From: Tenuifilum thalassicum
GTDB lineage: Bacteria > Bacteroidota > Bacteroidia > Bacteroidales > Tenuifilaceae
Length of the DNA stretch: 64,000 nucleotides
Reading direction: 5' to 3'
Assembly: GCF_013265555.1 (NCBI RefSeq)
Contig: NZ_CP041345.1
Location: forward strand, 1,286,581 to 1,350,580
Shown in pieces: positions 1-64,000 of this stretch (positions are counted from its first letter, which is position 1; every line of letters starts with the position of its first letter). The notes beneath the pieces are model-generated. The model worked only from the letters and a program-made list of their open reading frames with translations. It was not told where the DNA came from and searched no databases. The position numbers and the translations under genes are program-made.

Positions 1-2993
<2,993 letters not shown>

Positions 2994-3032
2994 CTAATCG
3001 ATTTTTAAAGTATTAACAGTAAAAGATTCGAA

Positions 3033-4895
3033 ATGGATAGAAATACAATTATTGGACTTGTGCTCATATTTTTAATTATGATTGGTTTTGGGTACTTCAC
3101 TCAGCCATCAAAGGAGGAGCGAGAAGCAATGCAACGAAAGGCCGATTCAATAGCACAGGTTCAAGCATTGCAACAACAGAAAAAATTGGAAGAGGAGAAA
3201 GCTGAGAAAAAAGTTGCATCGATAGAAGTTGACACTATTAAGCAAGAACAGGTTGAAAGCCAATTAGGAGCCTTCTCTAATGCTACATCAGGTGTTGAAA
3301 AATTTGTTACCCTCGAGAACGATCTAATGAAGGTTACGCTTACATCTAAGGGGGGTAGGGTGTACTCTGTAGAACTTAAAAAATACAAAACCTACAATGG
3401 CGATCCCCTTGTGCTTTTTACTGGCGATGAGAACACTTTTGGTCTTCAATTCTGGGGCGATAACAAGGCAATTAAAACTAATGATCTCTTTTTTACACCA
3501 CAATCTAGCGACTCCGTTATTGTTGCATCAGCCGATTCTGTTTCTCTAACAATGCGACTTCAAGCAGGCGATAGTGCATACATCGATTATACATACACTA
3601 TCAAGCCAGAGAGCTATATGCTTGGTTTTGATATCAAGTTCTCGGGACTAGATAAAACCATTGGAAACAGAATGGGATATATAGATTTAATTTGGGATAC
3701 TAAATTATTACACTTAGAAAAAGGACTACAGAATGAGCAGAACTATACAACAATAGCTTATCTGTTCCAAAATGGCGATTACGAAGAGCTTAATCCTAGG
3801 AGCAAAGGGGCTGAAAAGGAGGAAATATCTAACAAATTAAAATGGGTGAATTTTAAGCACCAGTTTTTCTCTTCTGTTATTGTTGCTAAAGATCATTTTG
3901 TAAATGCCGATTTGTTATCCGAAAAGTTGAACGATGGCAATCATGTTAAACATTTTAATGCCCGACTTGCTCTACCTTTCCAAAATTTTGCTCAAGAAAC
4001 CATTAATTTAAGCCTATTCTTTGGTCCGAACCATTTCAAAACTCTTGAAGCCTATGGCTTAGGCTTTGAGAAGGTTGTACCTCTTGGAAGCAATATTATT
4101 CGTTGGATTAATAAGTATGTGGTAATTAATGTATTTAACTTTTTAAGCCGATTTATTTCTAACTACGGTCTAATTATACTTATCCTAACCATACTTATCA
4201 AGCTTGTTCTTTTCCCATTAACATACAAGTCATATTCAAGTTCAGCCAAAATGAGGGTGCTTAAACCTCAGATTGATGAAATTAATGCTAAATACCCTAA
4301 GAAAGAGGATGCCATGAAGAAACAGCAAGCTGTAATGGCCCTCTACAAAAAAGTTGGGGTTAATCCAATGGGCGGATGTATTCCTGTTCTTATCCAGTTC
4401 CCTATACTTATTGCTATGTTCCGTTTCTTCCCTGCATCGTTTGAGTTAAGGCAACAAAGCTTCCTTTGGGCTGATGACCTTTCTTCTTTCGACTCTATCC
4501 TTAATCTTCCTTTCTCTATTCCTTGGTATGGCGATCATGTCAGCTTGTTTACCCTTTTAATGGCAGTTGCAATGTTCGTAACATCGAAAATGAACGCCGA
4601 TCAAATGGGTGATTCAAACGCTCAAATGCCTGGCATGAAGTTTATGATGACTTGGATGATGCCTATTATGCTTCTTTTATGGTTCAATAACTATTCTGCT
4701 GGTTTGAGCTATTACTACTTCCTTTCTAACCTTATTACCATTGGCCAAACCTTTATGATTCGCCGTTTTGTTGATGATAAGGCTTTACTTGCCAAACTTC
4801 ATGAAAACGCTAAGAAGCCAGTCACAAAGTCTAAATGGCAACAGCGACTTGAAGAAATGGCTAAACAACAGCAGCAAGCTAAAAAGAAAAAGTAA
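3033..4895 (+). CDS. yidC: Membrane protein insertase YidC
   Basis: Inserts and folds inner-membrane proteins, alone or with SecYEG. The 620-residue protein has the gram-negative layout: an N-terminal membrane anchor (about 5-22), a charged linker, a large periplasmic beta domain (about 85-345), then the conserved insertase core with several membrane segments from about residue 375 (including LIILILTILIKLVLFPLTY), the conserved NPMGGCIPVLIQFP stretch, and a Lys/Gln-rich cytoplasmic tail. It follows pyrG on the same strand and is closed by a strong terminator. Confidence 0.97.
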   Translation: MDRNTIIGLVLIFLIMIGFGYFTQPSKEEREAMQRKADSIAQVQALQQQKKLEEEKAEKKVASIEVDTIKQEQVESQLGAFSNATSGVEKFVTLENDLMKVTLTSKGGRVYSVELKKYKTYNGDPLVLFTGDENTFGLQFWGDNKAIKTNDLFFTPQSSDSVIVASADSVSLTMRLQAGDSAYIDYTYTIKPESYMLGFDIKFSGLDKTIGNRMGYIDLIWDTKLLHLEKGLQNEQNYTTIAYLFQNGDYEELNPRSKGAEKEEISNKLKWVNFKHQFFSSVIVAKDHFVNADLLSEKLNDGNHVKHFNARLALPFQNFAQETINLSLFFGPNHFKTLEAYGLGFEKVVPLGSNIIRWINKYVVINVFNFLSRFISNYGLIILILTILIKLVLFPLTYKSYSSSAKMRVLKPQIDEINAKYPKKEDAMKKQQAVMALYKKVGVNPMGGCIPVLIQFPILIAMFRFFPASFELRQQSFLWADDLSSFDSILNLPFSIPWYGDHVSLFTLLMAVAMFVTSKMNADQMGDSNAQMPGMKFMMTWMMPIMLLLWFNNYSAGLSYYYFLSNLITIGQTFMIRRFVDDKALLAKLHENAKKPVTKSKWQQRLEEMAKQQQQAKKKK

Positions 4896-4907
4896 TATAT
4901 TTGATTG

Positions 4908-4939
4908 AGCCGCTCTCTCAGAGCGGCTTTTTTGTTTTT
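4908..4939 (+). terminator. Intrinsic terminator after yidC
   Basis: A 9-bp perfect stem AGCCGCTCT / AGAGCGGCT (4908-4916 with 4920-4928) with a 3-base loop runs into a T-rich tract. It closes the DUF349-pyrG-yidC unit. Confidence 0.9.
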
Positions 4940-5009
4940 CAATGCTGAAAAACATTTCTATTCTCAATACAATTCCATATCTTCGATGCTGAAATAAATT
5001 GTTGATAAT

Positions 5010-6269
5010 ATGCAGATTCTTATTCTTAATATCAAAAAGTTAGTACAGGTTGAGGAGAAACCTGCAAAGTGGAAAGCAGGAAACGAAATGGCTAAGCTCA
5101 ATACAATTGACAATGCTTTCCTTTTGATAAAAGATGGCAAAATTGAGAATTTTGGACCCATGAGCGATTCTCCAAACTTATCGAAACTGCCTGGAGATGT
5201 TTTGATTTACAATGCGTTTGATAGAATGGTTTTCCCCTCGTTTTGCGATTCACATACACACATCGTTTATGCTGGTAGTAGAGAAATTGAGTATATCGAT
5301 AAAATAAAAGGTCTTTCATACGAAGAGATTGCCAAAAGGGGTGGTGGTATTTTAAACTCTGCAAAGTTGCTTGCGCAAACCTCTGAGGATGAGCTGTATG
5401 AGCAGGCAATGGTACGTATTAATGAAATCATTAGAAAGGGAACGGGAGCTGTTGAAATTAAAAGCGGTTATGGATTAACTACTGAAAGCGAGTTAAAGAT
5501 GCTTAGAGTAATCCGAAGAATTAAGGAAACATCTCCCCTAACTGTTAAATCCACCTTTTTAGGAGCGCATTCTATTCCCGCAGAATATAAGGGACGCCAA
5601 GAGGAGTATGTCGATTTGGTTATTAATGAGATGATTCCTATGGTGGCTGCCGAAGGCTTAGCCGACTATATCGATGTATTCTGCGATAAAGGATTTTTTA
5701 CCGTGGAAGATACTGAGCGGATTTTAATGGCTGGAATAAAATATGGTCTGAGACCAAAAATTCATGCGAATGAGCTCGACTACTCTGGTGGTATTCAGGT
5801 TGGTGTTAAGTATAATGCATTATCGGTTGATCATCTTGAGTTTACTGGTGATGATGAAATAAAGGCGCTTTTAGGCTCTGAAACCATGCCAACCCTTTTG
5901 CCTGGTGCTGCTTTCTTCCTAGGAATGATTGATCCACCCGTTCGCAAAATGATTGATGCTGGCCTGCCTATAGCCTTAGCATCCGACTATAATCCAGGTT
6001 CTTCTCCTTCGGGCGATATGAAATTTATAATGTCGCTAGGTTGTATTAAGCTGCGTATGTTGCCCGAAGAGGTTATTAATGCTACTACTATAAACGGTGC
6101 ATATGCGCTTGGTATTTCCGATACCCACGGAAGTATCTGTAAGGGTAAAGTGGCCAATGTATTTATTACCAAACCCATACCATCTTATGAGTTTATGCCA
6201 TATGCATACACAACAGACCTGGTAGAGACTGTAATTTTGAATGGTAAAATAATTAACAATAACTCGTAG
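5010..6269 (+). CDS. hutI: Imidazolonepropionase
   Basis: Hydrolyses 4-imidazolone-5-propionate to N-formimidoyl-L-glutamate in histidine degradation. The 419 residues show the amidohydrolase fold marks: metal-binding DSHTHIVYAG, LGAHSIP, IHANEL, SVDHLEF, and ASDYNPGSSPS near the end of the barrel. The product is the substrate of the fused enzyme encoded at 7072-8763, with one lipoprotein gene between them. No hutH or hutU is present in the window. It follows the yidC terminator, so it should have its own promoter, though I see no clear one. Confidence 0.96.
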   Translation: MQILILNIKKLVQVEEKPAKWKAGNEMAKLNTIDNAFLLIKDGKIENFGPMSDSPNLSKLPGDVLIYNAFDRMVFPSFCDSHTHIVYAGSREIEYIDKIKGLSYEEIAKRGGGILNSAKLLAQTSEDELYEQAMVRINEIIRKGTGAVEIKSGYGLTTESELKMLRVIRRIKETSPLTVKSTFLGAHSIPAEYKGRQEEYVDLVINEMIPMVAAEGLADYIDVFCDKGFFTVEDTERILMAGIKYGLRPKIHANELDYSGGIQVGVKYNALSVDHLEFTGDDEIKALLGSETMPTLLPGAAFFLGMIDPPVRKMIDAGLPIALASDYNPGSSPSGDMKFIMSLGCIKLRMLPEEVINATTINGAYALGISDTHGSICKGKVANVFITKPIPSYEFMPYAYTTDLVETVILNGKIINNNS

Positions 6270-6273
6270 TATC

Positions 6274-6999
6274 ATGAAAAGGATAACCTTTTTTGCTGTG
6301 GTGATTTTTCTTACGTCGTGTGCTGAACTTTCAATACCAACTACTTTTCCTTTCCCACAAGCACAATCGTCAACAACGCCTAAGCTAACATATGCCGAAG
6401 TGGTAGAAGGTTTAAAGGAGGCCTTGAAAGTTGGTGCAAAAAACTCAACTGCGCTTGCATCAAAGGTTGATGGGTTCTATAAGAATCCTAAAATATTTAT
6501 ACCATTCCCCCCTGAAGCTGAAAAAGTAAAAGAAAAACTTATCGATGCTGGTTTCAACAAACAAGTTGATAGGTTTACCCTAACCCTTAATCGTGCTGCT
6601 GAAGAGGCTACTAAAAAGGCATTACCCATTTTTACCGATGCCATATTCAAGATGACTTTTACCGATGCCATGTCGATTCTTAATGGCCCCGACAATGCAG
6701 CAACTGAGTATTTTCGTAAAACCACATCCGATAACCTTTATAAAGCCTTTAAACCAGTTGTAAGTGACGCTATTAAAACAGTTAAGCTTACATCTTACTG
6801 GGAGCCAATTGCTACTACCTATAATCGACTTACTATTATAACAGGTGGAAAAGCCGTGAACCCCGATTTAGAGGATTACGTTACTCGTAAAGCCATTGAT
6901 GGTTTGTTCGTATTAATTGAGCAGGAAGAGCAAAAGATACGAAAAGATCCAGCCGCACGTGTGACCGATATCTTGAAAAAGGTTTTTGGTAATATGTAA
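6274..6999 (+). CDS. DUF4197 family lipoprotein
   Basis: A 241-residue protein with a lipoprotein signal (MKRITFFAVVIFLTSC, lipobox LTSC), followed by the DUF4197 domain: GLKEALKVGAKNS, then FYKNPKIFIPFPPEAEKV and an all-helical remainder. It begins 4 bases after hutI, so it is cotranscribed with it. Family members are predicted periplasmic or outer-membrane lipoproteins with no known function. Its position inside a histidine-degradation operon may be incidental. Confidence 0.85.
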   Translation: MKRITFFAVVIFLTSCAELSIPTTFPFPQAQSSTTPKLTYAEVVEGLKEALKVGAKNSTALASKVDGFYKNPKIFIPFPPEAEKVKEKLIDAGFNKQVDRFTLTLNRAAEEATKKALPIFTDAIFKMTFTDAMSILNGPDNAATEYFRKTTSDNLYKAFKPVVSDAIKTVKLTSYWEPIATTYNRLTIITGGKAVNPDLEDYVTRKAIDGLFVLIEQEEQKIRKDPAARVTDILKKVFGNM

Positions 7000-7071
7000 T
7001 GATTATCAGTTTGTTTAGCTTATTTTCGAAACACTAAAAGCAAAATACTAAATACCAAACATATATCCATT

Positions 7072-8763
7072 ATGTCACAAAAAAAACTTATTGAGTGCGT
7101 GCCCAACTTTTCCGAAGGGCGCGATATGAGCATTATAAAGCAGATAACCAATGAGATAGAAGCCGTAGATGGCGTTAAACTCATTGATGTTGATCCAGGT
7201 AAAGCAACAAACAGAACAGTAGTAACCTTTGTAGGCACTCCCGATGAGGTGCTTGAGGCTGCTTTTAAAGCAGTAAAAAAAGCCAAGGAGCTAATCGACA
7301 TGAGTAAGCATCATGGTGCTCACCCCCGATTTGGTGCTACTGATGTTTGCCCCTTAGTTCCAGTTGCAAACATTACCATGGACGAGGTTGTTGAATATGC
7401 TCGTAAGCTTGGGAAACGTATTGGTGATGAGCTAGGAATACCTGTTTACTGCTATGAGTTTGCTGCTTTTGAAGAGAAACGCCGCAATTTGGCCATTTGT
7501 AGGGCAGGGGAGTATGAGGGTTTACCCAAAAAGCTACAAGATCCCGAATGGAAACCCGATTTTGGCCCTGCGGAGTTCCTTCCTAAAACGGGAGCAATTG
7601 CAGTTGGTGCTCGTAACTTCCTGGTTGCCTACAATGTCAACTTAAACACAACCTCTACTCGTAGGGCTAATGCGGTAGCTTTTGATATTCGTGAACGCGG
7701 TCGTCCAAAGCGAATAGGTAACCCTATCACTGGAAAAATTGCTACCGACGAAAATGGAAATCAGATATGGATTCCAGGCTCTCTTAAAGCATGTAAGGCT
7801 ATAGGATGGTATATCGATGAGTATGGTATCGCTCAGGTATCAATAAATCTTACTGATATAACCGTAACTCCTATCCATGTTGCATTTGAAGAGGCATCAA
7901 AGAAGGCCGCAGAACGTGGTTTGCGTGTAACTGGCTCCGAAATAGTTGGAGTGGTTCCTTTGAGTGCAATGCTTGAGGCTGGTAAGTACTTCTTGCGCAA
8001 ACAGAAACGTTCTTTGGGTTTACCTGATAGGGAAATAATAAAGATTGCTGTTAAGTCTATGGGGCTTGACGAACTGTATCCTTTTGATCCCGATAAAAAG
8101 ATAATCGAATATATTCTTGAAGATAAAGATCAAAAGCGATTGGTTGATAAAACCCTTGAAGGGTTTACTTTAGAAACAGCATCTGAATCACCAGCACCTG
8201 GAGGTGGATCAATATCTGCTGCAATGGGTTCTTTTGGTGCTGCGCTTGCCACTATGGTGGCAAACCTATCATCTCATAAACCAGGTTGGGACGACCGTTG
8301 GGAAGAGTTTTCAAACTGGGCCGAAAAAGGTAAGTATTACATGGAGCAGCTAATCAAAATGGTAGATGAGGATACGGCTGCATTCAACCGCATCATGGAT
8401 GCATTTGGTTTACCCAAGGGAACTGATGAAGAAAAGGCAGCTCGTTCTATGGCTATTCAAGATGCTACCCTTCATGCCATTGAAGTCCCCTTTAAGGTTA
8501 TGAATCTTTGCTATGAATCCATGGAGGTGATAAAAGCAATGGCTGAACATGGAAATCCTAATTCGGTTTCCGATGCTGGTGTTGGCGCTTTAGCTGCTCG
8601 TTCAGCGGTTATGGGTGCGTATCTAAATGTAAAGATTAATGCTGCAGGCCTTAAGGATAAAGAGAAAGCTAACGAGTTTATTAGTAAAGGTGCCGAGATT
8701 GTTGAAAAAGCTCAGAAAAAAGAGGCCGAAATTCTAACTATCGTTGAAAGCAAAATTCAATAA
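7072..8763 (+). CDS. ftcD: Bifunctional glutamate formimidoyltransferase / formimidoyl-THF cyclodeaminase
   Basis: Transfers the formimino group from formiminoglutamate to tetrahydrofolate, then releases ammonia to give 5,10-methenyl-THF. Residues 1 to about 325 are the transferase (ECVPNFSEGRD, HHGAHPRFGATDVCPLVP, GARNFLVAYNVNL). Residues about 360-563 are the cyclodeaminase, starting at SPAPGGGSISAAMG. The same domain order is found in vertebrate FTCD; many bacteria encode the halves separately. It lies in line with hutI and the DUF4197 gene and is closed by a terminator. The 72-base gap before it may hold a weak promoter. Confidence 0.95.
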   Translation: MSQKKLIECVPNFSEGRDMSIIKQITNEIEAVDGVKLIDVDPGKATNRTVVTFVGTPDEVLEAAFKAVKKAKELIDMSKHHGAHPRFGATDVCPLVPVANITMDEVVEYARKLGKRIGDELGIPVYCYEFAAFEEKRRNLAICRAGEYEGLPKKLQDPEWKPDFGPAEFLPKTGAIAVGARNFLVAYNVNLNTTSTRRANAVAFDIRERGRPKRIGNPITGKIATDENGNQIWIPGSLKACKAIGWYIDEYGIAQVSINLTDITVTPIHVAFEEASKKAAERGLRVTGSEIVGVVPLSAMLEAGKYFLRKQKRSLGLPDREIIKIAVKSMGLDELYPFDPDKKIIEYILEDKDQKRLVDKTLEGFTLETASESPAPGGGSISAAMGSFGAALATMVANLSSHKPGWDDRWEEFSNWAEKGKYYMEQLIKMVDEDTAAFNRIMDAFGLPKGTDEEKAARSMAIQDATLHAIEVPFKVMNLCYESMEVIKAMAEHGNPNSVSDAGVGALAARSAVMGAYLNVKINAAGLKDKEKANEFISKGAEIVEKAQKKEAEILTIVESKIQ

Positions 8764-8784
8764 TTGGTAGGTGGTGATAAATGT

Positions 8785-8819
8785 TAAAGGCGCCCATTTA
8801 GGCGCCTTTATTTTTTTTG
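8785..8819 (+). terminator. Intrinsic terminator after ftcD
   Basis: A perfect 10-bp stem TAAAGGCGCC / GGCGCCTTTA (8785-8794 with 8801-8810) with a 6-base loop and a run of eight T. It lies between convergent genes; the T-tract favours the plus strand. Confidence 0.92.
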
Positions 8820-8832
8820 TGTTTTATATTCA

Positions 8833-10368
8833 TTAGAATCTGAATCCAAAAGTAAGCAATACTTTAGAATCCCTGATTTTATTAGTTACGATTGGAATAT
8901 CACCATTATAAAAAACAGCCTTTAGGTCTTGCATAGTTCTCAAGTATGCAAGGTCTATGGAAATATTTCTACTTCTATATCCTAAACCACCTGAGAATTG
9001 TTGGATATTTGATTTTTCATTAATGTAACCCGACTTATATGGCGAGGGATAAAATGAATAACCGCCTCTTAATGAGAGATTACCGAGTTTGTATTCTCCC
9101 CCAATTCCATAGTTTAAGGTATTTTTGAAAACGTTATCCATTTGGCTATTTAAATTCCAGAAGTTGTATCCATCGCCACCTTTTCTAAATCGCATCGCAC
9201 TATAGTTGACATATTCAACATCAATACTTATTAGCCCTTTTTGCATAATTATAAATGCTGCACTTCCAATAAGTTTCATTGGAGTTTCAAAATGATAGTC
9301 GTATTTGCCGAAGGGAGAATTACTTATAAAGTTTACGGCTGTACTAGCTGTGTCAAAATCGGTAACTATAGATGATGAAAAGGCATCATCAAAATTATAG
9401 AATGTTGGTGTGTGCAATGAAACTCCCAGTCGCACCTCAGGAGTTGGTACATAAATACCACCAATTTTCAGGTTGTAGCCTGTTCCTTTTGTTTCAATGT
9501 ATTGCTTGTAGTTAAGGCTGTAGAATCGGTCTCCATTGGGCCAAGTCCCATTACTGTTTTTAGCTGCTTCTTCGTAAGTAGAAGTGTAAGTGTAGTTAAA
9601 ATCAGTAATTCCTAGCGAAGCTCCAAAATAAAAAGTATTGGAAATATTACCACCAAAAGCAATGGTGAACTCACCAGAACCACCTTCTGTTGTTACTATA
9701 TTTCTATAATTCACAGAATCTTCAAGGAATATTGCAGGGGTATAGTTACCAGTAGCGTTATCATATTCATATAGCAAATAGGTGTTCCATGCCATTACCG
9801 ATTCCCAAGCGCTTGCACCAAGGCCATTGAATGGATCATAGTTATCGGAATACTCTAATTGCTGGGGAGTATAATTTCCCGAGGTTATAGACGAAAAATA
9901 ATCCATAATGGAGTATTTGTTGTAATCGCCTAATGTAATGGTATTTGAGTAAAAATCGTTAGTCCTGTTATATCCAAAAGCGATGTTATACGATAATAAT
10001 CCTTTTTCTTCTGTTTTGTATGGTTTAAATGACATTACAAAACCAAGGTTGTCGAGATATAATCTGTTTTTATTATCTGAAGCAGAAACTCCTAGAAAAT
10101 TAGAACTTACCTTTTGGGATTTGAAAGAGGGGGTAATTGTGAATTCTCCCGATTTGTATACACCTAATCCAGCCGGATTAACACCTATTGAAGAAAAGTC
10201 AGCACCAAGTGCACCAAATGCGCCCCCCATTGATACAAACCGGGCAGTTCCATTATTTGTTGTTTGGCTAAATCGTAGACCGTCGGAATATGACTGTGCA
10301 AAAAGTATGCTACTTATAAAGCCAAAACCAATTGTAAGAACGTAATACTTGATAGGATTAGTTTTCAT
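8833..10368 (-). CDS. FadL/OMPP1-like outer-membrane beta-barrel protein
   Basis: A 511-residue protein with a signal peptide ending near LFAQS (about residue 26). The mature N-terminus has ARFVSMGGAFGALG and FSSIGVNPAGLGVYKSGEF, typical of the OMPP1/FadL/TodX-like barrels of Bacteroidota, where an NPAG turn precedes the barrel. The rest alternates aromatic and polar residues and ends in FGFRF with a terminal Phe, as expected for a BAM substrate. It probably transports hydrophobic substrates or is structural; the substrate cannot be told. It is downstream of the lipoprotein gene at 10439-11770, with a terminator-like hairpin between them. Confidence 0.75.
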   Translation of the reverse strand: MKTNPIKYYVLTIGFGFISSILFAQSYSDGLRFSQTTNNGTARFVSMGGAFGALGADFSSIGVNPAGLGVYKSGEFTITPSFKSQKVSSNFLGVSASDNKNRLYLDNLGFVMSFKPYKTEEKGLLSYNIAFGYNRTNDFYSNTITLGDYNKYSIMDYFSSITSGNYTPQQLEYSDNYDPFNGLGASAWESVMAWNTYLLYEYDNATGNYTPAIFLEDSVNYRNIVTTEGGSGEFTIAFGGNISNTFYFGASLGITDFNYTYTSTYEEAAKNSNGTWPNGDRFYSLNYKQYIETKGTGYNLKIGGIYVPTPEVRLGVSLHTPTFYNFDDAFSSSIVTDFDTASTAVNFISNSPFGKYDYHFETPMKLIGSAAFIIMQKGLISIDVEYVNYSAMRFRKGGDGYNFWNLNSQMDNVFKNTLNYGIGGEYKLGNLSLRGGYSFYPSPYKSGYINEKSNIQQFSGGLGYRSRNISIDLAYLRTMQDLKAVFYNGDIPIVTNKIRDSKVLLTFGFRF

Positions 10369-10384
10369 ATGAATAATGATTTTA

Positions 10385-10416
10385 AAATTAAAAAGAGGAG
10401 AGGAGCATATCCTCTC
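10385..10416 (-). terminator. Intrinsic terminator after the Ser/Arg-rich lipoprotein gene
   Basis: On the minus strand a 7-bp stem GAGAGGA / TCCTCTC (10398-10404 with 10410-10416) is followed by CTCTTTTTAATTTT. It separates the lipoprotein gene from the barrel gene downstream. Confidence 0.7.
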
Positions 10417-10438
10417 CCAATTTGGAGGTGTGTCAATT

Positions 10439-11770
10439 TTAATGTCTTCTTGTATTTGAACTGCTAGAACTCGATGATGAACTTCTAGAACTACCTGAAT
10501 AAGAAGATCTTGTTGAGCTAGACCTAGAGCCAGATGAATAGCTACTGCTACTTGAACTACTTCTTGAAGGACTGTATGTACTGCTACTACTTCTTCTAGA
10601 GCTAGAATTTGTTGAAGGTGTGCTTACTCTACTAGGTCTGTTGTAGATTGATGTCCTGGTTGGTTGAGTGTATACAGGTGAGGTGCCTGTACGTCTTGTC
10701 GAAGTGGTGTTAGGCCTACTAATTCTTCTTGTTGAATTAAAGCTATTACCAGTGGAGGTTCTTGTTCTGTCGTAAACAGATGTACCTCTTCGTGTCGGTT
10801 CTGTGATGCCTATAGTTCTTGAAGGGCGCGTAATCCTGATTTGTTCACCGGAACTAGATGATGTACGTTGATTAGTCCTTCTTGTATTTTCATATACTGG
10901 AGTTACCCTTGTTTGAGTGGCTCTGGTAGTAGTTATCGGGTTATTCTTGTCGGTGTTAGTTGTTGCACTTGTACTTCTGCGTGTATTGCTAGCAGCACCT
11001 GAAACTTGGGTGGGTGAAACACTATTTCCTATATAGGCATCAGTTCTAGTAATACTATTTCCTCTGGGGCCATAATAGTAATTGCTAATTGAATTGTATG
11101 GTTTGTTCCAATAGTAGGAGGCATCATTCCATCCCCACCAATAGGCCGTAGTTGAATTCCAGTGTGAATATGGATAGTAATGCCATGGTGAATAGTAAAA
11201 TGAGCTGTACCAAGGCGAATATCCCCATCCAAATCCAAGGCCTAGGTAAAATGAAGTTCTTGGCCATCCAAATGAATTATAGATATACCAAGGTTCAACC
11301 CATACTTGGCCTCCCATAACCACTACTCTATAATAAGAAGGATCGTATGCGCTTGCATACCAAAAATCATCAGAGTAATATGTGGTCCAGTTCTCTAATC
11401 CATAGCGGGGATCCTCAAAGCCTCTTAATCTTCTTTCATATGATTCCTGATAGCTATCAGAAAGTATTTTTCTGTAAGGATTAGTTTCCTCCGCTTTATA
11501 TATAACAGTATCTGATTTTGAACTATCCTCAAGAACTTTTAATGCGTCAGAGAACTTTTGGTCCATTTTTTGATAGTCTAAAGATTTTTCTGTTGGAGCA
11601 TTAACTTGCATCCTTTCTACTTTGGCAGTTAACTCCTTTTTGGATGAACCGTTTCCATAAATCTCATCATCCCACGATGATGTACTGCTAACTTGCAGAC
11701 TCGATGAGCATGCCGTTAACGAAAGAACTGCAAGGGTTAGCACCGTCGTTTTAAATAGTCTAGTTTTCAT
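10439..11770 (-). CDS. Lipoprotein with long Ser/Arg/Thr-rich low-complexity tail
   Basis: I do not recognise a named family. A lipoprotein signal (KTRLFKTTVLTLAVLSLTAC, lipobox LTAC) is followed by a short helical segment (about 40-110), then an aromatic Trp/Tyr-rich region (about 110-225) with many W, Y, P and G residues. The last ~200 residues are low complexity, rich in S, R and T and ending RHH-like (SSNTRRH). A longer reading from 11782 is possible, but GGAGG sits 5 bases upstream of the ATG at 11770 and fixes that start, giving 443 residues. Probably an outer-membrane-attached protein; function unknown. Confidence 0.7.
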   Translation of the reverse strand: MKTRLFKTTVLTLAVLSLTACSSSLQVSSTSSWDDEIYGNGSSKKELTAKVERMQVNAPTEKSLDYQKMDQKFSDALKVLEDSSKSDTVIYKAEETNPYRKILSDSYQESYERRLRGFEDPRYGLENWTTYYSDDFWYASAYDPSYYRVVVMGGQVWVEPWYIYNSFGWPRTSFYLGLGFGWGYSPWYSSFYYSPWHYYPYSHWNSTTAYWWGWNDASYYWNKPYNSISNYYYGPRGNSITRTDAYIGNSVSPTQVSGAASNTRRSTSATTNTDKNNPITTTRATQTRVTPVYENTRRTNQRTSSSSGEQIRITRPSRTIGITEPTRRGTSVYDRTRTSTGNSFNSTRRISRPNTTSTRRTGTSPVYTQPTRTSIYNRPSRVSTPSTNSSSRRSSSSTYSPSRSSSSSSSYSSGSRSSSTRSSYSGSSRSSSSSSSSSNTRRH

Positions 11771-11773
11771 AAT

Positions 11774-11780
11774 CACCTCC
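11774..11780 (-). promoter_or_regulatory. Strong Shine-Dalgarno site that decides the start of the lipoprotein gene
   Basis: GGAGGTG lies just upstream of the ATG at 11770 on the minus strand. Most genes in the window have A-rich leaders with no such site, so this points to unusually strong initiation and argues against the upstream ATG at 11782, which lies within the site. Confidence 0.7.
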
Positions 11781-11801
11781 ATTTAATTTAAATTATTTAG
11801 T

Positions 11802-11809
11802 TACTTTTG
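11802..11809 (+). promoter_or_regulatory. -7 promoter box upstream of proS
   Basis: TACTTTTG fits the Bacteroidota -7 consensus TAnnTTTG and lies about 50 bases before the proS start. No clear -33 TTTG partner is seen. Confidence 0.5.
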
Positions 11810-11859
11810 CAAAAGTGTTTTCAGTTAAATATTAACAAAAATCATACCATCTAAGCAAT

Positions 11860-13335
11860 ATGGCCAAAGAAATTACAAGTAGAAGTGAAAATTATTCGCA
11901 GTGGTACAACGACATTGTAGTTAAGGCTGGATTGGCCGATTATTCTGCAGTACGAGGATGCATGGTTATTAAACCTTATGGCTATGCAATTTGGGAAAAA
12001 ATGCGTGATCAGCTCGACAGAATGTTTAAAGAGACTGGCCATCAAAATGCATATTTCCCTCTATTCATTCCTAAATCTTTTTTTAGCCGTGAGGCAGCTC
12101 ATGTTGAAGGATTTGCTAAAGAGTGTGCTGTTGTTACCCATTATCGTTTAAAGAACGACCCTAATGGAAAGGGGGTAGTTGTTGATGATGATGCTAAATT
12201 AGAGGAGGAGCTTGTTGTTCGTCCAACTTCGGAGACAATAATATGGAATACCTATAAATCGTGGATTCAGTCTTATCGCGATTTGCCTATCCTTATTAAT
12301 CAATGGGCAAATGTGGTAAGATGGGAGATGCGCACCCGTTTGTTTTTACGCACAGCAGAATTCCTTTGGCAAGAAGGTCATACTGCACATGCCACTAAGC
12401 AGGAGGCTGTTGAGGAAGCTGAGCGTATGATAGATGTTTATGCAACCTTTGCTCGCGAATGGATGGCTATGCCAGTAGTGGTTGGTAAAAAGTCTGAAGC
12501 AGAACGCTTTGCTGGCGCTGTTGATACTTATTCTATCGAAGCGCTTATGCAGGATGGAAAAGCGCTTCAGGCTGGTACTTCGCATTTCCTTGGCCAAAAC
12601 TTTGCAAAAGCTTTCGACGTGAAATTCCTTAACAAGGAAGGACAGCAGGAGTATGTTTGGGCCACTTCTTGGGGAGTTTCTACCCGCCTTATGGGAGCCT
12701 TGGTTATGACTCATTCCGATGATAACGGTCTTGTGTTGCCTCCTAAATTAGCACCCATCCAGGTAGTTTTTGTTCCTATCTATAGGAAAGAAGAAGAGCT
12801 TTCTGCTATTACCGAGGTTGTTCAAAAACTTAGGAATGAACTTCACGCAAAGGGAATAACTACTGATTATGATGACCGAGACAATTTAAAACCAGGTTTT
12901 AAATTTGCTGAACACGAAATGCGAGGTGTGCCTATTCGCGTTGCCATTGGTCCTAAAGATCTTGAGAAAGGAACAGCTGAAGTGGCACGTCGCGATACTT
13001 TGCAAAAACAGTTTGTCGATCAAGATAAACTTGCCAATACTGTTGAGAGCTTGCTCGATGAAATACAACAAAACCTTTATAATAGAGCTTTGGAGTTTAG
13101 AGAAAGCAAAACAGTAAAGGTAGATTCATACGATGAGTTCAAAAAGGTGATTGCCGAAAAAGGTGGATTTGTTCTTGCCCATTGGGATGGCACTCCTGAA
13201 ACCGAAGCAATTATTAAGGAGGAGACAAAAGCAACAATTCGTTGCATACCGGAAGATTTGCCTGAAGAAGATGGAAAATGCATTGTGACAGGTAAACCAT
13301 CGAAACGAAGGGCACTTTTTGCACTAGCATATTAA
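11860..13335 (+). CDS. proS: Proline--tRNA ligase, short archaeal/eukaryotic type
   Basis: Charges tRNA-Pro with proline. The 491 residues match the class II ProRS form without the bacterial editing insertion. Visible marks are the motif 2 region ([37 protein letters not shown]), the [20 protein letters not shown] region and motif 3 ([17 protein letters not shown]). The anticodon-binding domain follows, then the extra C-terminal domain ending in ALFALAY, where the terminal Tyr is typical. Transcribed divergently from the lipoprotein gene and closed by its own terminator, so likely monocistronic. Confidence 0.97.
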
Positions 13336-13346
13336 ACGGAATGGTT

Positions 13347-13378
13347 AAGGCTGCAAATATGCAGCCTTTCTCTTTTTT
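13347..13378 (+). terminator. Intrinsic terminator after proS
   Basis: A 9-bp stem AAGGCTGCA / TGCAGCCTT (13347-13355 with 13360-13368) with a 4-base loop and T-rich tail TCTCTTTTTT. Confidence 0.88.
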
Positions 13379-13398
13379 GATTTATCGCTTCATTAAGT

Positions 13399-13406
13399 TA
13401 TATTTG
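13399..13406 (+). promoter_or_regulatory. -7 promoter box upstream of the unknown 232-residue protein
   Basis: TATATTTG is an exact TAnnTTTG match, 20 bases before the ATG at 13427 and just after the proS terminator. Confidence 0.55.
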
Positions 13407-13426
13407 GATTCTCAACTAGTAATAAT

Positions 13427-14125
13427 ATGGATAATATCGATACAAAAGAAAAGATTAAACAGCTGCTTACCGAAAAAGCGGTAGTTAAGCAACAGATTTA
13501 TGATAACACACTTGAAGTGTTTAACCTTATAAAAGAAGTTCTTAAAGAAATAGAGATAGACTATAACAGCCAGCTGAAAGGAGTTGATAAAAGAGTTCGT
13601 TTAGTATACACCGATAGAGGAAAATATGAGGCAGAACTAAAAGTGGCTTCCGACCTTTTAATATTTAGCATGCATTCAAATGTTTTTGAGTTTGATAGGG
13701 ATCACAATATTTGGAAGCTGTCTTATGTAAAAGATAATGTCTTGAATTCTTACTGCGGAATTATCAATATTTATAACTTTTTAGCAGATTCCTTTAAGTA
13801 TAATCGACTTGAGGATTTAGGTTATCTTATTGGAAGGATCTTTATCAACAGGGAATTCCATTATTTCGTTGAAGGGAAACGTCAAATGGGATTCCTCTAT
13901 AATAATTTTGGCACTGCGCTAATTGATAAACAGTCGCTTCGGAGAATTATTGAAACAGCAATTACTTATGCGCTGGAGTTCGATCTACTTGTACCTCCCT
14001 ATGATGTTGTTAAAATTGCTTCTGTTGTTCAGCTCAATACAAAAATTGAGAATGCCAAGTTGCAAACTGGTAAGCGCCTAGGTTTTAGGTTTAATTCCGA
14101 TGATGTTTTAGAAGAAAATAACTAA
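13427..14125 (+). CDS. Conserved-looking protein of unknown function
   Basis: I do not recognise this 232-residue protein. It has no signal peptide or membrane segment and looks cytoplasmic, mixed alpha/beta, with a helical N-terminus (residues 5-45) and a segment with aromatic residues (FNREFHYFVEGKR-like, about 145-160, including GFLYNNFG). It has its own -7 box and lies 20 bases upstream of the M49-like peptidase gene, with which it may be cotranscribed. Codon use looks like that of its neighbours, so it is very probably a real gene. Confidence 0.75.
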   Translation: MDNIDTKEKIKQLLTEKAVVKQQIYDNTLEVFNLIKEVLKEIEIDYNSQLKGVDKRVRLVYTDRGKYEAELKVASDLLIFSMHSNVFEFDRDHNIWKLSYVKDNVLNSYCGIINIYNFLADSFKYNRLEDLGYLIGRIFINREFHYFVEGKRQMGFLYNNFGTALIDKQSLRRIIETAITYALEFDLLVPPYDVVKIASVVQLNTKIENAKLQTGKRLGFRFNSDDVLEENN

Positions 14126-14145
14126 CCATAATTAATGAATAAAAT

Positions 14146-15768
14146 ATGAGAAATAGGATTGTTGCTTTTGCCGCTATGCTTGCTTTAGTGAGTTGTGGCA
14201 ATAAAAAATCTGAGGTGTGTGATATGCAAAAGAAAGTAGACGAATTTGCACCTGTTGAGCTTAAGGCCGATATCTCGAATTTATCGGAAAAGGAAAAGCA
14301 AATGCTACCGTTGCTTTTTGAGGCAGCAGATATAATGGACCAACTATATTGGGAACAAGCTTATGGCAATAAAGAAGAGCTATTAAGTAAAGTTTCCGAT
14401 GAGGCAACAAAAGAGTTCATAATGATTAACTATGGACCTTGGGAGCGTTTAAATGATAACAAACCATTTGTTGAGGGTTATGGCGAAAAACCTCTTGGGG
14501 CAAATTTCTACCCTAAGGATATGACTAAGGAGGAGTTTGAAGCCTTTGATAGCCCCGATAAAACAAGTCTTTATACCTTGATTGTTCGAAACGATGAGGG
14601 CAATTTAGAATCTGTACCTTATCATGTTGCCTATAAAGAAAAGATTGATAAAGCAGCTGAACTATTACGCAAAGCTGCCGAACTTGCCGAAGATGAAGGC
14701 TTGAAAAAGTATTTAACCTTACGTGCTGATGCACTTCAAACAGATGAGTACTTAGAAAGCGATTTGGCATGGATGGATATGAAGACCAATAAAATTGACT
14801 TTGTTGTTGGCCCTATTGAAAACTATGAAGATGCTCTATTCAACTATAAAGCTGCCTATGAGGCATATATTCTAATTAAGGACTTGGACTGGACTGAGAA
14901 AATTAACCGATTTGCAGCTTTACTCCCTAAATTACAGGAGAGCTTACCTGTTGATCCTGAATATAAAAAAGAAAAACCAGGGATTGATTCTGATTTAGGA
15001 GTTTATGAGGTGGCATATTATGCAGGCGATTGTAATGCAGGTAGTAAAACCATTGCAATTAACCTACCAAACGACCCAAGGGTACATTTAGAAAAGGGTA
15101 GTCGGAAACTTCAGCTGAAGAATGCCATGAAGGCTAAATTTGATAAAATTTTATTACCAATTGGTAATATTCTAATTGATGAAAGCCAACGTCAACATAT
15201 AAAGTTTGATGCTTTTTTTGAGAATGTTATGTTTCATGAGGTTGGGCATGGCCTTGGTATCAAAAATCTTGTAAATGGTGAAGGAACTGTGCATGAGGCT
15301 TTAAAAGAGATGCACTCCGCATTAGAGGAAGGAAAAGCTGATATTCTTGGGCTTTACATGGTTTCGCAGCTAGCCAAAATGGGAGAGCTTCCCGAAAAGG
15401 ACATGATGGACAATTACGTTACCTTTGTGGCTGGCATTTTCCGCTCAGTTCGTTTTGGTGCTGCTTCTTCGCATGGTAAGGCTAATATGGTATGCTTTAA
15501 CTATTTGAAAGATAAGGGTGCTTTTGAAAGAAATCCAGAAACAGGAACCTACAAGGTAAACTTTGACAAGATGACCGAGGCAATGAATTCTCTTGCTCAT
15601 GATATCCTTGTACTTCAGGGAAATGGCGATTACGAAGGGGTAAAGAAATGGTTTGCTGATAAAGGATTCGTAACCGAAGAACTTCAAGCCGACCTGAATC
15701 GCATTTCAAAGGCCGATATCCCCCGAGATATTCGATGCATTCAAGGAAGAGATGTACTAGGTTTATAA
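14146..15768 (+). CDS. Dipeptidyl-peptidase III-like (M49 family) zinc metallopeptidase, lipoprotein
   Basis: A 540-residue protein with a short lipoprotein signal (AFAAMLALVSC). The zinc site is HEVGH (364-368) followed by GLGIKN, with a second motif EEGKAD (394-399) that resembles the EECRAD of M49 enzymes. Classical DPP III has six-residue HExxGH; here it is five residues (HExxH), as in the shorter DPP III-like relatives. Predicted to be membrane-anchored and to cleave short peptides, by family inference only. It ends with a strong terminator. Confidence 0.8.
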   Translation: MRNRIVAFAAMLALVSCGNKKSEVCDMQKKVDEFAPVELKADISNLSEKEKQMLPLLFEAADIMDQLYWEQAYGNKEELLSKVSDEATKEFIMINYGPWERLNDNKPFVEGYGEKPLGANFYPKDMTKEEFEAFDSPDKTSLYTLIVRNDEGNLESVPYHVAYKEKIDKAAELLRKAAELAEDEGLKKYLTLRADALQTDEYLESDLAWMDMKTNKIDFVVGPIENYEDALFNYKAAYEAYILIKDLDWTEKINRFAALLPKLQESLPVDPEYKKEKPGIDSDLGVYEVAYYAGDCNAGSKTIAINLPNDPRVHLEKGSRKLQLKNAMKAKFDKILLPIGNILIDESQRQHIKFDAFFENVMFHEVGHGLGIKNLVNGEGTVHEALKEMHSALEEGKADILGLYMVSQLAKMGELPEKDMMDNYVTFVAGIFRSVRFGAASSHGKANMVCFNYLKDKGAFERNPETGTYKVNFDKMTEAMNSLAHDILVLQGNGDYEGVKKWFADKGFVTEELQADLNRISKADIPRDIRCIQGRDVLGL

Positions 15769-15773
15769 AAAAT

Positions 15774-15805
15774 AAGGTCGGAAAATTTGCTTTCCGACCT
15801 TTTTG
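15774..15805 (+). terminator. Intrinsic terminator after the M49-like peptidase gene
   Basis: An 11-bp perfect stem AAGGTCGGAAA / TTTCCGACCTT (15774-15784 with 15791-15801), 6-base loop, then TTTT. Confidence 0.9.
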
Positions 15806-15808
15806 CTT

Positions 15809-15816
15809 TATTTTTG
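15809..15816 (+). promoter_or_regulatory. -7 promoter box upstream of the SiaB-like gene
   Basis: TATTTTTG fits TAnnTTTG and lies 22 bases before the ATG at 15839, directly after the preceding terminator. Confidence 0.5.
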
Positions 15817-15838
15817 AAATGAACCAAATTTTGGGTCT

Positions 15839-16411
15839 ATGAATCTTACTTTTAACTTTATTAAATCGGTCTCGAACATCTACGATGAGATGATTGATAA
15901 TGGTTTCTCGCTAGTGTATCTTGGAGAGTTTAGCCATGAAATTACTAAAATGTTTACATCTATGGCCGAATCGGACATGGAGAAGAATAGCGAGGAGCGT
16001 TCTGTTCAACGAAAGGTTTATCATGTTATGGTTGAAACACTTCAAAACATGAATAAACATTCCGATGAGATTCAGGACAGAAAAATTGGTAAGGGATTAT
16101 TTATTATTGGTAAGAAACACGACACCTACTATATAATTACATCTAACAAGGTGGCTCGTAAGCATAAGGCTCACCTTGAGAATGCTTTAATTACAGTAAA
16201 TAATGCAACACCCGAAGAGCTAAAAGAGATGTACAAGCGCCAAATAAGAGAGGGAAGCCTTTCTGAAAAAGGTGGTGCAGGGTTAGGTTTAATTGATATT
16301 GCCCGAAAAACGGGTGAACCCCTTAATTACCAATTTCTTCAACTCGACGATCAAAGTTATTTCTTTATTCTTAAGGTTGAGATTAATGCTAAAAAGTTTG
16401 CTAAAGATTAG
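15839..16411 (+). CDS. SiaB-family protein kinase (histidine-kinase-like ATPase)
   Basis: A 190-residue cytoplasmic protein of the SiaB/DUF6272 type: a GHKL-like ATPase with VYHVMVETLQNMNKHS (N-box with Glu and Asn, about 60-75) and the glycine-rich lid GGAGLGLIDIARK (about 144-156). In the SiaABCD partner switch, SiaB phosphorylates SiaC and the SpoIIE-type phosphatase SiaA reverses it. Candidate partners in this window are at 44560-44929 and 49509-51830, not adjacent. It sits 8 bases before the Omp85-like gene, so the two are likely cotranscribed. Confidence 0.8.
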   Translation: MNLTFNFIKSVSNIYDEMIDNGFSLVYLGEFSHEITKMFTSMAESDMEKNSEERSVQRKVYHVMVETLQNMNKHSDEIQDRKIGKGLFIIGKKHDTYYIITSNKVARKHKAHLENALITVNNATPEELKEMYKRQIREGSLSEKGGAGLGLIDIARKTGEPLNYQFLQLDDQSYFFILKVEINAKKFAKD

Positions 16412-16419
16412 CTAAATAT

Positions 16420-18243
16420 ATGATTCTTGAGAAAAAGATTGGTTTAGATATTTTAACCATCATTGCTGCTGTAATGATGGTTTGTTTTTCTTTGGCATTA
16501 CCGTTAGAACTTTTTTCTCAAGAACCCGATTCGGTAACAAATAGTAATTACACCAAACCAAAGGATCTTCCTAGAATTGTTTATAAATGGCTAGGACGAC
16601 AACAAAATACAAGTAAAATACCCTTGCACAATAGTCAAGCTGTTGAGAAATTTATTCCATACTCAGGCAAGACTATTAATAGGATAGAGGTAGTAATTCT
16701 AGAACCTTTTGGCTATTCGGTTAGTGATTCTTTAATTAGGCCCAATAGGGTTGAAAAGTTCGGTAACTCTTTGCATAAAAGGACATGGAAAAAGGTTGTC
16801 TTAAACAACCTACTATTTAATGAAGGCGACGTTGTTCAACCTATTGATTTTGTTGAAAACGAGCAATTGCTTCGTGAACTCTCAGTTTTTGAGGATGTAA
16901 ATATTGTTTTAAAGAATTTACCTGGTACTGATTTGGTTAATGTAAAAGTGATAGTAAAGGACAAGTTTACCACATCAATTGGTGTTGCATACAGTTCGCC
17001 CGAAAAAATGAAATATGCTTTAGGCGAAAGCAACTTTATTGGTTTGGGGTTAAAAGCTAAAGTTATTGCATATTTTGATAATGAGTACGATGACCCATGG
17101 GCCTCCCAGGGTGAATTTCAGGTTCCTAACTATTTCGGGTCGTATATAGGAAGTAATTTCTTTTATCGCTATGGCCATGGCTATAATACTATGTCTGCTA
17201 GTTTAAATAGAGACTTCTTTGCTTCAAAAACAAAGTTCGCCGGTGGAATTAAAGTGGCTAACTCTTTGGAACCATACAAAATTTTTAATCGCGATTCGTT
17301 TATTTCTATTAACTATCATGAGCGTGATTTTTGGATAGGAAGATCCTTTTCTGTTACCCGTTTTTCAAAAGATAAAGCCCCGTATAACCTGGTTGTAGCA
17401 TTACGTTACTATCAAAAAGATTTTCTAGAGGGTTTACAAGTTTCGATGTATGAAAACCCATATTTCCATTCTAGTAAGAATTATTTGATTTCATTAGGTT
17501 TATCTAATCAAAATATTTATCGTTCAAGTTTATACTTTGGGTTTGGTATAACAGAGGATATTCCTGTTGGATTTAAGATTCAGTTTACAAGTGGTATTCA
17601 GCAAAGTAGTTTTCAGCGTCGCTTTTTGGTTGGTGCAGAGCTTTCAGCGGCCGAAATTACGCCAATAGGCTATCTATACCTTTCATCAAGGCTTGGAGGG
17701 TATATGGCAGAAGGCGCCAAATTTGAACAGGCGGCAATTAATATTCGTGCACAATATTTTTCAAATATTTATCGTCTAGGACGAACAGATATTAGACAGT
17801 ATGTTAGGTACGACTTTACAAGGGGTGCGGCAAGGTTTAATGGTGAACGTGAGTATGTGGTTTTAAATAGAGATTATGGTATCCGGGGTCTCCGAAGCCC
17901 TAGCCTTTTCGGAGAAACTCGTTTAATGTTAAATTTTGAAACAATTTTCTTTTCTCCCCACTACATTTATGGCTTTCGTCCTGCTTTTTTTGTTTTTGCA
18001 GACTTTGGTTTGGTTGGGAGTGCCGATGAGCTTGTATATGCAAATCCACTTTATAGTGCTTTTGGTGTTGGAGTAAGGTTTAAAAATGAGAGTTTGATTT
18101 TCCCAGCATTTATTGTAAGGTTAGCTTATTATCCTCGAATACCTATTAATGCTGATGTTGCTTACTGGTATTTATCTACTGAAAGTAGAAGACGATTTGA
18201 GCAGTTTAGAATTAGAGAGCCTTACATTTTTCAGTATGAATAG
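16420..18243 (+). CDS. Omp85/BamA-like outer-membrane protein with POTRA-like domain
   Basis: A 607-residue protein with a hydrophobic export signal (about residues 10-35). An N-terminal POTRA-like region (about 85-190: INRIEVVILEPFGYS, LFNEGDVV, LRELSVFEDVNIVL, VNVKVIVKDKF) is followed by a predicted beta-barrel. GIRGLRSPSLFGETRLMLNFE in the late barrel resembles the RG-containing lid segment of Omp85 proteins (GLRG-like, here YGIRGLRS). It starts 8 bases after the SiaB-like gene. Whether it inserts or exports a substrate is unknown; a plain barrel is possible. Confidence 0.6.
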   Translation: MILEKKIGLDILTIIAAVMMVCFSLALPLELFSQEPDSVTNSNYTKPKDLPRIVYKWLGRQQNTSKIPLHNSQAVEKFIPYSGKTINRIEVVILEPFGYSVSDSLIRPNRVEKFGNSLHKRTWKKVVLNNLLFNEGDVVQPIDFVENEQLLRELSVFEDVNIVLKNLPGTDLVNVKVIVKDKFTTSIGVAYSSPEKMKYALGESNFIGLGLKAKVIAYFDNEYDDPWASQGEFQVPNYFGSYIGSNFFYRYGHGYNTMSASLNRDFFASKTKFAGGIKVANSLEPYKIFNRDSFISINYHERDFWIGRSFSVTRFSKDKAPYNLVVALRYYQKDFLEGLQVSMYENPYFHSSKNYLISLGLSNQNIYRSSLYFGFGITEDIPVGFKIQFTSGIQQSSFQRRFLVGAELSAAEITPIGYLYLSSRLGGYMAEGAKFEQAAINIRAQYFSNIYRLGRTDIRQYVRYDFTRGAARFNGEREYVVLNRDYGIRGLRSPSLFGETRLMLNFETIFFSPHYIYGFRPAFFVFADFGLVGSADELVYANPLYSAFGVGVRFKNESLIFPAFIVRLAYYPRIPINADVAYWYLSTESRRRFEQFRIREPYIFQYE

Positions 18244-18293
18244 CTCGTTTAAACTTTTGAATGCAATTGTTGTTTACCTATAAAACAAATAAA

Positions 18294-19316
18294 ATGGAAA
18301 AAACAATTTTAGTAACAGGCGGAACTGGATACATAGGTTCATGGGTAGTTAAAGAGCTACTAGAAAAAGGGTACAGAGTGAGAGTAAATGTACGTTCAAT
18401 GGAAAAGGTTGAAAAATACGCTCACATTAAAAATCTACCTAATGCCGATTCGCATCTTGAAATTTTTGAAGCCGATTTACTAGTCGATGGCTCCTTCGAC
18501 AAAGCAGCAGATGGTGCCGATGCAATAATTCACCTGGCATCGCCATTTACCCTTCGTTTTAAGGATCCGCTGAAGGATTTGGTTGAACCGGCAGTAAAAG
18601 GAACTCGAAACGTTTTAAATGCTGCCAATAAATCTGCGACTGTCAAACGTGTTGTCCTTACATCAAGCGTTGCAGCCGTACATGGCGATAATATTGACAT
18701 GATGGAGTTGGGAGTAAAAGAGTTCACCGAAGAGCATTTCAACACTACAAGTTCTCTTAAGCATCAGCCTTATTCATTTTCAAAGGTTCAAGCAGAAAAG
18801 GAGGCCTGGAAAATCCATTCAGAACAAGATAAATGGAGCTTAGTGGTTATTAACCCCTCTTTTGTAATGGGGCCATCCCTAACAGGTCGGTCTAATTCAG
18901 AAAGTCTCCAACTTATGAAAGATTTGCTCTCTGGAAAGTATCGATTTGGAGCGCCAGAACTCTATTTTGGATTTGTTGATGTAAGAGATGTGGCAAAAGC
19001 CCATGTGCTTGCATTGGAAAACGAAAACCTTACAGGTCGTTTCATCCTTGCAGAACGTGTGGCTTCTTTTATGGATTTAGTTGCTGTTGTTAATCGAAAT
19101 TTCCCAAAACAGTATAAGCTCCCCAAAATGGTAGCACCTAAACCTTTGCTTTTACTTGTAAGTAGGATGTTTGGTCTTACTCCAAAATTTGTTAAGCGAA
19201 ATGTAGGGCATCCAATTGCTTTTAATACTAATCGAAGCAAACAGGAACTAGGCTTAGCATATACTCCTTTTGAACAAACGGTGGTTGATATGGTGAAGCA
19301 GTATAGAGAAAATTAA
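18294..19316 (+). CDS. NAD(P)-dependent epimerase/dehydratase, extended SDR family
   Basis: A 340-residue extended short-chain dehydrogenase/reductase with the N-terminal Rossmann motif TGGTGYIG (8-15) and the catalytic YxxxK in PYSFSKVQAEK. Overall it resembles dihydroflavonol-4-reductase-like aldehyde or ketone reductases; the substrate is unknown. An upstream ATG at 18261 is in frame, but its 11 extra residues do not fit the family, which begins just before the dinucleotide-binding strand, so I chose 18294. Confidence 0.88.
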   Translation: MEKTILVTGGTGYIGSWVVKELLEKGYRVRVNVRSMEKVEKYAHIKNLPNADSHLEIFEADLLVDGSFDKAADGADAIIHLASPFTLRFKDPLKDLVEPAVKGTRNVLNAANKSATVKRVVLTSSVAAVHGDNIDMMELGVKEFTEEHFNTTSSLKHQPYSFSKVQAEKEAWKIHSEQDKWSLVVINPSFVMGPSLTGRSNSESLQLMKDLLSGKYRFGAPELYFGFVDVRDVAKAHVLALENENLTGRFILAERVASFMDLVAVVNRNFPKQYKLPKMVAPKPLLLLVSRMFGLTPKFVKRNVGHPIAFNTNRSKQELGLAYTPFEQTVVDMVKQYREN

Positions 19317-19347
19317 CTTCGTTTTTTTCTCTAACCCTATAATTATC

Positions 19348-19355
19348 TACCTTTG
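19348..19355 (+). promoter_or_regulatory. -7 promoter box immediately upstream of pabB
   Basis: TACCTTTG fits TAnnTTTG and ends only 5 bases before the ATG at 19361, which would put the transcript start at or next to the start codon (leaderless or nearly so). Confidence 0.5.
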
Positions 19356-19360
19356 CGCCT

Positions 19361-20686
19361 ATGCGCGAATCTTATTTTTACAGGATAAAAAACTTAGATC
19401 GTTTTGTCCAGAATCTTGCCCATGAAGTTGAAAATGCCGGTATTGGTGTTTTGCTTCGTGGGAAAGATAATTTCCCTATTCCTGAAACTACTTTTAAAAG
19501 CCGTTTCGATATTGCAGCTGCAATAGGTGCACGTTCAACTTGTAATCCATCATCGGATCATTTTGATTCGCTTGATACCTTCTTAGAATCGAATAACGAT
19601 TGGGCATTTGGTTATTTTGGTTACGATCTTAAAAACCAAGTTGAGAATTTGGACTCTAGCAACCCAGATAGCATTGGGTTTCCCGATCTGTACTTTTTTG
19701 TACCAAAGATTCTTGTATTGGTTGTAAATCGGGATGCTGAATTTAAATATTACAAAAGCGATATTTCACCAAACGAGATTGATGATCTGATAAAAAGGCT
19801 AGAGGCGGATCATAACGTTAATGTGCAAGAAGAGCTTGCTATTACATTTCATTCTCATTTCTCTTATTCCGATTACATTAAAACTGTTAATGAGGTTAAG
19901 AACCATATAGCACTAGGTGATATTTATGAGATGAACCTTTGCCAAGAGTTCTTTTCAGATGATGTGCGGCTTTCGCCTTGGGCTACTTTTAACAAGTTGT
20001 ACGAAAAATCGCCTACGCCCTTTGGTGCTTTTGTTCGGTTATCCGATAAGTATTTAATGTGTGCCAGTCCCGAACGTTACCTTCGGAAAGATGATTCGTT
20101 GCTTTTTAGCCAACCTATCAAGGGAACTGCACCGCGCATGGCCACTCAAGAGGAAGATAATCAATGTATTGAACGTCTTAAATCAGACCCAAAAGAGCAG
20201 GCGGAAAATGTAATGATTGTCGATTTGGTTAGAAACGATTTGTCTAGAATTGCTAAGAGAGGAAGCGTTAGGGTGAATGAGCTTTGCGGAATCTATTCGT
20301 TTCGGCAGGTGCACCAAATGATTTCGACCATTTCATGTGAATTACAAACTGGGTTGCGTCCTTCGGATCCATTTAAGGTTTCATTTCCAATGGGGTCTAT
20401 GACTGGTGCACCAAAGGTCAGAGCGATGGAGTTAATTGAGCATTTTGAACGTTCAAAGCGTGGATTGTATTCTGGAGCAGTGGGATACTTTATGCCTAAT
20501 GGCGATTTTGATTTTAATGTGGTTATTCGTAGCTTGCTTTACAATTGCACAAATAGGTATCTCTCGTTTACAGTAGGTGGAGCAATAACTTTTAAGTCGA
20601 AACCTGATGCTGAGTATCGGGAGTGTCTAGTTAAAGCTAGAGCTATTTTAGAAACGCTAAATGCCAAGCTTGATGTTAAAGAGTAA
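19361..20686 (+). CDS. pabB: Aminodeoxychorismate synthase component I
   Basis: Converts chorismate and ammonia to 4-amino-4-deoxychorismate for folate synthesis. The 441 residues carry the chorismate-binding signature: HIALGDIYEMNLCQEF, CASPERYL, QPIKGTAPR, VMIVDLVRNDLSRIA, GSMTGAPKVRAMELIE and GAVGYF. No glutamine amidotransferase domain is fused, so the ammonia-supplying subunit is elsewhere. Anthranilate synthase TrpE is the alternative; the PIKGTxPR motif and the setting without trp genes favour PabB. The 3' end overlaps tilS by 26 bases. Confidence 0.88.
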   Translation: MRESYFYRIKNLDRFVQNLAHEVENAGIGVLLRGKDNFPIPETTFKSRFDIAAAIGARSTCNPSSDHFDSLDTFLESNNDWAFGYFGYDLKNQVENLDSSNPDSIGFPDLYFFVPKILVLVVNRDAEFKYYKSDISPNEIDDLIKRLEADHNVNVQEELAITFHSHFSYSDYIKTVNEVKNHIALGDIYEMNLCQEFFSDDVRLSPWATFNKLYEKSPTPFGAFVRLSDKYLMCASPERYLRKDDSLLFSQPIKGTAPRMATQEEDNQCIERLKSDPKEQAENVMIVDLVRNDLSRIAKRGSVRVNELCGIYSFRQVHQMISTISCELQTGLRPSDPFKVSFPMGSMTGAPKVRAMELIEHFERSKRGLYSGAVGYFMPNGDFDFNVVIRSLLYNCTNRYLSFTVGGAITFKSKPDAEYRECLVKARAILETLNAKLDVKE

Positions 20687-22010
20687 ATTCCTAGATTTTA
20701 TTAGTGAACATAATTTATTTTCCGAACACGATAAATTATTGGTTGGGGTAAGTGGTGGTATCGATTCCATGGTGCTACTACATCTACTTGTAAATAGTGG
20801 CTTTAACGTAGGGGTTTCTCACTGTAACTTTAATTTAAGGGGTGAAGAATCCGATGCCGATGAGCAGTTTGTGCGCTACCACTGCCTAATGAATGGTATC
20901 CCAATTCATACAATTGCTTTTGATACCAAACAGTATGCATTGGAGAATGGCCTTTCAATACAGGTTGCTGCACGTGAGTTGCGTTATAACTATTTTGATG
21001 AGATATGTAAAGAACATAAATATTCGCATATTGCAATCGCACATAATCTGAACGATTCTGTTGAAACGGTGCTTTTAAATCTTGCTCGGGGAACCGGTTT
21101 AAAGGGTTTAACTGGGATTAAGCCAGTTAATGGCAAAATTATCCGTCCACTTCTTTTCGCAACTCGTTCGCAAATTGCCGATTATGCAAAGGAAAATAAC
21201 ATTTCTTTTCGGGAGGACTCCAGTAACGCATCAACAAAATATAAGCGAAATTTTATACGTCATAAGGTGATGCCTTTACTAAGGGAGCTAAACCCCTCAG
21301 CAGATTACTCAATTTATAATACGGCTCAACATCTTAATGAGGCTCAAATACTTGTAGAAAGGCAGCTTGCACAAATTCAGGAAGATTTAATATCTGTTAA
21401 TGATGATAAAGTTCTAATTGACATTGAAAAGCTGCTTAAAGAGTCTGCTGGCAATTACTTTTTAGTGAATTTTCTTGCAACATATGGTTTTACGCCATTT
21501 CAGGCAGCCGAGGCATATAAGCTTACAGCTTCAAGTCCTGGAAGTAGGGTAGAGTCGGAATCTCATGTAGTTTATAGGGATCGGAGTTACTTAATTCTTC
21601 AGCATAAACAACTACAAAATGATGATGTTGGTGTAACTATTGCTGCGAACGATACATTCATAGAATCGCCTGTAAAACTTAGCATTAACATTGTTGATTA
21701 TACCGAAGGTTATACTTTGGAAAAAGACATGAATGTTGCAAATCTAGATTTTCAAAAGTTAAAATTCCCACTTACTATTAGGAAGTGGAAACCTGGCGAC
21801 CGTTTTGTACCTTTTGGTATGAAAGGATTTAAAAAAGTTAGCGATTTCCTTGTTGACAATAAGGTCCCCTTAGCCGATAAAAACAATGTGTACGTACTAA
21901 CAACTGCAGGTGAAATTGCTTGGGTTATAGGTTATAGAATTGATAATAGGTTTAGTTTAAGCGAAAGTTCAAATAAGATTTTTAAGATAAAGCTCCTCGT
22001 CAGCAACTAG
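20661..22010 (+). CDS. tilS: tRNA(Ile)-lysidine synthase
   Basis: Attaches lysine to C34 of the CAU-anticodon tRNA-Ile so that it reads AUA. The 449 residues have the PP-loop SGGIDS (31-36), then HCNFNLRGEESDADE and the HNLNDSVETVLLNLARGTG region, and a C-terminal TilS domain (LTIRKWKPGDRFVPFGMKG). It overlaps the end of pabB; a second in-frame ATG at 20673 would still overlap by 14 bases. Its stop overlaps the convergent ABC-F gene by 4 bases. Confidence 0.95.
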   Translation: MPSLMLKSKFLDFISEHNLFSEHDKLLVGVSGGIDSMVLLHLLVNSGFNVGVSHCNFNLRGEESDADEQFVRYHCLMNGIPIHTIAFDTKQYALENGLSIQVAARELRYNYFDEICKEHKYSHIAIAHNLNDSVETVLLNLARGTGLKGLTGIKPVNGKIIRPLLFATRSQIADYAKENNISFREDSSNASTKYKRNFIRHKVMPLLRELNPSADYSIYNTAQHLNEAQILVERQLAQIQEDLISVNDDKVLIDIEKLLKESAGNYFLVNFLATYGFTPFQAAEAYKLTASSPGSRVESESHVVYRDRSYLILQHKQLQNDDVGVTIAANDTFIESPVKLSINIVDYTEGYTLEKDMNVANLDFQKLKFPLTIRKWKPGDRFVPFGMKGFKKVSDFLVDNKVPLADKNNVYVLTTAGEIAWVIGYRIDNRFSLSESSNKIFKIKLLVSN

Positions 22011-23881
22011 CTTTCATATTCTGAAAGTTCTAACCAGCGCATCTCTTTATCCTCAAGCATTTTTGTAATTTCGCTATAACGTGTTGACTTTTCAACCAGT
22101 TCATCAGGGTTAAGGGTGCCACTATTAAGCAATTCTTCTATCTCCTTTTTTTCTTTTTCTAGCTTTTCAATGTCAATAGTTAGCTGTTCCAACTCTTTCT
22201 TTTGAGCATATGTAAGCTTGTTCTTATTTCGCTCTTTTTGTTGTGGTTTGTTTTTGGTCTTTGCCCTCTGCTTTGCTTGATTATCGGTTTCTTTTTCTTG
22301 CTCTTTTAACCATTGACGATATTCCGTGTAGTTTCCAGGGAAACCACTTATCTCACCATCGCCTTCAAATATAAGTAGCCCATCTACTATCTTATCCATG
22401 AAGTAGCGGTCGTGAGAAACAACAATAACTACTCCCGGAAAATTTGCAAGGTAATCTTCAAGAACGTTTAGGGTAAATATATCTAGGTCGTTTGTAGGCT
22501 CATCAAGAATTAAAAAGTTTGGATTTTGCATTAGAATAGTAAGCAGATAAAGCCTACGCTTCTCACCGCCACTCAATTTGCGGACATAGGTATATTGTTT
22601 ATCGGGTGGAAACAGGAAGTTGTTTAGAAACTGAGAAGCAGTTATGGTTTTGCCATTGGCAAGTGTTATCACATCTGCTATTTCGCGCACAACATCAATA
22701 ACTTTGGTATCGTCGGGGATATTCATTCCACCTTGGCGGTAGTATGCAATTTTAAGGGTTGGCCCTGGGTCAATTACACCCAAATCGGGTGGTAGGCTGC
22801 TGGTTATAAGATTTAGAAAGGTTGTTTTGCCAGTACCGTTAGCACCAACTATACCAAGTCTTTCAAAACGGTTAAATGTGTATGAAAAATCCTTAAGAAT
22901 TACTTTGCTTCCAAAACTTTTTGACAAACCCTTTACCTCCATTATCTTTTTGCCCAAGCGCGAGGCGCTTACATTTATCTCAAGGTTATCGGTTTGTAAA
23001 TTTTGCGAAGCCGTTTCACGAAGCTTGTAAAAAGCGTCGATGCGGTATTTAGCCTTAGTGCCTCTCGCCTGAGGCATTCGTTGCATCCATTCCGTTTCGC
23101 GCCTCAATAGGTTGCTAGCCTTGTCTATCTCTGCTTGCTTAGCACGTATACGTTCATCTCGCTTTTCTATAAAGTATGAGTAGTTCCCATTGTATGTATA
23201 CACCTGTTTGTTATCTATTTCAATGATATCGGTACAAACACGGTCGAGGAAGTATCGATCGTGAGTAACCATTAGTAACGTTTTTTGAGAGCGGGTAAGG
23301 TAATCTTCAAGCCATTCAACCATCTCCAAGTCAAGGTGGTTGGTGGGTTCGTCAAGTATTAGTAAATCAGGGTTGCTGATAAGAATTGCAGCAAGAGCAA
23401 CGCGCTTACGCTGACCACCTGATAGAAAATCTACTCGTTGGTTAAACTCATTTAGCTTAAGGACCGAAAGAATTTGCTTTGCTTTTTGCTCTCTATCCCA
23501 GATATTAAGCCGATCCATTTCATCAATAGCATGTTGAAGTTCGTCCTTATCGGCTTTTTCAAGTGCCAATTCATATTTTCGAATCGCTAGTGAGATTTCA
23601 TCGTCAGCATTAAATACATTTTCTAAGACAGTACTAGATAGGTTGAGTTGAGGTTCCTGTGGAAGATAGCCAAAGCTAATATCATTTCGAAAGGTAACTT
23701 TCCCCGAATCAGGAGTATCAGCGCCTGCAAGAATGTTAAGCAGCGTACTTTTACCAGTACCGTTACGCGCCACAAGTGCTGTTCGTTGATTTTTAAATAA
23801 GCTAAGCGATACGTCGCTTAAAACCTCTAAATCGCCAAACGACTTGTAAATTTTTTCTGCTTGTAAGTATATTGTTGCCAA
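22007..23881 (-). CDS. ABC-F family ATPase, Uup-like
   Basis: A 624-residue soluble protein with two ABC ATPase domains and no membrane segment. Domain 1 has Walker A GTGKSTL (about 41-47), LSGGQRKRVALA and Walker B LLILDEPTNHLD. Domain 2 has GANGTGKTTF, LSGGEKRRLYLL and FLILDEPTNDLD. The basic linker and C-terminal coiled coil (about 545-620) match the Uup type. ABC-F proteins act on ribosomes, relieving stalls or giving resistance; Uup-type members are housekeeping. I see no sign of an antibiotic-resistance subtype. Confidence 0.92.
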   Translation of the reverse strand: MATIYLQAEKIYKSFGDLEVLSDVSLSLFKNQRTALVARNGTGKSTLLNILAGADTPDSGKVTFRNDISFGYLPQEPQLNLSSTVLENVFNADDEISLAIRKYELALEKADKDELQHAIDEMDRLNIWDREQKAKQILSVLKLNEFNQRVDFLSGGQRKRVALAAILISNPDLLILDEPTNHLDLEMVEWLEDYLTRSQKTLLMVTHDRYFLDRVCTDIIEIDNKQVYTYNGNYSYFIEKRDERIRAKQAEIDKASNLLRRETEWMQRMPQARGTKAKYRIDAFYKLRETASQNLQTDNLEINVSASRLGKKIMEVKGLSKSFGSKVILKDFSYTFNRFERLGIVGANGTGKTTFLNLITSSLPPDLGVIDPGPTLKIAYYRQGGMNIPDDTKVIDVVREIADVITLANGKTITASQFLNNFLFPPDKQYTYVRKLSGGEKRRLYLLTILMQNPNFLILDEPTNDLDIFTLNVLEDYLANFPGVVIVVSHDRYFMDKIVDGLLIFEGDGEISGFPGNYTEYRQWLKEQEKETDNQAKQRAKTKNKPQQKERNKNKLTYAQKKELEQLTIDIEKLEKEKKEIEELLNSGTLNPDELVEKSTRYSEITKMLEDKEMRWLELSEYES

Positions 23882-23904
23882 AACTTTCTCTTTTTTAGTA
23901 CTTG

Positions 23905-23912
23905 CAAAGGTA
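23905..23912 (-). promoter_or_regulatory. -7 promoter box for the ABC-F gene
   Basis: On the minus strand TACCTTTG fits TAnnTTTG, 23 bases before the ATG at 23881. Confidence 0.5.
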
Positions 23913-23990
23913 AGAAATTGTTTAGATGATTTTATTTACGTTAAACAATACGCCCAATTTTATGGTTATTATTGGTATCAGATTATCTTT

Positions 23991-24665
23991 ATGACAAAAT
24001 TTATGACGATGTCATCTAAAAAGGAGTTATATAGTTTTGTAATAGACTATTTTAGTAGCACGCGACCAGTTGCTGAGACGGAGTTGAACTATACAACTCC
24101 CTATGAGCTTTTGGTAGCTGTAATTTTAAGCGCTCAGTGCACCGATAAGCGTGTTAACATGATAACCCCTGGCTTTTTTAAACGTTTCCCAGATGCTAAG
24201 AGTCTATCGAATGCTACTGTTGAAGAGGTTTATGAACTTATTAAGAGCTGTTCATATCCCAACAATAAAGCTAAAAACCTTTTGGGAATGGCAAAAACTC
24301 TAATGGATGAGTTTGATGGTATTGTGCCTTCGGATATTGAACTTTTGCAACGATTACCAGGAGTTGGTCGTAAAACAGCCAACGTGATTGCATCTGTGGT
24401 TTTCAATAAGCCTGCAATGGCCGTAGATACACATGTTTTTCGTGTGGCAAATAGAATTGGGCTGGTGAGCAATGCCAAAACGCCCCTTGCTGTTGAGCGG
24501 CAGCTTATAAAACATTTTCCTCAAGACCTTATTCCTAAAGCGCATCATTGGTTAATTTTGCATGGCCGTTATATCTGCATTGCACGTAAACCCAAATGCG
24601 AAGAATGTGGATTAACTCCTGTTTGCAAAGAGTATAAGAAAATTAGTAGGAAGAAGGAAAAATAA
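23991..24665 (+). CDS. nth: Endonuclease III
   Basis: A DNA glycosylase/AP lyase that removes oxidised pyrimidines. The 224 residues have the helix-hairpin-helix LPGVGRKTAN with the catalytic Lys (128), the catalytic Asp in AVDTHVFR (146), and the [4Fe-4S] cluster cysteines at about 196, 203, 206 and 212 in the C-x6-C-x2-C-x5-C spacing of the family. ATGs at 23991, 24003 and 24009 are all possible; the first is used here. It ends at a hairpin shared with the convergent barrel gene. Confidence 0.96.
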   Translation: MTKFMTMSSKKELYSFVIDYFSSTRPVAETELNYTTPYELLVAVILSAQCTDKRVNMITPGFFKRFPDAKSLSNATVEEVYELIKSCSYPNNKAKNLLGMAKTLMDEFDGIVPSDIELLQRLPGVGRKTANVIASVVFNKPAMAVDTHVFRVANRIGLVSNAKTPLAVERQLIKHFPQDLIPKAHHWLILHGRYICIARKPKCEECGLTPVCKEYKKISRKKEK

Positions 24666-24689
24666 AAAGGGACATTTGTTTGTCCCTTT
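24658..24689 (-). terminator. Terminator shared by the small barrel gene and nth
   Basis: A 9-bp stem AAAGGGACA / TGTCCCTTT (24666-24674 with 24681-24689) between convergent genes. The minus strand continues into TTTTTATTTTT, a good T-tract; the plus side has only TTTC, so it acts mainly for the gene at 24710-25342. Confidence 0.75.
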
Positions 24690-24709
24690 CGATTCATCTC
24701 TTCCTTCTA

Positions 24710-25342
24710 TTAAAGTTTAACTATTGCTCCAATGGTGATAAATCCACTTGTTGCAATATTGTCTAGATCTACCCCAAGCCCAAAGCTATTGGTTATATCG
24801 GTGTTATTATTGTCTTTAACCGAAATTCTACTATAGCCAAAATTGAATCCATTAATATGAGCCTCAAGCTGAACCTTTTCTGAAAGATTATATGCTATTC
24901 CCGGTGAGGCGTTAATGCTTAAGGTTGATGTTTTGGGGCCTGTTGTTGTAGTGGAACCTACTTTTGATTTTTCTACGCTATATGCAAACCCTACATTTGC
25001 TTGAGCAAATAACGAAAACTTATTTACGGTAAATGCATAGTAGCGAACAAATGGTGTAACACCAAATGAAGTTGTGCGATCAATTTGCTCTGGGTTACCT
25101 GGTGTTTTGGTATTATTTAAATTAAAAGATAAGCTTGTTCCTACTGCGAGCTTGTCGTTTAAAAACATACCAGCCATAGGTGCAAACGCAAAGCTAGTAA
25201 CCTTTTGTTTATCTACGGAGGTGTTTCCGTTATCAACCTTTCCACCTGTCATGGAGAGACCTATATTCCCTCCAACAAAAAGTTGTGCAAATACTTGCGA
25301 TGTTAATAAAAGGATAATAGATAAAGCAATGATTCTTTTCAT
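24710..25342 (-). CDS. Small outer-membrane beta-barrel protein (OmpW/OmpA-barrel-like)
   Basis: A 210-residue protein with a clear signal peptide (MKRIIALSIILLLTSQVFAQ). The mature part is an eight-stranded-barrel-like sequence that opens LFVGGNIGLSMTGG and ends in FITIGAIVKL. The frame runs on to 25375, but the signal peptide starts at the ATG at 25342, which I chose. This is the common porin-family type of Bacteroidota; its role cannot be deduced. Confidence 0.8.
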   Translation of the reverse strand: MKRIIALSIILLLTSQVFAQLFVGGNIGLSMTGGKVDNGNTSVDKQKVTSFAFAPMAGMFLNDKLAVGTSLSFNLNNTKTPGNPEQIDRTTSFGVTPFVRYYAFTVNKFSLFAQANVGFAYSVEKSKVGSTTTTGPKTSTLSINASPGIAYNLSEKVQLEAHINGFNFGYSRISVKDNNNTDITNSFGLGVDLDNIATSGFITIGAIVKL

Positions 25343-25393
25343 AACGTTCATTTTTAGTTTTAAAGTTACATGCAAATATATTCAATTATGTAG

Positions 25394-25470
25394 AAAGGCC
25401 AACCTGGTGTAGTTAGCCTTTAACTGTGACCCCGGAGGTATTAGTTCCGCTATGCTCCATGACCCCTCCT
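25394..25470 (-). repeat. tRNA-tail repeat, unit 1 (most distal from the tRNA)
   Basis: The 46-bp core at 25425-25470 shares its first 18 positions (one mismatch, T for G) with the 3' end of the tRNA-Arg gene at 25767-25840. It is followed on the minus strand by the hairpin at 25394-25421 (AAAGGC-TAAC with GTT-GGCCTTT, one G-T pair). It is the most diverged copy: the outer arms of the core carry two changes. Confidence 0.85.
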
Positions 25471-25506
25471 ATCGCAGTTGTGTGATAAGTTGTAATAAAA
25501 AAAAGA

Positions 25507-25581
25507 AAGGTCAACTTGAAACTGTTGACCTTCGATGTGACCCCGGAGGGATTAGTTCCGCTAAGCTCCATGATCCCTCCT
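25507..25581 (-). repeat. tRNA-tail repeat, unit 2
   Basis: Core 25536-25581, beginning 111 bp after the core of unit 1. The minus-strand hairpin AAGGTCAAC / GTTGACCTT (25507-25515 with 25524-25532) is perfect and is followed by a long T-rich tract, so it looks like a working terminator. Core arms GGAGGGAT / ATCCCTCC pair perfectly. Confidence 0.85.
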
Positions 25582-25618
25582 GGTCTACAAGTTGAAATAA
25601 AAGGTTTTAATAACCAAG

Positions 25619-25695
25619 AAAGGCCAACCTGGTATGGTTAGCCTTTAACTGTGACCCCGGAGGGATTAGTTCCGCTACGCTCCATGATCCCTCCT
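25619..25695 (-). repeat. tRNA-tail repeat, unit 3
   Basis: Core 25650-25695, 114 bp after that of unit 2 and 115 bp before the matching segment of the tRNA gene. Its hairpin (25619-25628 with 25637-25646) is nearly identical to that of unit 1. The core matches unit 2 at all but one or two central positions. Confidence 0.85.
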
Positions 25696-25723
25696 ACCGC
25701 AAAAGGGTAGGGGATTGTTGTGG

Positions 25724-25764
25724 TAAAAAGAAAAAAGGCCAACCGATAACCGATTGACCTTTCT
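25724..25764 (-). terminator. Intrinsic terminator of tRNA-Arg
   Basis: On the minus strand, directly after the tRNA, AAAGGTCAA / TTGGCCTTT (25754-25762 with 25734-25742, one G-T pair) is followed by TTTCTTTTT. Confidence 0.8.
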
Positions 25765-25766
25765 TG

Positions 25767-25840
25767 TGACCCCGGAGGGATTCAAACCCCCGACCTTCAG
25801 AACCGGAATCTGACGTTCTATTCAGCTGAACTACGGGGCC
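25767..25840 (-). tRNA. tRNA-Arg, anticodon CCG
   Basis: A complete 74-base cloverleaf on the minus strand. The acceptor is GGCCCCG with CGGGGTC (one G-T pair), followed by discriminator A. The D arm is GTTC/GAAC and the anticodon arm TCAGA/TCTGA with loop TTCCGGT, which places CCG at positions 34-36. The variable region has 5 bases and the T arm is GGGGG/CCCTC around TTTGAAT. CCA is not encoded. It reads the arginine codon CGG. Confidence 0.95.
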
Positions 25841-25851
25841 AAATTTGTTTG

Positions 25852-25882
25852 CAAATATATCCTAGTTTAGGTACTTTTACAA
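25852..25882 (-). promoter_or_regulatory. Promoter of tRNA-Arg
   Basis: On the minus strand the exact -7 box TATATTTG (25852-25859) lies 11 bases before the tRNA 5' end, with a TTGT -33-like element (25879-25882) 19 bases further upstream. This is the best two-part match to the Bacteroidota promoter consensus that I see in the window. Confidence 0.65.
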
Positions 25883-25930
25883 CTGTTGGCTCACTATTTA
25901 TTCGTTTCCTGTTATAAACCAATGACAACC

Positions 25931-27064
25931 ATGAAAAAAAAGATTTTAGCAGTTCTACTAGTACTGACTTACAGTTGTGCATTCTCGCAAGTAGTATTTA
26001 TTATCGACTCAGTGCCTCAATCAACAAAATCAGAGGATACAATCTTTTTAGCATCTGAACTAAATGGTTGGATGCCAAATGATAAAAGCATGGCTTTTGA
26101 TAAGGTTGATGGCAAGTATATCTTAACGTTAAATGCAAATCCTGATACTTTTGAGTATAAAGTTTCAAAAGGTAGCTGGAAAATGGTTGAGGTTGATGAG
26201 AAGGGAAACGACATAAGGAATAGAATTTACTTTCCCAAAAAGGATACTGTTTTTTTAAGAGTTAAAGGATGGCGCGATGATTTTAAAAGGAATCCAAAAA
26301 AATCAACAGCATCAAAGAATGTCAGGTTTCTCCCTACAAATATAGAGATGCGCAAGTTAAAACGAAAGCGTACAGTTAGGGTTTATCTTCCTCCAAATTA
26401 TCATAAAAGACAAGCATTCCCTGTAATTTATATGCACGATGGACAGAATGTTTTTGACGATGCTACATCTTTTGCTGGAGAGTGGGGGATTGATGAGATT
26501 ATGGATAGCTTATATCATGCCCGTGGTTTTTCAGCAATAGTAGTTGCCATTTATAACGATAGTAAAGAGCGGCTAAATGAGTATTCTCCTTGGCGAAACG
26601 ACTCTCTTGGTTATGGTGGCGATGGCGATAAGTATGCCGATTTCATTGTAAATGACCTTAAGCCTTACATGGATAGAAACTTCAGAACAAATCCATTACC
26701 TCAGTACAATGCAATAATAGGGAGCTCAATGGGTGGTTTAATCTCACTTTATATTGGATTAGAGTATCCAAAGGTGTTTGGTAGGGTAGGAGTGTTTTCA
26801 CCTTCATTATGGTTTTCGCCTGAAGTGTTTAGCTATGTATCGAAAAAGAAACGGAGAAATAATCAGCGATTCTATTTGCTTGCTGGAGAAAAGGAGGGAG
26901 AGAAAATGGTTGAAAATTTAAAGCTACTTGAAGGATACATGTATTCAAATGGCTATGATAGCCCAGATTATCTGAAAATTAAAATTGCACCCGATGGAAG
27001 ACATTCGGAGTGGTTTTGGAAAAGAGAATTTGTTGAAGCTATTGAGTATTTGTTTGGAATATAA
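25931..27064 (+). CDS. Secreted esterase (esterase D/alpha-beta hydrolase) with N-terminal E-set domain
   Basis: A 377-residue protein with a signal peptide (MKKKILAVLLVLTYSCAFSQ). Residues about 25-125 resemble the glycogen-binding E-set fold (FLASELNGWMPNDKSMAF, FEYKVSKGSWKMVEVDEKG). Then comes an esterase D-type alpha/beta hydrolase: YMHDGQNVFDD, the nucleophile elbow GSSMGGLIS, and a late DGRHSEWFW that supplies the His. Similar two-domain proteins cleave acetyl or feruloyl esters on plant polysaccharides or siderophore esters; the substrate here is unknown. In-frame ATGs at 25886 and 25922 are less likely since the signal peptide begins at 25931. Confidence 0.85.
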   Translation: MKKKILAVLLVLTYSCAFSQVVFIIDSVPQSTKSEDTIFLASELNGWMPNDKSMAFDKVDGKYILTLNANPDTFEYKVSKGSWKMVEVDEKGNDIRNRIYFPKKDTVFLRVKGWRDDFKRNPKKSTASKNVRFLPTNIEMRKLKRKRTVRVYLPPNYHKRQAFPVIYMHDGQNVFDDATSFAGEWGIDEIMDSLYHARGFSAIVVAIYNDSKERLNEYSPWRNDSLGYGGDGDKYADFIVNDLKPYMDRNFRTNPLPQYNAIIGSSMGGLISLYIGLEYPKVFGRVGVFSPSLWFSPEVFSYVSKKKRRNNQRFYLLAGEKEGEKMVENLKLLEGYMYSNGYDSPDYLKIKIAPDGRHSEWFWKREFVEAIEYLFGI

Positions 27065-27127
27065 TTTTTTTTGATTTGATGTTCAGGTTTTCAAAAAAAA
27101 TATTAATTTTATTTTGATATTGTAAAT

Positions 27128-27147
27128 TAAACTAAACTAAACTAAAC
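27128..27147 (+). repeat. Four tandem TAAAC units upstream of the RDD gene
   Basis: Four perfect 5-bp copies of TAAAC end 9 bases before the ATG at 27157, in the leader or promoter region. The length is not a multiple of three per unit and lies outside the coding region, so slippage would change leader length only. Confidence 0.8.
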
Positions 27148-27156
27148 ATTACGACT

Positions 27157-27630
27157 ATGGAAAACATGAAGTATGCTGGTTTTTGGTGGCGTTTTTTAGC
27201 CTATCTAATTGATGCAATAGTTCTTTGGGTGGTTAACCTTATTGTAATTTCACCATTAATTGGATTATTTGGGCTTTCAGCAGCTAGTTCTATGTCAGCT
27301 GATATGACGCAATCAGAAGCCATTGGTATGGCTGGAGCATTCTTTGGAGCTGCAATGGTTACTAATTTAGCGTTAATTGTAATTGCATGGCTTTACTTTG
27401 CAATAATGGAATCGTCAAAGTTCCAGGGTACTCTTGGTAAAATGGCTATAGGTATCATTGTTACCGATTTGGAAGGGAATAGGATTTCTTTTGCACGTGC
27501 AACTGGCCGCTATTTTGGGAAAATACTTTCTAGCATGATCTTATTGATAGGTTATATCATGGCTGGTTTTACCGAGAAAAAACAGGCATTGCATGATATG
27601 CTTGCATCAACATTAGTTTGGAAAAAGTAG
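27157..27630 (+). CDS. RDD family membrane protein
   Basis: A 157-residue protein that opens with the RDD-type motif YAGFWWRFLAYLIDAIVLWVV and has three to four membrane segments (about 8-40, 62-88, 118-140), with KFQGTLGKMAIGIIVTDLEG between them and KKQALHDMLASTLVW near the end. RDD proteins are small polytopic proteins with proposed transport or stress roles. It stands alone, closed by a strong hairpin. Confidence 0.88.
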   Translation: MENMKYAGFWWRFLAYLIDAIVLWVVNLIVISPLIGLFGLSAASSMSADMTQSEAIGMAGAFFGAAMVTNLALIVIAWLYFAIMESSKFQGTLGKMAIGIIVTDLEGNRISFARATGRYFGKILSSMILLIGYIMAGFTEKKQALHDMLASTLVWKK

Positions 27631-27650
27631 TTTTATCGTTTTATTAATTA

Positions 27651-27680
27651 AAAAGGGTATCGTTTTCGATACCCTTTTAA
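27651..27680. terminator. Bidirectional terminator between the RDD and AroA-like genes
   Basis: A perfect 12-bp stem AAAAGGGTATCG / CGATACCCTTTT (27651-27662 with 27667-27678) with a TTTT loop. A/T runs on each side let it serve both convergent genes. Confidence 0.88.
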
Positions 27681-27681
27681 G

Positions 27682-28929
27682 TTATTGCAGTATAGTTACT
27701 TCAAAATCAAGTTTTTTAATTTCTTCCCAAAAGGTTGTATATGATTTACTGGTTATTCGGGCATTGTCCATAACTATTTTTTTACCCAGTATTGCAAATG
27801 GTGCAAGCGACATGGCTACCCTATGATCGTTTTGCGAGTCACATTCAAGTTGCTTTAACTTATTAAGATTAGATTTCCCGTCAAATTCCAGAATTTCTGT
27901 TTGATTCTCTTGTTTTACGATAATCTTTGCCCCAATTTTTTCAAACTCTTTTTGAATGGCTTCAAGTCTATCAGGTTCTTTTGTGTGAAATTTCTCTGTT
28001 CCTGTAATTGAGAAAGGAATACCCAATCCTAGGCAGGTAAAAAGGACAGCTGGTGCCAAATCGGACTGATTTTTAAAATCATAGCTAAAATGATTAGCCA
28101 CCTTGCCCTTGCGCTTAATAATTACTGAATCTTCTTTAATTAGTGTTTTAACACCAAGATTTTCAAAAATATTAATAACTGCTGTGTCGCATTGAAAGCT
28201 ATCAGGTTTCAGTCCAGTTATCTCAACTTCCCCCTTTTCTGAAAGGGCAACCGCTTCGTACCAATACGAGGATAAAGACCAGTCTGCCTCAACATTTAAC
28301 TCACTACCATCGTTTATCTGATGTTCAATTAGAACTTCGTTTTCATCCCAATCAACGTTAACACCCATAAACTGTAAGGCTCGAAGTGTCATGGTTGGAT
28401 AATCTTCTTTAAGTATCCAATCCTTAAGTTCCTCTATATCATCGATACTAGATTGCGGATTGATGAGCATTCGTGCCTCAATCATTTTGCTATAAATGGA
28501 ACCCTCAACTCTAAGTATTTTTCCTCTTAGATTCTTACCTATAATTCGTAGAGGAGGATTACCAAAACGTTCTTCGTATTTTACCTCCAAGCCATTCTTT
28601 TGGAGTAATGTGGCAATTTTTTCGGTAGCACTCCCTTTTAAAATGTTAGAGGATGAGATAACCCATTCGCCACCAAAGTACTTAATGAAGGATTGAATAT
28701 GCCTTAGGGCTTGTGCCGATTTCCCCGATTTGCCTTTAAGCCCTTTCTTGAATATATCATGATTAATTATTTCAACCCCTTCGGTATCCTTCTGAATGGC
28801 GCTTTGCTTTAATGATGTGTCTTTTAAAACTCTTATGACTAGCTGTTTGTATGAAACTGTTCGTGTTGGAGGAATGTTTACCATTCCTTTTATTTTAGAG
28901 TCATTTTTGATTATTTGATATTTTACCAT
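27682..28929 (-). CDS. AroA-like protein (EPSP synthase family), divergent N-half
   Basis: A 415-residue protein whose C-terminal half is clearly of the 5-enolpyruvylshikimate-3-phosphate synthase family: ADWSLSSYWYEAVAL, SDLAPAVLF, HTKEPDRLEAI, NDHRVAMSLAPFA and SKSYTTFWEE. These hold the counterparts of catalytic Asp, Glu/Arg, His/Arg and Lys. The N-half has lost usual motifs: IPPTRTVSYKQL replaces the KSxSNR start, GKSGKSAQALR the GNAGTxxR loop, and GSIYSKMIEARML the SSQ substrate-binding strand. It may be a repurposed paralogue or a very divergent AroA. The frame reaches 28953; MVKYQIIKND at 28929 is the better start. Confidence 0.7.
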   Translation of the reverse strand: MVKYQIIKNDSKIKGMVNIPPTRTVSYKQLVIRVLKDTSLKQSAIQKDTEGVEIINHDIFKKGLKGKSGKSAQALRHIQSFIKYFGGEWVISSSNILKGSATEKIATLLQKNGLEVKYEERFGNPPLRIIGKNLRGKILRVEGSIYSKMIEARMLINPQSSIDDIEELKDWILKEDYPTMTLRALQFMGVNVDWDENEVLIEHQINDGSELNVEADWSLSSYWYEAVALSEKGEVEITGLKPDSFQCDTAVINIFENLGVKTLIKEDSVIIKRKGKVANHFSYDFKNQSDLAPAVLFTCLGLGIPFSITGTEKFHTKEPDRLEAIQKEFEKIGAKIIVKQENQTEILEFDGKSNLNKLKQLECDSQNDHRVAMSLAPFAILGKKIVMDNARITSKSYTTFWEEIKKLDFEVTILQ

Positions 28930-28979
28930 TTTGTTAGGGTTTAAAAATTGCAATGCTGTAAAAGTAAAAAAATAATTTA

Positions 28980-29777
28980 TTACCTATTCATAAGTTTAAG
29001 GTCTAGCTTATGTTTGAGTTCATCGGGATTAATGTCATAATCAATTCGTCCATTATCGGCAATACTTATTTTCCCAGTTTCTTCTGATACTATTATTACC
29101 AAAGCATCAGTTGCTTCAGTTAATCCTAAAGCTGCCTTATGGCGCATTCCAAAATGTGGAGGAAGATTAAGGTTCTCTGAAATTGGAAGTACACAGCGAG
29201 CAGCAACAATCATATTATTATCAATAATTACTGCCCCATCGTGCAAGGGACTATTTTTGAAAAAGATATTTTCAAGTAATCGGGCAGATATGTTGGCATT
29301 GATAATATCGCCTGTTTCGGCATAAACCTCAAGATTCGAGTTTCGAGCAATAACTATTAATGCGCCTGTTTTTGTTAAGGAAAGGTTCGTACATGCTCGC
29401 GAAATAGATTCAGTATCAATAAGTATTTTGCTCGAAGGTTCATTACCTAAAATGGATTCAATAGCGTTTTTACCCTTTGATGTATATTTTGCTCCAAGGA
29501 TAAGTAGAAACTTCCTTATTTCTTGTTGAAAAAGAATGATTAATGCAATTACTCCTACCCCAATTACTTGTCCTAAAATGCTACCCAGCAGTTCCATGTT
29601 TAGGGCTTTAACAACAAGCCACACTACATAAAGCAGTACAATCCCAGAGAAGATATTCATGGCTGCAGTGCCCCTTATAAGCAGGTAGAACTGATAAAGC
29701 AGGAACGCAACGATAAAAATATCGATGATGTCAAGTATCCGAATATGAATAAAAAGTGGTGTAAGGAAGCAGCCCAT
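28980..29777 (-). CDS. cdaA: Diadenylate cyclase CdaA
   Basis: Makes cyclic di-AMP from two ATP. The 265 residues start with three membrane segments (about 12-30, 38-58, 62-85), followed by a cytoplasmic DAC domain with LHDGAVII and GMRHKAALGLTE, the DGA and RHR-type motifs. The second shows RHK where RHR is most common. The gene begins 2 bases after the folP stop, a common pairing in Bacteroidota. No CdaR-type regulator is adjacent. Confidence 0.93.
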   Translation of the reverse strand: MGCFLTPLFIHIRILDIIDIFIVAFLLYQFYLLIRGTAAMNIFSGIVLLYVVWLVVKALNMELLGSILGQVIGVGVIALIILFQQEIRKFLLILGAKYTSKGKNAIESILGNEPSSKILIDTESISRACTNLSLTKTGALIVIARNSNLEVYAETGDIINANISARLLENIFFKNSPLHDGAVIIDNNMIVAARCVLPISENLNLPPHFGMRHKAALGLTEATDALVIIVSEETGKISIADNGRIDYDINPDELKHKLDLKLMNR

Positions 29778-29779
29778 GC

Positions 29780-30661
29780 TTATATAAATTGGAATTCAGG
29801 TTGGCTATTAACAATATTCATTAGTTTTATTGCTTCAACAGCGGGCCTAACATCGTGCACCCTTAGAATCGATGCGCCTTTCTGCAAGGCTATTGTATTT
29901 AATATGGTAGTTCCATTTAAAGCCTTTTCGGGCGAAATGCCTAGTGCTTTGTAAATCATCGATTTTCTTGAAATGCCAACAAGCAATGGCAGTTCAAGTA
30001 GGCGGAATGTTTCAAGGTTTTTAAGAATGGTGTAATTATGTTCGATGGTCTTACCAAAACCAAAACCTGGGTCTATAATTATGTCCTTAACGTTGTGTTG
30101 TTTTAGCTTCTCTATCTTTTCATTAAAAAAAAGTACAAGCTCCCTAATTACATTTTCGTAAGTTGGGTTCTGTTGCATATTTTCAGGTGTTCCTTTCATG
30201 TGCATAAGAATGTAAGGAACATTTAGCTCAGCAACGGTTTTAAACATTGCTGAATCAATTTCGCCTGCCGAAATATCGTTTATAATATCAACGTTAAAAT
30301 CCTTAACTACTCTTTTAGCAACCGACGAACGAAAGGTATCGACCGAGATAATTGCATCGGGAAATTTTTTTCTAATGGCAGTAAGAGCTTTGTTTAAGCG
30401 TTTCATCTCCTCATTTTCCGAAACAGGTTTAGAGCCAGGACGTGTAGAACAAGCTCCAACATCAATTATATCTCCGCCCTCTGCAAGTATTTGCTGAGCT
30501 CTTTTGGCAATGCTGTAAGAAGACCTGTATCTGCTGCCGCTAAAAAATGAATCTTTTGTAACATTAATAATTCCCATTACAAATGGCTTGTCTATTGTAA
30601 TGAGTTTTCCGTTACAGTGTAACGTCTTTCTGGGAATAAAAACTGAACGTTGTTGTTCCAT
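29780..30661 (-). CDS. folP: Dihydropteroate synthase
   Basis: Condenses 6-hydroxymethyl-dihydropterin pyrophosphate with p-aminobenzoate to make dihydropteroate, the sulfonamide target. The 293 residues have the signature MGIINVTKDSFFSGSRY, GGDIIDVGACSTRPGS, DIINDISAG, PGFGFGKTIEHNY and GISRKSMI. It is the first gene of the folP-cdaA unit and uses the product of the PabB step encoded at 19361. Confidence 0.96.
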   Translation of the reverse strand: MEQQRSVFIPRKTLHCNGKLITIDKPFVMGIINVTKDSFFSGSRYRSSYSIAKRAQQILAEGGDIIDVGACSTRPGSKPVSENEEMKRLNKALTAIRKKFPDAIISVDTFRSSVAKRVVKDFNVDIINDISAGEIDSAMFKTVAELNVPYILMHMKGTPENMQQNPTYENVIRELVLFFNEKIEKLKQHNVKDIIIDPGFGFGKTIEHNYTILKNLETFRLLELPLLVGISRKSMIYKALGISPEKALNGTTILNTIALQKGASILRVHDVRPAVEAIKLMNIVNSQPEFQFI

Positions 30662-30750
30662 TTTTTTCTATATTGCAAAATATTTCAGATGCTAAAATTA
30701 CTAAACATTAAATTAAGTTTTACTATTGTTGGTTTTTAATTTTATTATTC

Positions 30751-31443
30751 ATGGCTTTAATAGTAATAGAAGGACTTGATGGTGCGGGAAAATCAACCCA
30801 AATTGATAAGCTCACAAAAATATTAAACGATAATTCAATCCCTAATCACTTTCTTCATTTTCCAAGAGTCGATACTCCATTTTTTGGGGAGCTTATTGCT
30901 CGGTTCTTACGTGGCGATTTGGGCGATATTAATTCTGTGGACCCTTACGTTGTAGCCCTTTTATATGCAACTGATAGAATGGATGCGGCAGCACAGATTA
31001 AAAGTTGGCTCGATAAGAATCATGTGGTTTTACTTGACAGATATGTTTATTCTAATGTTGCATTTCAGTGTGCAAAACTTAAAAACGATGATGAAATTAA
31101 TAGGTTGCGTGAATGGATACTAAAGCTTGAGTTCGAATACTTTGACATCCCAAAACCCGATTTAAATATTTTCTTGAATGTCCCCTTTGAGTTTACCAGA
31201 AGTAAGCTAACACAACAACGTATAGGTGATTCCCGTTCCTATTTAAATGGGAAGGATGATATTCATGAGAAAGATTTAGAGTTTCAAAGAAGAGTCCGTA
31301 GAATATACTTAGAGCAAGAAAAGAACGATGCAAACTTTGTGGTATTAAATTGCGATAACAACAAAGGGCAGATGTTGCCACCCGATGATATTTCAACCAT
31401 GATATTGAAGGAAATCAATAAACGAAAATTGTTAAACCATTAA
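30751..31443 (+). CDS. tmk: Thymidylate kinase
   Basis: Phosphorylates dTMP to dTDP. The 230 residues have the P-loop GLDGAGKSTQ (8-17), the dTMP-binding DRYVYSNVAFQ region and PDLNIFLNVP. There is a Gly/Ala-rich P-loop and no clear Arg-rich lid of the E. coli type. It is first in a three-gene run with the BT_3928-like and S46 peptidase genes (gaps of 13 and 0 bases). Confidence 0.93.
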   Translation: MALIVIEGLDGAGKSTQIDKLTKILNDNSIPNHFLHFPRVDTPFFGELIARFLRGDLGDINSVDPYVVALLYATDRMDAAAQIKSWLDKNHVVLLDRYVYSNVAFQCAKLKNDDEINRLREWILKLEFEYFDIPKPDLNIFLNVPFEFTRSKLTQQRIGDSRSYLNGKDDIHEKDLEFQRRVRRIYLEQEKNDANFVVLNCDNNKGQMLPPDDISTMILKEINKRKLLNH

Positions 31444-31456
31444 AAAGGTTATAGCC

Positions 31457-32689
31457 ATGAATAAAAAATTTACCCTTCTTGCTAGATATCTTTTAGCCAT
31501 TGTTTTCATTTTCTCTGGTTTTGTAAAGGGGGTTGACCCCTGGGGTACTGCCTATAAACTACATGATTACTTCTTGGCTTTTCATCTTGATTTTCTTGAT
31601 AACCTTTCTCTTGTTTTCTCATTTATTCTTTGTGTAGCAGAACTTTATATTGGTTTACTGCTATTGTTTGGCGTTAAGTTGCGTTTAGCAGCTTGGGGAG
31701 CATTTCTTTTTATGCTTGTTTTTACGCCTTTAACTTTAATATTGGCATTAACTAATCCGATTTCAGACTGTGGGTGTTTTGGCGATGCTATTAAACTATC
31801 TAACTGGGGAACATTCATAAAAAATATCTTCTTTTTTATTGCTGCTGCAATTCTTTTTGCATCTCGTAAATCAATTACTTCAAAGTTTAGCGTGTTAAAA
31901 GAGTTTGCTGTAGCTATACTCTTATTGGCTATTTCTCTTTTGCCATCGATTCATGGTATCAGGCATCAACCTTTAATCGATTTTAGACCTTTTCATGTTG
32001 GTGCTAACCTACTTGACTATACTACTGTCCCCGATGATGCTCCGCAAGATGTTTATAAGACGATTCTTTACTATGAAAAGGATGGAGTGGTTAAAGAGTT
32101 TGACGAGTCTAACTATCCGTGGAATGATTCTACGTGGACTTTTGTCGATTCAAAATCGTATTTAGTACAAAAAGGATATACTCCACTAATTAATAATTTT
32201 GTGGTTTACTCCGAAGATGGGCATAATTATACCGATTCCATTTTATATTCTGATGGCTATTTACTGCTTCCTGTTATACCTTACACGAAATACCTTACAA
32301 AAGAAGCCGATGAAGTTTTCAATAAAATTAACAAAAAGGCATTTGAAAAAGGAATTAAGATTTTTGGTTTAGTCTCAGCATCGGGTAAAGACTTACTCGA
32401 CCTTGAACAAAAACATAGGTTGTTCTTTCCTATGCTGCAGGCCGATGAGGTCATGCTTAAAACGATTGTCCGTTCTCAGCCTGGTCTACTCTTGCTTTAT
32501 AATGGAACAATTATTGGTAAATGGCATTGGAGAGATATTCCTAAAGATTTGCTTGATGTTAAGAATCCTCATGCCTATCTTATAAAAACTCTTAAAAAGA
32601 GTAATGAAAACTATCAGGTTTTGGCAATATCCATATCTTTACTTTTACTATTACTTCTTATAAATGTTAATACCAAAAATCGGAGATAG
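31457..32689 (+). CDS. BT_3928-like DoxX-family membrane protein
   Basis: A 410-residue protein. The N-terminal ~155 residues form a four-helix DoxX/MauE-like membrane domain with SDCGCFGDAIKLSNWGTF, a CxC pair characteristic of this Bacteroidota family. The rest is an extracytoplasmic domain with a last membrane segment near the C-terminus (ISISLLLLLLLINV). A redox role is suggested by the CxC motif but not shown. Its stop codon directly abuts the S46 peptidase start. Confidence 0.85.
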   Translation: MNKKFTLLARYLLAIVFIFSGFVKGVDPWGTAYKLHDYFLAFHLDFLDNLSLVFSFILCVAELYIGLLLLFGVKLRLAAWGAFLFMLVFTPLTLILALTNPISDCGCFGDAIKLSNWGTFIKNIFFFIAAAILFASRKSITSKFSVLKEFAVAILLLAISLLPSIHGIRHQPLIDFRPFHVGANLLDYTTVPDDAPQDVYKTILYYEKDGVVKEFDESNYPWNDSTWTFVDSKSYLVQKGYTPLINNFVVYSEDGHNYTDSILYSDGYLLLPVIPYTKYLTKEADEVFNKINKKAFEKGIKIFGLVSASGKDLLDLEQKHRLFFPMLQADEVMLKTIVRSQPGLLLLYNGTIIGKWHWRDIPKDLLDVKNPHAYLIKTLKKSNENYQVLAISISLLLLLLLINVNTKNRR

Positions 32690-34879
32690 ATGAATATGAA
32701 TACATTTAAAAGAGTTTTTATTGGGTTTCTTATTCTTTTGTCATACTCGGCTATTCGAGCCGATGAGGGCATGTGGATGCTCAATAAAATTAGCCAAAAC
32801 ATCCCCGCAATGAAGGCTTTAGGTTTTAAACTTACAGCCGAGGATATATACAGCATAAACCACTCATGTTTAAAAGATGCCATTGTTCAATTCGATGATG
32901 GAACTTGTAGCGCTGAGCTTGTTTCCGCTAATGGTTTGTTTTTTACAAACCATCACTGTGGTCTTGATGCAGTTCAAGAGCTGAGTTCTGTTTCAAATAA
33001 TCTTTTAGAAAATGGATATTGGGCTTCAAACTATGAACAGGAATTGCCAGTTCATGGTAAAACAGCACTTATTCTACAAGACATATCCAATGTTACTGTT
33101 GAGATTTTAGATGGGATTAGTAACTCATTATCAAATGAGGATTACTTTAGAGCTATTGAACAAAAAATGCAATATTTAGAAGACTCCATAACATTAGCAA
33201 CCGGATACTACACAATTATTCGCCCTTTTTATAACTACAACGAGTTTTACATGTTTCGTTATAAACGCTATCGTGATGTTAGGCTTGTAGGTGTCCCACC
33301 ATCATCGATTGGAAATTTTGGTGGAGATATCGATAATTGGCATTGGCCACGCCATACTGGTGATTTTTGTGTTTTTCGAATATATACCTCACCCGATGGA
33401 AGCCCTGCTGATTATAGCCCCAAGAATATTCCCTTAAAACCGAAGCGATTCCTAAAGATAAGCCTTCAGGGCGTTAATGAAGGCGATTTTGCTATGATTA
33501 TCGGATTTCCTGGAAGAACCCATAGGTATGCAACCTCTTTCGAAGCACTTTACAACAGGGAAGTAGTCGCTAATTTTAAACGCAATGTTTGGGGGGAGAT
33601 GATTAGAGCAATTAAAAAAGCGCAGGAGACTGATCCAGCCATAAAGGTTGACTACACAGACAAGCACGATTACTTGGTAAACTTTTACCAAAAAGATGTG
33701 TGGCAGGCGGAATCGATGTACAACTACAATGTTGTTGAACGTTTAGCTGCGCGCGAAGATAGCCTCAAGGCCTGGGCTAATAGGAACCCGTTCCTGTTTA
33801 GCAGGTATGTGACAAGCCTGCCTGTAATTAAAAACTATTTTGAAACTGCCACCAAAAATAGGTGGGAGGAAACAGAAGGTGCTCTATCTGCATTGTCGTA
33901 CCCTGTTGATATTCATAATGTTATAAATGCTTGTAACAATTTTATTAGCGTTATTTTTGAACAAGGTAAACCCTATAGTAGGCTTAGCTTTAAAAAGGAT
34001 TATATTAGGATTGAGGCAAAAAAAATAGAAAAGCATCTACCTGATATTTTTGAAGGGTACCATATTTATCCCGATGCTCAACTTTACTCCATAGCATTCG
34101 GTACCTTAATTAATAGTATTGGAGATGTAAGTAATATAAAGTTGCTTAGCTCCATTAAGAAAATTGATAATATTAATGTCTCTTATCCTTATTATGTGCG
34201 TGCTTTTTATGAAAAATCATATTTTTCCTCCCCCGACAACTTAAAACGACTTATTAAAAGACCATACAGAGACTCTTTAATAAATGATCCTTTCCTTCTC
34301 CTTTATCACAGCTATAGTATGTTATGGGATTCTATTTACAGTTCAAGGTATAAGGTTGAGCAAGATTACAAGAGAGCCATGCAGCTTTTCACACGTGGAG
34401 TTATGGAGATGAAAAAAGGTAAACTCCTTTATCCCGATGCCAACTCTACACCACGTTTAACATATGGTAAGGTAAAAGGATATAAGCCTGCCGATGGCTT
34501 ATACTACAAACCTTTTACAACGCTCGATGGAGTGATGGAGAAAGAAAGTAAAACCGAAGATATCTTTAAAGTTCCTTCTAAGTTGAAACAGCTTTGGGAA
34601 CGAAAAGATTATGGGAGATATGGTAAGGATGGTGTAATGCCAGTTTGCTTCCTTACCGATAATGATATAACAGGAGGAAATTCTGGGAGTGCAGTGCTTG
34701 ATGCAAATGGGAATTTAATAGGAATAGCATTTGATGGAAATGCTGAAGCAATGGCCTGTGATTTTATGTATGAACCCGAAACGCAAAGAACCATTGTAGT
34801 TGACATTCGCTATGTTCTTTTTATTATTGATAAGTTTGGAGAATGCCAACACATAATGAATGAATTAGAAACAGTTTAG
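32690..34879 (+). CDS. S46 family dipeptidyl-peptidase (DPP7/DPP11 type)
   Basis: A periplasmic serine exopeptidase that releases dipeptides for amino-acid catabolism. The 729 residues have a signal peptide (about 1-24), the catalytic His in FFTNHHCGLDAVQ (His89), the Asp region GNFGGDIDNWHWPRHTGDF and the nucleophile in GGNSGSAV (Ser665), and the FDGN segment follows. The S1 residue that divides DPP7 from DPP11 specificity lies near this end, but I cannot assign it safely by eye. It is the last gene of the tmk unit and is followed by a strong terminator. Confidence 0.94.
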   Translation: MNMNTFKRVFIGFLILLSYSAIRADEGMWMLNKISQNIPAMKALGFKLTAEDIYSINHSCLKDAIVQFDDGTCSAELVSANGLFFTNHHCGLDAVQELSSVSNNLLENGYWASNYEQELPVHGKTALILQDISNVTVEILDGISNSLSNEDYFRAIEQKMQYLEDSITLATGYYTIIRPFYNYNEFYMFRYKRYRDVRLVGVPPSSIGNFGGDIDNWHWPRHTGDFCVFRIYTSPDGSPADYSPKNIPLKPKRFLKISLQGVNEGDFAMIIGFPGRTHRYATSFEALYNREVVANFKRNVWGEMIRAIKKAQETDPAIKVDYTDKHDYLVNFYQKDVWQAESMYNYNVVERLAAREDSLKAWANRNPFLFSRYVTSLPVIKNYFETATKNRWEETEGALSALSYPVDIHNVINACNNFISVIFEQGKPYSRLSFKKDYIRIEAKKIEKHLPDIFEGYHIYPDAQLYSIAFGTLINSIGDVSNIKLLSSIKKIDNINVSYPYYVRAFYEKSYFSSPDNLKRLIKRPYRDSLINDPFLLLYHSYSMLWDSIYSSRYKVEQDYKRAMQLFTRGVMEMKKGKLLYPDANSTPRLTYGKVKGYKPADGLYYKPFTTLDGVMEKESKTEDIFKVPSKLKQLWERKDYGRYGKDGVMPVCFLTDNDITGGNSGSAVLDANGNLIGIAFDGNAEAMACDFMYEPETQRTIVVDIRYVLFIIDKFGECQHIMNELETV

Positions 34880-34897
34880 TGTAACATCTTTTAAATT

Positions 34898-34937
34898 AAG
34901 AGGCTGTCTCAACCTTGGGACAGCCTCTTTTTTGTTT
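34898..34937 (+). terminator. Intrinsic terminator after the S46 peptidase gene
   Basis: An 11-bp stem AAGAGGCTGTC / GACAGCCTCTT (34898-34908 with 34919-34929), extendable through a wobble pair, then TTTTTGTTT. Confidence 0.9.
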
Positions 34938-34985
34938 CAGCTCAAATCAACCTAAAAACGCAAATTCTATATTTGCATAAGCATC

Positions 34986-35381
34986 TTATATGCTTTTAGT
35001 CGTTACACTCATTTGAGGTGGGTTGTGCAAGTGCTTTTTAACAGCACACTGATCTGCTGCTTTTATTACTGCATCCTTATACTTTTCTGGAAAGTCTGAT
35101 GGCAAATTAATCTCTAACTCTAACTTTTCTATCATGTGAGTTTGAGGATTAAACTGGTGCCTTTGTACAATTTTGATATTTTCGGTAGGAATACCTCTTT
35201 GATCGCAAAATGATTTTACATATATCCCTGCACAGGTGCCAATGGATGCCAAAAATAACGAAAATGGTGCAGGACCCTCATTATCGCCACCACCATAAAT
35301 TGGTTGGTCGGTTAGAATGTCGTGCTCTCCTATGTGAGCAATTACCTGTTTTTTACCTTTAAATGTTACTTCAAATTCCAT
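34986..35381 (-). CDS. OsmC family peroxiredoxin-like protein
   Basis: A 131-residue cytoplasmic protein of the OsmC/YhfA type. The two redox-active cysteine regions are GTCAGIYVKSF and ADQCAVKKHL, at the usual spacing. The family reduces organic hydroperoxides; YhfA-like members have a less certain role. A single gene with its own -7 box. Confidence 0.88.
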   Translation of the reverse strand: MEFEVTFKGKKQVIAHIGEHDILTDQPIYGGGDNEGPAPFSLFLASIGTCAGIYVKSFCDQRGIPTENIKIVQRHQFNPQTHMIEKLELEINLPSDFPEKYKDAVIKAADQCAVKKHLHNPPQMSVTTKSI

Positions 35382-35404
35382 ATCTCGATTAATTTAATTT
35401 TTCA

Positions 35405-35412
35405 CAAAAATA
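35405..35412 (-). promoter_or_regulatory. -7 promoter box for the OsmC gene
   Basis: On the minus strand TATTTTTG fits TAnnTTTG, 23 bases before the ATG at 35381. Confidence 0.5.
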
Positions 35413-35540
35413 CTCTTTAATAACATATAAACATGCAAATATGTATATGTGTTTATTTGGAGTTATTCTAAATAATGTTAATTGTTTTATATTAGAGATC
35501 TATTTAAAAGCATAACTCTTAAATTCTATGAATGCAAACG

Positions 35541-35580
35541 TTAAAAAATGAGGGGTGGCTTTTAGATAAGCCACCCCTCA
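35541..35580 (-). terminator. Intrinsic terminator after the M6 protease gene
   Basis: A perfect 13-bp stem TGAGGGGTGGCTT / AAGCCACCCCTCA (35549-35561 with 35568-35580), then TTTTTTAACG on the minus strand. Confidence 0.92.
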
Positions 35581-35605
35581 AGGGTAAAACACACTTTAGC
35601 AGCTA

Positions 35606-38600
35606 TTAATTTTTAATAAACTGTTTTGTTATTGGCTCTTTTTCATCATCTATTGAGATTGTATAAATGCCGGGTGCCAAATCGTTAATATTTATGCTTG
35701 TATTTCTTTCGTTTAACATTTGGAACTTAACAACTGCTCCTCTCATATCGTAAATCCTTGCTGAAACTTCACCTTCTATTCCATTAAGCATAATATTTAG
35801 GCTTTCTTTTGCAGGATTAGGGTAAATCGTGAATATCTCAACCTTTTCATTACCTAAATCTTCAGCAAAAGGAGTATCAGTTGTTGGAGCCGATGAGCTG
35901 CTAGTTATATTCACACTGTAATCCTCAACCTCACCGTAGGTAAATGTTTCGCAAGCGGTTGGGGCAGCGTTATACTTCATGCTCACACGCATGCGGGTTA
36001 CGCCAAGCGTTGCTGTTGATGGTATGCTTACAGTTGCCGATAGCGTGCTGCTACTTGATGATGAGCCTGAAACCACCTTTTCGGAGTCCTCAAAGGTTCC
36101 ATTGTGGTTAAAGTCAATCCAGATGGCCCAGTACTCTGTATATGAGCTGCTACTGAATCCTGCGCTTATGTAGATAGTATTTGAAGAACCCCTTGCTACG
36201 GTAGCTTGCATGCTAGTCATATCCTTGTAACCACCATCATTACCAGATGTACGGTTAATTCCTGCAAACTGAACCAGGTCAATCCACTCGTAGCTGGAGT
36301 TTTTGCCCTTTGAAGTACAGTAGCTTACCGACGAGCCGCTTTCGGTAGTAAAGCTAACCTGGCTACCGTATGATGTGCCCTGGGCGTTGGTTGCATATGC
36401 CCTTGCATAGTAGGTGGTGTTGGGCGATAGCCCTGTTAGGGTTGCGCTGAATGAGCCAGTACCCGAACCGCTTGCCACCTTGCTATTCGAAATGGTTGGG
36501 TTCTGCGATGTGCTGTAGCATATACCACGAGCTGTTACGCTTGCGCCTCCGTTCGATGTTACATTACCGCTAACGGTAGCCGAGCTTGAGGTTACGTTGC
36601 TAACGCTTCCCGTTGTTACGGTTGGGGTTGAAGCTGCGCTACCAGCGGTTACGGATACGTCATCAATGTACCAGTAGTCGATGTTGTAGATATTACCCTC
36701 AACCACAAAGGCAATGTAGGTGGTTGAAGAGTTCAGGTTGGTTGTAATGGTAACTGTTTCGGTACGGGCGGTAATGTTTGATGTAGAGGTGCTCTTTGAC
36801 CATGTGGTGTTGGTCCAGCTGGACTTATCGTTCGAGGTTTGAACGCGTAGCGTAGCACCTGAGCTATAGGCATCGAACATGTGCTTGAATGTAAGGGTGA
36901 TCTGGCTCTTGCCAACGGTGTTGATGGCAGGTGTAATCAGGCGGGTGGTGCCTGGGTTTACATTCTGGTAGCTGCACTTCATCTCGTATGCAGAACCGCC
37001 AGCCTTGTTGCTGTTGGAAACGCTCCAGCGCTCGGTTATGCCGCTACCAGTGTTTTGTGTTGTCCATCCGCTTGGTAGGCTTGAGCTGCTGAAGCTTTGC
37101 GAGTATGGCAAGCTAACACCCGTTGGGTTCGCCTGTGTGGTGAACGACTTGATAGAAGAGTAGCTACTCGTGCCATAGGAGTTCTTAGCCCTTACGTGCC
37201 ACTCATAAGTGGTGTTGGCAGAAAGGCCTGTTGCGTTGTACGAGTTTGTTGTAACGTTATAGGTTGAGTATGACCCGCCCTGAGGCCTGATCTGAACATC
37301 ATAGGAGGTTGCCCCGCTAACAGCGCTCCAGCTAAGTGTTGCACTGTTTGTGGTGATGTTTGAAGTTGATAGCCCACTAGGAGTAGCAGGAGCAGTTCCA
37401 CCACTAGAGCCACCCATAAATGCAAATGTAATATCTTTAGTTGATGAGTTCTCTGCTATATTGGTAATTGGTTTACCTGTGTTTGCACCTGCCCAAGATT
37501 TCATGCTAGGTGTAGTGGCATCGGTAAACGAGGTTTTATTGCTAGTTCCTGGAAAAGGACAACCAGCACTGTTTATGCTTCCGTATGAACTTGCTGATGA
37601 ACTTGGATTTGTGGTTGCACTCGCACAAACAGGATACATTTTTTGCGGATAGGATGCATTTACATTATTATAGTTACTAGCCGACACTACATCTTTATGA
37701 ACGTGATAGATCAGAAGCCCATGGCCTGGAACTGCAGCGTCAAAGCCAGTTTTTTGGCGATTCTCAATTAACCAGTATTCCCCACTGGTTGTTGAATTGA
37801 TCTGGTAAAAACTCTTGTTCGACTCAACAGGCTTTACTGTTATATTGGCAGCTGAGGATAGGATGGTTGCATTTGCCCAACCATAAATCTTAACCTTTGT
37901 ATAGGCATTGTGGTGCGCAGGAGTATCGCCATTGTTATTCCAAGATCCGCTTGCCATCATATCCCAGTTACCTGTTCCGTAAAATTGACCTCCAGTACTG
38001 TAATTGGTGTCATAGTAATCAGGTGCACCTAGAACATGACCAAACTCGTGGCAAATTACTCCAATTGCTGTTATTGTTGAACCTGAATTACCTCTAAGTT
38101 CTGCTGAACAGGAATATTTACTAATTGTTACACCATCTTTTGTTACAGGAGTAATATTCCATGCATGAGCCCAAATGGCATTGGAACTAGCACCTGCCTC
38201 TTCTCCGTAACCTGCATAAATTACGTAAACACCATCAACTGTACCGTCTCCATCGTTATCATAATTGGCAAAGTTTGCCTGTGCGTCGGCAGCATTAACA
38301 GCTTCAGTGACTAAAGCTCTTGGGTTTGAGTCGTTACCATTGTAATCGTTTCCACCATAGTACGACATATTTTGGCTAGCAGTATATGGTCCAAATACAT
38401 CAACTGTTAGGTTGAACTGATTCCATGAGTTTTCTAAGTAGTAATCCTTTACGCTACCTGAACCAACTTGATTAAAAAGGGTGTTAAAATCAGACTTAGA
38501 CTTGGTAAATGCTCTATCCTTAAAACCCATTAGAATACAAACTAACTTTCTGTTTCCTGTTGTAGGAAATGCTTTTTGAGCTTCTGCATTTTTAATTTCC

Positions 38601-38974
38601 CATATGCTCTTCATCATTGAAAGCTGGCTTTTGCTATAGTATAGCCCTTTGCTTATCTTTGAAAGAAGTGCTTTCTCTTTAGCAGTTCTTTCTTTTATGT
38701 TGCTAACCTCAATTCCTGAAAGTTGCAAATCGCCTTTGGTATCTTGAACAGCGTATTCATAGATGCCTTTGCTGTTGAGTAGGATTGTATAACCATCCTC
38801 TGTAGTAGCCCATTTTACCTTTTCGTCACCTTTAAGGAAAATGGCTAATGTTTTACCATTGGCTTGTTTATACTGAATAAGCCCAGGATAAGCTGGAACT
38901 GCATAAATTTGGCTTACCCATAGTGTGCATGCAACTAAACACATGCTCATTAAACCGAGTAGTTTTTTTCTCAT
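35606..38974 (-). CDS. Secreted M6 family metalloprotease with Fn3, adhesin-like and T9SS sorting domains
   Basis: A 1122-residue protein with a signal peptide (about 1-25). The M6 (InhA-like) peptidase domain spans about 75-520, with the zinc motif HEFGHVLGAPDYYD (from His309) and a conserved downstream Met-containing turn (WDMMASGSW). Then follow a fibronectin type III domain (about 535-615), a MAM/cleaved-adhesin-like beta-sandwich (about 625-785), a second Fn3-like domain (785-880), a GEVEDY domain (about 885-1030) and a type IX secretion C-terminal sorting domain (IYPNPAKESLNIM to the end). Predicted to be exported and attached by the T9SS. The DNA for the middle domains is visibly GC-richer than the rest of the gene. 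Confidence 0.92.
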   Translation of the reverse strand: MRKKLLGLMSMCLVACTLWVSQIYAVPAYPGLIQYKQANGKTLAIFLKGDEKVKWATTEDGYTILLNSKGIYEYAVQDTKGDLQLSGIEVSNIKERTAKEKALLSKISKGLYYSKSQLSMMKSIWEIKNAEAQKAFPTTGNRKLVCILMGFKDRAFTKSKSDFNTLFNQVGSGSVKDYYLENSWNQFNLTVDVFGPYTASQNMSYYGGNDYNGNDSNPRALVTEAVNAADAQANFANYDNDGDGTVDGVYVIYAGYGEEAGASSNAIWAHAWNITPVTKDGVTISKYSCSAELRGNSGSTITAIGVICHEFGHVLGAPDYYDTNYSTGGQFYGTGNWDMMASGSWNNNGDTPAHHNAYTKVKIYGWANATILSSAANITVKPVESNKSFYQINSTTSGEYWLIENRQKTGFDAAVPGHGLLIYHVHKDVVSASNYNNVNASYPQKMYPVCASATTNPSSSASSYGSINSAGCPFPGTSNKTSFTDATTPSMKSWAGANTGKPITNIAENSSTKDITFAFMGGSSGGTAPATPSGLSTSNITTNSATLSWSAVSGATSYDVQIRPQGGSYSTYNVTTNSYNATGLSANTTYEWHVRAKNSYGTSSYSSIKSFTTQANPTGVSLPYSQSFSSSSLPSGWTTQNTGSGITERWSVSNSNKAGGSAYEMKCSYQNVNPGTTRLITPAINTVGKSQITLTFKHMFDAYSSGATLRVQTSNDKSSWTNTTWSKSTSTSNITARTETVTITTNLNSSTTYIAFVVEGNIYNIDYWYIDDVSVTAGSAASTPTVTTGSVSNVTSSSATVSGNVTSNGGASVTARGICYSTSQNPTISNSKVASGSGTGSFSATLTGLSPNTTYYARAYATNAQGTSYGSQVSFTTESGSSVSYCTSKGKNSSYEWIDLVQFAGINRTSGNDGGYKDMTSMQATVARGSSNTIYISAGFSSSSYTEYWAIWIDFNHNGTFEDSEKVVSGSSSSSSTLSATVSIPSTATLGVTRMRVSMKYNAAPTACETFTYGEVEDYSVNITSSSSAPTTDTPFAEDLGNEKVEIFTIYPNPAKESLNIMLNGIEGEVSARIYDMRGAVVKFQMLNERNTSININDLAPGIYTISIDDEKEPITKQFIKN

Positions 38975-39235
38975 AGTTTAAATTGTTTAGGTGGTTAGGT
39001 TTATAGGTTGTTTTTGCAAGGTATCTTAAAGACTAGAGACTTTCAAGGATTTTTGTAAAAAACAGAATGGCTGTCGATATAAAGCAGATTTAAGTCTATT
39101 AAATGCAAGGTTTTGTCTACGAATGCATAATGTACTGATAAATAAGAGGAATGGATTTAAATGAATATCGGTTTGCTAAAAACTATGAGATAACCTTAAA
39201 AAATACTAAATTGCAAGGCTAAATAATACAAAGCA
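38975..39235. other. Intergenic region between divergent M6 protease and response-regulator genes
   Basis: A 261-bp AT-rich stretch that must hold the promoters of two divergent genes. I find no exact TAnnTTTG box, no convincing operator palindrome and no small coding frame. Confidence 0.5.
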
Positions 39236-39940
39236 ATGGGAACTAGAGTCATTATAGTTGATGATGAACCTTTAGCTATTTCTGTTATTGAGGGATACCT
39301 TCAACGTATTCCTGGCATTAATATTATCGCAACCTTTAATGATGGTCTTCCTGCTTTTGAGTTTCTTCAAGAGAATGAAGTAGATATTATGTTTTTGGAT
39401 GTAGAAATGCCTAAGTTGACAGGCATTGAACTTGTTCGCAGCCTGCAAAATCCTCCTGCTGTAATCATCACCTCTGCAAACAAAGATTACGCCATTGAGG
39501 GATTTGACCTAAATGTCTCTGATTACATTCTCAAACCAATAACATTTGAACGTCTACTTAGGGCAATATCTAAAGTAAAAGAGAGCTTAGCATACAAGAA
39601 GAATGCTGAAAACCCAACTGAGAAACAATATATTATCTTCAAGGAAAATAAGAAAAATATTAGAGTTAGGCTAGACGATATTTTATATTTTGAGAGCATT
39701 AAGGATTATGTAAAGGTAGTTACAAAAGATAAAAATATTGTTACTAAGTTAAGCATAGCATCAATTGAAGAGAAACTCGATAAATCCATGTTTATTAGAG
39801 TTCATCGTTCTTTCATTGTATCTCTAAAGCACATTGATTCCTATTCTTCTGTTTCTATAGGAATTGGAGAGGTAGAAATACCTATAGGTAGGGTTTTTAA
39901 AGAAGAAGTTATTGAAACACTGGAAAGTAAATTGTATTAA
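39236..39940 (+). CDS. LytTR family response regulator
   Basis: A 234-residue two-component regulator. The receiver domain (1 to about 120) has acidic DDE (9-11), the phospho-acceptor Asp55 in MFLDVEMP, and the switch residues TSANKDYA and ILKPI. The LytTR DNA-binding domain follows (about 135-232: KNIRVRLDDILYFESIKDYVKV, FIRVHRSFIVSLKHI, IPIGRVFKE). It lies 7 bases before its likely partner, the sensor kinase at 39948-43185, which is frameshifted. Confidence 0.93.
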   Translation: MGTRVIIVDDEPLAISVIEGYLQRIPGINIIATFNDGLPAFEFLQENEVDIMFLDVEMPKLTGIELVRSLQNPPAVIITSANKDYAIEGFDLNVSDYILKPITFERLLRAISKVKESLAYKKNAENPTEKQYIIFKENKKNIRVRLDDILYFESIKDYVKVVTKDKNIVTKLSIASIEEKLDKSMFIRVHRSFIVSLKHIDSYSSVSIGIGEVEIPIGRVFKEEVIETLESKLY

Positions 39941-39947
39941 TTCTAAA

Positions 39948-42900
39948 ATGAATAAATTCTTTTTCCTAGAATTATTGTTTTTTGCTTTTTGTTCTTCTGT
40001 TTTTAGTCAGGAGCGAGGTTTACTATTGTCTAACTATTATTCCCCTATTACTTATAAAGCAAAACCAGCTAACTGGGGAATAGTAAAAGATTCAAGGGGA
40101 GTAGTTTATTTTGCTAATGGAAGCGGTGTGTTAGAGTATGATGGTTTAAACTGGAATTTGATAGAATTACCTAATGCTAGTAAAAGTATAAATTGATAAT
40201 AGAGATAGGATATTTGTTGGGTTTTGGAATGTTAGGATTCCTCAATCCTGATAGCAAAGGAAAACTTTCATATGTCTCTTTGTTACCATTATTAGATTCT
40301 ACTCATAAAATCTTTAATGATGTTTGGGATATTCATATAATTGGAGATACTGTTTATTTTTTAACAGACTATTGCATTTATAAATATTATAATAAACAGT
40401 TTAAGTACTTGATACAGATAATAGCGAATCGTTTTATTTGTCGTACATTATAGATAATGAGTATATTGTTTATAAATTAAATAAAGGGCTTTATCTAATT
40501 TCAGGGAATAACCTTAAATTTATTGAAGGAAGCCAGCAACTTGCAACACTTAAAATACATTCTATACTACCAATAGATAACAAATTATTAATTTGTACTC
40601 GCAAAAATGGTTTCTATTTGGCCGATTATGATGGAGCATTCAAAAATTTAAAATCATTATCTTCTATTTCTAAAAAAGGGAAGCAGCTCAACGAATATTT
40701 CAAAAAATATCTTTTCTATCATGGAATTGCTATAAGTGATTCACTTTTCGCTCTTGCTTCTATAATGGGTGATGCACTTATAGTTGATAAAAATTTAAAT
40801 GTAACAGATGTAATTGACGAGAATACCTTTGGCATTAAAACCAATGTAAATTGTTTTCGGTATGATAGTTCTGGAGTGCTTTGGATGGCTCTTTCAAATG
40901 GACTTGCGAAAGTTGAACTAGCCTCGCCTTTCCGGTATTGGAATGAGTCATTAGGTATTAATGGTCTTTTAACTGATGTTGCTAGCAGAGGAGATTATAT
41001 ATATGTTGCAACAAGTTCAGGCGTTTTTTATATTGATAGAAATAGGCCAGAGAACTTCAAACCTCACAGATTTCAGCTTTTAAAAGGTCCCCTAGAACAA
41101 ACCTGGCAGTTCTTATATTTTAAGGATCCTAGTGAACCTGAATCTTATAAACCTTTATGGGTAGGTAGCAATTCAAAAACGCATCTTCTTGTTGTTGCTA
41201 GAAATGGGGTTTTTGAAATTATTAATGACAAGGCTATTCTGGTAGATGATACACAGCAACCATTTGTGATAATTCAAGGGCGTAAGAATCCTAATTTCCT
41301 ATTTATTGGACACAACAGAGGTGTTACACGTTTAAAATTTAATAATGGTACATGGATTTCGAAATTAAACCTTCTAGAAACCGAAGGGGTGGTTTATAGC
41401 ATGGGGGAAGATGGAGGAGGAAACTTATGGGTGTTATTTCGTCAAGATGAACTTTGGAGAATTAAGAACCCTTACTGTAGAAAGGTTAAGAAGATTGAAT
41501 GTGCAACCTATGATATCTCATTAAAGGATTCAACTGATTCTTTTGATCGCATAGTTGATGCTTATGATTCAATTATTTTCCAGACCCAAAAACGATACTT
41601 TTCCTATTTTCCCAATGGCGACAGCATTGGAACAATCGATGTAACTCCATTTGTTAAATTTGCCGATTCCATTCAGCGATACGATTCTCTTGCTGCTATG
41701 CGAATTGATAGTCAAATGGTTACAAGTGTATATGTTACTGATTTTAGAGATCCTGTTTCGTGGGTTTCTTCTGACTTTGGCATTGTTAGTATGACATCAA
41801 CAGTTCACTATAATAGAATCAAACTTAATCCTCCTTTAATTAAAAGGGTTGTAAATATCGATTCAGTTTTATTTGAAGGAGTTAACTTTTTCCAAGAACC
41901 CGTAGATTCGTTGAATGGTGTTGCTATAAGAAATACAAACCCAGACAGAATTGTAGATTTGGGCACTGTATTACCATATGATAGAAACTCCATTGTATTT
42001 AATTTTGTGTGGCCTTATTATATCGGAGAAGATAAAATAAAGTACAGCTATCAGCTAGTTGGAAATGATGAGGAATGGTCCGATTGGACATACGAAACAA
42101 GAAAAGAGTATACAAATCTTAAAGAGGGCGATTACATTTTCAGGGTAAAGGCCAAGAATGTTTTTAAGGATGAGACCCCAATTGCTGAATTCCATTTCAC
42201 CATAAAAACACCATGGTTTCGCTCCATTATTGCCTATATCGCATATATTATTTTGGCAATTCTATTAATTTACTTTTCAGTAAGAGTCTGGCATTACAGA
42301 TTAATTCGAGAACGAAACAAACTTGACAGGTTAGTAAAGGAGAGAACCCAAGAAATTTTATTGCAAAAGGAAGAACTTCAAGTACAGGCAGAGCATCTTA
42401 AGGAAGCATACGATTGGATTTCTGAAAAGAATGAGATTCTAGAACAACAAAAACATGAAATAGAAAAACAAAAAAATGAGTTAGAAGCAATAAATGCAAC
42501 AAAAAATAAGTTTTTTAGAATTATTGCTCATGATCTTAGAAACCCGATTAGCACGCTTGTAAATTCTACTGAATTTTTGCTTACAGAAATTAATGCTTTA
42601 AATTCTGATAAGGTTAAGCAATTTATGACAGAACTTAATAAGTTAGCATTAACAACCTACAATTTGCTTGAGAACCTTTTAGATTGGTCATCCAATGAAA
42701 TGGGCGATATAAAGAATAATCCTAAATGGGTAGATCTTCGTTCCCTTGTATTACAAAATTTAGAGCTTATTCAAGGTCGACTAAAAGATAAGAATATTGA
42801 TGTTGAATTAGAAATACCAGAAGGTTTTGAAATATTTGTAGATGATAATATCTTAAATACCATACTTCGTAATTTAATTAGCAATGCCCTTAAATTTTCA

Positions 42901-43185
42901 AAATTAAATGGTCGAATAAATTTAAAAGCATCGCTTGAAAACGAAAAGTGGGTACTAAAAGTGAGTGATAATGGGATAGGTATTCCAGAACAAAATATTG
43001 ATAAACTTTTTAAGATTGATAAAACCATTGTAACCGCAGGAACACAAAACGAAAAAGGTTCAGGTCTTGGGTTGCTGCTTTGTAAAGAGTTTGTTGAAAA
43101 GATCGGAGGTGAAATTAAAGTGGAAAGCAAGGTTGGAGTTGGAACAACTTTTAATGTTATTATTCCTGCAATAAAAAGGGATTAG
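39948..43185 (+). pseudogene. Sensor histidine kinase with beta-propeller and Y_Y_Y domains, broken by three frameshifts
   Basis: Starts at ATG 39948 with a signal peptide (FFFLELLFFAFCSSVFSQ), 7 bases after the response regulator gene. The protein text continues through three frames. At 40193-40194 one extra T breaks SIN from DNRDRIFVG. At about 40219-40226 one extra base in GGGTTTT breaks VG from FGMLGFLNPDS. At about 40406-40409 one missing base breaks FKYL from DTDNSESFYLSYIIDNEY. Correcting these gives a continuous ~1080-residue kinase. As given, the first piece stops at 40196, and the C-terminal 915 residues are open from 40438. True decay or sequencing error cannot be told from one sequence. 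Confidence 0.8.
40438..43185 (+). CDS. Histidine kinase, intact C-terminal part of the frameshifted gene
   Basis: The frame is open from 40405, and the first usable start is TTG 40438; this is likely the inner part of a longer gene rather than a true start. Propeller-like repeats (LWMALSNGLAKVE, LWVLFRQDELWRI) are followed by a Y_Y_Y domain (about 540-600, YSYQLVGNDEEWSDWTYE), one membrane segment (about 603-623), a coiled coil and the kinase core: H-box RIIAHDLRNP (His698), N-box LRNLISNALKFSK, DNGIGIP and GSGLGLLLCKEF. All core motifs are intact. Partner regulator at 39236. Confidence 0.75.
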   Translation: MSYIIDNEYIVYKLNKGLYLISGNNLKFIEGSQQLATLKIHSILPIDNKLLICTRKNGFYLADYDGAFKNLKSLSSISKKGKQLNEYFKKYLFYHGIAISDSLFALASIMGDALIVDKNLNVTDVIDENTFGIKTNVNCFRYDSSGVLWMALSNGLAKVELASPFRYWNESLGINGLLTDVASRGDYIYVATSSGVFYIDRNRPENFKPHRFQLLKGPLEQTWQFLYFKDPSEPESYKPLWVGSNSKTHLLVVARNGVFEIINDKAILVDDTQQPFVIIQGRKNPNFLFIGHNRGVTRLKFNNGTWISKLNLLETEGVVYSMGEDGGGNLWVLFRQDELWRIKNPYCRKVKKIECATYDISLKDSTDSFDRIVDAYDSIIFQTQKRYFSYFPNGDSIGTIDVTPFVKFADSIQRYDSLAAMRIDSQMVTSVYVTDFRDPVSWVSSDFGIVSMTSTVHYNRIKLNPPLIKRVVNIDSVLFEGVNFFQEPVDSLNGVAIRNTNPDRIVDLGTVLPYDRNSIVFNFVWPYYIGEDKIKYSYQLVGNDEEWSDWTYETRKEYTNLKEGDYIFRVKAKNVFKDETPIAEFHFTIKTPWFRSIIAYIAYIILAILLIYFSVRVWHYRLIRERNKLDRLVKERTQEILLQKEELQVQAEHLKEAYDWISEKNEILEQQKHEIEKQKNELEAINATKNKFFRIIAHDLRNPISTLVNSTEFLLTEINALNSDKVKQFMTELNKLALTTYNLLENLLDWSSNEMGDIKNNPKWVDLRSLVLQNLELIQGRLKDKNIDVELEIPEGFEIFVDDNILNTILRNLISNALKFSKLNGRINLKASLENEKWVLKVSDNGIGIPEQNIDKLFKIDKTIVTAGTQNEKGSGLGLLLCKEFVEKIGGEIKVESKVGVGTTFNVIIPAIKRD

Positions 43186-43244
43186 TGTTGGTTTAAACTT
43201 TTTAGAGAGAGATGAGTCATTTATTAAACTAAATTTTTATTGAT

Positions 43245-44453
43245 ATGAATAAGATAAAAAATTTCCTACTTGTAGCGCTAGTGCTTTTTGTAAGTGTGAG
43301 TGGTGCTTTAGCACAAGACAAGAAAGAAAAAGAGAATGGACCTTACACTTTTACTGATGTGAAAGTGCTTCCAACAACATCTATTAAGAATCAAAATAGA
43401 TCAGGTACTTGTTGGAGCTTCTCTGGTGTTGCTTTTTTGGAGTCAGAACTACTAAGAATGGGTAAACCTTCTATTGATCTTTCTCCAATGTACGTTGTAA
43501 GAAATATTTATGCCATGAAAGCCGACAGGTATGTACGGTTTAACGGGAAAAACAACTTTGGACCAGGTGGGTCGTTTTTTGATGTGCTAGAAGCAGTTAA
43601 GCGTTTTGGTATTGTCCCTATGGATGTATATCCTGGTTTGAATTATGGCGAGGATTCACATGTTCATGGTGAGCTAGATGCTGTTACAAAGGCATTTGTA
43701 GATGCCATTATTGAAAACCCAAACAGAAAGCTTTCTACTGCATGGAAAAATGCATTCAATGGAATTTTAGATGCATACCTAGGTGCTAATCCTAAGAGTT
43801 TTACATATAATGGTAATACTTATACACCAGCTGAATTTGCAAAATTCTTAGGAATTAACCCAGATGATTATGTTGTTATTACCTCGTTTAGCCATCACCC
43901 ATTCTACGAGAAGTTTGTAATGGAGCTTCCCGATAACTGGATTCATGGTGAGGCTTACAATGTGCCATTAAATGATTTTGAGAGTATTATAGACAACGCC
44001 ATTGATAATGATTTTCCTGTAGCTTGGGCAAGTGATGTTAGTGAAAAAGGATTTAGCTGGAGGAATGGTGTAGCAATAGTTCCAGATATTGATGATGTAG
44101 AAAATGCTGGTTCCGATAAAGACCGTTGGACTCAATTATCGGTTAGAGAAAAAGAGAAAAAGATTTACTCTTTTGAAAAACCTGTAAAAGAGATGATCAT
44201 AACCCAGGAGTTACGCCAAGAAGCATTTGATAATTATAGAACTACTGATGATCATGGTATGCTTCTAGTTGGAAAAGCAAAGGACCAGCTAGGGAATACT
44301 TTCTATAAAGTAAAAAATAGCTGGGGGACAAATGGCAAATACAATGGATACTTTTATGCATCAAAGGCATTTGTACTTTATAAAACAACCAATATAATGG
44401 TTCATAAAAATGCTATTCCCTCAAAACTTCGTAAGAAATTGGGAATTAAATAG
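43245..44453 (+). CDS. C1 family cysteine aminopeptidase (PepC/bleomycin hydrolase type), secreted
   Basis: A 402-residue papain-fold peptidase with a signal peptide (about 1-24, ending GALAQ). Catalytic Cys56 lies in RSGTCWSFSG, His337 in DDHGMLLVG and Asn358 in VKNSWGTNGKYNG. Bleomycin hydrolase/PepC enzymes are usually cytoplasmic hexamers with aminopeptidase activity; the signal peptide puts this one in the periplasm, as in other Bacteroidota C1B proteins. It lies 59 bases after the kinase gene and is closed by a terminator. Confidence 0.92.
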   Translation: MNKIKNFLLVALVLFVSVSGALAQDKKEKENGPYTFTDVKVLPTTSIKNQNRSGTCWSFSGVAFLESELLRMGKPSIDLSPMYVVRNIYAMKADRYVRFNGKNNFGPGGSFFDVLEAVKRFGIVPMDVYPGLNYGEDSHVHGELDAVTKAFVDAIIENPNRKLSTAWKNAFNGILDAYLGANPKSFTYNGNTYTPAEFAKFLGINPDDYVVITSFSHHPFYEKFVMELPDNWIHGEAYNVPLNDFESIIDNAIDNDFPVAWASDVSEKGFSWRNGVAIVPDIDDVENAGSDKDRWTQLSVREKEKKIYSFEKPVKEMIITQELRQEAFDNYRTTDDHGMLLVGKAKDQLGNTFYKVKNSWGTNGKYNGYFYASKAFVLYKTTNIMVHKNAIPSKLRKKLGIK

Positions 44454-44477
44454 CAAAAACACTTTTTAAAATTTTAG

Positions 44478-44510
44478 CCGCTCAAATGAAATAAATTTGG
44501 GCGGTTTTTT
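44478..44510 (+). terminator. Intrinsic terminator after the C1 peptidase gene
   Basis: A 10-bp stem CCGCTCAAAT / ATTTGGGCGG (44478-44487 with 44495-44504, one wobble pair) followed by TTTTTT. Confidence 0.88.
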
Positions 44511-44559
44511 GTTTGCTTTATGATATTATCTTAAATTTACATTCTGAAATAAGTTGGCT

Positions 44560-44929
44560 ATGACTAATCTTTTATCAAAGGTACTTCAAAACACCTGAGA
44601 TAGATTTTAAACCAGGTTTACTTCAAATTTCTGGAAGATCAATTACTGAGGATGCTATTGCATTCTATCAACCCGTTATTAAATGGATTGAAAACTATTT
44701 AAAAAATCCAGAACCTCTTACTAGAATTAACTTCAATATGGAGTACATTAATAGTGGCTCTAATAGGTTTATTTTCACCATTATGAGGATGTTTGATGAG
44801 GCTTATTCTCATGGTAATAATATTATTATAAATTGGTATTTTGAAGAAGATGATGATACCATTAAAAATTTAGGACGTGATTTTCAAACCCTTTTAAAAG
44901 TTCCATTTAAAATGGTTGAAATAGTATAG
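44560..44929 (+). pseudogene. SiaC-like (DUF1987) partner-switch phosphoprotein with a frameshift near the start
   Basis: From about 44591 to the stop at 44929 the frame reads TPEIDFKPGLLQISGRSI, EDAIAFYQPVIKWIENYL, and RINFNMEYINSGSNRFIF, all typical of the SiaC/DUF1987 family (about 120-130 residues). This frame is closed upstream by TGA at 44561 and has no ATG before 44738, which would delete half the domain. An ATG at 44560 reads MTNLLSKVLQ in another frame; removing one A from the AAAA at 44588-44591 joins it to TPEID. So there is a one-base insertion, a sequencing error, or a +1 frameshift. SiaC is the protein phosphorylated by SiaB. Confidence 0.75.
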
Positions 44930-44942
44930 TAAATCAAAGCCC

Positions 44943-45623
44943 CTAATTGTTATTTTCACTATCAATCTCAGTAAAATCAATAAAACTTTCCGAAGGATAA
45001 TGAATTATTATCCAAGCTATGTCGCGCACAAAATCAACCTTACCAATTTCAACACTTTTTATATCCAAACCTGTTCTTTGTTTTAAATCTTCAATGAGTT
45101 CTGCTCTCCTTTCTGGAGTTATTAGTTCAATTTTTTCATAAACCACTACCTTTTGAGAGAGGTGCTTTATAAATAGACCTTTTTCTAGTACGTAAGCTAC
45201 CAAAATAAGGCCAAGATTCGAGAACATAAGTTCAGCATAGCTAACCTTTTTTGATGATATCGCATTAATAAGTGATATGGCGATTATTAAAAAAAGGTAT
45301 GTCATCTCTTTTATAGGGATTGGGTTTGTTCTATATCTAATAATCCCAAATACAGCGAAAAGACCTAATGCAAATCCAAGTTGTAATTTAACATTTGCAA
45401 GTAAAAAACACATAAAAAACACTACAGTCCCAAGCATTAAATATGTGAAAACGTAGTCTTTCCGAAGTGTTTTAGGATAATACAGGTGCCGGGCAGCAAT
45501 CCATATTATTACAATATTAAGTACAAACCTTAAAATTAGGGTATAAAAGTCATCAGTGTTAATTAGGTCTATTCCAAATATCTCAATGGAATTAGACTTA
45601 AGTAAGAACCACATTGTTTTCAT
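44943..45623 (-). CDS. DUF4956 domain membrane protein
   Basis: A 226-residue protein with four predicted membrane segments (about 27-45, 58-76, 80-95, 105-165 region) and a cytoplasmic C-terminal domain (about 170-226). The conserved run LGLFAVFGIIRYRTNPIPIKEMTYLF, split here by position at about 88-113, is the family mark. DUF4956 genes are often next to VTC-type polyphosphate polymerase genes, as here; it overlaps that gene by 26 bases. It may be the membrane partner of the polymerase, an inference from linkage. It is last in a three-gene overlapping operon. Confidence 0.85.
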   Translation of the reverse strand: MKTMWFLLKSNSIEIFGIDLINTDDFYTLILRFVLNIVIIWIAARHLYYPKTLRKDYVFTYLMLGTVVFFMCFLLANVKLQLGFALGLFAVFGIIRYRTNPIPIKEMTYLFLIIAISLINAISSKKVSYAELMFSNLGLILVAYVLEKGLFIKHLSQKVVVYEKIELITPERRAELIEDLKQRTGLDIKSVEIGKVDFVRDIAWIIIHYPSESFIDFTEIDSENNN

Positions 45624-46398
45624 TTCTAATCTTATTTAAATGGTTTATCGTTGGCTTAAAATTGTTAGTTTTAACGTGCTGGTTAAGAAGTGCGCAGCCA
45701 ATTGCGTATTTGCTGAAACCTCTTTTTCTGTAACCTGCCTGTTTTAGAAAGTCCATAATTACACTTGTTTTATTGTATTTATCTCTTTTGGACTCAACTA
45801 TGCAAATATCATTCAGTAATATTGATTTTTGATTTTGTATATCTTTAAGGGAAATGTTAAAATCAAGCGTAACACGTTCATTAAATAGCATCGAGACAAG
45901 AGTAATTCGGTTAAACCTTGTTTCTAATACTTTTTGTAGTGTTTTGAATCTATATGGTGTATTGTTATCGATAAAATTGGATAATATATTTTCTGTAATA
46001 TCTTCGGCATTGGGTTGAATTCTTTTCTTTAATGTTTCACCTGCATGATTTCTAAATTTAACTTCTAGAAAAAAATCACCACTTGCATGGTACTCCCTTG
46101 TTCTAACCTTATACCTTTTAGGCCTATTATTATGATGTTGTAGGTACATGTCTAGTTTTTCTGTGTCATAGTATATGGATGTGTAAAGAGGGAATAGGAT
46201 GCTATTATTTTCAACTATATAGTAATTATTCTTTATATGCTCTATTAGTTTATCTTGAGCCCATTTTGCTGAAATAATGAATTTACTATCAACCCTTTTC
46301 AGAAATTGAACTTGTCCAGTTGTACAAATATTGATGCTTTTTAGCCCAGACTCAGCTAATGTTATATCGCTTAGAGAATTAATCATTCCTGTAATCAA
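45598..46398 (-). CDS. VTC domain polyphosphate polymerase-like protein
   Basis: A 266-residue cytoplasmic protein with a VTC/CYTH-like triphosphate-tunnel domain. Matching elements are RVDSKFII (N-terminal Lys strand), YTSIYYDT, KRYKVRTREY, FFLEVKFRNHAGETLKKR, ERVTLDFNISL and CIVESKRDK, so the basic and acidic residues that line the tunnel all seem present. In yeast Vtc4 this domain makes polyphosphate from ATP. It overlaps the YD-repeat gene upstream (20 bases) and the DUF4956 gene downstream (26 bases), so translation is probably coupled. Confidence 0.85.
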   Translation of the reverse strand: MITGMINSLSDITLAESGLKSINICTTGQVQFLKRVDSKFIISAKWAQDKLIEHIKNNYYIVENNSILFPLYTSIYYDTEKLDMYLQHHNNRPKRYKVRTREYHASGDFFLEVKFRNHAGETLKKRIQPNAEDITENILSNFIDNNTPYRFKTLQKVLETRFNRITLVSMLFNERVTLDFNISLKDIQNQKSILLNDICIVESKRDKYNKTSVIMDFLKQAGYRKRGFSKYAIGCALLNQHVKTNNFKPTINHLNKIRNENNVVLT

Positions 46399-46810
46399 AT
46401 ACCTTTTTTTGTTTTAGCTTACCATTCGAGTTGTAAACCCTTTTTTCTACTTTAAGACCATTTTCATTATAATCTGTCTCAATTTTCCTAAGAAGAGCAC
46501 CTCTGCTATCGTAAACTTTTCTTAGAATCTCATTGCCACTTTTATTAAATGTATGCTCAATGTGTTTAGTGATATTTCCATTTTCGTCGTATTGTTTCTC
46601 TTTAACAATATTACCCATATTGTCGTACCAAGCCTCATATTGTTTGTATTTTATTTCTTTTCCTTTGATGTAATGATAACTCCATTCTATTTTATGAGTA
46701 ATCCCGTTATCTCTAATAATTTTCTTTTTTTGAGCAGAAGCAGTTGTTGTCACTGCTGATGACAATAGAAATATTAGTATGCTTGCTTGGAGTCTATAAT
46801 TCGATTTCAT
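46379..46810 (-). CDS. Small secreted YD/MORN-variant repeat protein
   Basis: A 143-residue protein with a signal peptide (about 1-26, ending TTASAQ). The mature part is four to five ~20-residue repeats of the type Y-D-x-x-G-N-x-x-x-x-x-x-Y (AWYDNMGNIVKEKQYDENGN, KSGNEILRKVYDSRG, YNENGLKVEKRVYNSNGK). Such repeats form small beta-sheet surfaces. It is the first gene of the operon with the VTC polymerase and DUF4956 genes; its role there is unknown. Confidence 0.75.
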   Translation of the reverse strand: MKSNYRLQASILIFLLSSAVTTTASAQKKKIIRDNGITHKIEWSYHYIKGKEIKYKQYEAWYDNMGNIVKEKQYDENGNITKHIEHTFNKSGNEILRKVYDSRGALLRKIETDYNENGLKVEKRVYNSNGKLKQKKVFDYRND

Positions 46811-46849
46811 AAATTTGAAATTTCAAGCAATTTACTAAATATTTAGCAT

Positions 46850-47008
46850 ATGTATAGATGTAAGGTTTGTGGTTATATTTACGATGAATCTGTTGGGGAC
46901 CCCGAGCATGGAATTCCCGCGGGTACACCCTTTGAAGAACTACCTGATACTTGGCATTGCCCTGTTTGCCAGGTAAGTAAGGAGCATTTTGAAGAGGTTG
47001 GACGATAA
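46850..47008 (+). CDS. Rubredoxin
   Basis: A 52-residue electron-transfer protein that binds one Fe through four Cys: [13 protein letters not shown] (Cys4, Cys7) and [10 protein letters not shown] (Cys37, Cys40), with the usual [18 protein letters not shown] between. Complete and canonical. It starts 39 bases from the divergent YD-repeat gene and is closed by a terminator shared with pepD. Confidence 0.97.
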
Positions 47009-47011
47009 AAT

Positions 47012-47068
47012 AAAGGCTGTTTCAGAAACATGGCTAAACCTAGCCTAACTAGAAACAGCCTTTTTTAT
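47012..47068. terminator. Bidirectional terminator between rubredoxin and pepD genes
   Basis: A 12-bp perfect stem AAAGGCTGTTTC / GAAACAGCCTTT (47012-47023 with 47052-47063) encloses a second small hairpin (GGCTA/TAGCC). T-tracts follow on both strands. Confidence 0.88.
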
Positions 47069-47069
47069 G

Positions 47070-48530
47070 CTAGTTTTTACTAGGTATGTTTTTTAAAACA
47101 TCAAGTAATAAGTCCCAAAACTTTTGAGTAGTGGGGATGTTTAGCCTTTCATCGGGTGAGTGAGCACCTTTAATGGTTGGACCAAACGAAATCATATCTA
47201 AATCGGGATACTTCTCAAGGAAAAGCCCACACTCTAATCCTGCGTGAATAGCTCTTACAATGGGTTCCTGGTTAAAGAGTTTTTTATATGAAGACTTTGT
47301 AATCTCCAGTATCTTAGAATTTGGATTAGGAGCCCAACCAGGATAACCATCAGTATGCTGGGTGTTGGCATTTGCTAAACGGAACACGCTTTCAACCATG
47401 TTAGCTATGTCTGTTTTCGCCGATTCAACAGAGCTGCGCTGGCTTGTTGTTACAAGAATTTGGTTGTCTTGAATGAATTTTACCGATGCTAGATTTGTTG
47501 ATGTCTCAACTAGTCCTTTTAGCTTGCGGCTCATTGCCATAACACCATGAGGGCAAGCATAAAGAGCATTAAGAAGGTCGTAATGAGTTGGCTCATCAAT
47601 AACAAAGTCGGGTAGGGGAGCATCTTCAATTGTAATTTCTAGGTTGGGTTCAACATCATGCCATTCATTATAAATTGCATCTCTTATACTTTCAAACTCT
47701 AAAATAAGAGCAGATTTGTCTTCTTTATGGATGGTAAAAGTTGCAAATGCCTCACGTGGAATAGCATTGCGGAGGTTGCCACCATCAAGATTTGTAAGTT
47801 TTAAATCAAAGAGCTGTGTGCCACGCCAAAGGAATCGATTTATGATTTTAATAGAGTTCCCTCTAAATTTATCGATATCGTCACCAGAGTGTCCGCCAAG
47901 TAAACCTTTTACATTTAGCTTCATGGCAATTGAGTCGGTAGGAACCTTTTCTGGTTCATAGCCGAAAGTGGCTATGGTATCAACCCCACCTGCACATCCA
48001 ATAAATAGCTCTCCTTCGTCCTCTGAGTCAAGGTTAATTAGGATTTTGGATTCAAAAAATCCACTTTTTAGCTCAAAAGCACCAGTGAGCCCGGTTTCTT
48101 CGTCAACCGTAAACAAACACTCAATTGGTCCATGTTCAATATCGTTTGAGGCAAGTACAGCTAGCTGTGCAGCAATTCCAATTCCATCATCCGCCCCAAG
48201 TGTTGTTCCTTTTGCCTTTAGCCATTCACCATCTACATAGGTCTGTATGGCATCTTTATTAAAGTCATGTTCTACATCGCTATTTTTTTCGCATACCATA
48301 TCAAGGTGGCTTTGTAGAACAACAGGTACTTTATCCTCATAACCTTTAGATGCTGGCTTTTTAATTAGGACATTGCCTGCTTCGTCTTTGTGAAATTCGA
48401 GGTTGTGTTTTTTTGCAAACTCCTCTATGTAAGCAATTATCTTTTCTTCCTTTTTAGAGGGACGAGGAACCTGACATATCTCGTCAAAGAATTTGAAAAC
48501 TAGTTCTGGTTTTAACTGATTTTTATCCAT
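47070..48530 (-). CDS. pepD: Aminoacyl-histidine dipeptidase (M20C family)
   Basis: Hydrolyses Xaa-His and other dipeptides in the cytoplasm. The 486 residues show the di-zinc M20 motifs: LQSHLDMVCEKN, TTLGADDGIGIA, DEETGLTGA, LDSEDEGELFIGCAGG, HAGLECGLF and KGAHSPDERLNI. No signal peptide. Likely a single gene; with the S46 and C1 peptidases it fits a peptide-using lifestyle. Confidence 0.96.
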   Translation of the reverse strand: MDKNQLKPELVFKFFDEICQVPRPSKKEEKIIAYIEEFAKKHNLEFHKDEAGNVLIKKPASKGYEDKVPVVLQSHLDMVCEKNSDVEHDFNKDAIQTYVDGEWLKAKGTTLGADDGIGIAAQLAVLASNDIEHGPIECLFTVDEETGLTGAFELKSGFFESKILINLDSEDEGELFIGCAGGVDTIATFGYEPEKVPTDSIAMKLNVKGLLGGHSGDDIDKFRGNSIKIINRFLWRGTQLFDLKLTNLDGGNLRNAIPREAFATFTIHKEDKSALILEFESIRDAIYNEWHDVEPNLEITIEDAPLPDFVIDEPTHYDLLNALYACPHGVMAMSRKLKGLVETSTNLASVKFIQDNQILVTTSQRSSVESAKTDIANMVESVFRLANANTQHTDGYPGWAPNPNSKILEITKSSYKKLFNQEPIVRAIHAGLECGLFLEKYPDLDMISFGPTIKGAHSPDERLNIPTTQKFWDLLLDVLKNIPSKN

Positions 48531-48641
48531 GACATCAAAAATTTAGAGCCTTAAACTTAATATTTTTTAGAATAAAATGTTTTTTTCTTGTTAGGTTTTA
48601 AAACATAGAAATGAAGTTTTTTTTAATTATCTGAATTACTT

Positions 48642-48649
48642 TAATTTTG
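48642..48649 (+). promoter_or_regulatory. -7 promoter box upstream of cysQ
   Basis: TAATTTTG fits TAnnTTTG, 20 bases before the ATG at 48670. Confidence 0.5.
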
Positions 48650-48669
48650 CAAAAATTAATTTTTGATTG

Positions 48670-49506
48670 ATGATTGAACTACCAGAACTTTATAACCTAC
48701 TCTCAATTGCGATTAGCGCAGCAGTTAGAGCAGGTTTCAAAATTTTACAGGTTTACAATTCCGATGATTTCCAGGTTAATCTAAAGTCAGATCGAACTCC
48801 ATTAACTCTTGCAGATAGGTTAGCGCATGAGGAAATTAAGAATTCCTTGTCTAAAACCTTTATTCCTGTATTAAGCGAAGAGGGAAGAAATATACTTTAC
48901 GAGGAGCGTAAGAGTTGGGATTACTTTTGGATTGTTGACCCATTAGATGGGACAAAAGAGTTCATAAAAAGAAATGGTGAGTTTACAGTTAATATTGCTC
49001 TCATTTATGAGCATGTTCCCATTGCAGGTGTGGTTTATGTTCCAGTTACTGGCAAGTTGTATTTTTCACTTATAAATGAAGGTGCTTATTTAGCCGATAA
49101 TTTGCTCCCTACTGAAGATTATAGTGAATCTGTTGAAAGTATTAAGAAATTAGCAATACGGTTACCTTTGGCTACTAATCGAGAAAATTTTATTATTGTT
49201 GAGAGTCGGTCACATAGTACACCTGAAACTATTGAGTTTATAAATAGAGTTCAATATAAGTATAATAATGTAGAGCTATTACCCATTGGCTCTTCACTTA
49301 AAATGTGTTTAATAGCCGAAGGTAAAGCTGATTTGTACCCCAGGTTATCGCTTTCGAATGAATGGGATACAGCAGCAGGCCAAGCTATAGTTGAAGGGGC
49401 AGGGTTAAGTGTGAAAGTATATGAAACAAATGAAAGGCTATTGTATAACAAAGAGGAGCTAATTAACCCTTGGTTTATAGTATCAAATGGCAGGTTAAAT
49501 ATCTAA
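48670..49506 (+). CDS. cysQ: 3'(2'),5'-bisphosphate nucleotidase
   Basis: Dephosphorylates 3'-phosphoadenosine 5'-phosphate to AMP. The 278 residues belong to the inositol monophosphatase fold, with metal-binding SEEG (69-72), DPLDGTKEF (90-98) and the late EWDTAAGQ motif. A TTG at 48667 is also in frame; ATG 48670 is preferred. It ends 2 bases from the convergent phosphatase gene, with no terminator between. Confidence 0.93.
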   Translation: MIELPELYNLLSIAISAAVRAGFKILQVYNSDDFQVNLKSDRTPLTLADRLAHEEIKNSLSKTFIPVLSEEGRNILYEERKSWDYFWIVDPLDGTKEFIKRNGEFTVNIALIYEHVPIAGVVYVPVTGKLYFSLINEGAYLADNLLPTEDYSESVESIKKLAIRLPLATNRENFIIVESRSHSTPETIEFINRVQYKYNNVELLPIGSSLKMCLIAEGKADLYPRLSLSNEWDTAAGQAIVEGAGLSVKVYETNERLLYNKEELINPWFIVSNGRLNI

Positions 49507-49508
49507 AC

Positions 49509-51830
49509 TTAAATTTCAATTGCAAGGAGCGTTGCATCGTCAATTTGCTCATAGTTCCCCTTCCACCTTTGCATGAATTTGTTAACATGCTCCACTTGTA
49601 GGTGTATTGGAAGTTCAATTGTGTTTTTTAGTTGAGAAATAAACTCATTTCTACCCATCTTTTTGTGCTTTACCTCACTAATTTGATCGGGAAAGCCATC
49701 GGTATAAAAGAACAGCCTACCCTTATTTGAAATGTCTAATTTGTGATTCTCGAAATATAGAGTCCCCAAATCCTTATTAACTTTTCTTCGGGGTCTTACA
49801 GATACATGATTTCTTGATAAATCAATATATTCAAATGAAAGTTTATTACCACTATAAATCAACGTATTAGAATCCTTATTGAATTTGCAAATTATGAAAT
49901 CAATCCCAAGAATCAGATTTGAGTCAAAAGGTGTTGTTTTTGATTTGATGAGCTGCTGGTATAGATAAGAAGCAATTTCATCTGGTTGTTCCAAGTTGTA
50001 AATCGAAATTGCATCTTTAAGAAATGATATGGCCATAATACTCATAAACGCTCCAGCTACACCATGACCAGTACAATCAGCTATTGAGAATATTACTCTT
50101 TCATCATTCACATGATGCCAATATAAATCGCCTCCCACATAATCTTTAGGTAAATACAAGAACGATTGATTACTAAAAAATGCTTCAAGTTCCTTAGGGT
50201 TAGAGAATAACGATCTTTGTATCATAGATGCATACTCAAGGCCTTCTGTTATCCTATGGTTTGCATATTTAAGCTCATTGTTCTGTCTTTCTATCTTTTC
50301 GGTCTGTTTTGCTAGTTCCATTTTATGCTGGTTTAACTCATTAAAGTTTACCTCCAGCATATCTCTTTGTGTCTCAATTTCTTCTTTTTGAATTAGAATC
50401 TCAGAATTCATTTCTTGTAAAAGTACTTTGTCCTTTTTCAATTTCCTCTGGTAGAAGTATAAAATAACTAGAATTACACCAATTAAAATTGATATAGATA
50501 TAAGTAGTAGGTTAACGTTTCTTTGTTTTTCAAATCTGAGTCTATTTACTTCGTTCGATTTTTGAAGAAGTTTAATTTGATTTTCCTTTTTTTCCGTTTC
50601 ATACTCAATTTTGAGCTTATCAATAGTATTCAAATTTGAAATGCTTTTTAAGGAATCGTCATAATTTTTAAACTTCTCAAAATGATTTAGGGCATTTGAG
50701 TAATCACCAATACTTTTAAGTGAATTATAAATGCCCTCATGGGCCTCCTTTTGCCATTCTAGTGAATTTAATTTTTGTGCAAGCTTTAGCCCTTTAGAGA
50801 AAGATTCTTTAGCCTTGTAGTTATTCCCTTTTAATAGGTAAGCTTTCCCTAAATTTATTAATACAGCAGCAAGGCCATTTTCGTTGCTATTCTTTTCAAA
50901 TATCTGTTTCGCTTTTTGCAAGTAGCTTATACTTTGCTCTGGATTACCAATTGAAATGTATAGCTCACCAATATTACTAAGGGTTTTACCTTGATCGTCT
51001 ATGTTATTCCTTTTTAAATCAATTTCGTAAGATTTAAGGAACATCTGTAAACTTTCTGTGTATTGCTTTTTATTTTTTAAAATTATAGCAATGTTATTAG
51101 AAGCTCTGCCAATTCCCACTGAATTACCCAGTTTTTCGTAAATTTCAAGTGCTTTTTTATACATTTTTAAGGCGTCGTCTTGCTTGCCTTGGGTATCGTA
51201 TATTAATCCGATATTATTATAAGAATGAGCAACTCCCAAAGAATCGTTCATTTTTTCTCTAAGCTTTAATGCTTTGTAAATGTTTTGAGCTGCAATATCT
51301 AGTTTACCGAGATTCCAATAGATACCACCAAGTAAATTTATTGTTTTTGCCCATCCAACAGTATCATTTAGTGTTTTGTAGAGGTTAATTGCCCGAGTGG
51401 CTTCAGATATTGCTTTTTCCGATTCGCCTTTGTTAAAGTATGAACCCGCTAACATTTTATGTGAGTTAGCCAGAAATGGCATGTTGCTGGTAACGGAACT
51501 GTCAAAGCTAATGTTATCATTAAAATATTCAATTGCATTATCAAAATTACCTCTATAATAAAATCTTGTTCCTGTAATACTATTTCCTTTTAATACGCCA
51601 GTTGTCCATTTAATCGATTTGGCTTTTTGAATGAACTCAATGCAAGCTTTGTCGTATGAAGTGTCTGCAATGTATTTTGGAGATGAAAGTTGATTGTAAA
51701 TGTTATTTAATTTAACTGTGTCGTTCTTGGAGTTACGAATTGCTAAAATTAGGCTATCAGCTTGCGAGTAAGATATTAAGGAGATGGTTTGTAACGATAG
51801 CAATAAAAAAAGGCTTAATCTATTTTTCAT
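49509..51830 (-). CDS. TPR-repeat SpoIIE-type protein phosphatase (SiaA-like role possible)
   Basis: A 773-residue sensor phosphatase with a signal peptide (about 1-22), about seven periplasmic TPR repeats (about 70-390), and a coiled coil before and after one membrane segment (about 440-460, LLLISISILIGVILVILYF). A C-terminal PP2C-like SpoIIE domain (about 560-773) carries YVGGDLYWHH and IADCTGHGVAGAFMS; the Asp residues for metal binding are present. Such enzymes dephosphorylate anti-sigma or SiaC-type partners; the SiaC-like gene lies 5 kb away. The frame reaches 51863, but MKNRLSLFLLLSL at 51830 begins the signal peptide. Confidence 0.88.
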   Translation of the reverse strand: MKNRLSLFLLLSLQTISLISYSQADSLILAIRNSKNDTVKLNNIYNQLSSPKYIADTSYDKACIEFIQKAKSIKWTTGVLKGNSITGTRFYYRGNFDNAIEYFNDNISFDSSVTSNMPFLANSHKMLAGSYFNKGESEKAISEATRAINLYKTLNDTVGWAKTINLLGGIYWNLGKLDIAAQNIYKALKLREKMNDSLGVAHSYNNIGLIYDTQGKQDDALKMYKKALEIYEKLGNSVGIGRASNNIAIILKNKKQYTESLQMFLKSYEIDLKRNNIDDQGKTLSNIGELYISIGNPEQSISYLQKAKQIFEKNSNENGLAAVLINLGKAYLLKGNNYKAKESFSKGLKLAQKLNSLEWQKEAHEGIYNSLKSIGDYSNALNHFEKFKNYDDSLKSISNLNTIDKLKIEYETEKKENQIKLLQKSNEVNRLRFEKQRNVNLLLISISILIGVILVILYFYQRKLKKDKVLLQEMNSEILIQKEEIETQRDMLEVNFNELNQHKMELAKQTEKIERQNNELKYANHRITEGLEYASMIQRSLFSNPKELEAFFSNQSFLYLPKDYVGGDLYWHHVNDERVIFSIADCTGHGVAGAFMSIMAISFLKDAISIYNLEQPDEIASYLYQQLIKSKTTPFDSNLILGIDFIICKFNKDSNTLIYSGNKLSFEYIDLSRNHVSVRPRRKVNKDLGTLYFENHKLDISNKGRLFFYTDGFPDQISEVKHKKMGRNEFISQLKNTIELPIHLQVEHVNKFMQRWKGNYEQIDDATLLAIEI

Positions 51831-51934
51831 TTTTTCTTGTTTAATAGTAATATTTTGCGACAAGTAAAATTACATTTAAATAGAGATAATAGTGTTTATC
51901 GGTTTTGCAATTTGACCTATCGATATTTTTTTTT

Positions 51935-51971
51935 GATAAACAGAAAAAGCGAAGTGATAGACTTCGCTTTT
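51935..51971 (-). terminator. Intrinsic terminator after dnaA
   Basis: On the minus strand an 11-bp perfect stem AAAAGCGAAGT / ACTTCGCTTTT (51961-51971 with 51945-51955) with a 5-base loop leads into CTGTTTATC, a modest T-tract. Confidence 0.75.
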
Positions 51972-51989
51972 CGTATATTAAGAATCATT

Positions 51990-53432
51990 TCATGAATTAT
52001 ATTTAAGTTTCTTTTGAATATCCTCAACTTGAGCGCGGAATCGTTTATCGGTTTCCATTAGGTTGTTTACAGTTTTACAAGCATGGAGTACGGTAGCATG
52101 ATCTTTATTTCCAATCATACTGCCAATGGTTGAAAGCGATGCTTTTGTAAGGCTTTTTGAAAAATACATGGCAATTTGACGAGCTTGAACAATCTCGCGT
52201 TTCCTCGTTTTTGCACTGAGAACCTCAAGAGGGAGCCCAAAGTATTCGCAAACAACCTTTTGAATGTAATCGATGGTAATGTCTTTTTTAGTGCTTTTAA
52301 CAAGCTTTTCAATTAGTTCGGAGGCTAGCTCAACTGTAAGTTGTTTCCCGTTAAGGGTTGATTGAGCTAACATTGAGATCAGGGCCCCTTCTAGCTCTCT
52401 TATGTTTTGATTAATATTTGAGGCTATGAATTCAAGCACGTCGTTTGGAACGACTATACCATCATTATAAACTTTTTTCTTAAGAATAGCCACTCTGGTT
52501 TCAAAATCGGGAACGGTAAGCTCTGCTGATAGCCCCCATTTGAACCTTGATAGCAACCTCTTTTCTAAGCCTTGTAGGTCGGCTGGTGCTTGATCTGAGG
52601 TTAAGATAAGCTGTTTCCCAGTTTGATGTAGGTGATTAAAGATGTGAAAGAATGCATCTTGAGTTTTCTCTTTTCCTGCAAACTCGTGAACATCATCAAG
52701 TATCAATACGTCGATGCTTTGATAAAAATGCAAGAAGTCGTTGATGTTATTGTGTTTAAAGTATGCATCAACAAACTGAGTTTGAAACTTTACGGCATTA
52801 ACGTAAAGTACAATTTTTTCAGGGAAAAGACGCTTAACTTCTATACCAATTGCTTGTGCAAGGTGAGTTTTTCCCAAACCCGAACCGCCATAGATAAACA
52901 ATGGGTTAAAGGCTGTTTTGCCAGGAGCTTGACTAATGGTTATACCTGCAGAACGAGCTAATTTATTGCAACTCCCTTCAACAAAGTTGGCAAAGTTGTA
53001 CTCTGGGTTAAGCTGAGGGTCAACATTCAGCTTTTTAATGCCAGGTATTATGAATGGATTTTTAATTGGAGTTTCTTGGACAGCTTGAACTGAAACAGGC
53101 TTGTTTTTTAGCTCGGTTTTGTTCTGAGTTGGGAATTTTACAGTAAAAGGTGCTCCGTCGTTATATCCATTATTTTCTACAATAACGCTGTACTCAAGCT
53201 TTGCTTCAGGACCCAACTCCTTTCTTAGTGTCTTGCGAAGAATATCAATGTATTGCTCTTCAAGGTATTCATAAAAGAAAGGACTTGGAACCTGAATGGT
53301 GAGTACATTGTTTTCTAACTTAACTGGAACAATCGGTTCAAACCAGGTTTTAAAGCTTACTGGTGAAACGTTGTCCTTGATAATTTTTAAACAATTTTCC
53401 CAAACTTCCTTACAATCAGCTGCCTTAAACAT
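51990..53432 (-). CDS. dnaA: Chromosomal replication initiator protein DnaA
   Basis: Binds DnaA boxes at oriC, opens the origin and loads DnaB. The 480 residues show domain I (1-85, KTWFEPIVPV), a short linker, the AAA+ domain III with Walker A GGSGLGKTH (about 181-189) and Walker B VLILDDVHEF, and DNA-binding domain IV with the signature NKDHATVLHACKTV near the C-terminus. Complete. It is followed by a terminator and preceded by a 346-bp AT-rich gap that may hold DnaA boxes. Confidence 0.98.
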   Translation of the reverse strand: MFKAADCKEVWENCLKIIKDNVSPVSFKTWFEPIVPVKLENNVLTIQVPSPFFYEYLEEQYIDILRKTLRKELGPEAKLEYSVIVENNGYNDGAPFTVKFPTQNKTELKNKPVSVQAVQETPIKNPFIIPGIKKLNVDPQLNPEYNFANFVEGSCNKLARSAGITISQAPGKTAFNPLFIYGGSGLGKTHLAQAIGIEVKRLFPEKIVLYVNAVKFQTQFVDAYFKHNNINDFLHFYQSIDVLILDDVHEFAGKEKTQDAFFHIFNHLHQTGKQLILTSDQAPADLQGLEKRLLSRFKWGLSAELTVPDFETRVAILKKKVYNDGIVVPNDVLEFIASNINQNIRELEGALISMLAQSTLNGKQLTVELASELIEKLVKSTKKDITIDYIQKVVCEYFGLPLEVLSAKTRKREIVQARQIAMYFSKSLTKASLSTIGSMIGNKDHATVLHACKTVNNLMETDKRFRAQVEDIQKKLKYNS

Positions 53433-53778
53433 ATAAAAATATTTTTAAATGAATTTTTCAACTTGTTTTCAACACTAACAAAATTGTAATGATTTTTTTT
53501 AAAAAAAAATAGTTTTGGGACTTGAATTTTGAATTAACATTTTAACTGGTTAATATTCACTAATATAAATTTTAGTCATTCGTCAAAAAAATGTAAGTGT
53601 TTGATATATAGAAACATAGAATGTTGATAATGCAAAATACTGGATTGTAATATGTTGTAGTATTTTATTGAAATCTTATATTTACCTAATAAAATGTTAT
53701 AGGATTGATTATCAGTTTAAATAACATAAAGTGTTTAATATTAGCAAGTTAAAAATATACAGGGCTAAAACTTGAAAG
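53433..53778. other. AT-rich intergenic region upstream of dnaA, candidate origin or autoregulatory region
   Basis: No gene is visible in these 346 bp. The stretch has T8 directly followed by A9 (53493-53509) and two near-matches to the DnaA box TTWTNCACA: TTTTCAACA at 53466-53474 and TTATCAACA on the minus strand at 53622-53630 (each one mismatch). This could be part of oriC or a dnaA autoregulatory region; two near-matches in AT-rich DNA are weak evidence. Confidence 0.3.
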
Positions 53779-54768
53779 TTACTTCTTCTCTTCAATGTAT
53801 TTGGTTCGGCTTAAGTCAATAACAGAGAAATTAACATATCTTTTAGGATTTGTTTTCATATCCTTGATAAGCAGATCTAGCTGTAATGAAGCAGATTCCA
53901 AGTTGTTGTATAATGTATCGTTGTTTACAAGTTTGCCTAGAGTTCCTTCTCCAGATTTAATCTTGGTCATTACATAACGAAGTTGAGATAATGATGAATC
54001 CAATTTAGCAACTGTTGCAGGAATGTTAGCCTTTGATAATGAGTCGCTAATGTTGGAAATATTTTTTAATGAATTGGTAATTAGCTTATTATTTATTCTT
54101 AGATTAGATGTAATTGATGCAATATTGTTCATGGATTTTTTAATGGAGCCATCTGGACTATTTATCATAGTATCGAGTCCAGCTGTTAACATGCTTATGT
54201 GTTTTAAAGTAGTGTTTAGGTTTTTGATACTTTCAGAAATATTTTCTTGGTTTTGCTCATTGAGAACTTTCTGGAGTACGACAAGTGTTTTGGAAAGCTC
54301 CACCATCATTGTCTCCGCTTTTTCTTTAATGGGAGACATTTGGTAAGCAAGCTGATCAATAAGTCCTATTTCAATAGAAGTAGGAAGGGTATCGCCTGGT
54401 GTAAAGTAAGAACTGTCGGGTGAAACCTCAAGTTTAATTGCTTTACCCCCCATTATATCAGTGCTTACAAGTTTTGCCGTTGTGTTACGAGGCAACCTAT
54501 ACTTTTTGTTTACAAGAAGTGTAACGCGGAATCGTCCAGAATTTAAATCGTGGAATTCAATGTTCTTTACTAAACCAACCTTGAAGCCGTTTATTAAAAC
54601 GGCATCGGTACTTTGAAGTCCATCAACCGATTTAAATATAGCGTAGTACTCAACATTTGGACTGAAAATATTTTTTCCTTTTAGGAAATTTATTCCCCAA
54701 TATGAAGCTAATAAACAGGATAGTACAAAAATACCTATTTTGAGTTCTCTACTTATTCTTACCTTCAT
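53779..54768 (-). CDS. MlaD/MCE family protein
   Basis: A 329-residue protein with one N-terminal membrane anchor (about 9-26, IGIFVLSCLLASYWGINFL) and one MCE domain (about 36-120: YAIFKSVDGLQSTDAVLINGFKVG, ATAKLVSTDIMGGKAIKLE). A helical region follows with repeated NISNISDSLS-type elements. MCE proteins bind phospholipid and form rings for lipid transport between membranes. No mlaE or mlaF is adjacent in this window. It is transcribed downstream of the amidase gene, with its own -7 box. Confidence 0.9.
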   Translation of the reverse strand: MKVRISRELKIGIFVLSCLLASYWGINFLKGKNIFSPNVEYYAIFKSVDGLQSTDAVLINGFKVGLVKNIEFHDLNSGRFRVTLLVNKKYRLPRNTTAKLVSTDIMGGKAIKLEVSPDSSYFTPGDTLPTSIEIGLIDQLAYQMSPIKEKAETMMVELSKTLVVLQKVLNEQNQENISESIKNLNTTLKHISMLTAGLDTMINSPDGSIKKSMNNIASITSNLRINNKLITNSLKNISNISDSLSKANIPATVAKLDSSLSQLRYVMTKIKSGEGTLGKLVNNDTLYNNLESASLQLDLLIKDMKTNPKRYVNFSVIDLSRTKYIEEKK

Positions 54769-54794
54769 GGTTAATCTTCTATTTAAATAATAAT

Positions 54795-54802
54795 CAAAGT
54801 TA
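54795..54802 (-). promoter_or_regulatory. -7 promoter box for the MCE protein gene
   Basis: On the minus strand TAACTTTG fits TAnnTTTG, 26 bases before the ATG at 54768. Confidence 0.5.
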
Positions 54803-54822
54803 AATAATTTGATTCAATTTAG

Positions 54823-55959
54823 TTATTCGCTTTTGTTAATCTTTTGTAATGCTTCACTTAAACGAATTATATTACCATTTTCAATAGCAACAATAAAAGC
54901 ATCGGGAACTTTTGATTTAATAGTATTGCAGTATTTTACTGCTTCCTGATAGTTTGGTGTCCCTCCAACCAAATATTTATATGTGCCGTTAAAATTTACC
55001 ACGGAAACATTGCCAAATTCCTTATACTTTTCTTCAATATCTGGTAATAAGTTTTGTGATGACGAAACTTGAACTTTGAATTCAATGCTATTAGCTGTTG
55101 AGCTCTTTTGAGTGTTCTCATTACTTTTCTGAGCCTGTTGTAGTTCTAAAACAGTCTTATTTAGCTCGTCCACATTCTCTTTATATGATTTTATTGCTCT
55201 ATAAATGGATGAAGCAATAATGTCTTGGCCATATTCGGAGTTTAAGAATTGCTCCTCTTTAGAATTGCTAATATATCCAGCTTCAATAAGAACACTTGGC
55301 ATTGAAGTTTTCCAAAGTACCAGGAAGCCTGCCTGCCTTACACCTCTATCTCTTCTTTTGGCACGTTCTTTAAAATCGTTTTGAACTATTGCGGCAAAAT
55401 TTAGGCTTTGCTTTAGAAAGGCATTCTGAAGCATGCTAAAAATGATAAACGATTCAGCAGAGTTAGGGTCGTAACCTTCGTAGGTTTCGTTGTAGCCATC
55501 TTCGTATGAGATAACAGCGTTTTCGCGCATAGCAACATTCAGGTTTTCTTCGCTTCGGTGTAAGCCCATTACGTATGTTTCTGCTCCTGAGACTCTTTTA
55601 TTTGCGGCGGCATTACAATGTATTGAGATGAAAAGATCGGCACCTTCTTTATTCGCAATATTACTTCGTTCATTAAGTGGAATAAATGTATCATCTGTTC
55701 TGGTGTAAATAACTTTTACATCCTTTAAGTTTTTCTCAATTAGTGCCCCAACTTTTTTAGCAATTGCTAATGTTAAATCTTTTTCTTTACTTATCTTTCC
55801 TACTGCTCCAGGGTCTTTCCCACCATGACCAGCATCAATCACAATTTTTGAAAGCGTGTATGCGCTTATATGTTGACTGAATGATGTTTGGTATGTACCT
55901 AGAATGGCTGCTAGGATTAAGTTAAATGTTAATAAAAAATTGATGCAGGAATGCCTCAT
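54823..55959 (-). CDS. N-acetylmuramoyl-L-alanine amidase with SPOR-like C-terminus
   Basis: Cleaves the amide bond between MurNAc and the stem peptide. The 378 residues have a signal peptide (about 1-29), the zinc amidase_3 domain with IDAGHGGKDPGAVG (His45), FISIHCNAAAN and VLIEAGYISNSKE, a charged linker, then a SPOR-like domain (about 300-370, EFKVQVSSSQ, YKYLVGGTPNYQEA). The frame extends to 56118, but those residues would overlap the divergent LptD-like gene; MRHSC at 55959 starts a good signal peptide and lies 51 bases after a -7 box. Confidence 0.9.
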   Translation of the reverse strand: MRHSCINFLLTFNLILAAILGTYQTSFSQHISAYTLSKIVIDAGHGGKDPGAVGKISKEKDLTLAIAKKVGALIEKNLKDVKVIYTRTDDTFIPLNERSNIANKEGADLFISIHCNAAANKRVSGAETYVMGLHRSEENLNVAMRENAVISYEDGYNETYEGYDPNSAESFIIFSMLQNAFLKQSLNFAAIVQNDFKERAKRRDRGVRQAGFLVLWKTSMPSVLIEAGYISNSKEEQFLNSEYGQDIIASSIYRAIKSYKENVDELNKTVLELQQAQKSNENTQKSSTANSIEFKVQVSSSQNLLPDIEEKYKEFGNVSVVNFNGTYKYLVGGTPNYQEAVKYCNTIKSKVPDAFIVAIENGNIIRLSEALQKINKSE

Positions 55960-55986
55960 GTTTATAAATTCTTTCAATTTTTTCAG

Positions 55987-55994
55987 TAGTTTTG
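55987..55994 (+). promoter_or_regulatory. -7 promoter box for the LptD-like gene
   Basis: TAGTTTTG fits TAnnTTTG, 33 bases before the proposed TTG start at 56027. It interleaves with the opposing promoter at 56010-56017. Confidence 0.4.
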
Positions 55995-56009
55995 AGCTCA
56001 ATTTCATTG

Positions 56010-56017
56010 CAAAAATA
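56010..56017 (-). promoter_or_regulatory. -7 promoter box for the amidase gene
   Basis: On the minus strand TATTTTTG fits TAnnTTTG, 51 bases before the amidase ATG at 55959, and excludes starts further upstream. Confidence 0.45.
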
Positions 56018-56026
56018 GAATTAAAG

Positions 56027-58630
56027 TTGAGATATAGGTTATTTTTTCTGCTATTACTTTTTAACCACATAACGCTTTTTGCCAACAGGGTAAGCGTAAA
56101 TGATGGATTTGTAATCAATCAGGATACAACTATTGTGCCCGATACACTAGCTAATGAATCTCTTCCCGATAGTGTTCAAAATAAAAAGTCTATTGATGAT
56201 CCAGTTTTTACTAATGCCGAGGATTCAATAGTTTACTCATTAGATGGTAAGATTGCCTATTTATATGGTAATGCTGTGGTTACCTACCAAGACTTGGAGC
56301 TAAAAGCCAGCTATATTGAGTTTGATATGGAAACCAAACAGGTTTATGCATCGGGATTAGCCGATAGTACTGGAAAGGTTATTGGTAAGCCACAGTTCAA
56401 AGAAGGGAGCAAGACCTTTAAAATGGATAAGATTTACTACAACTTTGATACTCGAAGAGCCAAAATTATTGGTGTTGTAACCGAAGAGGCTGGCGGATTT
56501 ATGCATAGTGCTATCACTAAAAAAATGGAAAACGATGTAGTAAATCTTAAGGCAGGCAAATATACTAGTTGCGATTTGGACCATCCTCACTTTTACTTAG
56601 CAGTAACTAAAGGAAAAATTATACCAAACAACAAGATTGTTGCAGGTCCTGCATACCTGGTTATAGAAGATGTTCCATTCCCATTGTTTATACCATTTGG
56701 TTTTTTCCCAAATACTAAAAAACGTTCTGCAGGGCTGCTTATTCCTGAATATGGCGAAGAAAAAAACAGGGGGCTTTTTCTCCGTGGTGGTGGATTTTAT
56801 TTTGGTATGGGCGATTACATGGATGAAAAGATTACTTTTGATATCTACTCAAGAGGATCATGGGGAATTAGAAGCCAAACTAACTACAAATTACGTTATA
56901 AGTTCTCTGGTTCTTTAAATATTGAAACATCAGCGATTATAAACAGCGAAAAAGGCTTGCCTGATTATAGCAAAACCTCGTCGTATTGGATTAGGTGGAG
57001 TCATCGCCAGGATCCTAAGGCATCGCCTAATTCAACGTTTCAGGCTAATGTAAATTTTGGTTCATCAAACTACAATAAGTATAACGCAAGAAACATTAAT
57101 ACTGCCCTTTCAAACACCTTTAATTCTAGTATTTCATATTCAAAGAACTGGGCTGGTACTCCCTTTAGCCTTACAGCCTCTCTTAATCATTCTCAAAATA
57201 CAATAAATGAGACTGTTAACTTAAATTTCCCTCGCGTTGCCTTTAATATGAGCCGTATATATCCTTTTAAAAGGAAAAATGCTGTTGGATCGCCTAAATG
57301 GTATGAGAAAGTAGGGCTTAGTCTAAATACATCTTTTGATAATAGGGTTCAAGTACTCGAAGAAAATCTATTTAAACCAAGTGTTTTAGATAGCATGCAG
57401 AATGGCATGAAGCATTCTATTCCTGTTTCTACTTCGTTTAACATCCTAAAATTTATCACAGTTAGCCCTGGTGTGAATTATAATGAGTTTTGGTATTTAC
57501 AAACTATTGAGAAGCATTGGAATGCAGATTCCAATAGGGTAGAGGTCGACACTGTTAGATCTTTTAAAAGAGGGTACGAGTACAATGGTTCTGTTTCAAT
57601 GAGTACCAAGGTTTACGGCATGTTCCAATTTTCTAAAAACTCAAAAGTTCAAGCTATTAGACATGTGTTAACACCTTCTGTGTCTTTAGGTTATAGGCCT
57701 GATTTTTCTGACCCCAAGTATGGATTTTATAAGACAGTTCAGATTGATTCAACAGGAAATACTTCAAACTATTCAATTTTTGAGAACGGAATTTATGGTG
57801 GTCCTGGTGGTGGAAAATCTGGGGTTGTCTCATTTTCGTTGAGTAACTTGCTAGAAATGAAAGTTAAGTCAGATAAGGACACTGTTAACCAAACCAAGAA
57901 AATTAAGATAATTGACGGGCTCTCAGCGAATACATCCTATAATTTGCTGGCTGATTCTTTGAATTGGTCCGATATATCTGTTAGTGGTCGGACTAGCTTA
58001 TTTGATGGAAAGGTTAACATTAACTTTTCTGGTGGTTTTAGCCTTTATGCATTAGATGCTAATGGCAAAAAGTACAATAAGTTTGAGTTAAACAATTCAG
58101 GAAAACTCGCACGATTTACACGGGGTAATGTAGGTATCGACTTTTCGTTAAATAGTAAAAAGGAGGGGCAAAACAGTTCTAGTGGTCGCGGGGGACTTCG
58201 AGGTGCTCCTGGAAGCGAGATACCTTTGGGCACTGCACCCGACGGATCTAACTTTGGCGAATCACTTGGGACTCAGTATGGAATGGATTATGTCGATTTT
58301 TCTGTGCCTTGGAATGTTAGGTTTAGCTATAACCTAAGCTATTCTAAACCTGCTTTTCAGTCAAGTTTAGTTCAAACACTCAGCTTTTCGGGTAGTGTAA
58401 ACTTGACTCCTAAATGGAAGATAGGATTCAGCTCAGGATATGATTTTAAAAATAGGAAGTTAACCACAACTTCGTTAAATTTTTACAGAGATTTGCATTG
58501 CTGGGAGATGCGTTTAACTGTTATTCCTATTGGTTACTATAAGAGTTTTAGCTTTACTATTAATGTGAAGTCTTCCTTACTACACGATTTAAAATTTACA
58601 AAACGAGACCATTACTTAGACAATCAATAA
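56027..58630 (+). CDS. LptD-like outer-membrane LPS assembly protein
   Basis: A 867-residue outer-membrane protein. An export signal (RYRLFFLLLLFNHITLFAN) leads into an OstA/LptA-like N-terminal jellyroll (about 45-190: DSIVYSLDGKIAYLYGNAVVTY, YNFDTRRAKIIGVV), then a large LptD-type barrel with PLFIPFGFFPNTKKRSAGLLIPEYG near its start. It probably places lipopolysaccharide in the outer leaflet. The frame is open from 55904, but ATGs at 55943 and 55958 add residues that spoil the signal peptide and overlap the amidase promoter. TTG at 56027 gives a clean signal. The start is the uncertain part. Confidence 0.85.
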   Translation: MRYRLFFLLLLFNHITLFANRVSVNDGFVINQDTTIVPDTLANESLPDSVQNKKSIDDPVFTNAEDSIVYSLDGKIAYLYGNAVVTYQDLELKASYIEFDMETKQVYASGLADSTGKVIGKPQFKEGSKTFKMDKIYYNFDTRRAKIIGVVTEEAGGFMHSAITKKMENDVVNLKAGKYTSCDLDHPHFYLAVTKGKIIPNNKIVAGPAYLVIEDVPFPLFIPFGFFPNTKKRSAGLLIPEYGEEKNRGLFLRGGGFYFGMGDYMDEKITFDIYSRGSWGIRSQTNYKLRYKFSGSLNIETSAIINSEKGLPDYSKTSSYWIRWSHRQDPKASPNSTFQANVNFGSSNYNKYNARNINTALSNTFNSSISYSKNWAGTPFSLTASLNHSQNTINETVNLNFPRVAFNMSRIYPFKRKNAVGSPKWYEKVGLSLNTSFDNRVQVLEENLFKPSVLDSMQNGMKHSIPVSTSFNILKFITVSPGVNYNEFWYLQTIEKHWNADSNRVEVDTVRSFKRGYEYNGSVSMSTKVYGMFQFSKNSKVQAIRHVLTPSVSLGYRPDFSDPKYGFYKTVQIDSTGNTSNYSIFENGIYGGPGGGKSGVVSFSLSNLLEMKVKSDKDTVNQTKKIKIIDGLSANTSYNLLADSLNWSDISVSGRTSLFDGKVNINFSGGFSLYALDANGKKYNKFELNNSGKLARFTRGNVGIDFSLNSKKEGQNSSSGRGGLRGAPGSEIPLGTAPDGSNFGESLGTQYGMDYVDFSVPWNVRFSYNLSYSKPAFQSSLVQTLSFSGSVNLTPKWKIGFSSGYDFKNRKLTTTSLNFYRDLHCWEMRLTVIPIGYYKSFSFTINVKSSLLHDLKFTKRDHYLDNQ

Positions 58631-58655
58631 CTAGCTTAACCTAAAACTAAAAGCC

Positions 58656-59036
58656 ATGAAAAAGAAAGTTATTTGCACAGAAAAAGCTCCCAAGGCAGTT
58701 GGGCCATATAGCCAGGCAGTTGAGGCTAATGGTATGGTCTTTATCTCGGGTCAAATTCCAATTGATCCCGAAAGTGGAAAAATTGTAAAGGGGGGAATTA
58801 TGGAACAGACTGAGCAAGTGCTCAAAAATATTGGAGCGATTCTAGCTGAGGCTGGTCTTGATTATAGTAACGTTGTAAAAACCACCTGTCTGCTTAGCGA
58901 TATGGATAACTTTGCTGCAATGAATGAGGTTTATTCCAAGTATTTTTCAGAGGAAAAACCAGCAAGGGCAGCGTTCGGAGTTGCACGATTACCCCTTGAT
59001 GTGATGATTGAAATTGAGTGTATTGCGGTAAGATAG
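58656..59036 (+). CDS. ridA: RidA family enamine/imine deaminase
   Basis: Hydrolyses reactive enamines and imines from PLP enzymes to ketoacids and ammonia. The 126 residues contain [16 protein letters not shown] at the N-terminus and [21 protein letters not shown] at the end, with the active-site Arg in KPARAAFG. It follows the LptD-like gene by 25 bases and is closed by a strong terminator. Confidence 0.95.
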
Positions 59037-59050
59037 AATAGCTACAAAAT

Positions 59051-59087
59051 AAAAAAATAGGTTGCTTTTGGCAACCTATTTTTTTAT
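59051..59087. terminator. Bidirectional terminator between ridA and rplI
   Basis: An 11-bp stem AAATAGGTTGC / GCAACCTATTT (59055-59065 with 59071-59081) with loop TTTTG, flanked by A and T runs on both sides, between convergent genes. Confidence 0.92.
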
Positions 59088-59107
59088 TAGTTAGAAACCG
59101 ATTTGGT

Positions 59108-59554
59108 TTATTCTGAAACAACCTCAAATTCAATACTAACCTTAACTTCGCGGTGTAATTTGATTTCAGCCTTGTATGTGCCAACCTCTTTAACTTGATC
59201 TTCAGCAATAACAATATTTTTGCGATCAATTTCGAAACCTTGTTTTGCAAGTGCTTCTGCAATTTGAATATTGTTAACAGAACCAAAGATTTTTCCAGTA
59301 GAACTTGTCTTGGCACCAATAGTAAGCTTAACACCTTCAAGTTTCTTGGCAAGCTCTTCGGCTTCGGCTTTAATTTTAGCCTCCTTATGAGCTTGTTGCT
59401 TAATGGTTTCGGCAATAACTTTTTTAGCTGATTCAGTAGCAGCTATAGCCATGCCTTTAGGAATTAGATAGTTACGTGCGTAACCATTACGAACTTTAAC
59501 TATATCGTTTTTATGCCCTAAGCGGGGAACGTCCTGAAGTAGTATAATTTCCAT
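59108..59554 (-). CDS. rplI: 50S ribosomal protein L9
   Basis: A 148-residue two-domain ribosomal protein that binds 23S rRNA at the base of the L1 stalk. The N-terminal domain has the signature IILLQDVPRLGHKNDIV and VRNGYARNYLIPKGMA, then a long connecting helix (about 45-75) and a C-terminal domain. Last gene of rpsF-rpsR-rplI. Confidence 0.98.
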   Translation of the reverse strand: MEIILLQDVPRLGHKNDIVKVRNGYARNYLIPKGMAIAATESAKKVIAETIKQQAHKEAKIKAEAEELAKKLEGVKLTIGAKTSSTGKIFGSVNNIQIAEALAKQGFEIDRKNIVIAEDQVKEVGTYKAEIKLHREVKVSIEFEVVSE

Positions 59555-59572
59555 TTGTTTTCCTCCTTCCCT

Positions 59573-59842
59573 TTACTTTAATAAATCGGTTACGAATGGT
59601 AACAATGCAAGATGGCGAGCACGCTTAACAGCTGTAGCAACCTTACGCTGATACTTTTGGGAAGTACCGGTAATACGACGTGGTAAAATTTTTCCCTGCT
59701 CGTTTAAGAACTTTTTAAGGAATTCTGGATCCTTATAATCAATGTACTTGATGTTGTTCTTGCGGAAACGGCAATACTTTTTCTTTTTAATCTCAACACT
59801 TGGGGGAGTGAGATATCTGATTTCTGATTGATTCTGGCTCAT
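59573..59842 (-). CDS. rpsR: 30S ribosomal protein S18
   Basis: 89 residues with the S18 core [18 protein letters not shown] and [18 protein letters not shown]. It lies between rpsF (3-base gap) and rplI (18-base gap). No ssb gene lies between rpsF and rpsR, as is usual in Bacteroidota. Confidence 0.98.
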
Positions 59843-59845
59843 AGT

Positions 59846-60199
59846 TTAACCCTCCACAGTTTTAGATTCAACCTTGTTGTTACGTCTTTTCTGAGCGAAC
59901 TCAATGTGATGTTTATCCATTTTTACAGTAAGGAAACGGATAATTCGCTCATCACGACGATACTGGGTTTCCAGCTTATCAATCAATGATCCATCGGCTT
60001 TGAACTCAAAAAGATGATAAAAGCCGGTTGTTTTCTTTTGAATGGGGTAGGCCAATTTTCTTAATCCCCAATCCTCTTCATGGATAATCTCACCACCATT
60101 CGATGTGATGAAATCCTTGAACTTGGTAACCGTTTCCTTCATCTGGGCCTCAGACAAAACGGGAGTTGCAATGAAAACGGTTTCGTACTGATTCAACAT
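59846..60199 (-). CDS. rpsF: 30S ribosomal protein S6
   Basis: 117 residues with the S6 pattern [17 protein letters not shown] at the N-terminus and [20 protein letters not shown]. The C-terminal tail is basic and lacks the long Glu-rich extension of some species. First gene of the ribosomal operon, with a -7 box upstream. Confidence 0.98.
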
Positions 60200-60228
60200 A
60201 GTTTATTGATTTTATTTAAATTAGCGCG

Positions 60229-60236
60229 CAAATTTA
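60229..60236 (-). promoter_or_regulatory. -7 promoter box of the rpsF-rpsR-rplI operon
   Basis: On the minus strand TAAATTTG fits TAnnTTTG, 29 bases before the rpsF start. Confidence 0.55.
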
Positions 60237-60329
60237 ATGGTTTTATTTTTATCTACAAAAGTTTTAGCATGGTAAAAATTCAAATAGCATCTTTCTAACA
60301 ATAGTGTGAGAAAAATATATCGAATCTAC

Positions 60330-61232
60330 CTATTTTATTGGCTTAGGTTTTTGATCTTGTAAGAGGTTGTAAATTTTTTGAAGTTGTGAAGCCTTTGCAT
60401 TTTGATTAGAGCGTTGAAAAGCAATTTTAGTATTATAAACTAGCTGCTGAATCGCTTCATAGTTACTAATGGGCAAGTAATATTGTGGGTTATCTTCAAT
60501 CTTTTGTTGGCTTAAAAAGAATTTTATCTCATTTGCGCTGAAAAGCGACCCTTGACTAAATGGATTTATATAAAATAACACTCGTCTTTCTTCTTCAAAC
60601 TCTATTTCAAATAAATCTACTGAATACCTGTCTTCATATGCCAGTACAAAGTTATGAGGTATGCTTACGCAATAAATGGGTAAGCCCAGCTGTTGAGAAA
60701 TTATAGCATAAAAGATTGTTAGAATAACAGCCCCTCCTTTTTTGCTTTCAACTAGATCTTTTATTAGATAATTTCTTGGTGAATAGTAATCAGAGGTATT
60801 GGGCTTATACTTATAAATATCAAATAAAACGTGATTAATAATTTTAACTTTTTCTAGGGCTGTAAGACTATTATTTAGTTCCAGCCAAATATCGCGTCTA
60901 ATATTTTCAATTTCTTCTAGAATTCTTTTGGGATCAAGTTCAGGGTACTGAATTTTTGAAACAAGTAAAGTGCCTTCAAGCAAATCATGATTAGGCGATG
61001 AAATCCAACTGGAAAACTCGCTTTTTAACTTGTTAAATTGGATTGAGCCAATAATTTCTTCAATCCTATTCTGAATAATAGGTTCATGAGCACTTTCCCA
61101 GGCATCTTCAAGAAAAGGAATAATCTCATTGCCCTCCTCGATGATCTTGTTGGCAACGGTTTCAAAAACGCTGGTGTCAGGATCGTCAAGAAGGGCAATA
61201 AGCGATTTTATGTAGTTAGTATCCAATTCCAA
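60330..61232 (-). CDS. Transglutaminase-like/SirB1-type protein
   Basis: A 300-residue protein without signal peptide. The N-terminal ~80 residues look helical and HEAT-like (YIKSLIALLDDPDTSVFETV, EEGNEIIPFLEDAWES). Residues about 145-235 resemble the SirB1/transglutaminase-like core: KKGGAVILTIFYAIISQQLG, LPIYCVSIPHNFVLAY. Those two conserved segments match; no catalytic Cys is obvious at the start of the core, so it may be non-enzymatic. It follows the nucleoside phosphorylase gene by 5 bases. Confidence 0.7.
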   Translation of the reverse strand: MELDTNYIKSLIALLDDPDTSVFETVANKIIEEGNEIIPFLEDAWESAHEPIIQNRIEEIIGSIQFNKLKSEFSSWISSPNHDLLEGTLLVSKIQYPELDPKRILEEIENIRRDIWLELNNSLTALEKVKIINHVLFDIYKYKPNTSDYYSPRNYLIKDLVESKKGGAVILTIFYAIISQQLGLPIYCVSIPHNFVLAYEDRYSVDLFEIEFEEERRVLFYINPFSQGSLFSANEIKFFLSQQKIEDNPQYYLPISNYEAIQQLVYNTKIAFQRSNQNAKASQLQKIYNLLQDQKPKPIK

Positions 61233-61237
61233 ATTTA

Positions 61238-62116
61238 TTATTCTAAGGTGGCTAACCTGTCTAATGTATTTTCAATAAGCGATTTTATGTAGGGCTTATA
61301 GTCGATATTTGCATCTTTAACAACCCTGTTCGCTATTATAGTGCATATTGTGACTGAATCGTGACCAAGCAGCTTTGAAAGCCCATTAATAGCCGAACTT
61401 TCCATTTCGAAGTTTGTGATTTTTCTACCGTTATAGTTGAATTCTACTATTTTGTCGTTAAGTTTTGGGTCGGCTAATGGAAGTCTTAGAACTCTTCCTT
61501 GAGGGCCATAAAATCCTGGTGCTGAAATGGTAACGCCAGGTATGGTGAAATCTGAAAATAGTTCTATCAGCTTTGACGACGAATGGCAAAAGTAAGGTTT
61601 TGCACATAGTGGATTCCAGTTGGTATGCTCAATAAAGGCTTTTTCCATTTCTGTGTCGCTAACTTCGTTCCTGTTAGCGTAGAAGTTAAGTAATCCATCA
61701 AAACCAATACTAGTTTCAGTCATCACAAAACCACCCAATGGAATTTCGGCTTGTAGGGCGCCAGATGTCCCTAAACGAACAAGTGTTAATCGTTTTTTCT
61801 CCGGTTTTTCAGTTCTAGTTTTGAGGTCGATATTAACTAAGGCATCTAGCTCATTAACTACAATGTCTATATTATCGGTACCTATACCAGTTGATAGAGC
61901 AGTAATTCTTTTCCCTTTGTAAGTACCAGTTACAGTTTTAAACTCACGATTCGCAACCTCAAATTCTCTGCTATCGAAAAAACTTGCTACGGTTTCAACT
62001 CTTCCTGGGTCGCCTACTAAAATAATTTTATCCGAAATGTTTTCGGGTTTGAGATGAAGGTGAAAAATGCTTCCATCGGCATTAATAATCAGTTCTGATG
62101 ATTCTATTACTCTCAT
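61238..62116 (-). CDS. Nucleoside phosphorylase (uridine phosphorylase-like)
   Basis: Cleaves a nucleoside with phosphate to base and ribose-1-phosphate. The 292 residues belong to the PNP/UDP family: ILVGDPGRVETVASFF with phosphate-binding Arg, TGIGTDNIDIVVNELDAL, VRLGTSGALQ and ITNFEMESSAINGLSKLLG with the ribose-binding MES motif. Uridine is the most likely substrate by overall resemblance. It is followed closely by the SirB1-like gene. Confidence 0.88.
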   Translation of the reverse strand: MRVIESSELIINADGSIFHLHLKPENISDKIILVGDPGRVETVASFFDSREFEVANREFKTVTGTYKGKRITALSTGIGTDNIDIVVNELDALVNIDLKTRTEKPEKKRLTLVRLGTSGALQAEIPLGGFVMTETSIGFDGLLNFYANRNEVSDTEMEKAFIEHTNWNPLCAKPYFCHSSSKLIELFSDFTIPGVTISAPGFYGPQGRVLRLPLADPKLNDKIVEFNYNGRKITNFEMESSAINGLSKLLGHDSVTICTIIANRVVKDANIDYKPYIKSLIENTLDRLATLE

Positions 62117-62218
62117 AATCGTACAATTTTATCCTGCAATTATAGCATAATGTTAGTTTAAAACACCAAAATTAGTAAAGTTTTTAATTGTTTTAATAAA
62201 AGATATTGATTCAAATGG

Positions 62219-62226
62219 TAAATTTG
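62219..62226 (+). promoter_or_regulatory. -7 promoter box that decides the DUF4293 gene start
   Basis: TAAATTTG fits TAnnTTTG and lies inside the upstream open frame, so the upstream starts at 62206 and 62215 would precede or sit on the promoter. The start at 62245 remains. Confidence 0.55.
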
Positions 62227-62244
62227 CAAAAAAAACAAAAACCG

Positions 62245-62712
62245 ATGATACAACGCATACAAACACTATTCATGTTTTTAACTCTTGTTCTTTTATCGAT
62301 TTTAATTTATAATCCGATTGCTACCTATTTTATTGAGCCAAATATGGATAAAATAGTCCTTAACGTGTTTGGTGTGCAGAACTCAAGTGATTTGTCGGTG
62401 GAACTATTACAAAATTATTGGTTCTTGTTTGCCTTTATTATTCTTGTAATGCTTATAACCTTTGTCACCATATTTCTTTACAAAAGAAGGGTTCTTCAAA
62501 TTCGACTATGTATTGTAACAATTGTTATGCTTGTTGGATTACAGGGGGTTATGTATTACATGGTTACTGCCATTGGTCAAAATTTGCATTCAAAGCCTCA
62601 TTATAACTTGGTTTTTATTTTTCCTCTTATTGCTGCTGTGCTAAACTTTTTGGCCATTCGTGGAATTGCTAAGGATGAAGCCCTTATTCGTTCGCTTGAT
62701 AGGTTACGTTAG
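62245..62712 (+). CDS. DUF4293 membrane protein
   Basis: A 155-residue protein with four membrane segments (about 5-25, 50-75, 85-105, 118-140), starting MIQRIQTLFMFLTLVLLS as is usual for the family. The function is unknown. The start is at 62245, see the -7 box at 62219. The 3' end overlaps the convergent MFS transporter gene by 29 bases. Confidence 0.85.
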   Translation: MIQRIQTLFMFLTLVLLSILIYNPIATYFIEPNMDKIVLNVFGVQNSSDLSVELLQNYWFLFAFIILVMLITFVTIFLYKRRVLQIRLCIVTIVMLVGLQGVMYYMVTAIGQNLHSKPHYNLVFIFPLIAAVLNFLAIRGIAKDEALIRSLDRLR

Positions 62713-63883
62713 TTTTAGTGAAAATTGCAATATAACCTGCAGCAATAACTGAGCCTATTGCGGAAATCATAAAAACTGTTTTCGAGTCTGATATAAGCCA
62801 GATAGTGCCGGCTAGCGAGCTGGCAATAAGAGTTGATATACTTTGTAGGCTGTTGTATAGGCCTAATCCTGTGGCTGTTCTGCCCCTTGGTAAATTATTA
62901 GAAAGCCATGCTTTTACAACTCCCTCAGTTGATGCTGCATAGGCAGCGTAGATTCCAAAAAGTATTACAAAATGAATTTTTGCAGTTAGAATAGAAAAGC
63001 CAAGATAAGTTAGAGAGAATGCGATTAGTCCAATGATAATGGTTCCTTTCATGCTCAGCTTATCCGAAAGGTATCCCATGGGATAGGATAGTAGTGCATA
63101 CGAAAAGTTGTAGAAAATATATAAGCCAACAACAAAGCTATCGGAATACCCAGAATCTTTTACTTTGAGTAGCAAGAATGCATCGGAGCTGTTAATCAGT
63201 GTGAAAAGAATTAGCCCAATAACAATATGTTTATAGTTGGTAGATGCTTCTTTCCAGTAATTAAAAAAGGTAAGGAAAGAGAACTTCGGTTTATTTAAAG
63301 TATTAACCGCTTTTTTATTGTGCTTTTCTCTGATTAAGAAAGTTAAAAGTATGGCTGCAAAACCAGGGATGGCAGTAAGAACAAATATGAAGTTGTAGTT
63401 ACCTGGAAAGAATGAAATTAGCGATAGGGTAATAATTGGCCCAATTGCAGCACCAAGTGTATCCATACTTCTATGAAAACCAAAAACTCTGCCTCGTGTT
63501 TTAGGCGTTGATTCATCGCTAAGAAGCGCATCGCGGGCACTTGTTCGAATCCCTTTTCCTAAACGTTCAGTTGTTCTAACTATAAATATCCAGAACGGCC
63601 ATTTGCTAATAGCTAGTGCTGGCTTTGCTAATGCACTTAGTAGGTAGCCTAACCGTATAAAAGGTGTTCTTTTTTCAATTCTATCCGATAGCTCTCCAAA
63701 ATAACCTTTACTAATTCCTGCTGTGGCTTCAGCAATTCCTTCAAGTATCCCAATGAGTAGTACAGAAAAACCAATCGATTTTAGATAAATTGGCATTATA
63801 GGATATAGCATTTCGCTTGCTATATCGGTAAAGAGACTAACAAGTGAAAGAATAATTACTGTTCTTGATAGCTGTTTTCGCAT
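62684..63883 (-). CDS. Major facilitator superfamily transporter
   Basis: A 399-residue protein with about twelve hydrophobic segments. The loop 2-3 motif GYFGELSDRIEKRTP matches the MFS G-x-x-x-D-R/K signature, with a second at about GYLSDKLSMKGT in the C-half. The substrate is unknown; the general form resembles small-drug or sugar efflux carriers. The frame extends to 63928, but MRKQLSRTVII at 63883 looks the natural start, since the extra 15 residues are polar and not typical. Confidence 0.85.
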   Translation of the reverse strand: MRKQLSRTVIILSLVSLFTDIASEMLYPIMPIYLKSIGFSVLLIGILEGIAEATAGISKGYFGELSDRIEKRTPFIRLGYLLSALAKPALAISKWPFWIFIVRTTERLGKGIRTSARDALLSDESTPKTRGRVFGFHRSMDTLGAAIGPIITLSLISFFPGNYNFIFVLTAIPGFAAILLTFLIREKHNKKAVNTLNKPKFSFLTFFNYWKEASTNYKHIVIGLILFTLINSSDAFLLLKVKDSGYSDSFVVGLYIFYNFSYALLSYPMGYLSDKLSMKGTIIIGLIAFSLTYLGFSILTAKIHFVILFGIYAAYAASTEGVVKAWLSNNLPRGRTATGLGLYNSLQSISTLIASSLAGTIWLISDSKTVFMISAIGSVIAAGYIAIFTKTNVTYQANE

Positions 63884-64000
63884 ATAAAAATTAAACCTTT
63901 TACTGGATATTATATCAAAATGTTTCAAATTAGTGTTAAAATACTAAAATGCACTTTGAATTCGTTAGTAAATGTATAATTTTGAGTTTGAAATTTGTAA

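Follow-up and report, generated by a model that had tools for sequence, protein, structure and literature searches.

An aroA-like gene in the 64,000-nucleotide stretch of DNA analysed here (the window) appears to be the native aroA of its lineage, displaced by a second type of AroA. We refer to the window type as D, to the AroA from this genome's aro cluster as C-type, and to the canonical AroA of other Bacteroidales as N, or native. By tree and locus, D belongs to the native Bacteroidales aroA lineage; on alignment it has lost EPSP synthase signature residues, and it is probably devoid of EPSP synthase activity. Our preferred reading, to which we assign a probability of roughly 45%, is that D is the displaced native AroA, now a pseudoenzyme, acting by ligand-dependent binding to a partner protein, perhaps as an anion-binding partner or regulator.

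D lies on the minus strand at positions 28929 to 27682, with an intact frame of 415 amino acids plus a stop from the ATG at 28929. An in-frame TTG at 28953 would give 423 amino acids, and the plus-strand translation of 27682 to 28929 is interrupted by stops. The protein belongs to the EPSP_synthase superfamily (PF00275, 128 bits against a gathering cut-off of 22.8), with the match confined to residues 68–403. It did not reach the cut-off of the aroA equivalog model TIGR01356 (156.9 bits against 287.25). All 26 D proteins scored below this cut-off (best 228.3), and all five AroA controls scored above it (300.8–398). Nor is it a MurA by the models used: PRK09369 gave 15.4 bits against a cut-off of 297, and TIGR01072 (cut-off 392.7) gave no match at E ≤ 1.

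Residues are numbered after E. coli AroA (b0908), with which the window protein was aligned at the positions that we take, from the EPSP synthase literature, to form the active site. Eleven of these positions are changed (K22R, S23T, R27K, D49G, N94K, G96A, T97Q, R124S, S169Y, Q171K and S197K), and R100, S170, Y200, D313, K340, E341, R344, H385, R386 and K411 are unchanged. The changes fall on the substrate site of domain 1 (taken as residues 21–213; 28291 to 28869, minus strand), where the set K22, S23, R27, T97, R124, S169 and Q171 reads R, T, K, Q, S, Y and K. Here IPPTRTVSYKQL (residues 19–30, 28840 to 28875, minus strand) stands for the KSxSNR motif that holds K22, S23 and R27, GKSGKSAQALR (residues 66–76, 28702 to 28734, minus strand) stands for GNAGTxxR with R76, the counterpart of E. 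coli R100, retained, and GSIYSKMIEARML (residues 143–155, 28465 to 28503, minus strand) stands for GSxSSQ. Domain 2, apart from residues 1–20, spans residues 214–415 (27685 to 28290, minus strand) and carries D290, K317, E318, R321, H369, R370 and K395, corresponding to E. coli D313, K340, E341, R344, H385, R386 and K411; this set is complete in the window protein, though not in every D member. The first-pass annotation had described a protein with C-half EPSP synthase residues and replaced N-half motifs for shikimate-3-phosphate (S3P) and PEP, and the E. coli alignment, with the motifs in register, bears this out. Five of the replacements (K22R, R27K, G96A, R124S and Q171K) are common to all six genus-mates and so are not one genome's reading error; D49G, S169Y and S197K are peculiar to the window gene, and the others differ among the genus-mates.

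The order, Bacteroidales, follows from close relatives that carry names and from the taxonomic record of one, UBA4073. The one-contig 3.2 Mb genome contains three members of the superfamily, namely the window gene, a MurA and the C-type AroA in the aro cluster. The cluster (L047:780-8431) runs in one direction and holds much of the aromatic pathway in the order pheA-tyrA-DAHPS/chorismate mutase-aroB-aroD-aroE-aroA-aroC, with names read from translations and family tests made for AroA, aroB and aroC only. No shikimate kinase gene was recognised by eye within it. Both aroB and aroC are single in the genome and lie inside the cluster. The C-type AroA scores 398 bits with TIGR01356, above the cut-off, and departs from the signature residues only at positions 94, 97 and 336. 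Among 27 C-type AroAs, position 97 is L and position 169 is G in seven, with K22, S23, R27, R124 and Q171 invariant. The C-type AroA is probably the working enzyme of the genome. The genome search for a second aroA that had been proposed at the first pass recovered exactly this gene, and its presence here and in 24 of the 26 family genomes with D refutes the idea that the window gene is the only AroA of its lineage.

Of the 27 genomes in the window's family, 26 contain D, as do both genomes of a further family (f80). Of the copies in the window's family, 24 have a full-length open frame (412–456 codons, stop to stop) and two are cut by contig ends. A stop was flagged in two genomes (G200 and G204), yet their open frames span query residues 4–411 and 1–411. 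The only family genome without D (G207, 85% complete) yielded MurA pieces and a C-type AroA alone. C-type AroA accompanies D in 24 of the 26 family genomes, including G204, whose C-type gene is truncated at a contig end, and in both f80 genomes; the two in which a recheck again gave D without a C-type match are incomplete (77% and 63%). When a profile of the 26 D proteins was searched against 393 sampled Bacteroidales genomes, eight D proteins scored 542–648 bits and the next match 432, and D was not found in this sample outside the two families.

Outside these two families, C-type matches (at least 41% identity, E < 1e-92) occurred in 37 sampled genomes, of which 36 had no native match beside the C-type AroA and one (G099) did. 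In G099 (L045 and L046) the native and C-type AroAs occur together with motifs intact, and a genome of the same family (G369) also gave two matches. In G148 (L149, contig G148:C116, about 1951–3168) the native aroA is split over three frames, with an uninterrupted C-type match on another contig; this native copy is likely a pseudogene, or else an assembly error.

The maximum-likelihood tree of 80 proteins recovered D as monophyletic (UFB 100), nested among native AroAs and apart from the C-type. Two fragmentary D sequences (G199 and G202) were excluded from the tree and the residue counts, and one sequence (G108) was not used among the canonical AroAs. Of the 26 canonical AroAs that were used, 24 came in as the nearest to the query and do not represent a random draw. 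Membership of the native lineage by descent is supported both by this position inside the native AroA tree and by a locus shared with native AroAs in other genera. From tree position and shared neighbours together, D looks like the displaced native gene. The earlier description of D as an AroA paralogue therefore holds in outline, with the correction that tree and synteny mark D as the original copy, inherited vertically, and the C-type as the displacing one. The f80 proteins (G184 and G080; L039 and L040) also fall within the window's family in the D tree, beside G216 (UFB 96), a grouping absent from the C-type tree; this placement might reflect long branches or transfer.

In the window, D lies 50 bp downstream of cdaA (28980 to 29777, minus strand), itself preceded by folP (29780 to 30661, minus strand), all in one direction; both names come from the first-pass annotation, and both genes are given here as context only. 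The gene order confirms the position recorded there, after folP-cdaA and away from the aro genes. D stands behind folP-cdaA (window 27157–30661) in the window's genus and in g153–g155, and elsewhere in the rest of the family. In g2, g151, g156, g157, four of five genomes of g152, and f80, D adjoins a small hypothetical gene, with DprA and TatD, and several times also proline dehydrogenase, nearby where the flank is long enough. The native AroAs of G064 and G149 adjoin the same small gene and DprA, and that of G170 adjoins proline dehydrogenase; these shared neighbours are a lower bound, as the flanking DNA available extends no further than about 1.5 kb for 22 other native AroAs and about 1.2–2 kb for that of G099. 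Thus the neighbours of the native-lineage locus recur in other genera of the family and in f80, the window's genus has D at a different locus, and the gene seems to have been relocated once. A functional tie of D to folP-cdaA was considered and is unsupported beyond part of the family, D sitting elsewhere in other genera. Since the neighbourhoods differ between genera, genomic context indicates no partner for D. A promoter and terminator scan gave site counts close to those of shuffled sequences (14 against 14.5; 4 against 3.1). Elsewhere in the window, a large protease-like gene (1122 aa, 35606 to 38974) sits in a stretch whose G+C content reaches 0.48, against about 0.35 on either side.

Nei–Gojobori dN/dS for D was 0.044–0.102 in nine of 11 pairs, the other two, the window gene's own among them, being saturated; the five least saturated pairs gave 0.060–0.097, and others were near saturation. 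For the C-type, nine of ten pairs gave 0.038–0.157 and one pair was identical. In the pairs measured, these substitution rates place D under purifying selection at the level of a working gene, and values of 0.04–0.10 indicate that it makes a needed protein.

Conservation in the active site has nonetheless fallen. None of the 26 native or 27 C-type AroAs departs from K22, S23, R27, D49, R124, Q171, D313 or E341, whereas between 8 and 18 of the 26 D proteins lack any given one of them (retained in 17, 11, 8, 11, 10, 9, 18 and 9, respectively); T97 and S169 are likewise invariant in the 26 native AroAs. Where E341 is expected, E or D occurs in 18 of 26 and C, A, Y or V in eight; the D313 position holds N, H or E in eight and the H385 position G or Y in three. 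Other residues persist: R344 and R386 in all 26, R100 and Y200 in 25, H385 in 23, and K340 and K411 in 19, with R at the K411 position in a further four. D has a mean pairwise identity of 0.47 at the S3P site and 0.55 at the PEP/catalytic site, where N has 0.93 and 1.00; the average column gives 0.42 in D and 0.46 in N. The D cleft has dropped from near invariance to a level little above average conservation. Within the window's genus, D313, K340, R344, H385, R386 and K411 are retained in 7/7 and E341 is E or D. Identity between D and N is 0.28 in domain 1 and 0.38 in domain 2, against 0.28 in both for C-type and N, so that by this measure D has diverged more in domain 1 than in domain 2. Alongside the lowered substrate-site conservation, domain 1 has a newly conserved stretch at 181–210; residues newly conserved in D are L200, D207, N191, W194, G208, E202, E198, W89, K132, R140 and those at 331–360.

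An AlphaFold model of the window protein built with 26 D rows (pLDDT 87.2) has strands in place of the two substrate-binding helices of EPSP synthases. Adding 26 canonical rows did not restore the usual fold, and pLDDT fell to 79.2, mostly in domain 1. In both models residues 28–35 and 149–156 are strand and 162–174 helix, whereas the corresponding EPSP synthase segments are two helices and then a strand. Superposition with EPSP synthases takes in about 215 residues of each model at 2.0–3.0 Å, with Z of 25–26 to the closest; we assume these residues to be domain 2, as the match listing gives first and last residues only. The top Foldseek matches were EPSP synthases, but with a TM-score of about 0.45 and an rmsd of about 16 Å. 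Hydrophobic moments fit the models at E. coli 169–181 and 184–194 but not clearly at 24–36, and simple strand and helix propensities changed little at 169–181. The models hint that domain 1 of D may be partly remodelled. We treat refolding as a lead only, since confidence fell with the canonical rows.

Under the preferred reading, the native aroA would have been displaced by the C-type and the old copy retained as D, a putative pseudoenzyme. The S3P site in domain 1 has degenerated, and domain 2 would remain as a putative anion site for PEP or a similar anion. In EPSP synthases PEP is held by R344 and R386; with both arginines kept in domain 2, and H385 and K411 in most members, D may still bind such an anion. 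Conservation has shifted to the strand and hairpin segments 121–141, 181–210 and 331–360, which we take to lie on the outer sheets of the fold and which form a candidate docking surface. The C-type AroA, or else one of the other aro-cluster enzymes, would be the first candidate partner. As for the marks of a pseudoenzyme, catalytic residues were lost clade-wide under purifying selection, and domain 2 catalytic residues remain in the window's genus. There the altered cleft is also rather uniform, as in an enzyme with a changed substrate, which argues against a pseudoenzyme; across the clade, cleft conservation slightly above that of the average D column weighs in the same direction. A fuller scenario, in which domain 1 partly refolded after displacement (two substrate-binding helices to strands, the neighbouring strand to helix) and D became a conserved PEP-sensing pseudoenzyme controlling the incoming shikimate-pathway enzymes across the family, we consider improbable.

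A possible but doubtful alternative is that D is a new enolpyruvyl transferase whose acceptor for the enolpyruvyl group of PEP is not shikimate-3-phosphate, much as the MurA-related NikO transfers that group to UMP (PMC6801904). The PEP side fits, with R344 and R386 invariant, H385 in 23 of 26 and K or R at position 411 in 19 and 4 of 26, all kept in the window's genus, and the acceptor side is altered, with basic residues gained at 97, 103 and 171. Across the clade, however, E341, D313, R124 and H385 vary, which is hard to square with one conserved reaction, and no operon partner is constant. The first-pass proposal of another enolpyruvyl acceptor is accordingly disfavoured for the clade as a whole, since the residues of enolpyruvyl transfer vary between genera; it is most easily possible within the window's own genus, where they are kept.

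It is unlikely that the old cleft accommodates a different small molecule, whether for another enzymatic activity or for a binding function. Retention of R100, Y200, R344 and R386 in at least 25 of 26 D proteins would suit this, as would cleft positions slightly more conserved than the average column, but most of the remaining cleft residues differ between genera. We regard it as very unlikely that D is still an EPSP synthase that tolerates its changed residues and backs up the C-type AroA: domain 2 is intact in the window protein, part of the fold superposes, and the C-type differs from E. coli AroA at three positions (94, 97 and 336), so some positions can vary; against this stand the eight positions fixed in native and C-type AroAs but each missing from 8–18 of the 26 D, and the failure of 26/26 D to reach the equivalog cut-off. 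Decay towards loss, as in the 36 sampled genomes with the C-type only and the native aroA of G148 broken over three frames, is contradicted for D by dN/dS of 0.04–0.10 in measurable pairs and full-length frames in 24 family copies, and can practically be set aside.

The usual expectation is that the gene for a housekeeping enzyme disappears after a competing version has taken its place. In 36 other sampled genomes the C-type is indeed the only AroA seen, whereas one clade has kept and reworked its native AroA. The canonical native form, both copies intact (G099), a broken copy (G148) and the reworked D make up a comparison series, a natural one usable for asking how an enzyme may turn into a non-enzyme or change its job. 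D is also a gene that annotation could label AroA despite another AroA in the genome.

No paper on the D protein was among those listed in searches of the open-licence literature. D resembles the EPSP synthase AroA (TIGR01356, PF00275) in common descent, C-half residues and superposition of about half of the modelled structure, and differs from it in lacking the domain 1 substrate motifs, in scoring below the equivalog cut-off and in having another AroA beside it. With MurA and its paralogues it shares a related fold (Z of about 21–22 over about 210 residues of the D model), but it scores far below the murA cut-offs and the genome has a separate MurA. NikO offers an enolpyruvyl transferase turned to another acceptor; unlike D, it is close to MurA, serves an antibiotic pathway and retains catalysis (PMC6801904). 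The closest precedent, by analogy, is the plant shikimate kinase-like protein SKL1. It comes from plants, derives from another enzyme by gene duplication and has a known role in chloroplast biogenesis, all unlike D, but like D it is a shikimate-pathway relative that selection has maintained despite divergence of its shikimate-binding and catalytic sites (PMC2593004, PMC12203367).
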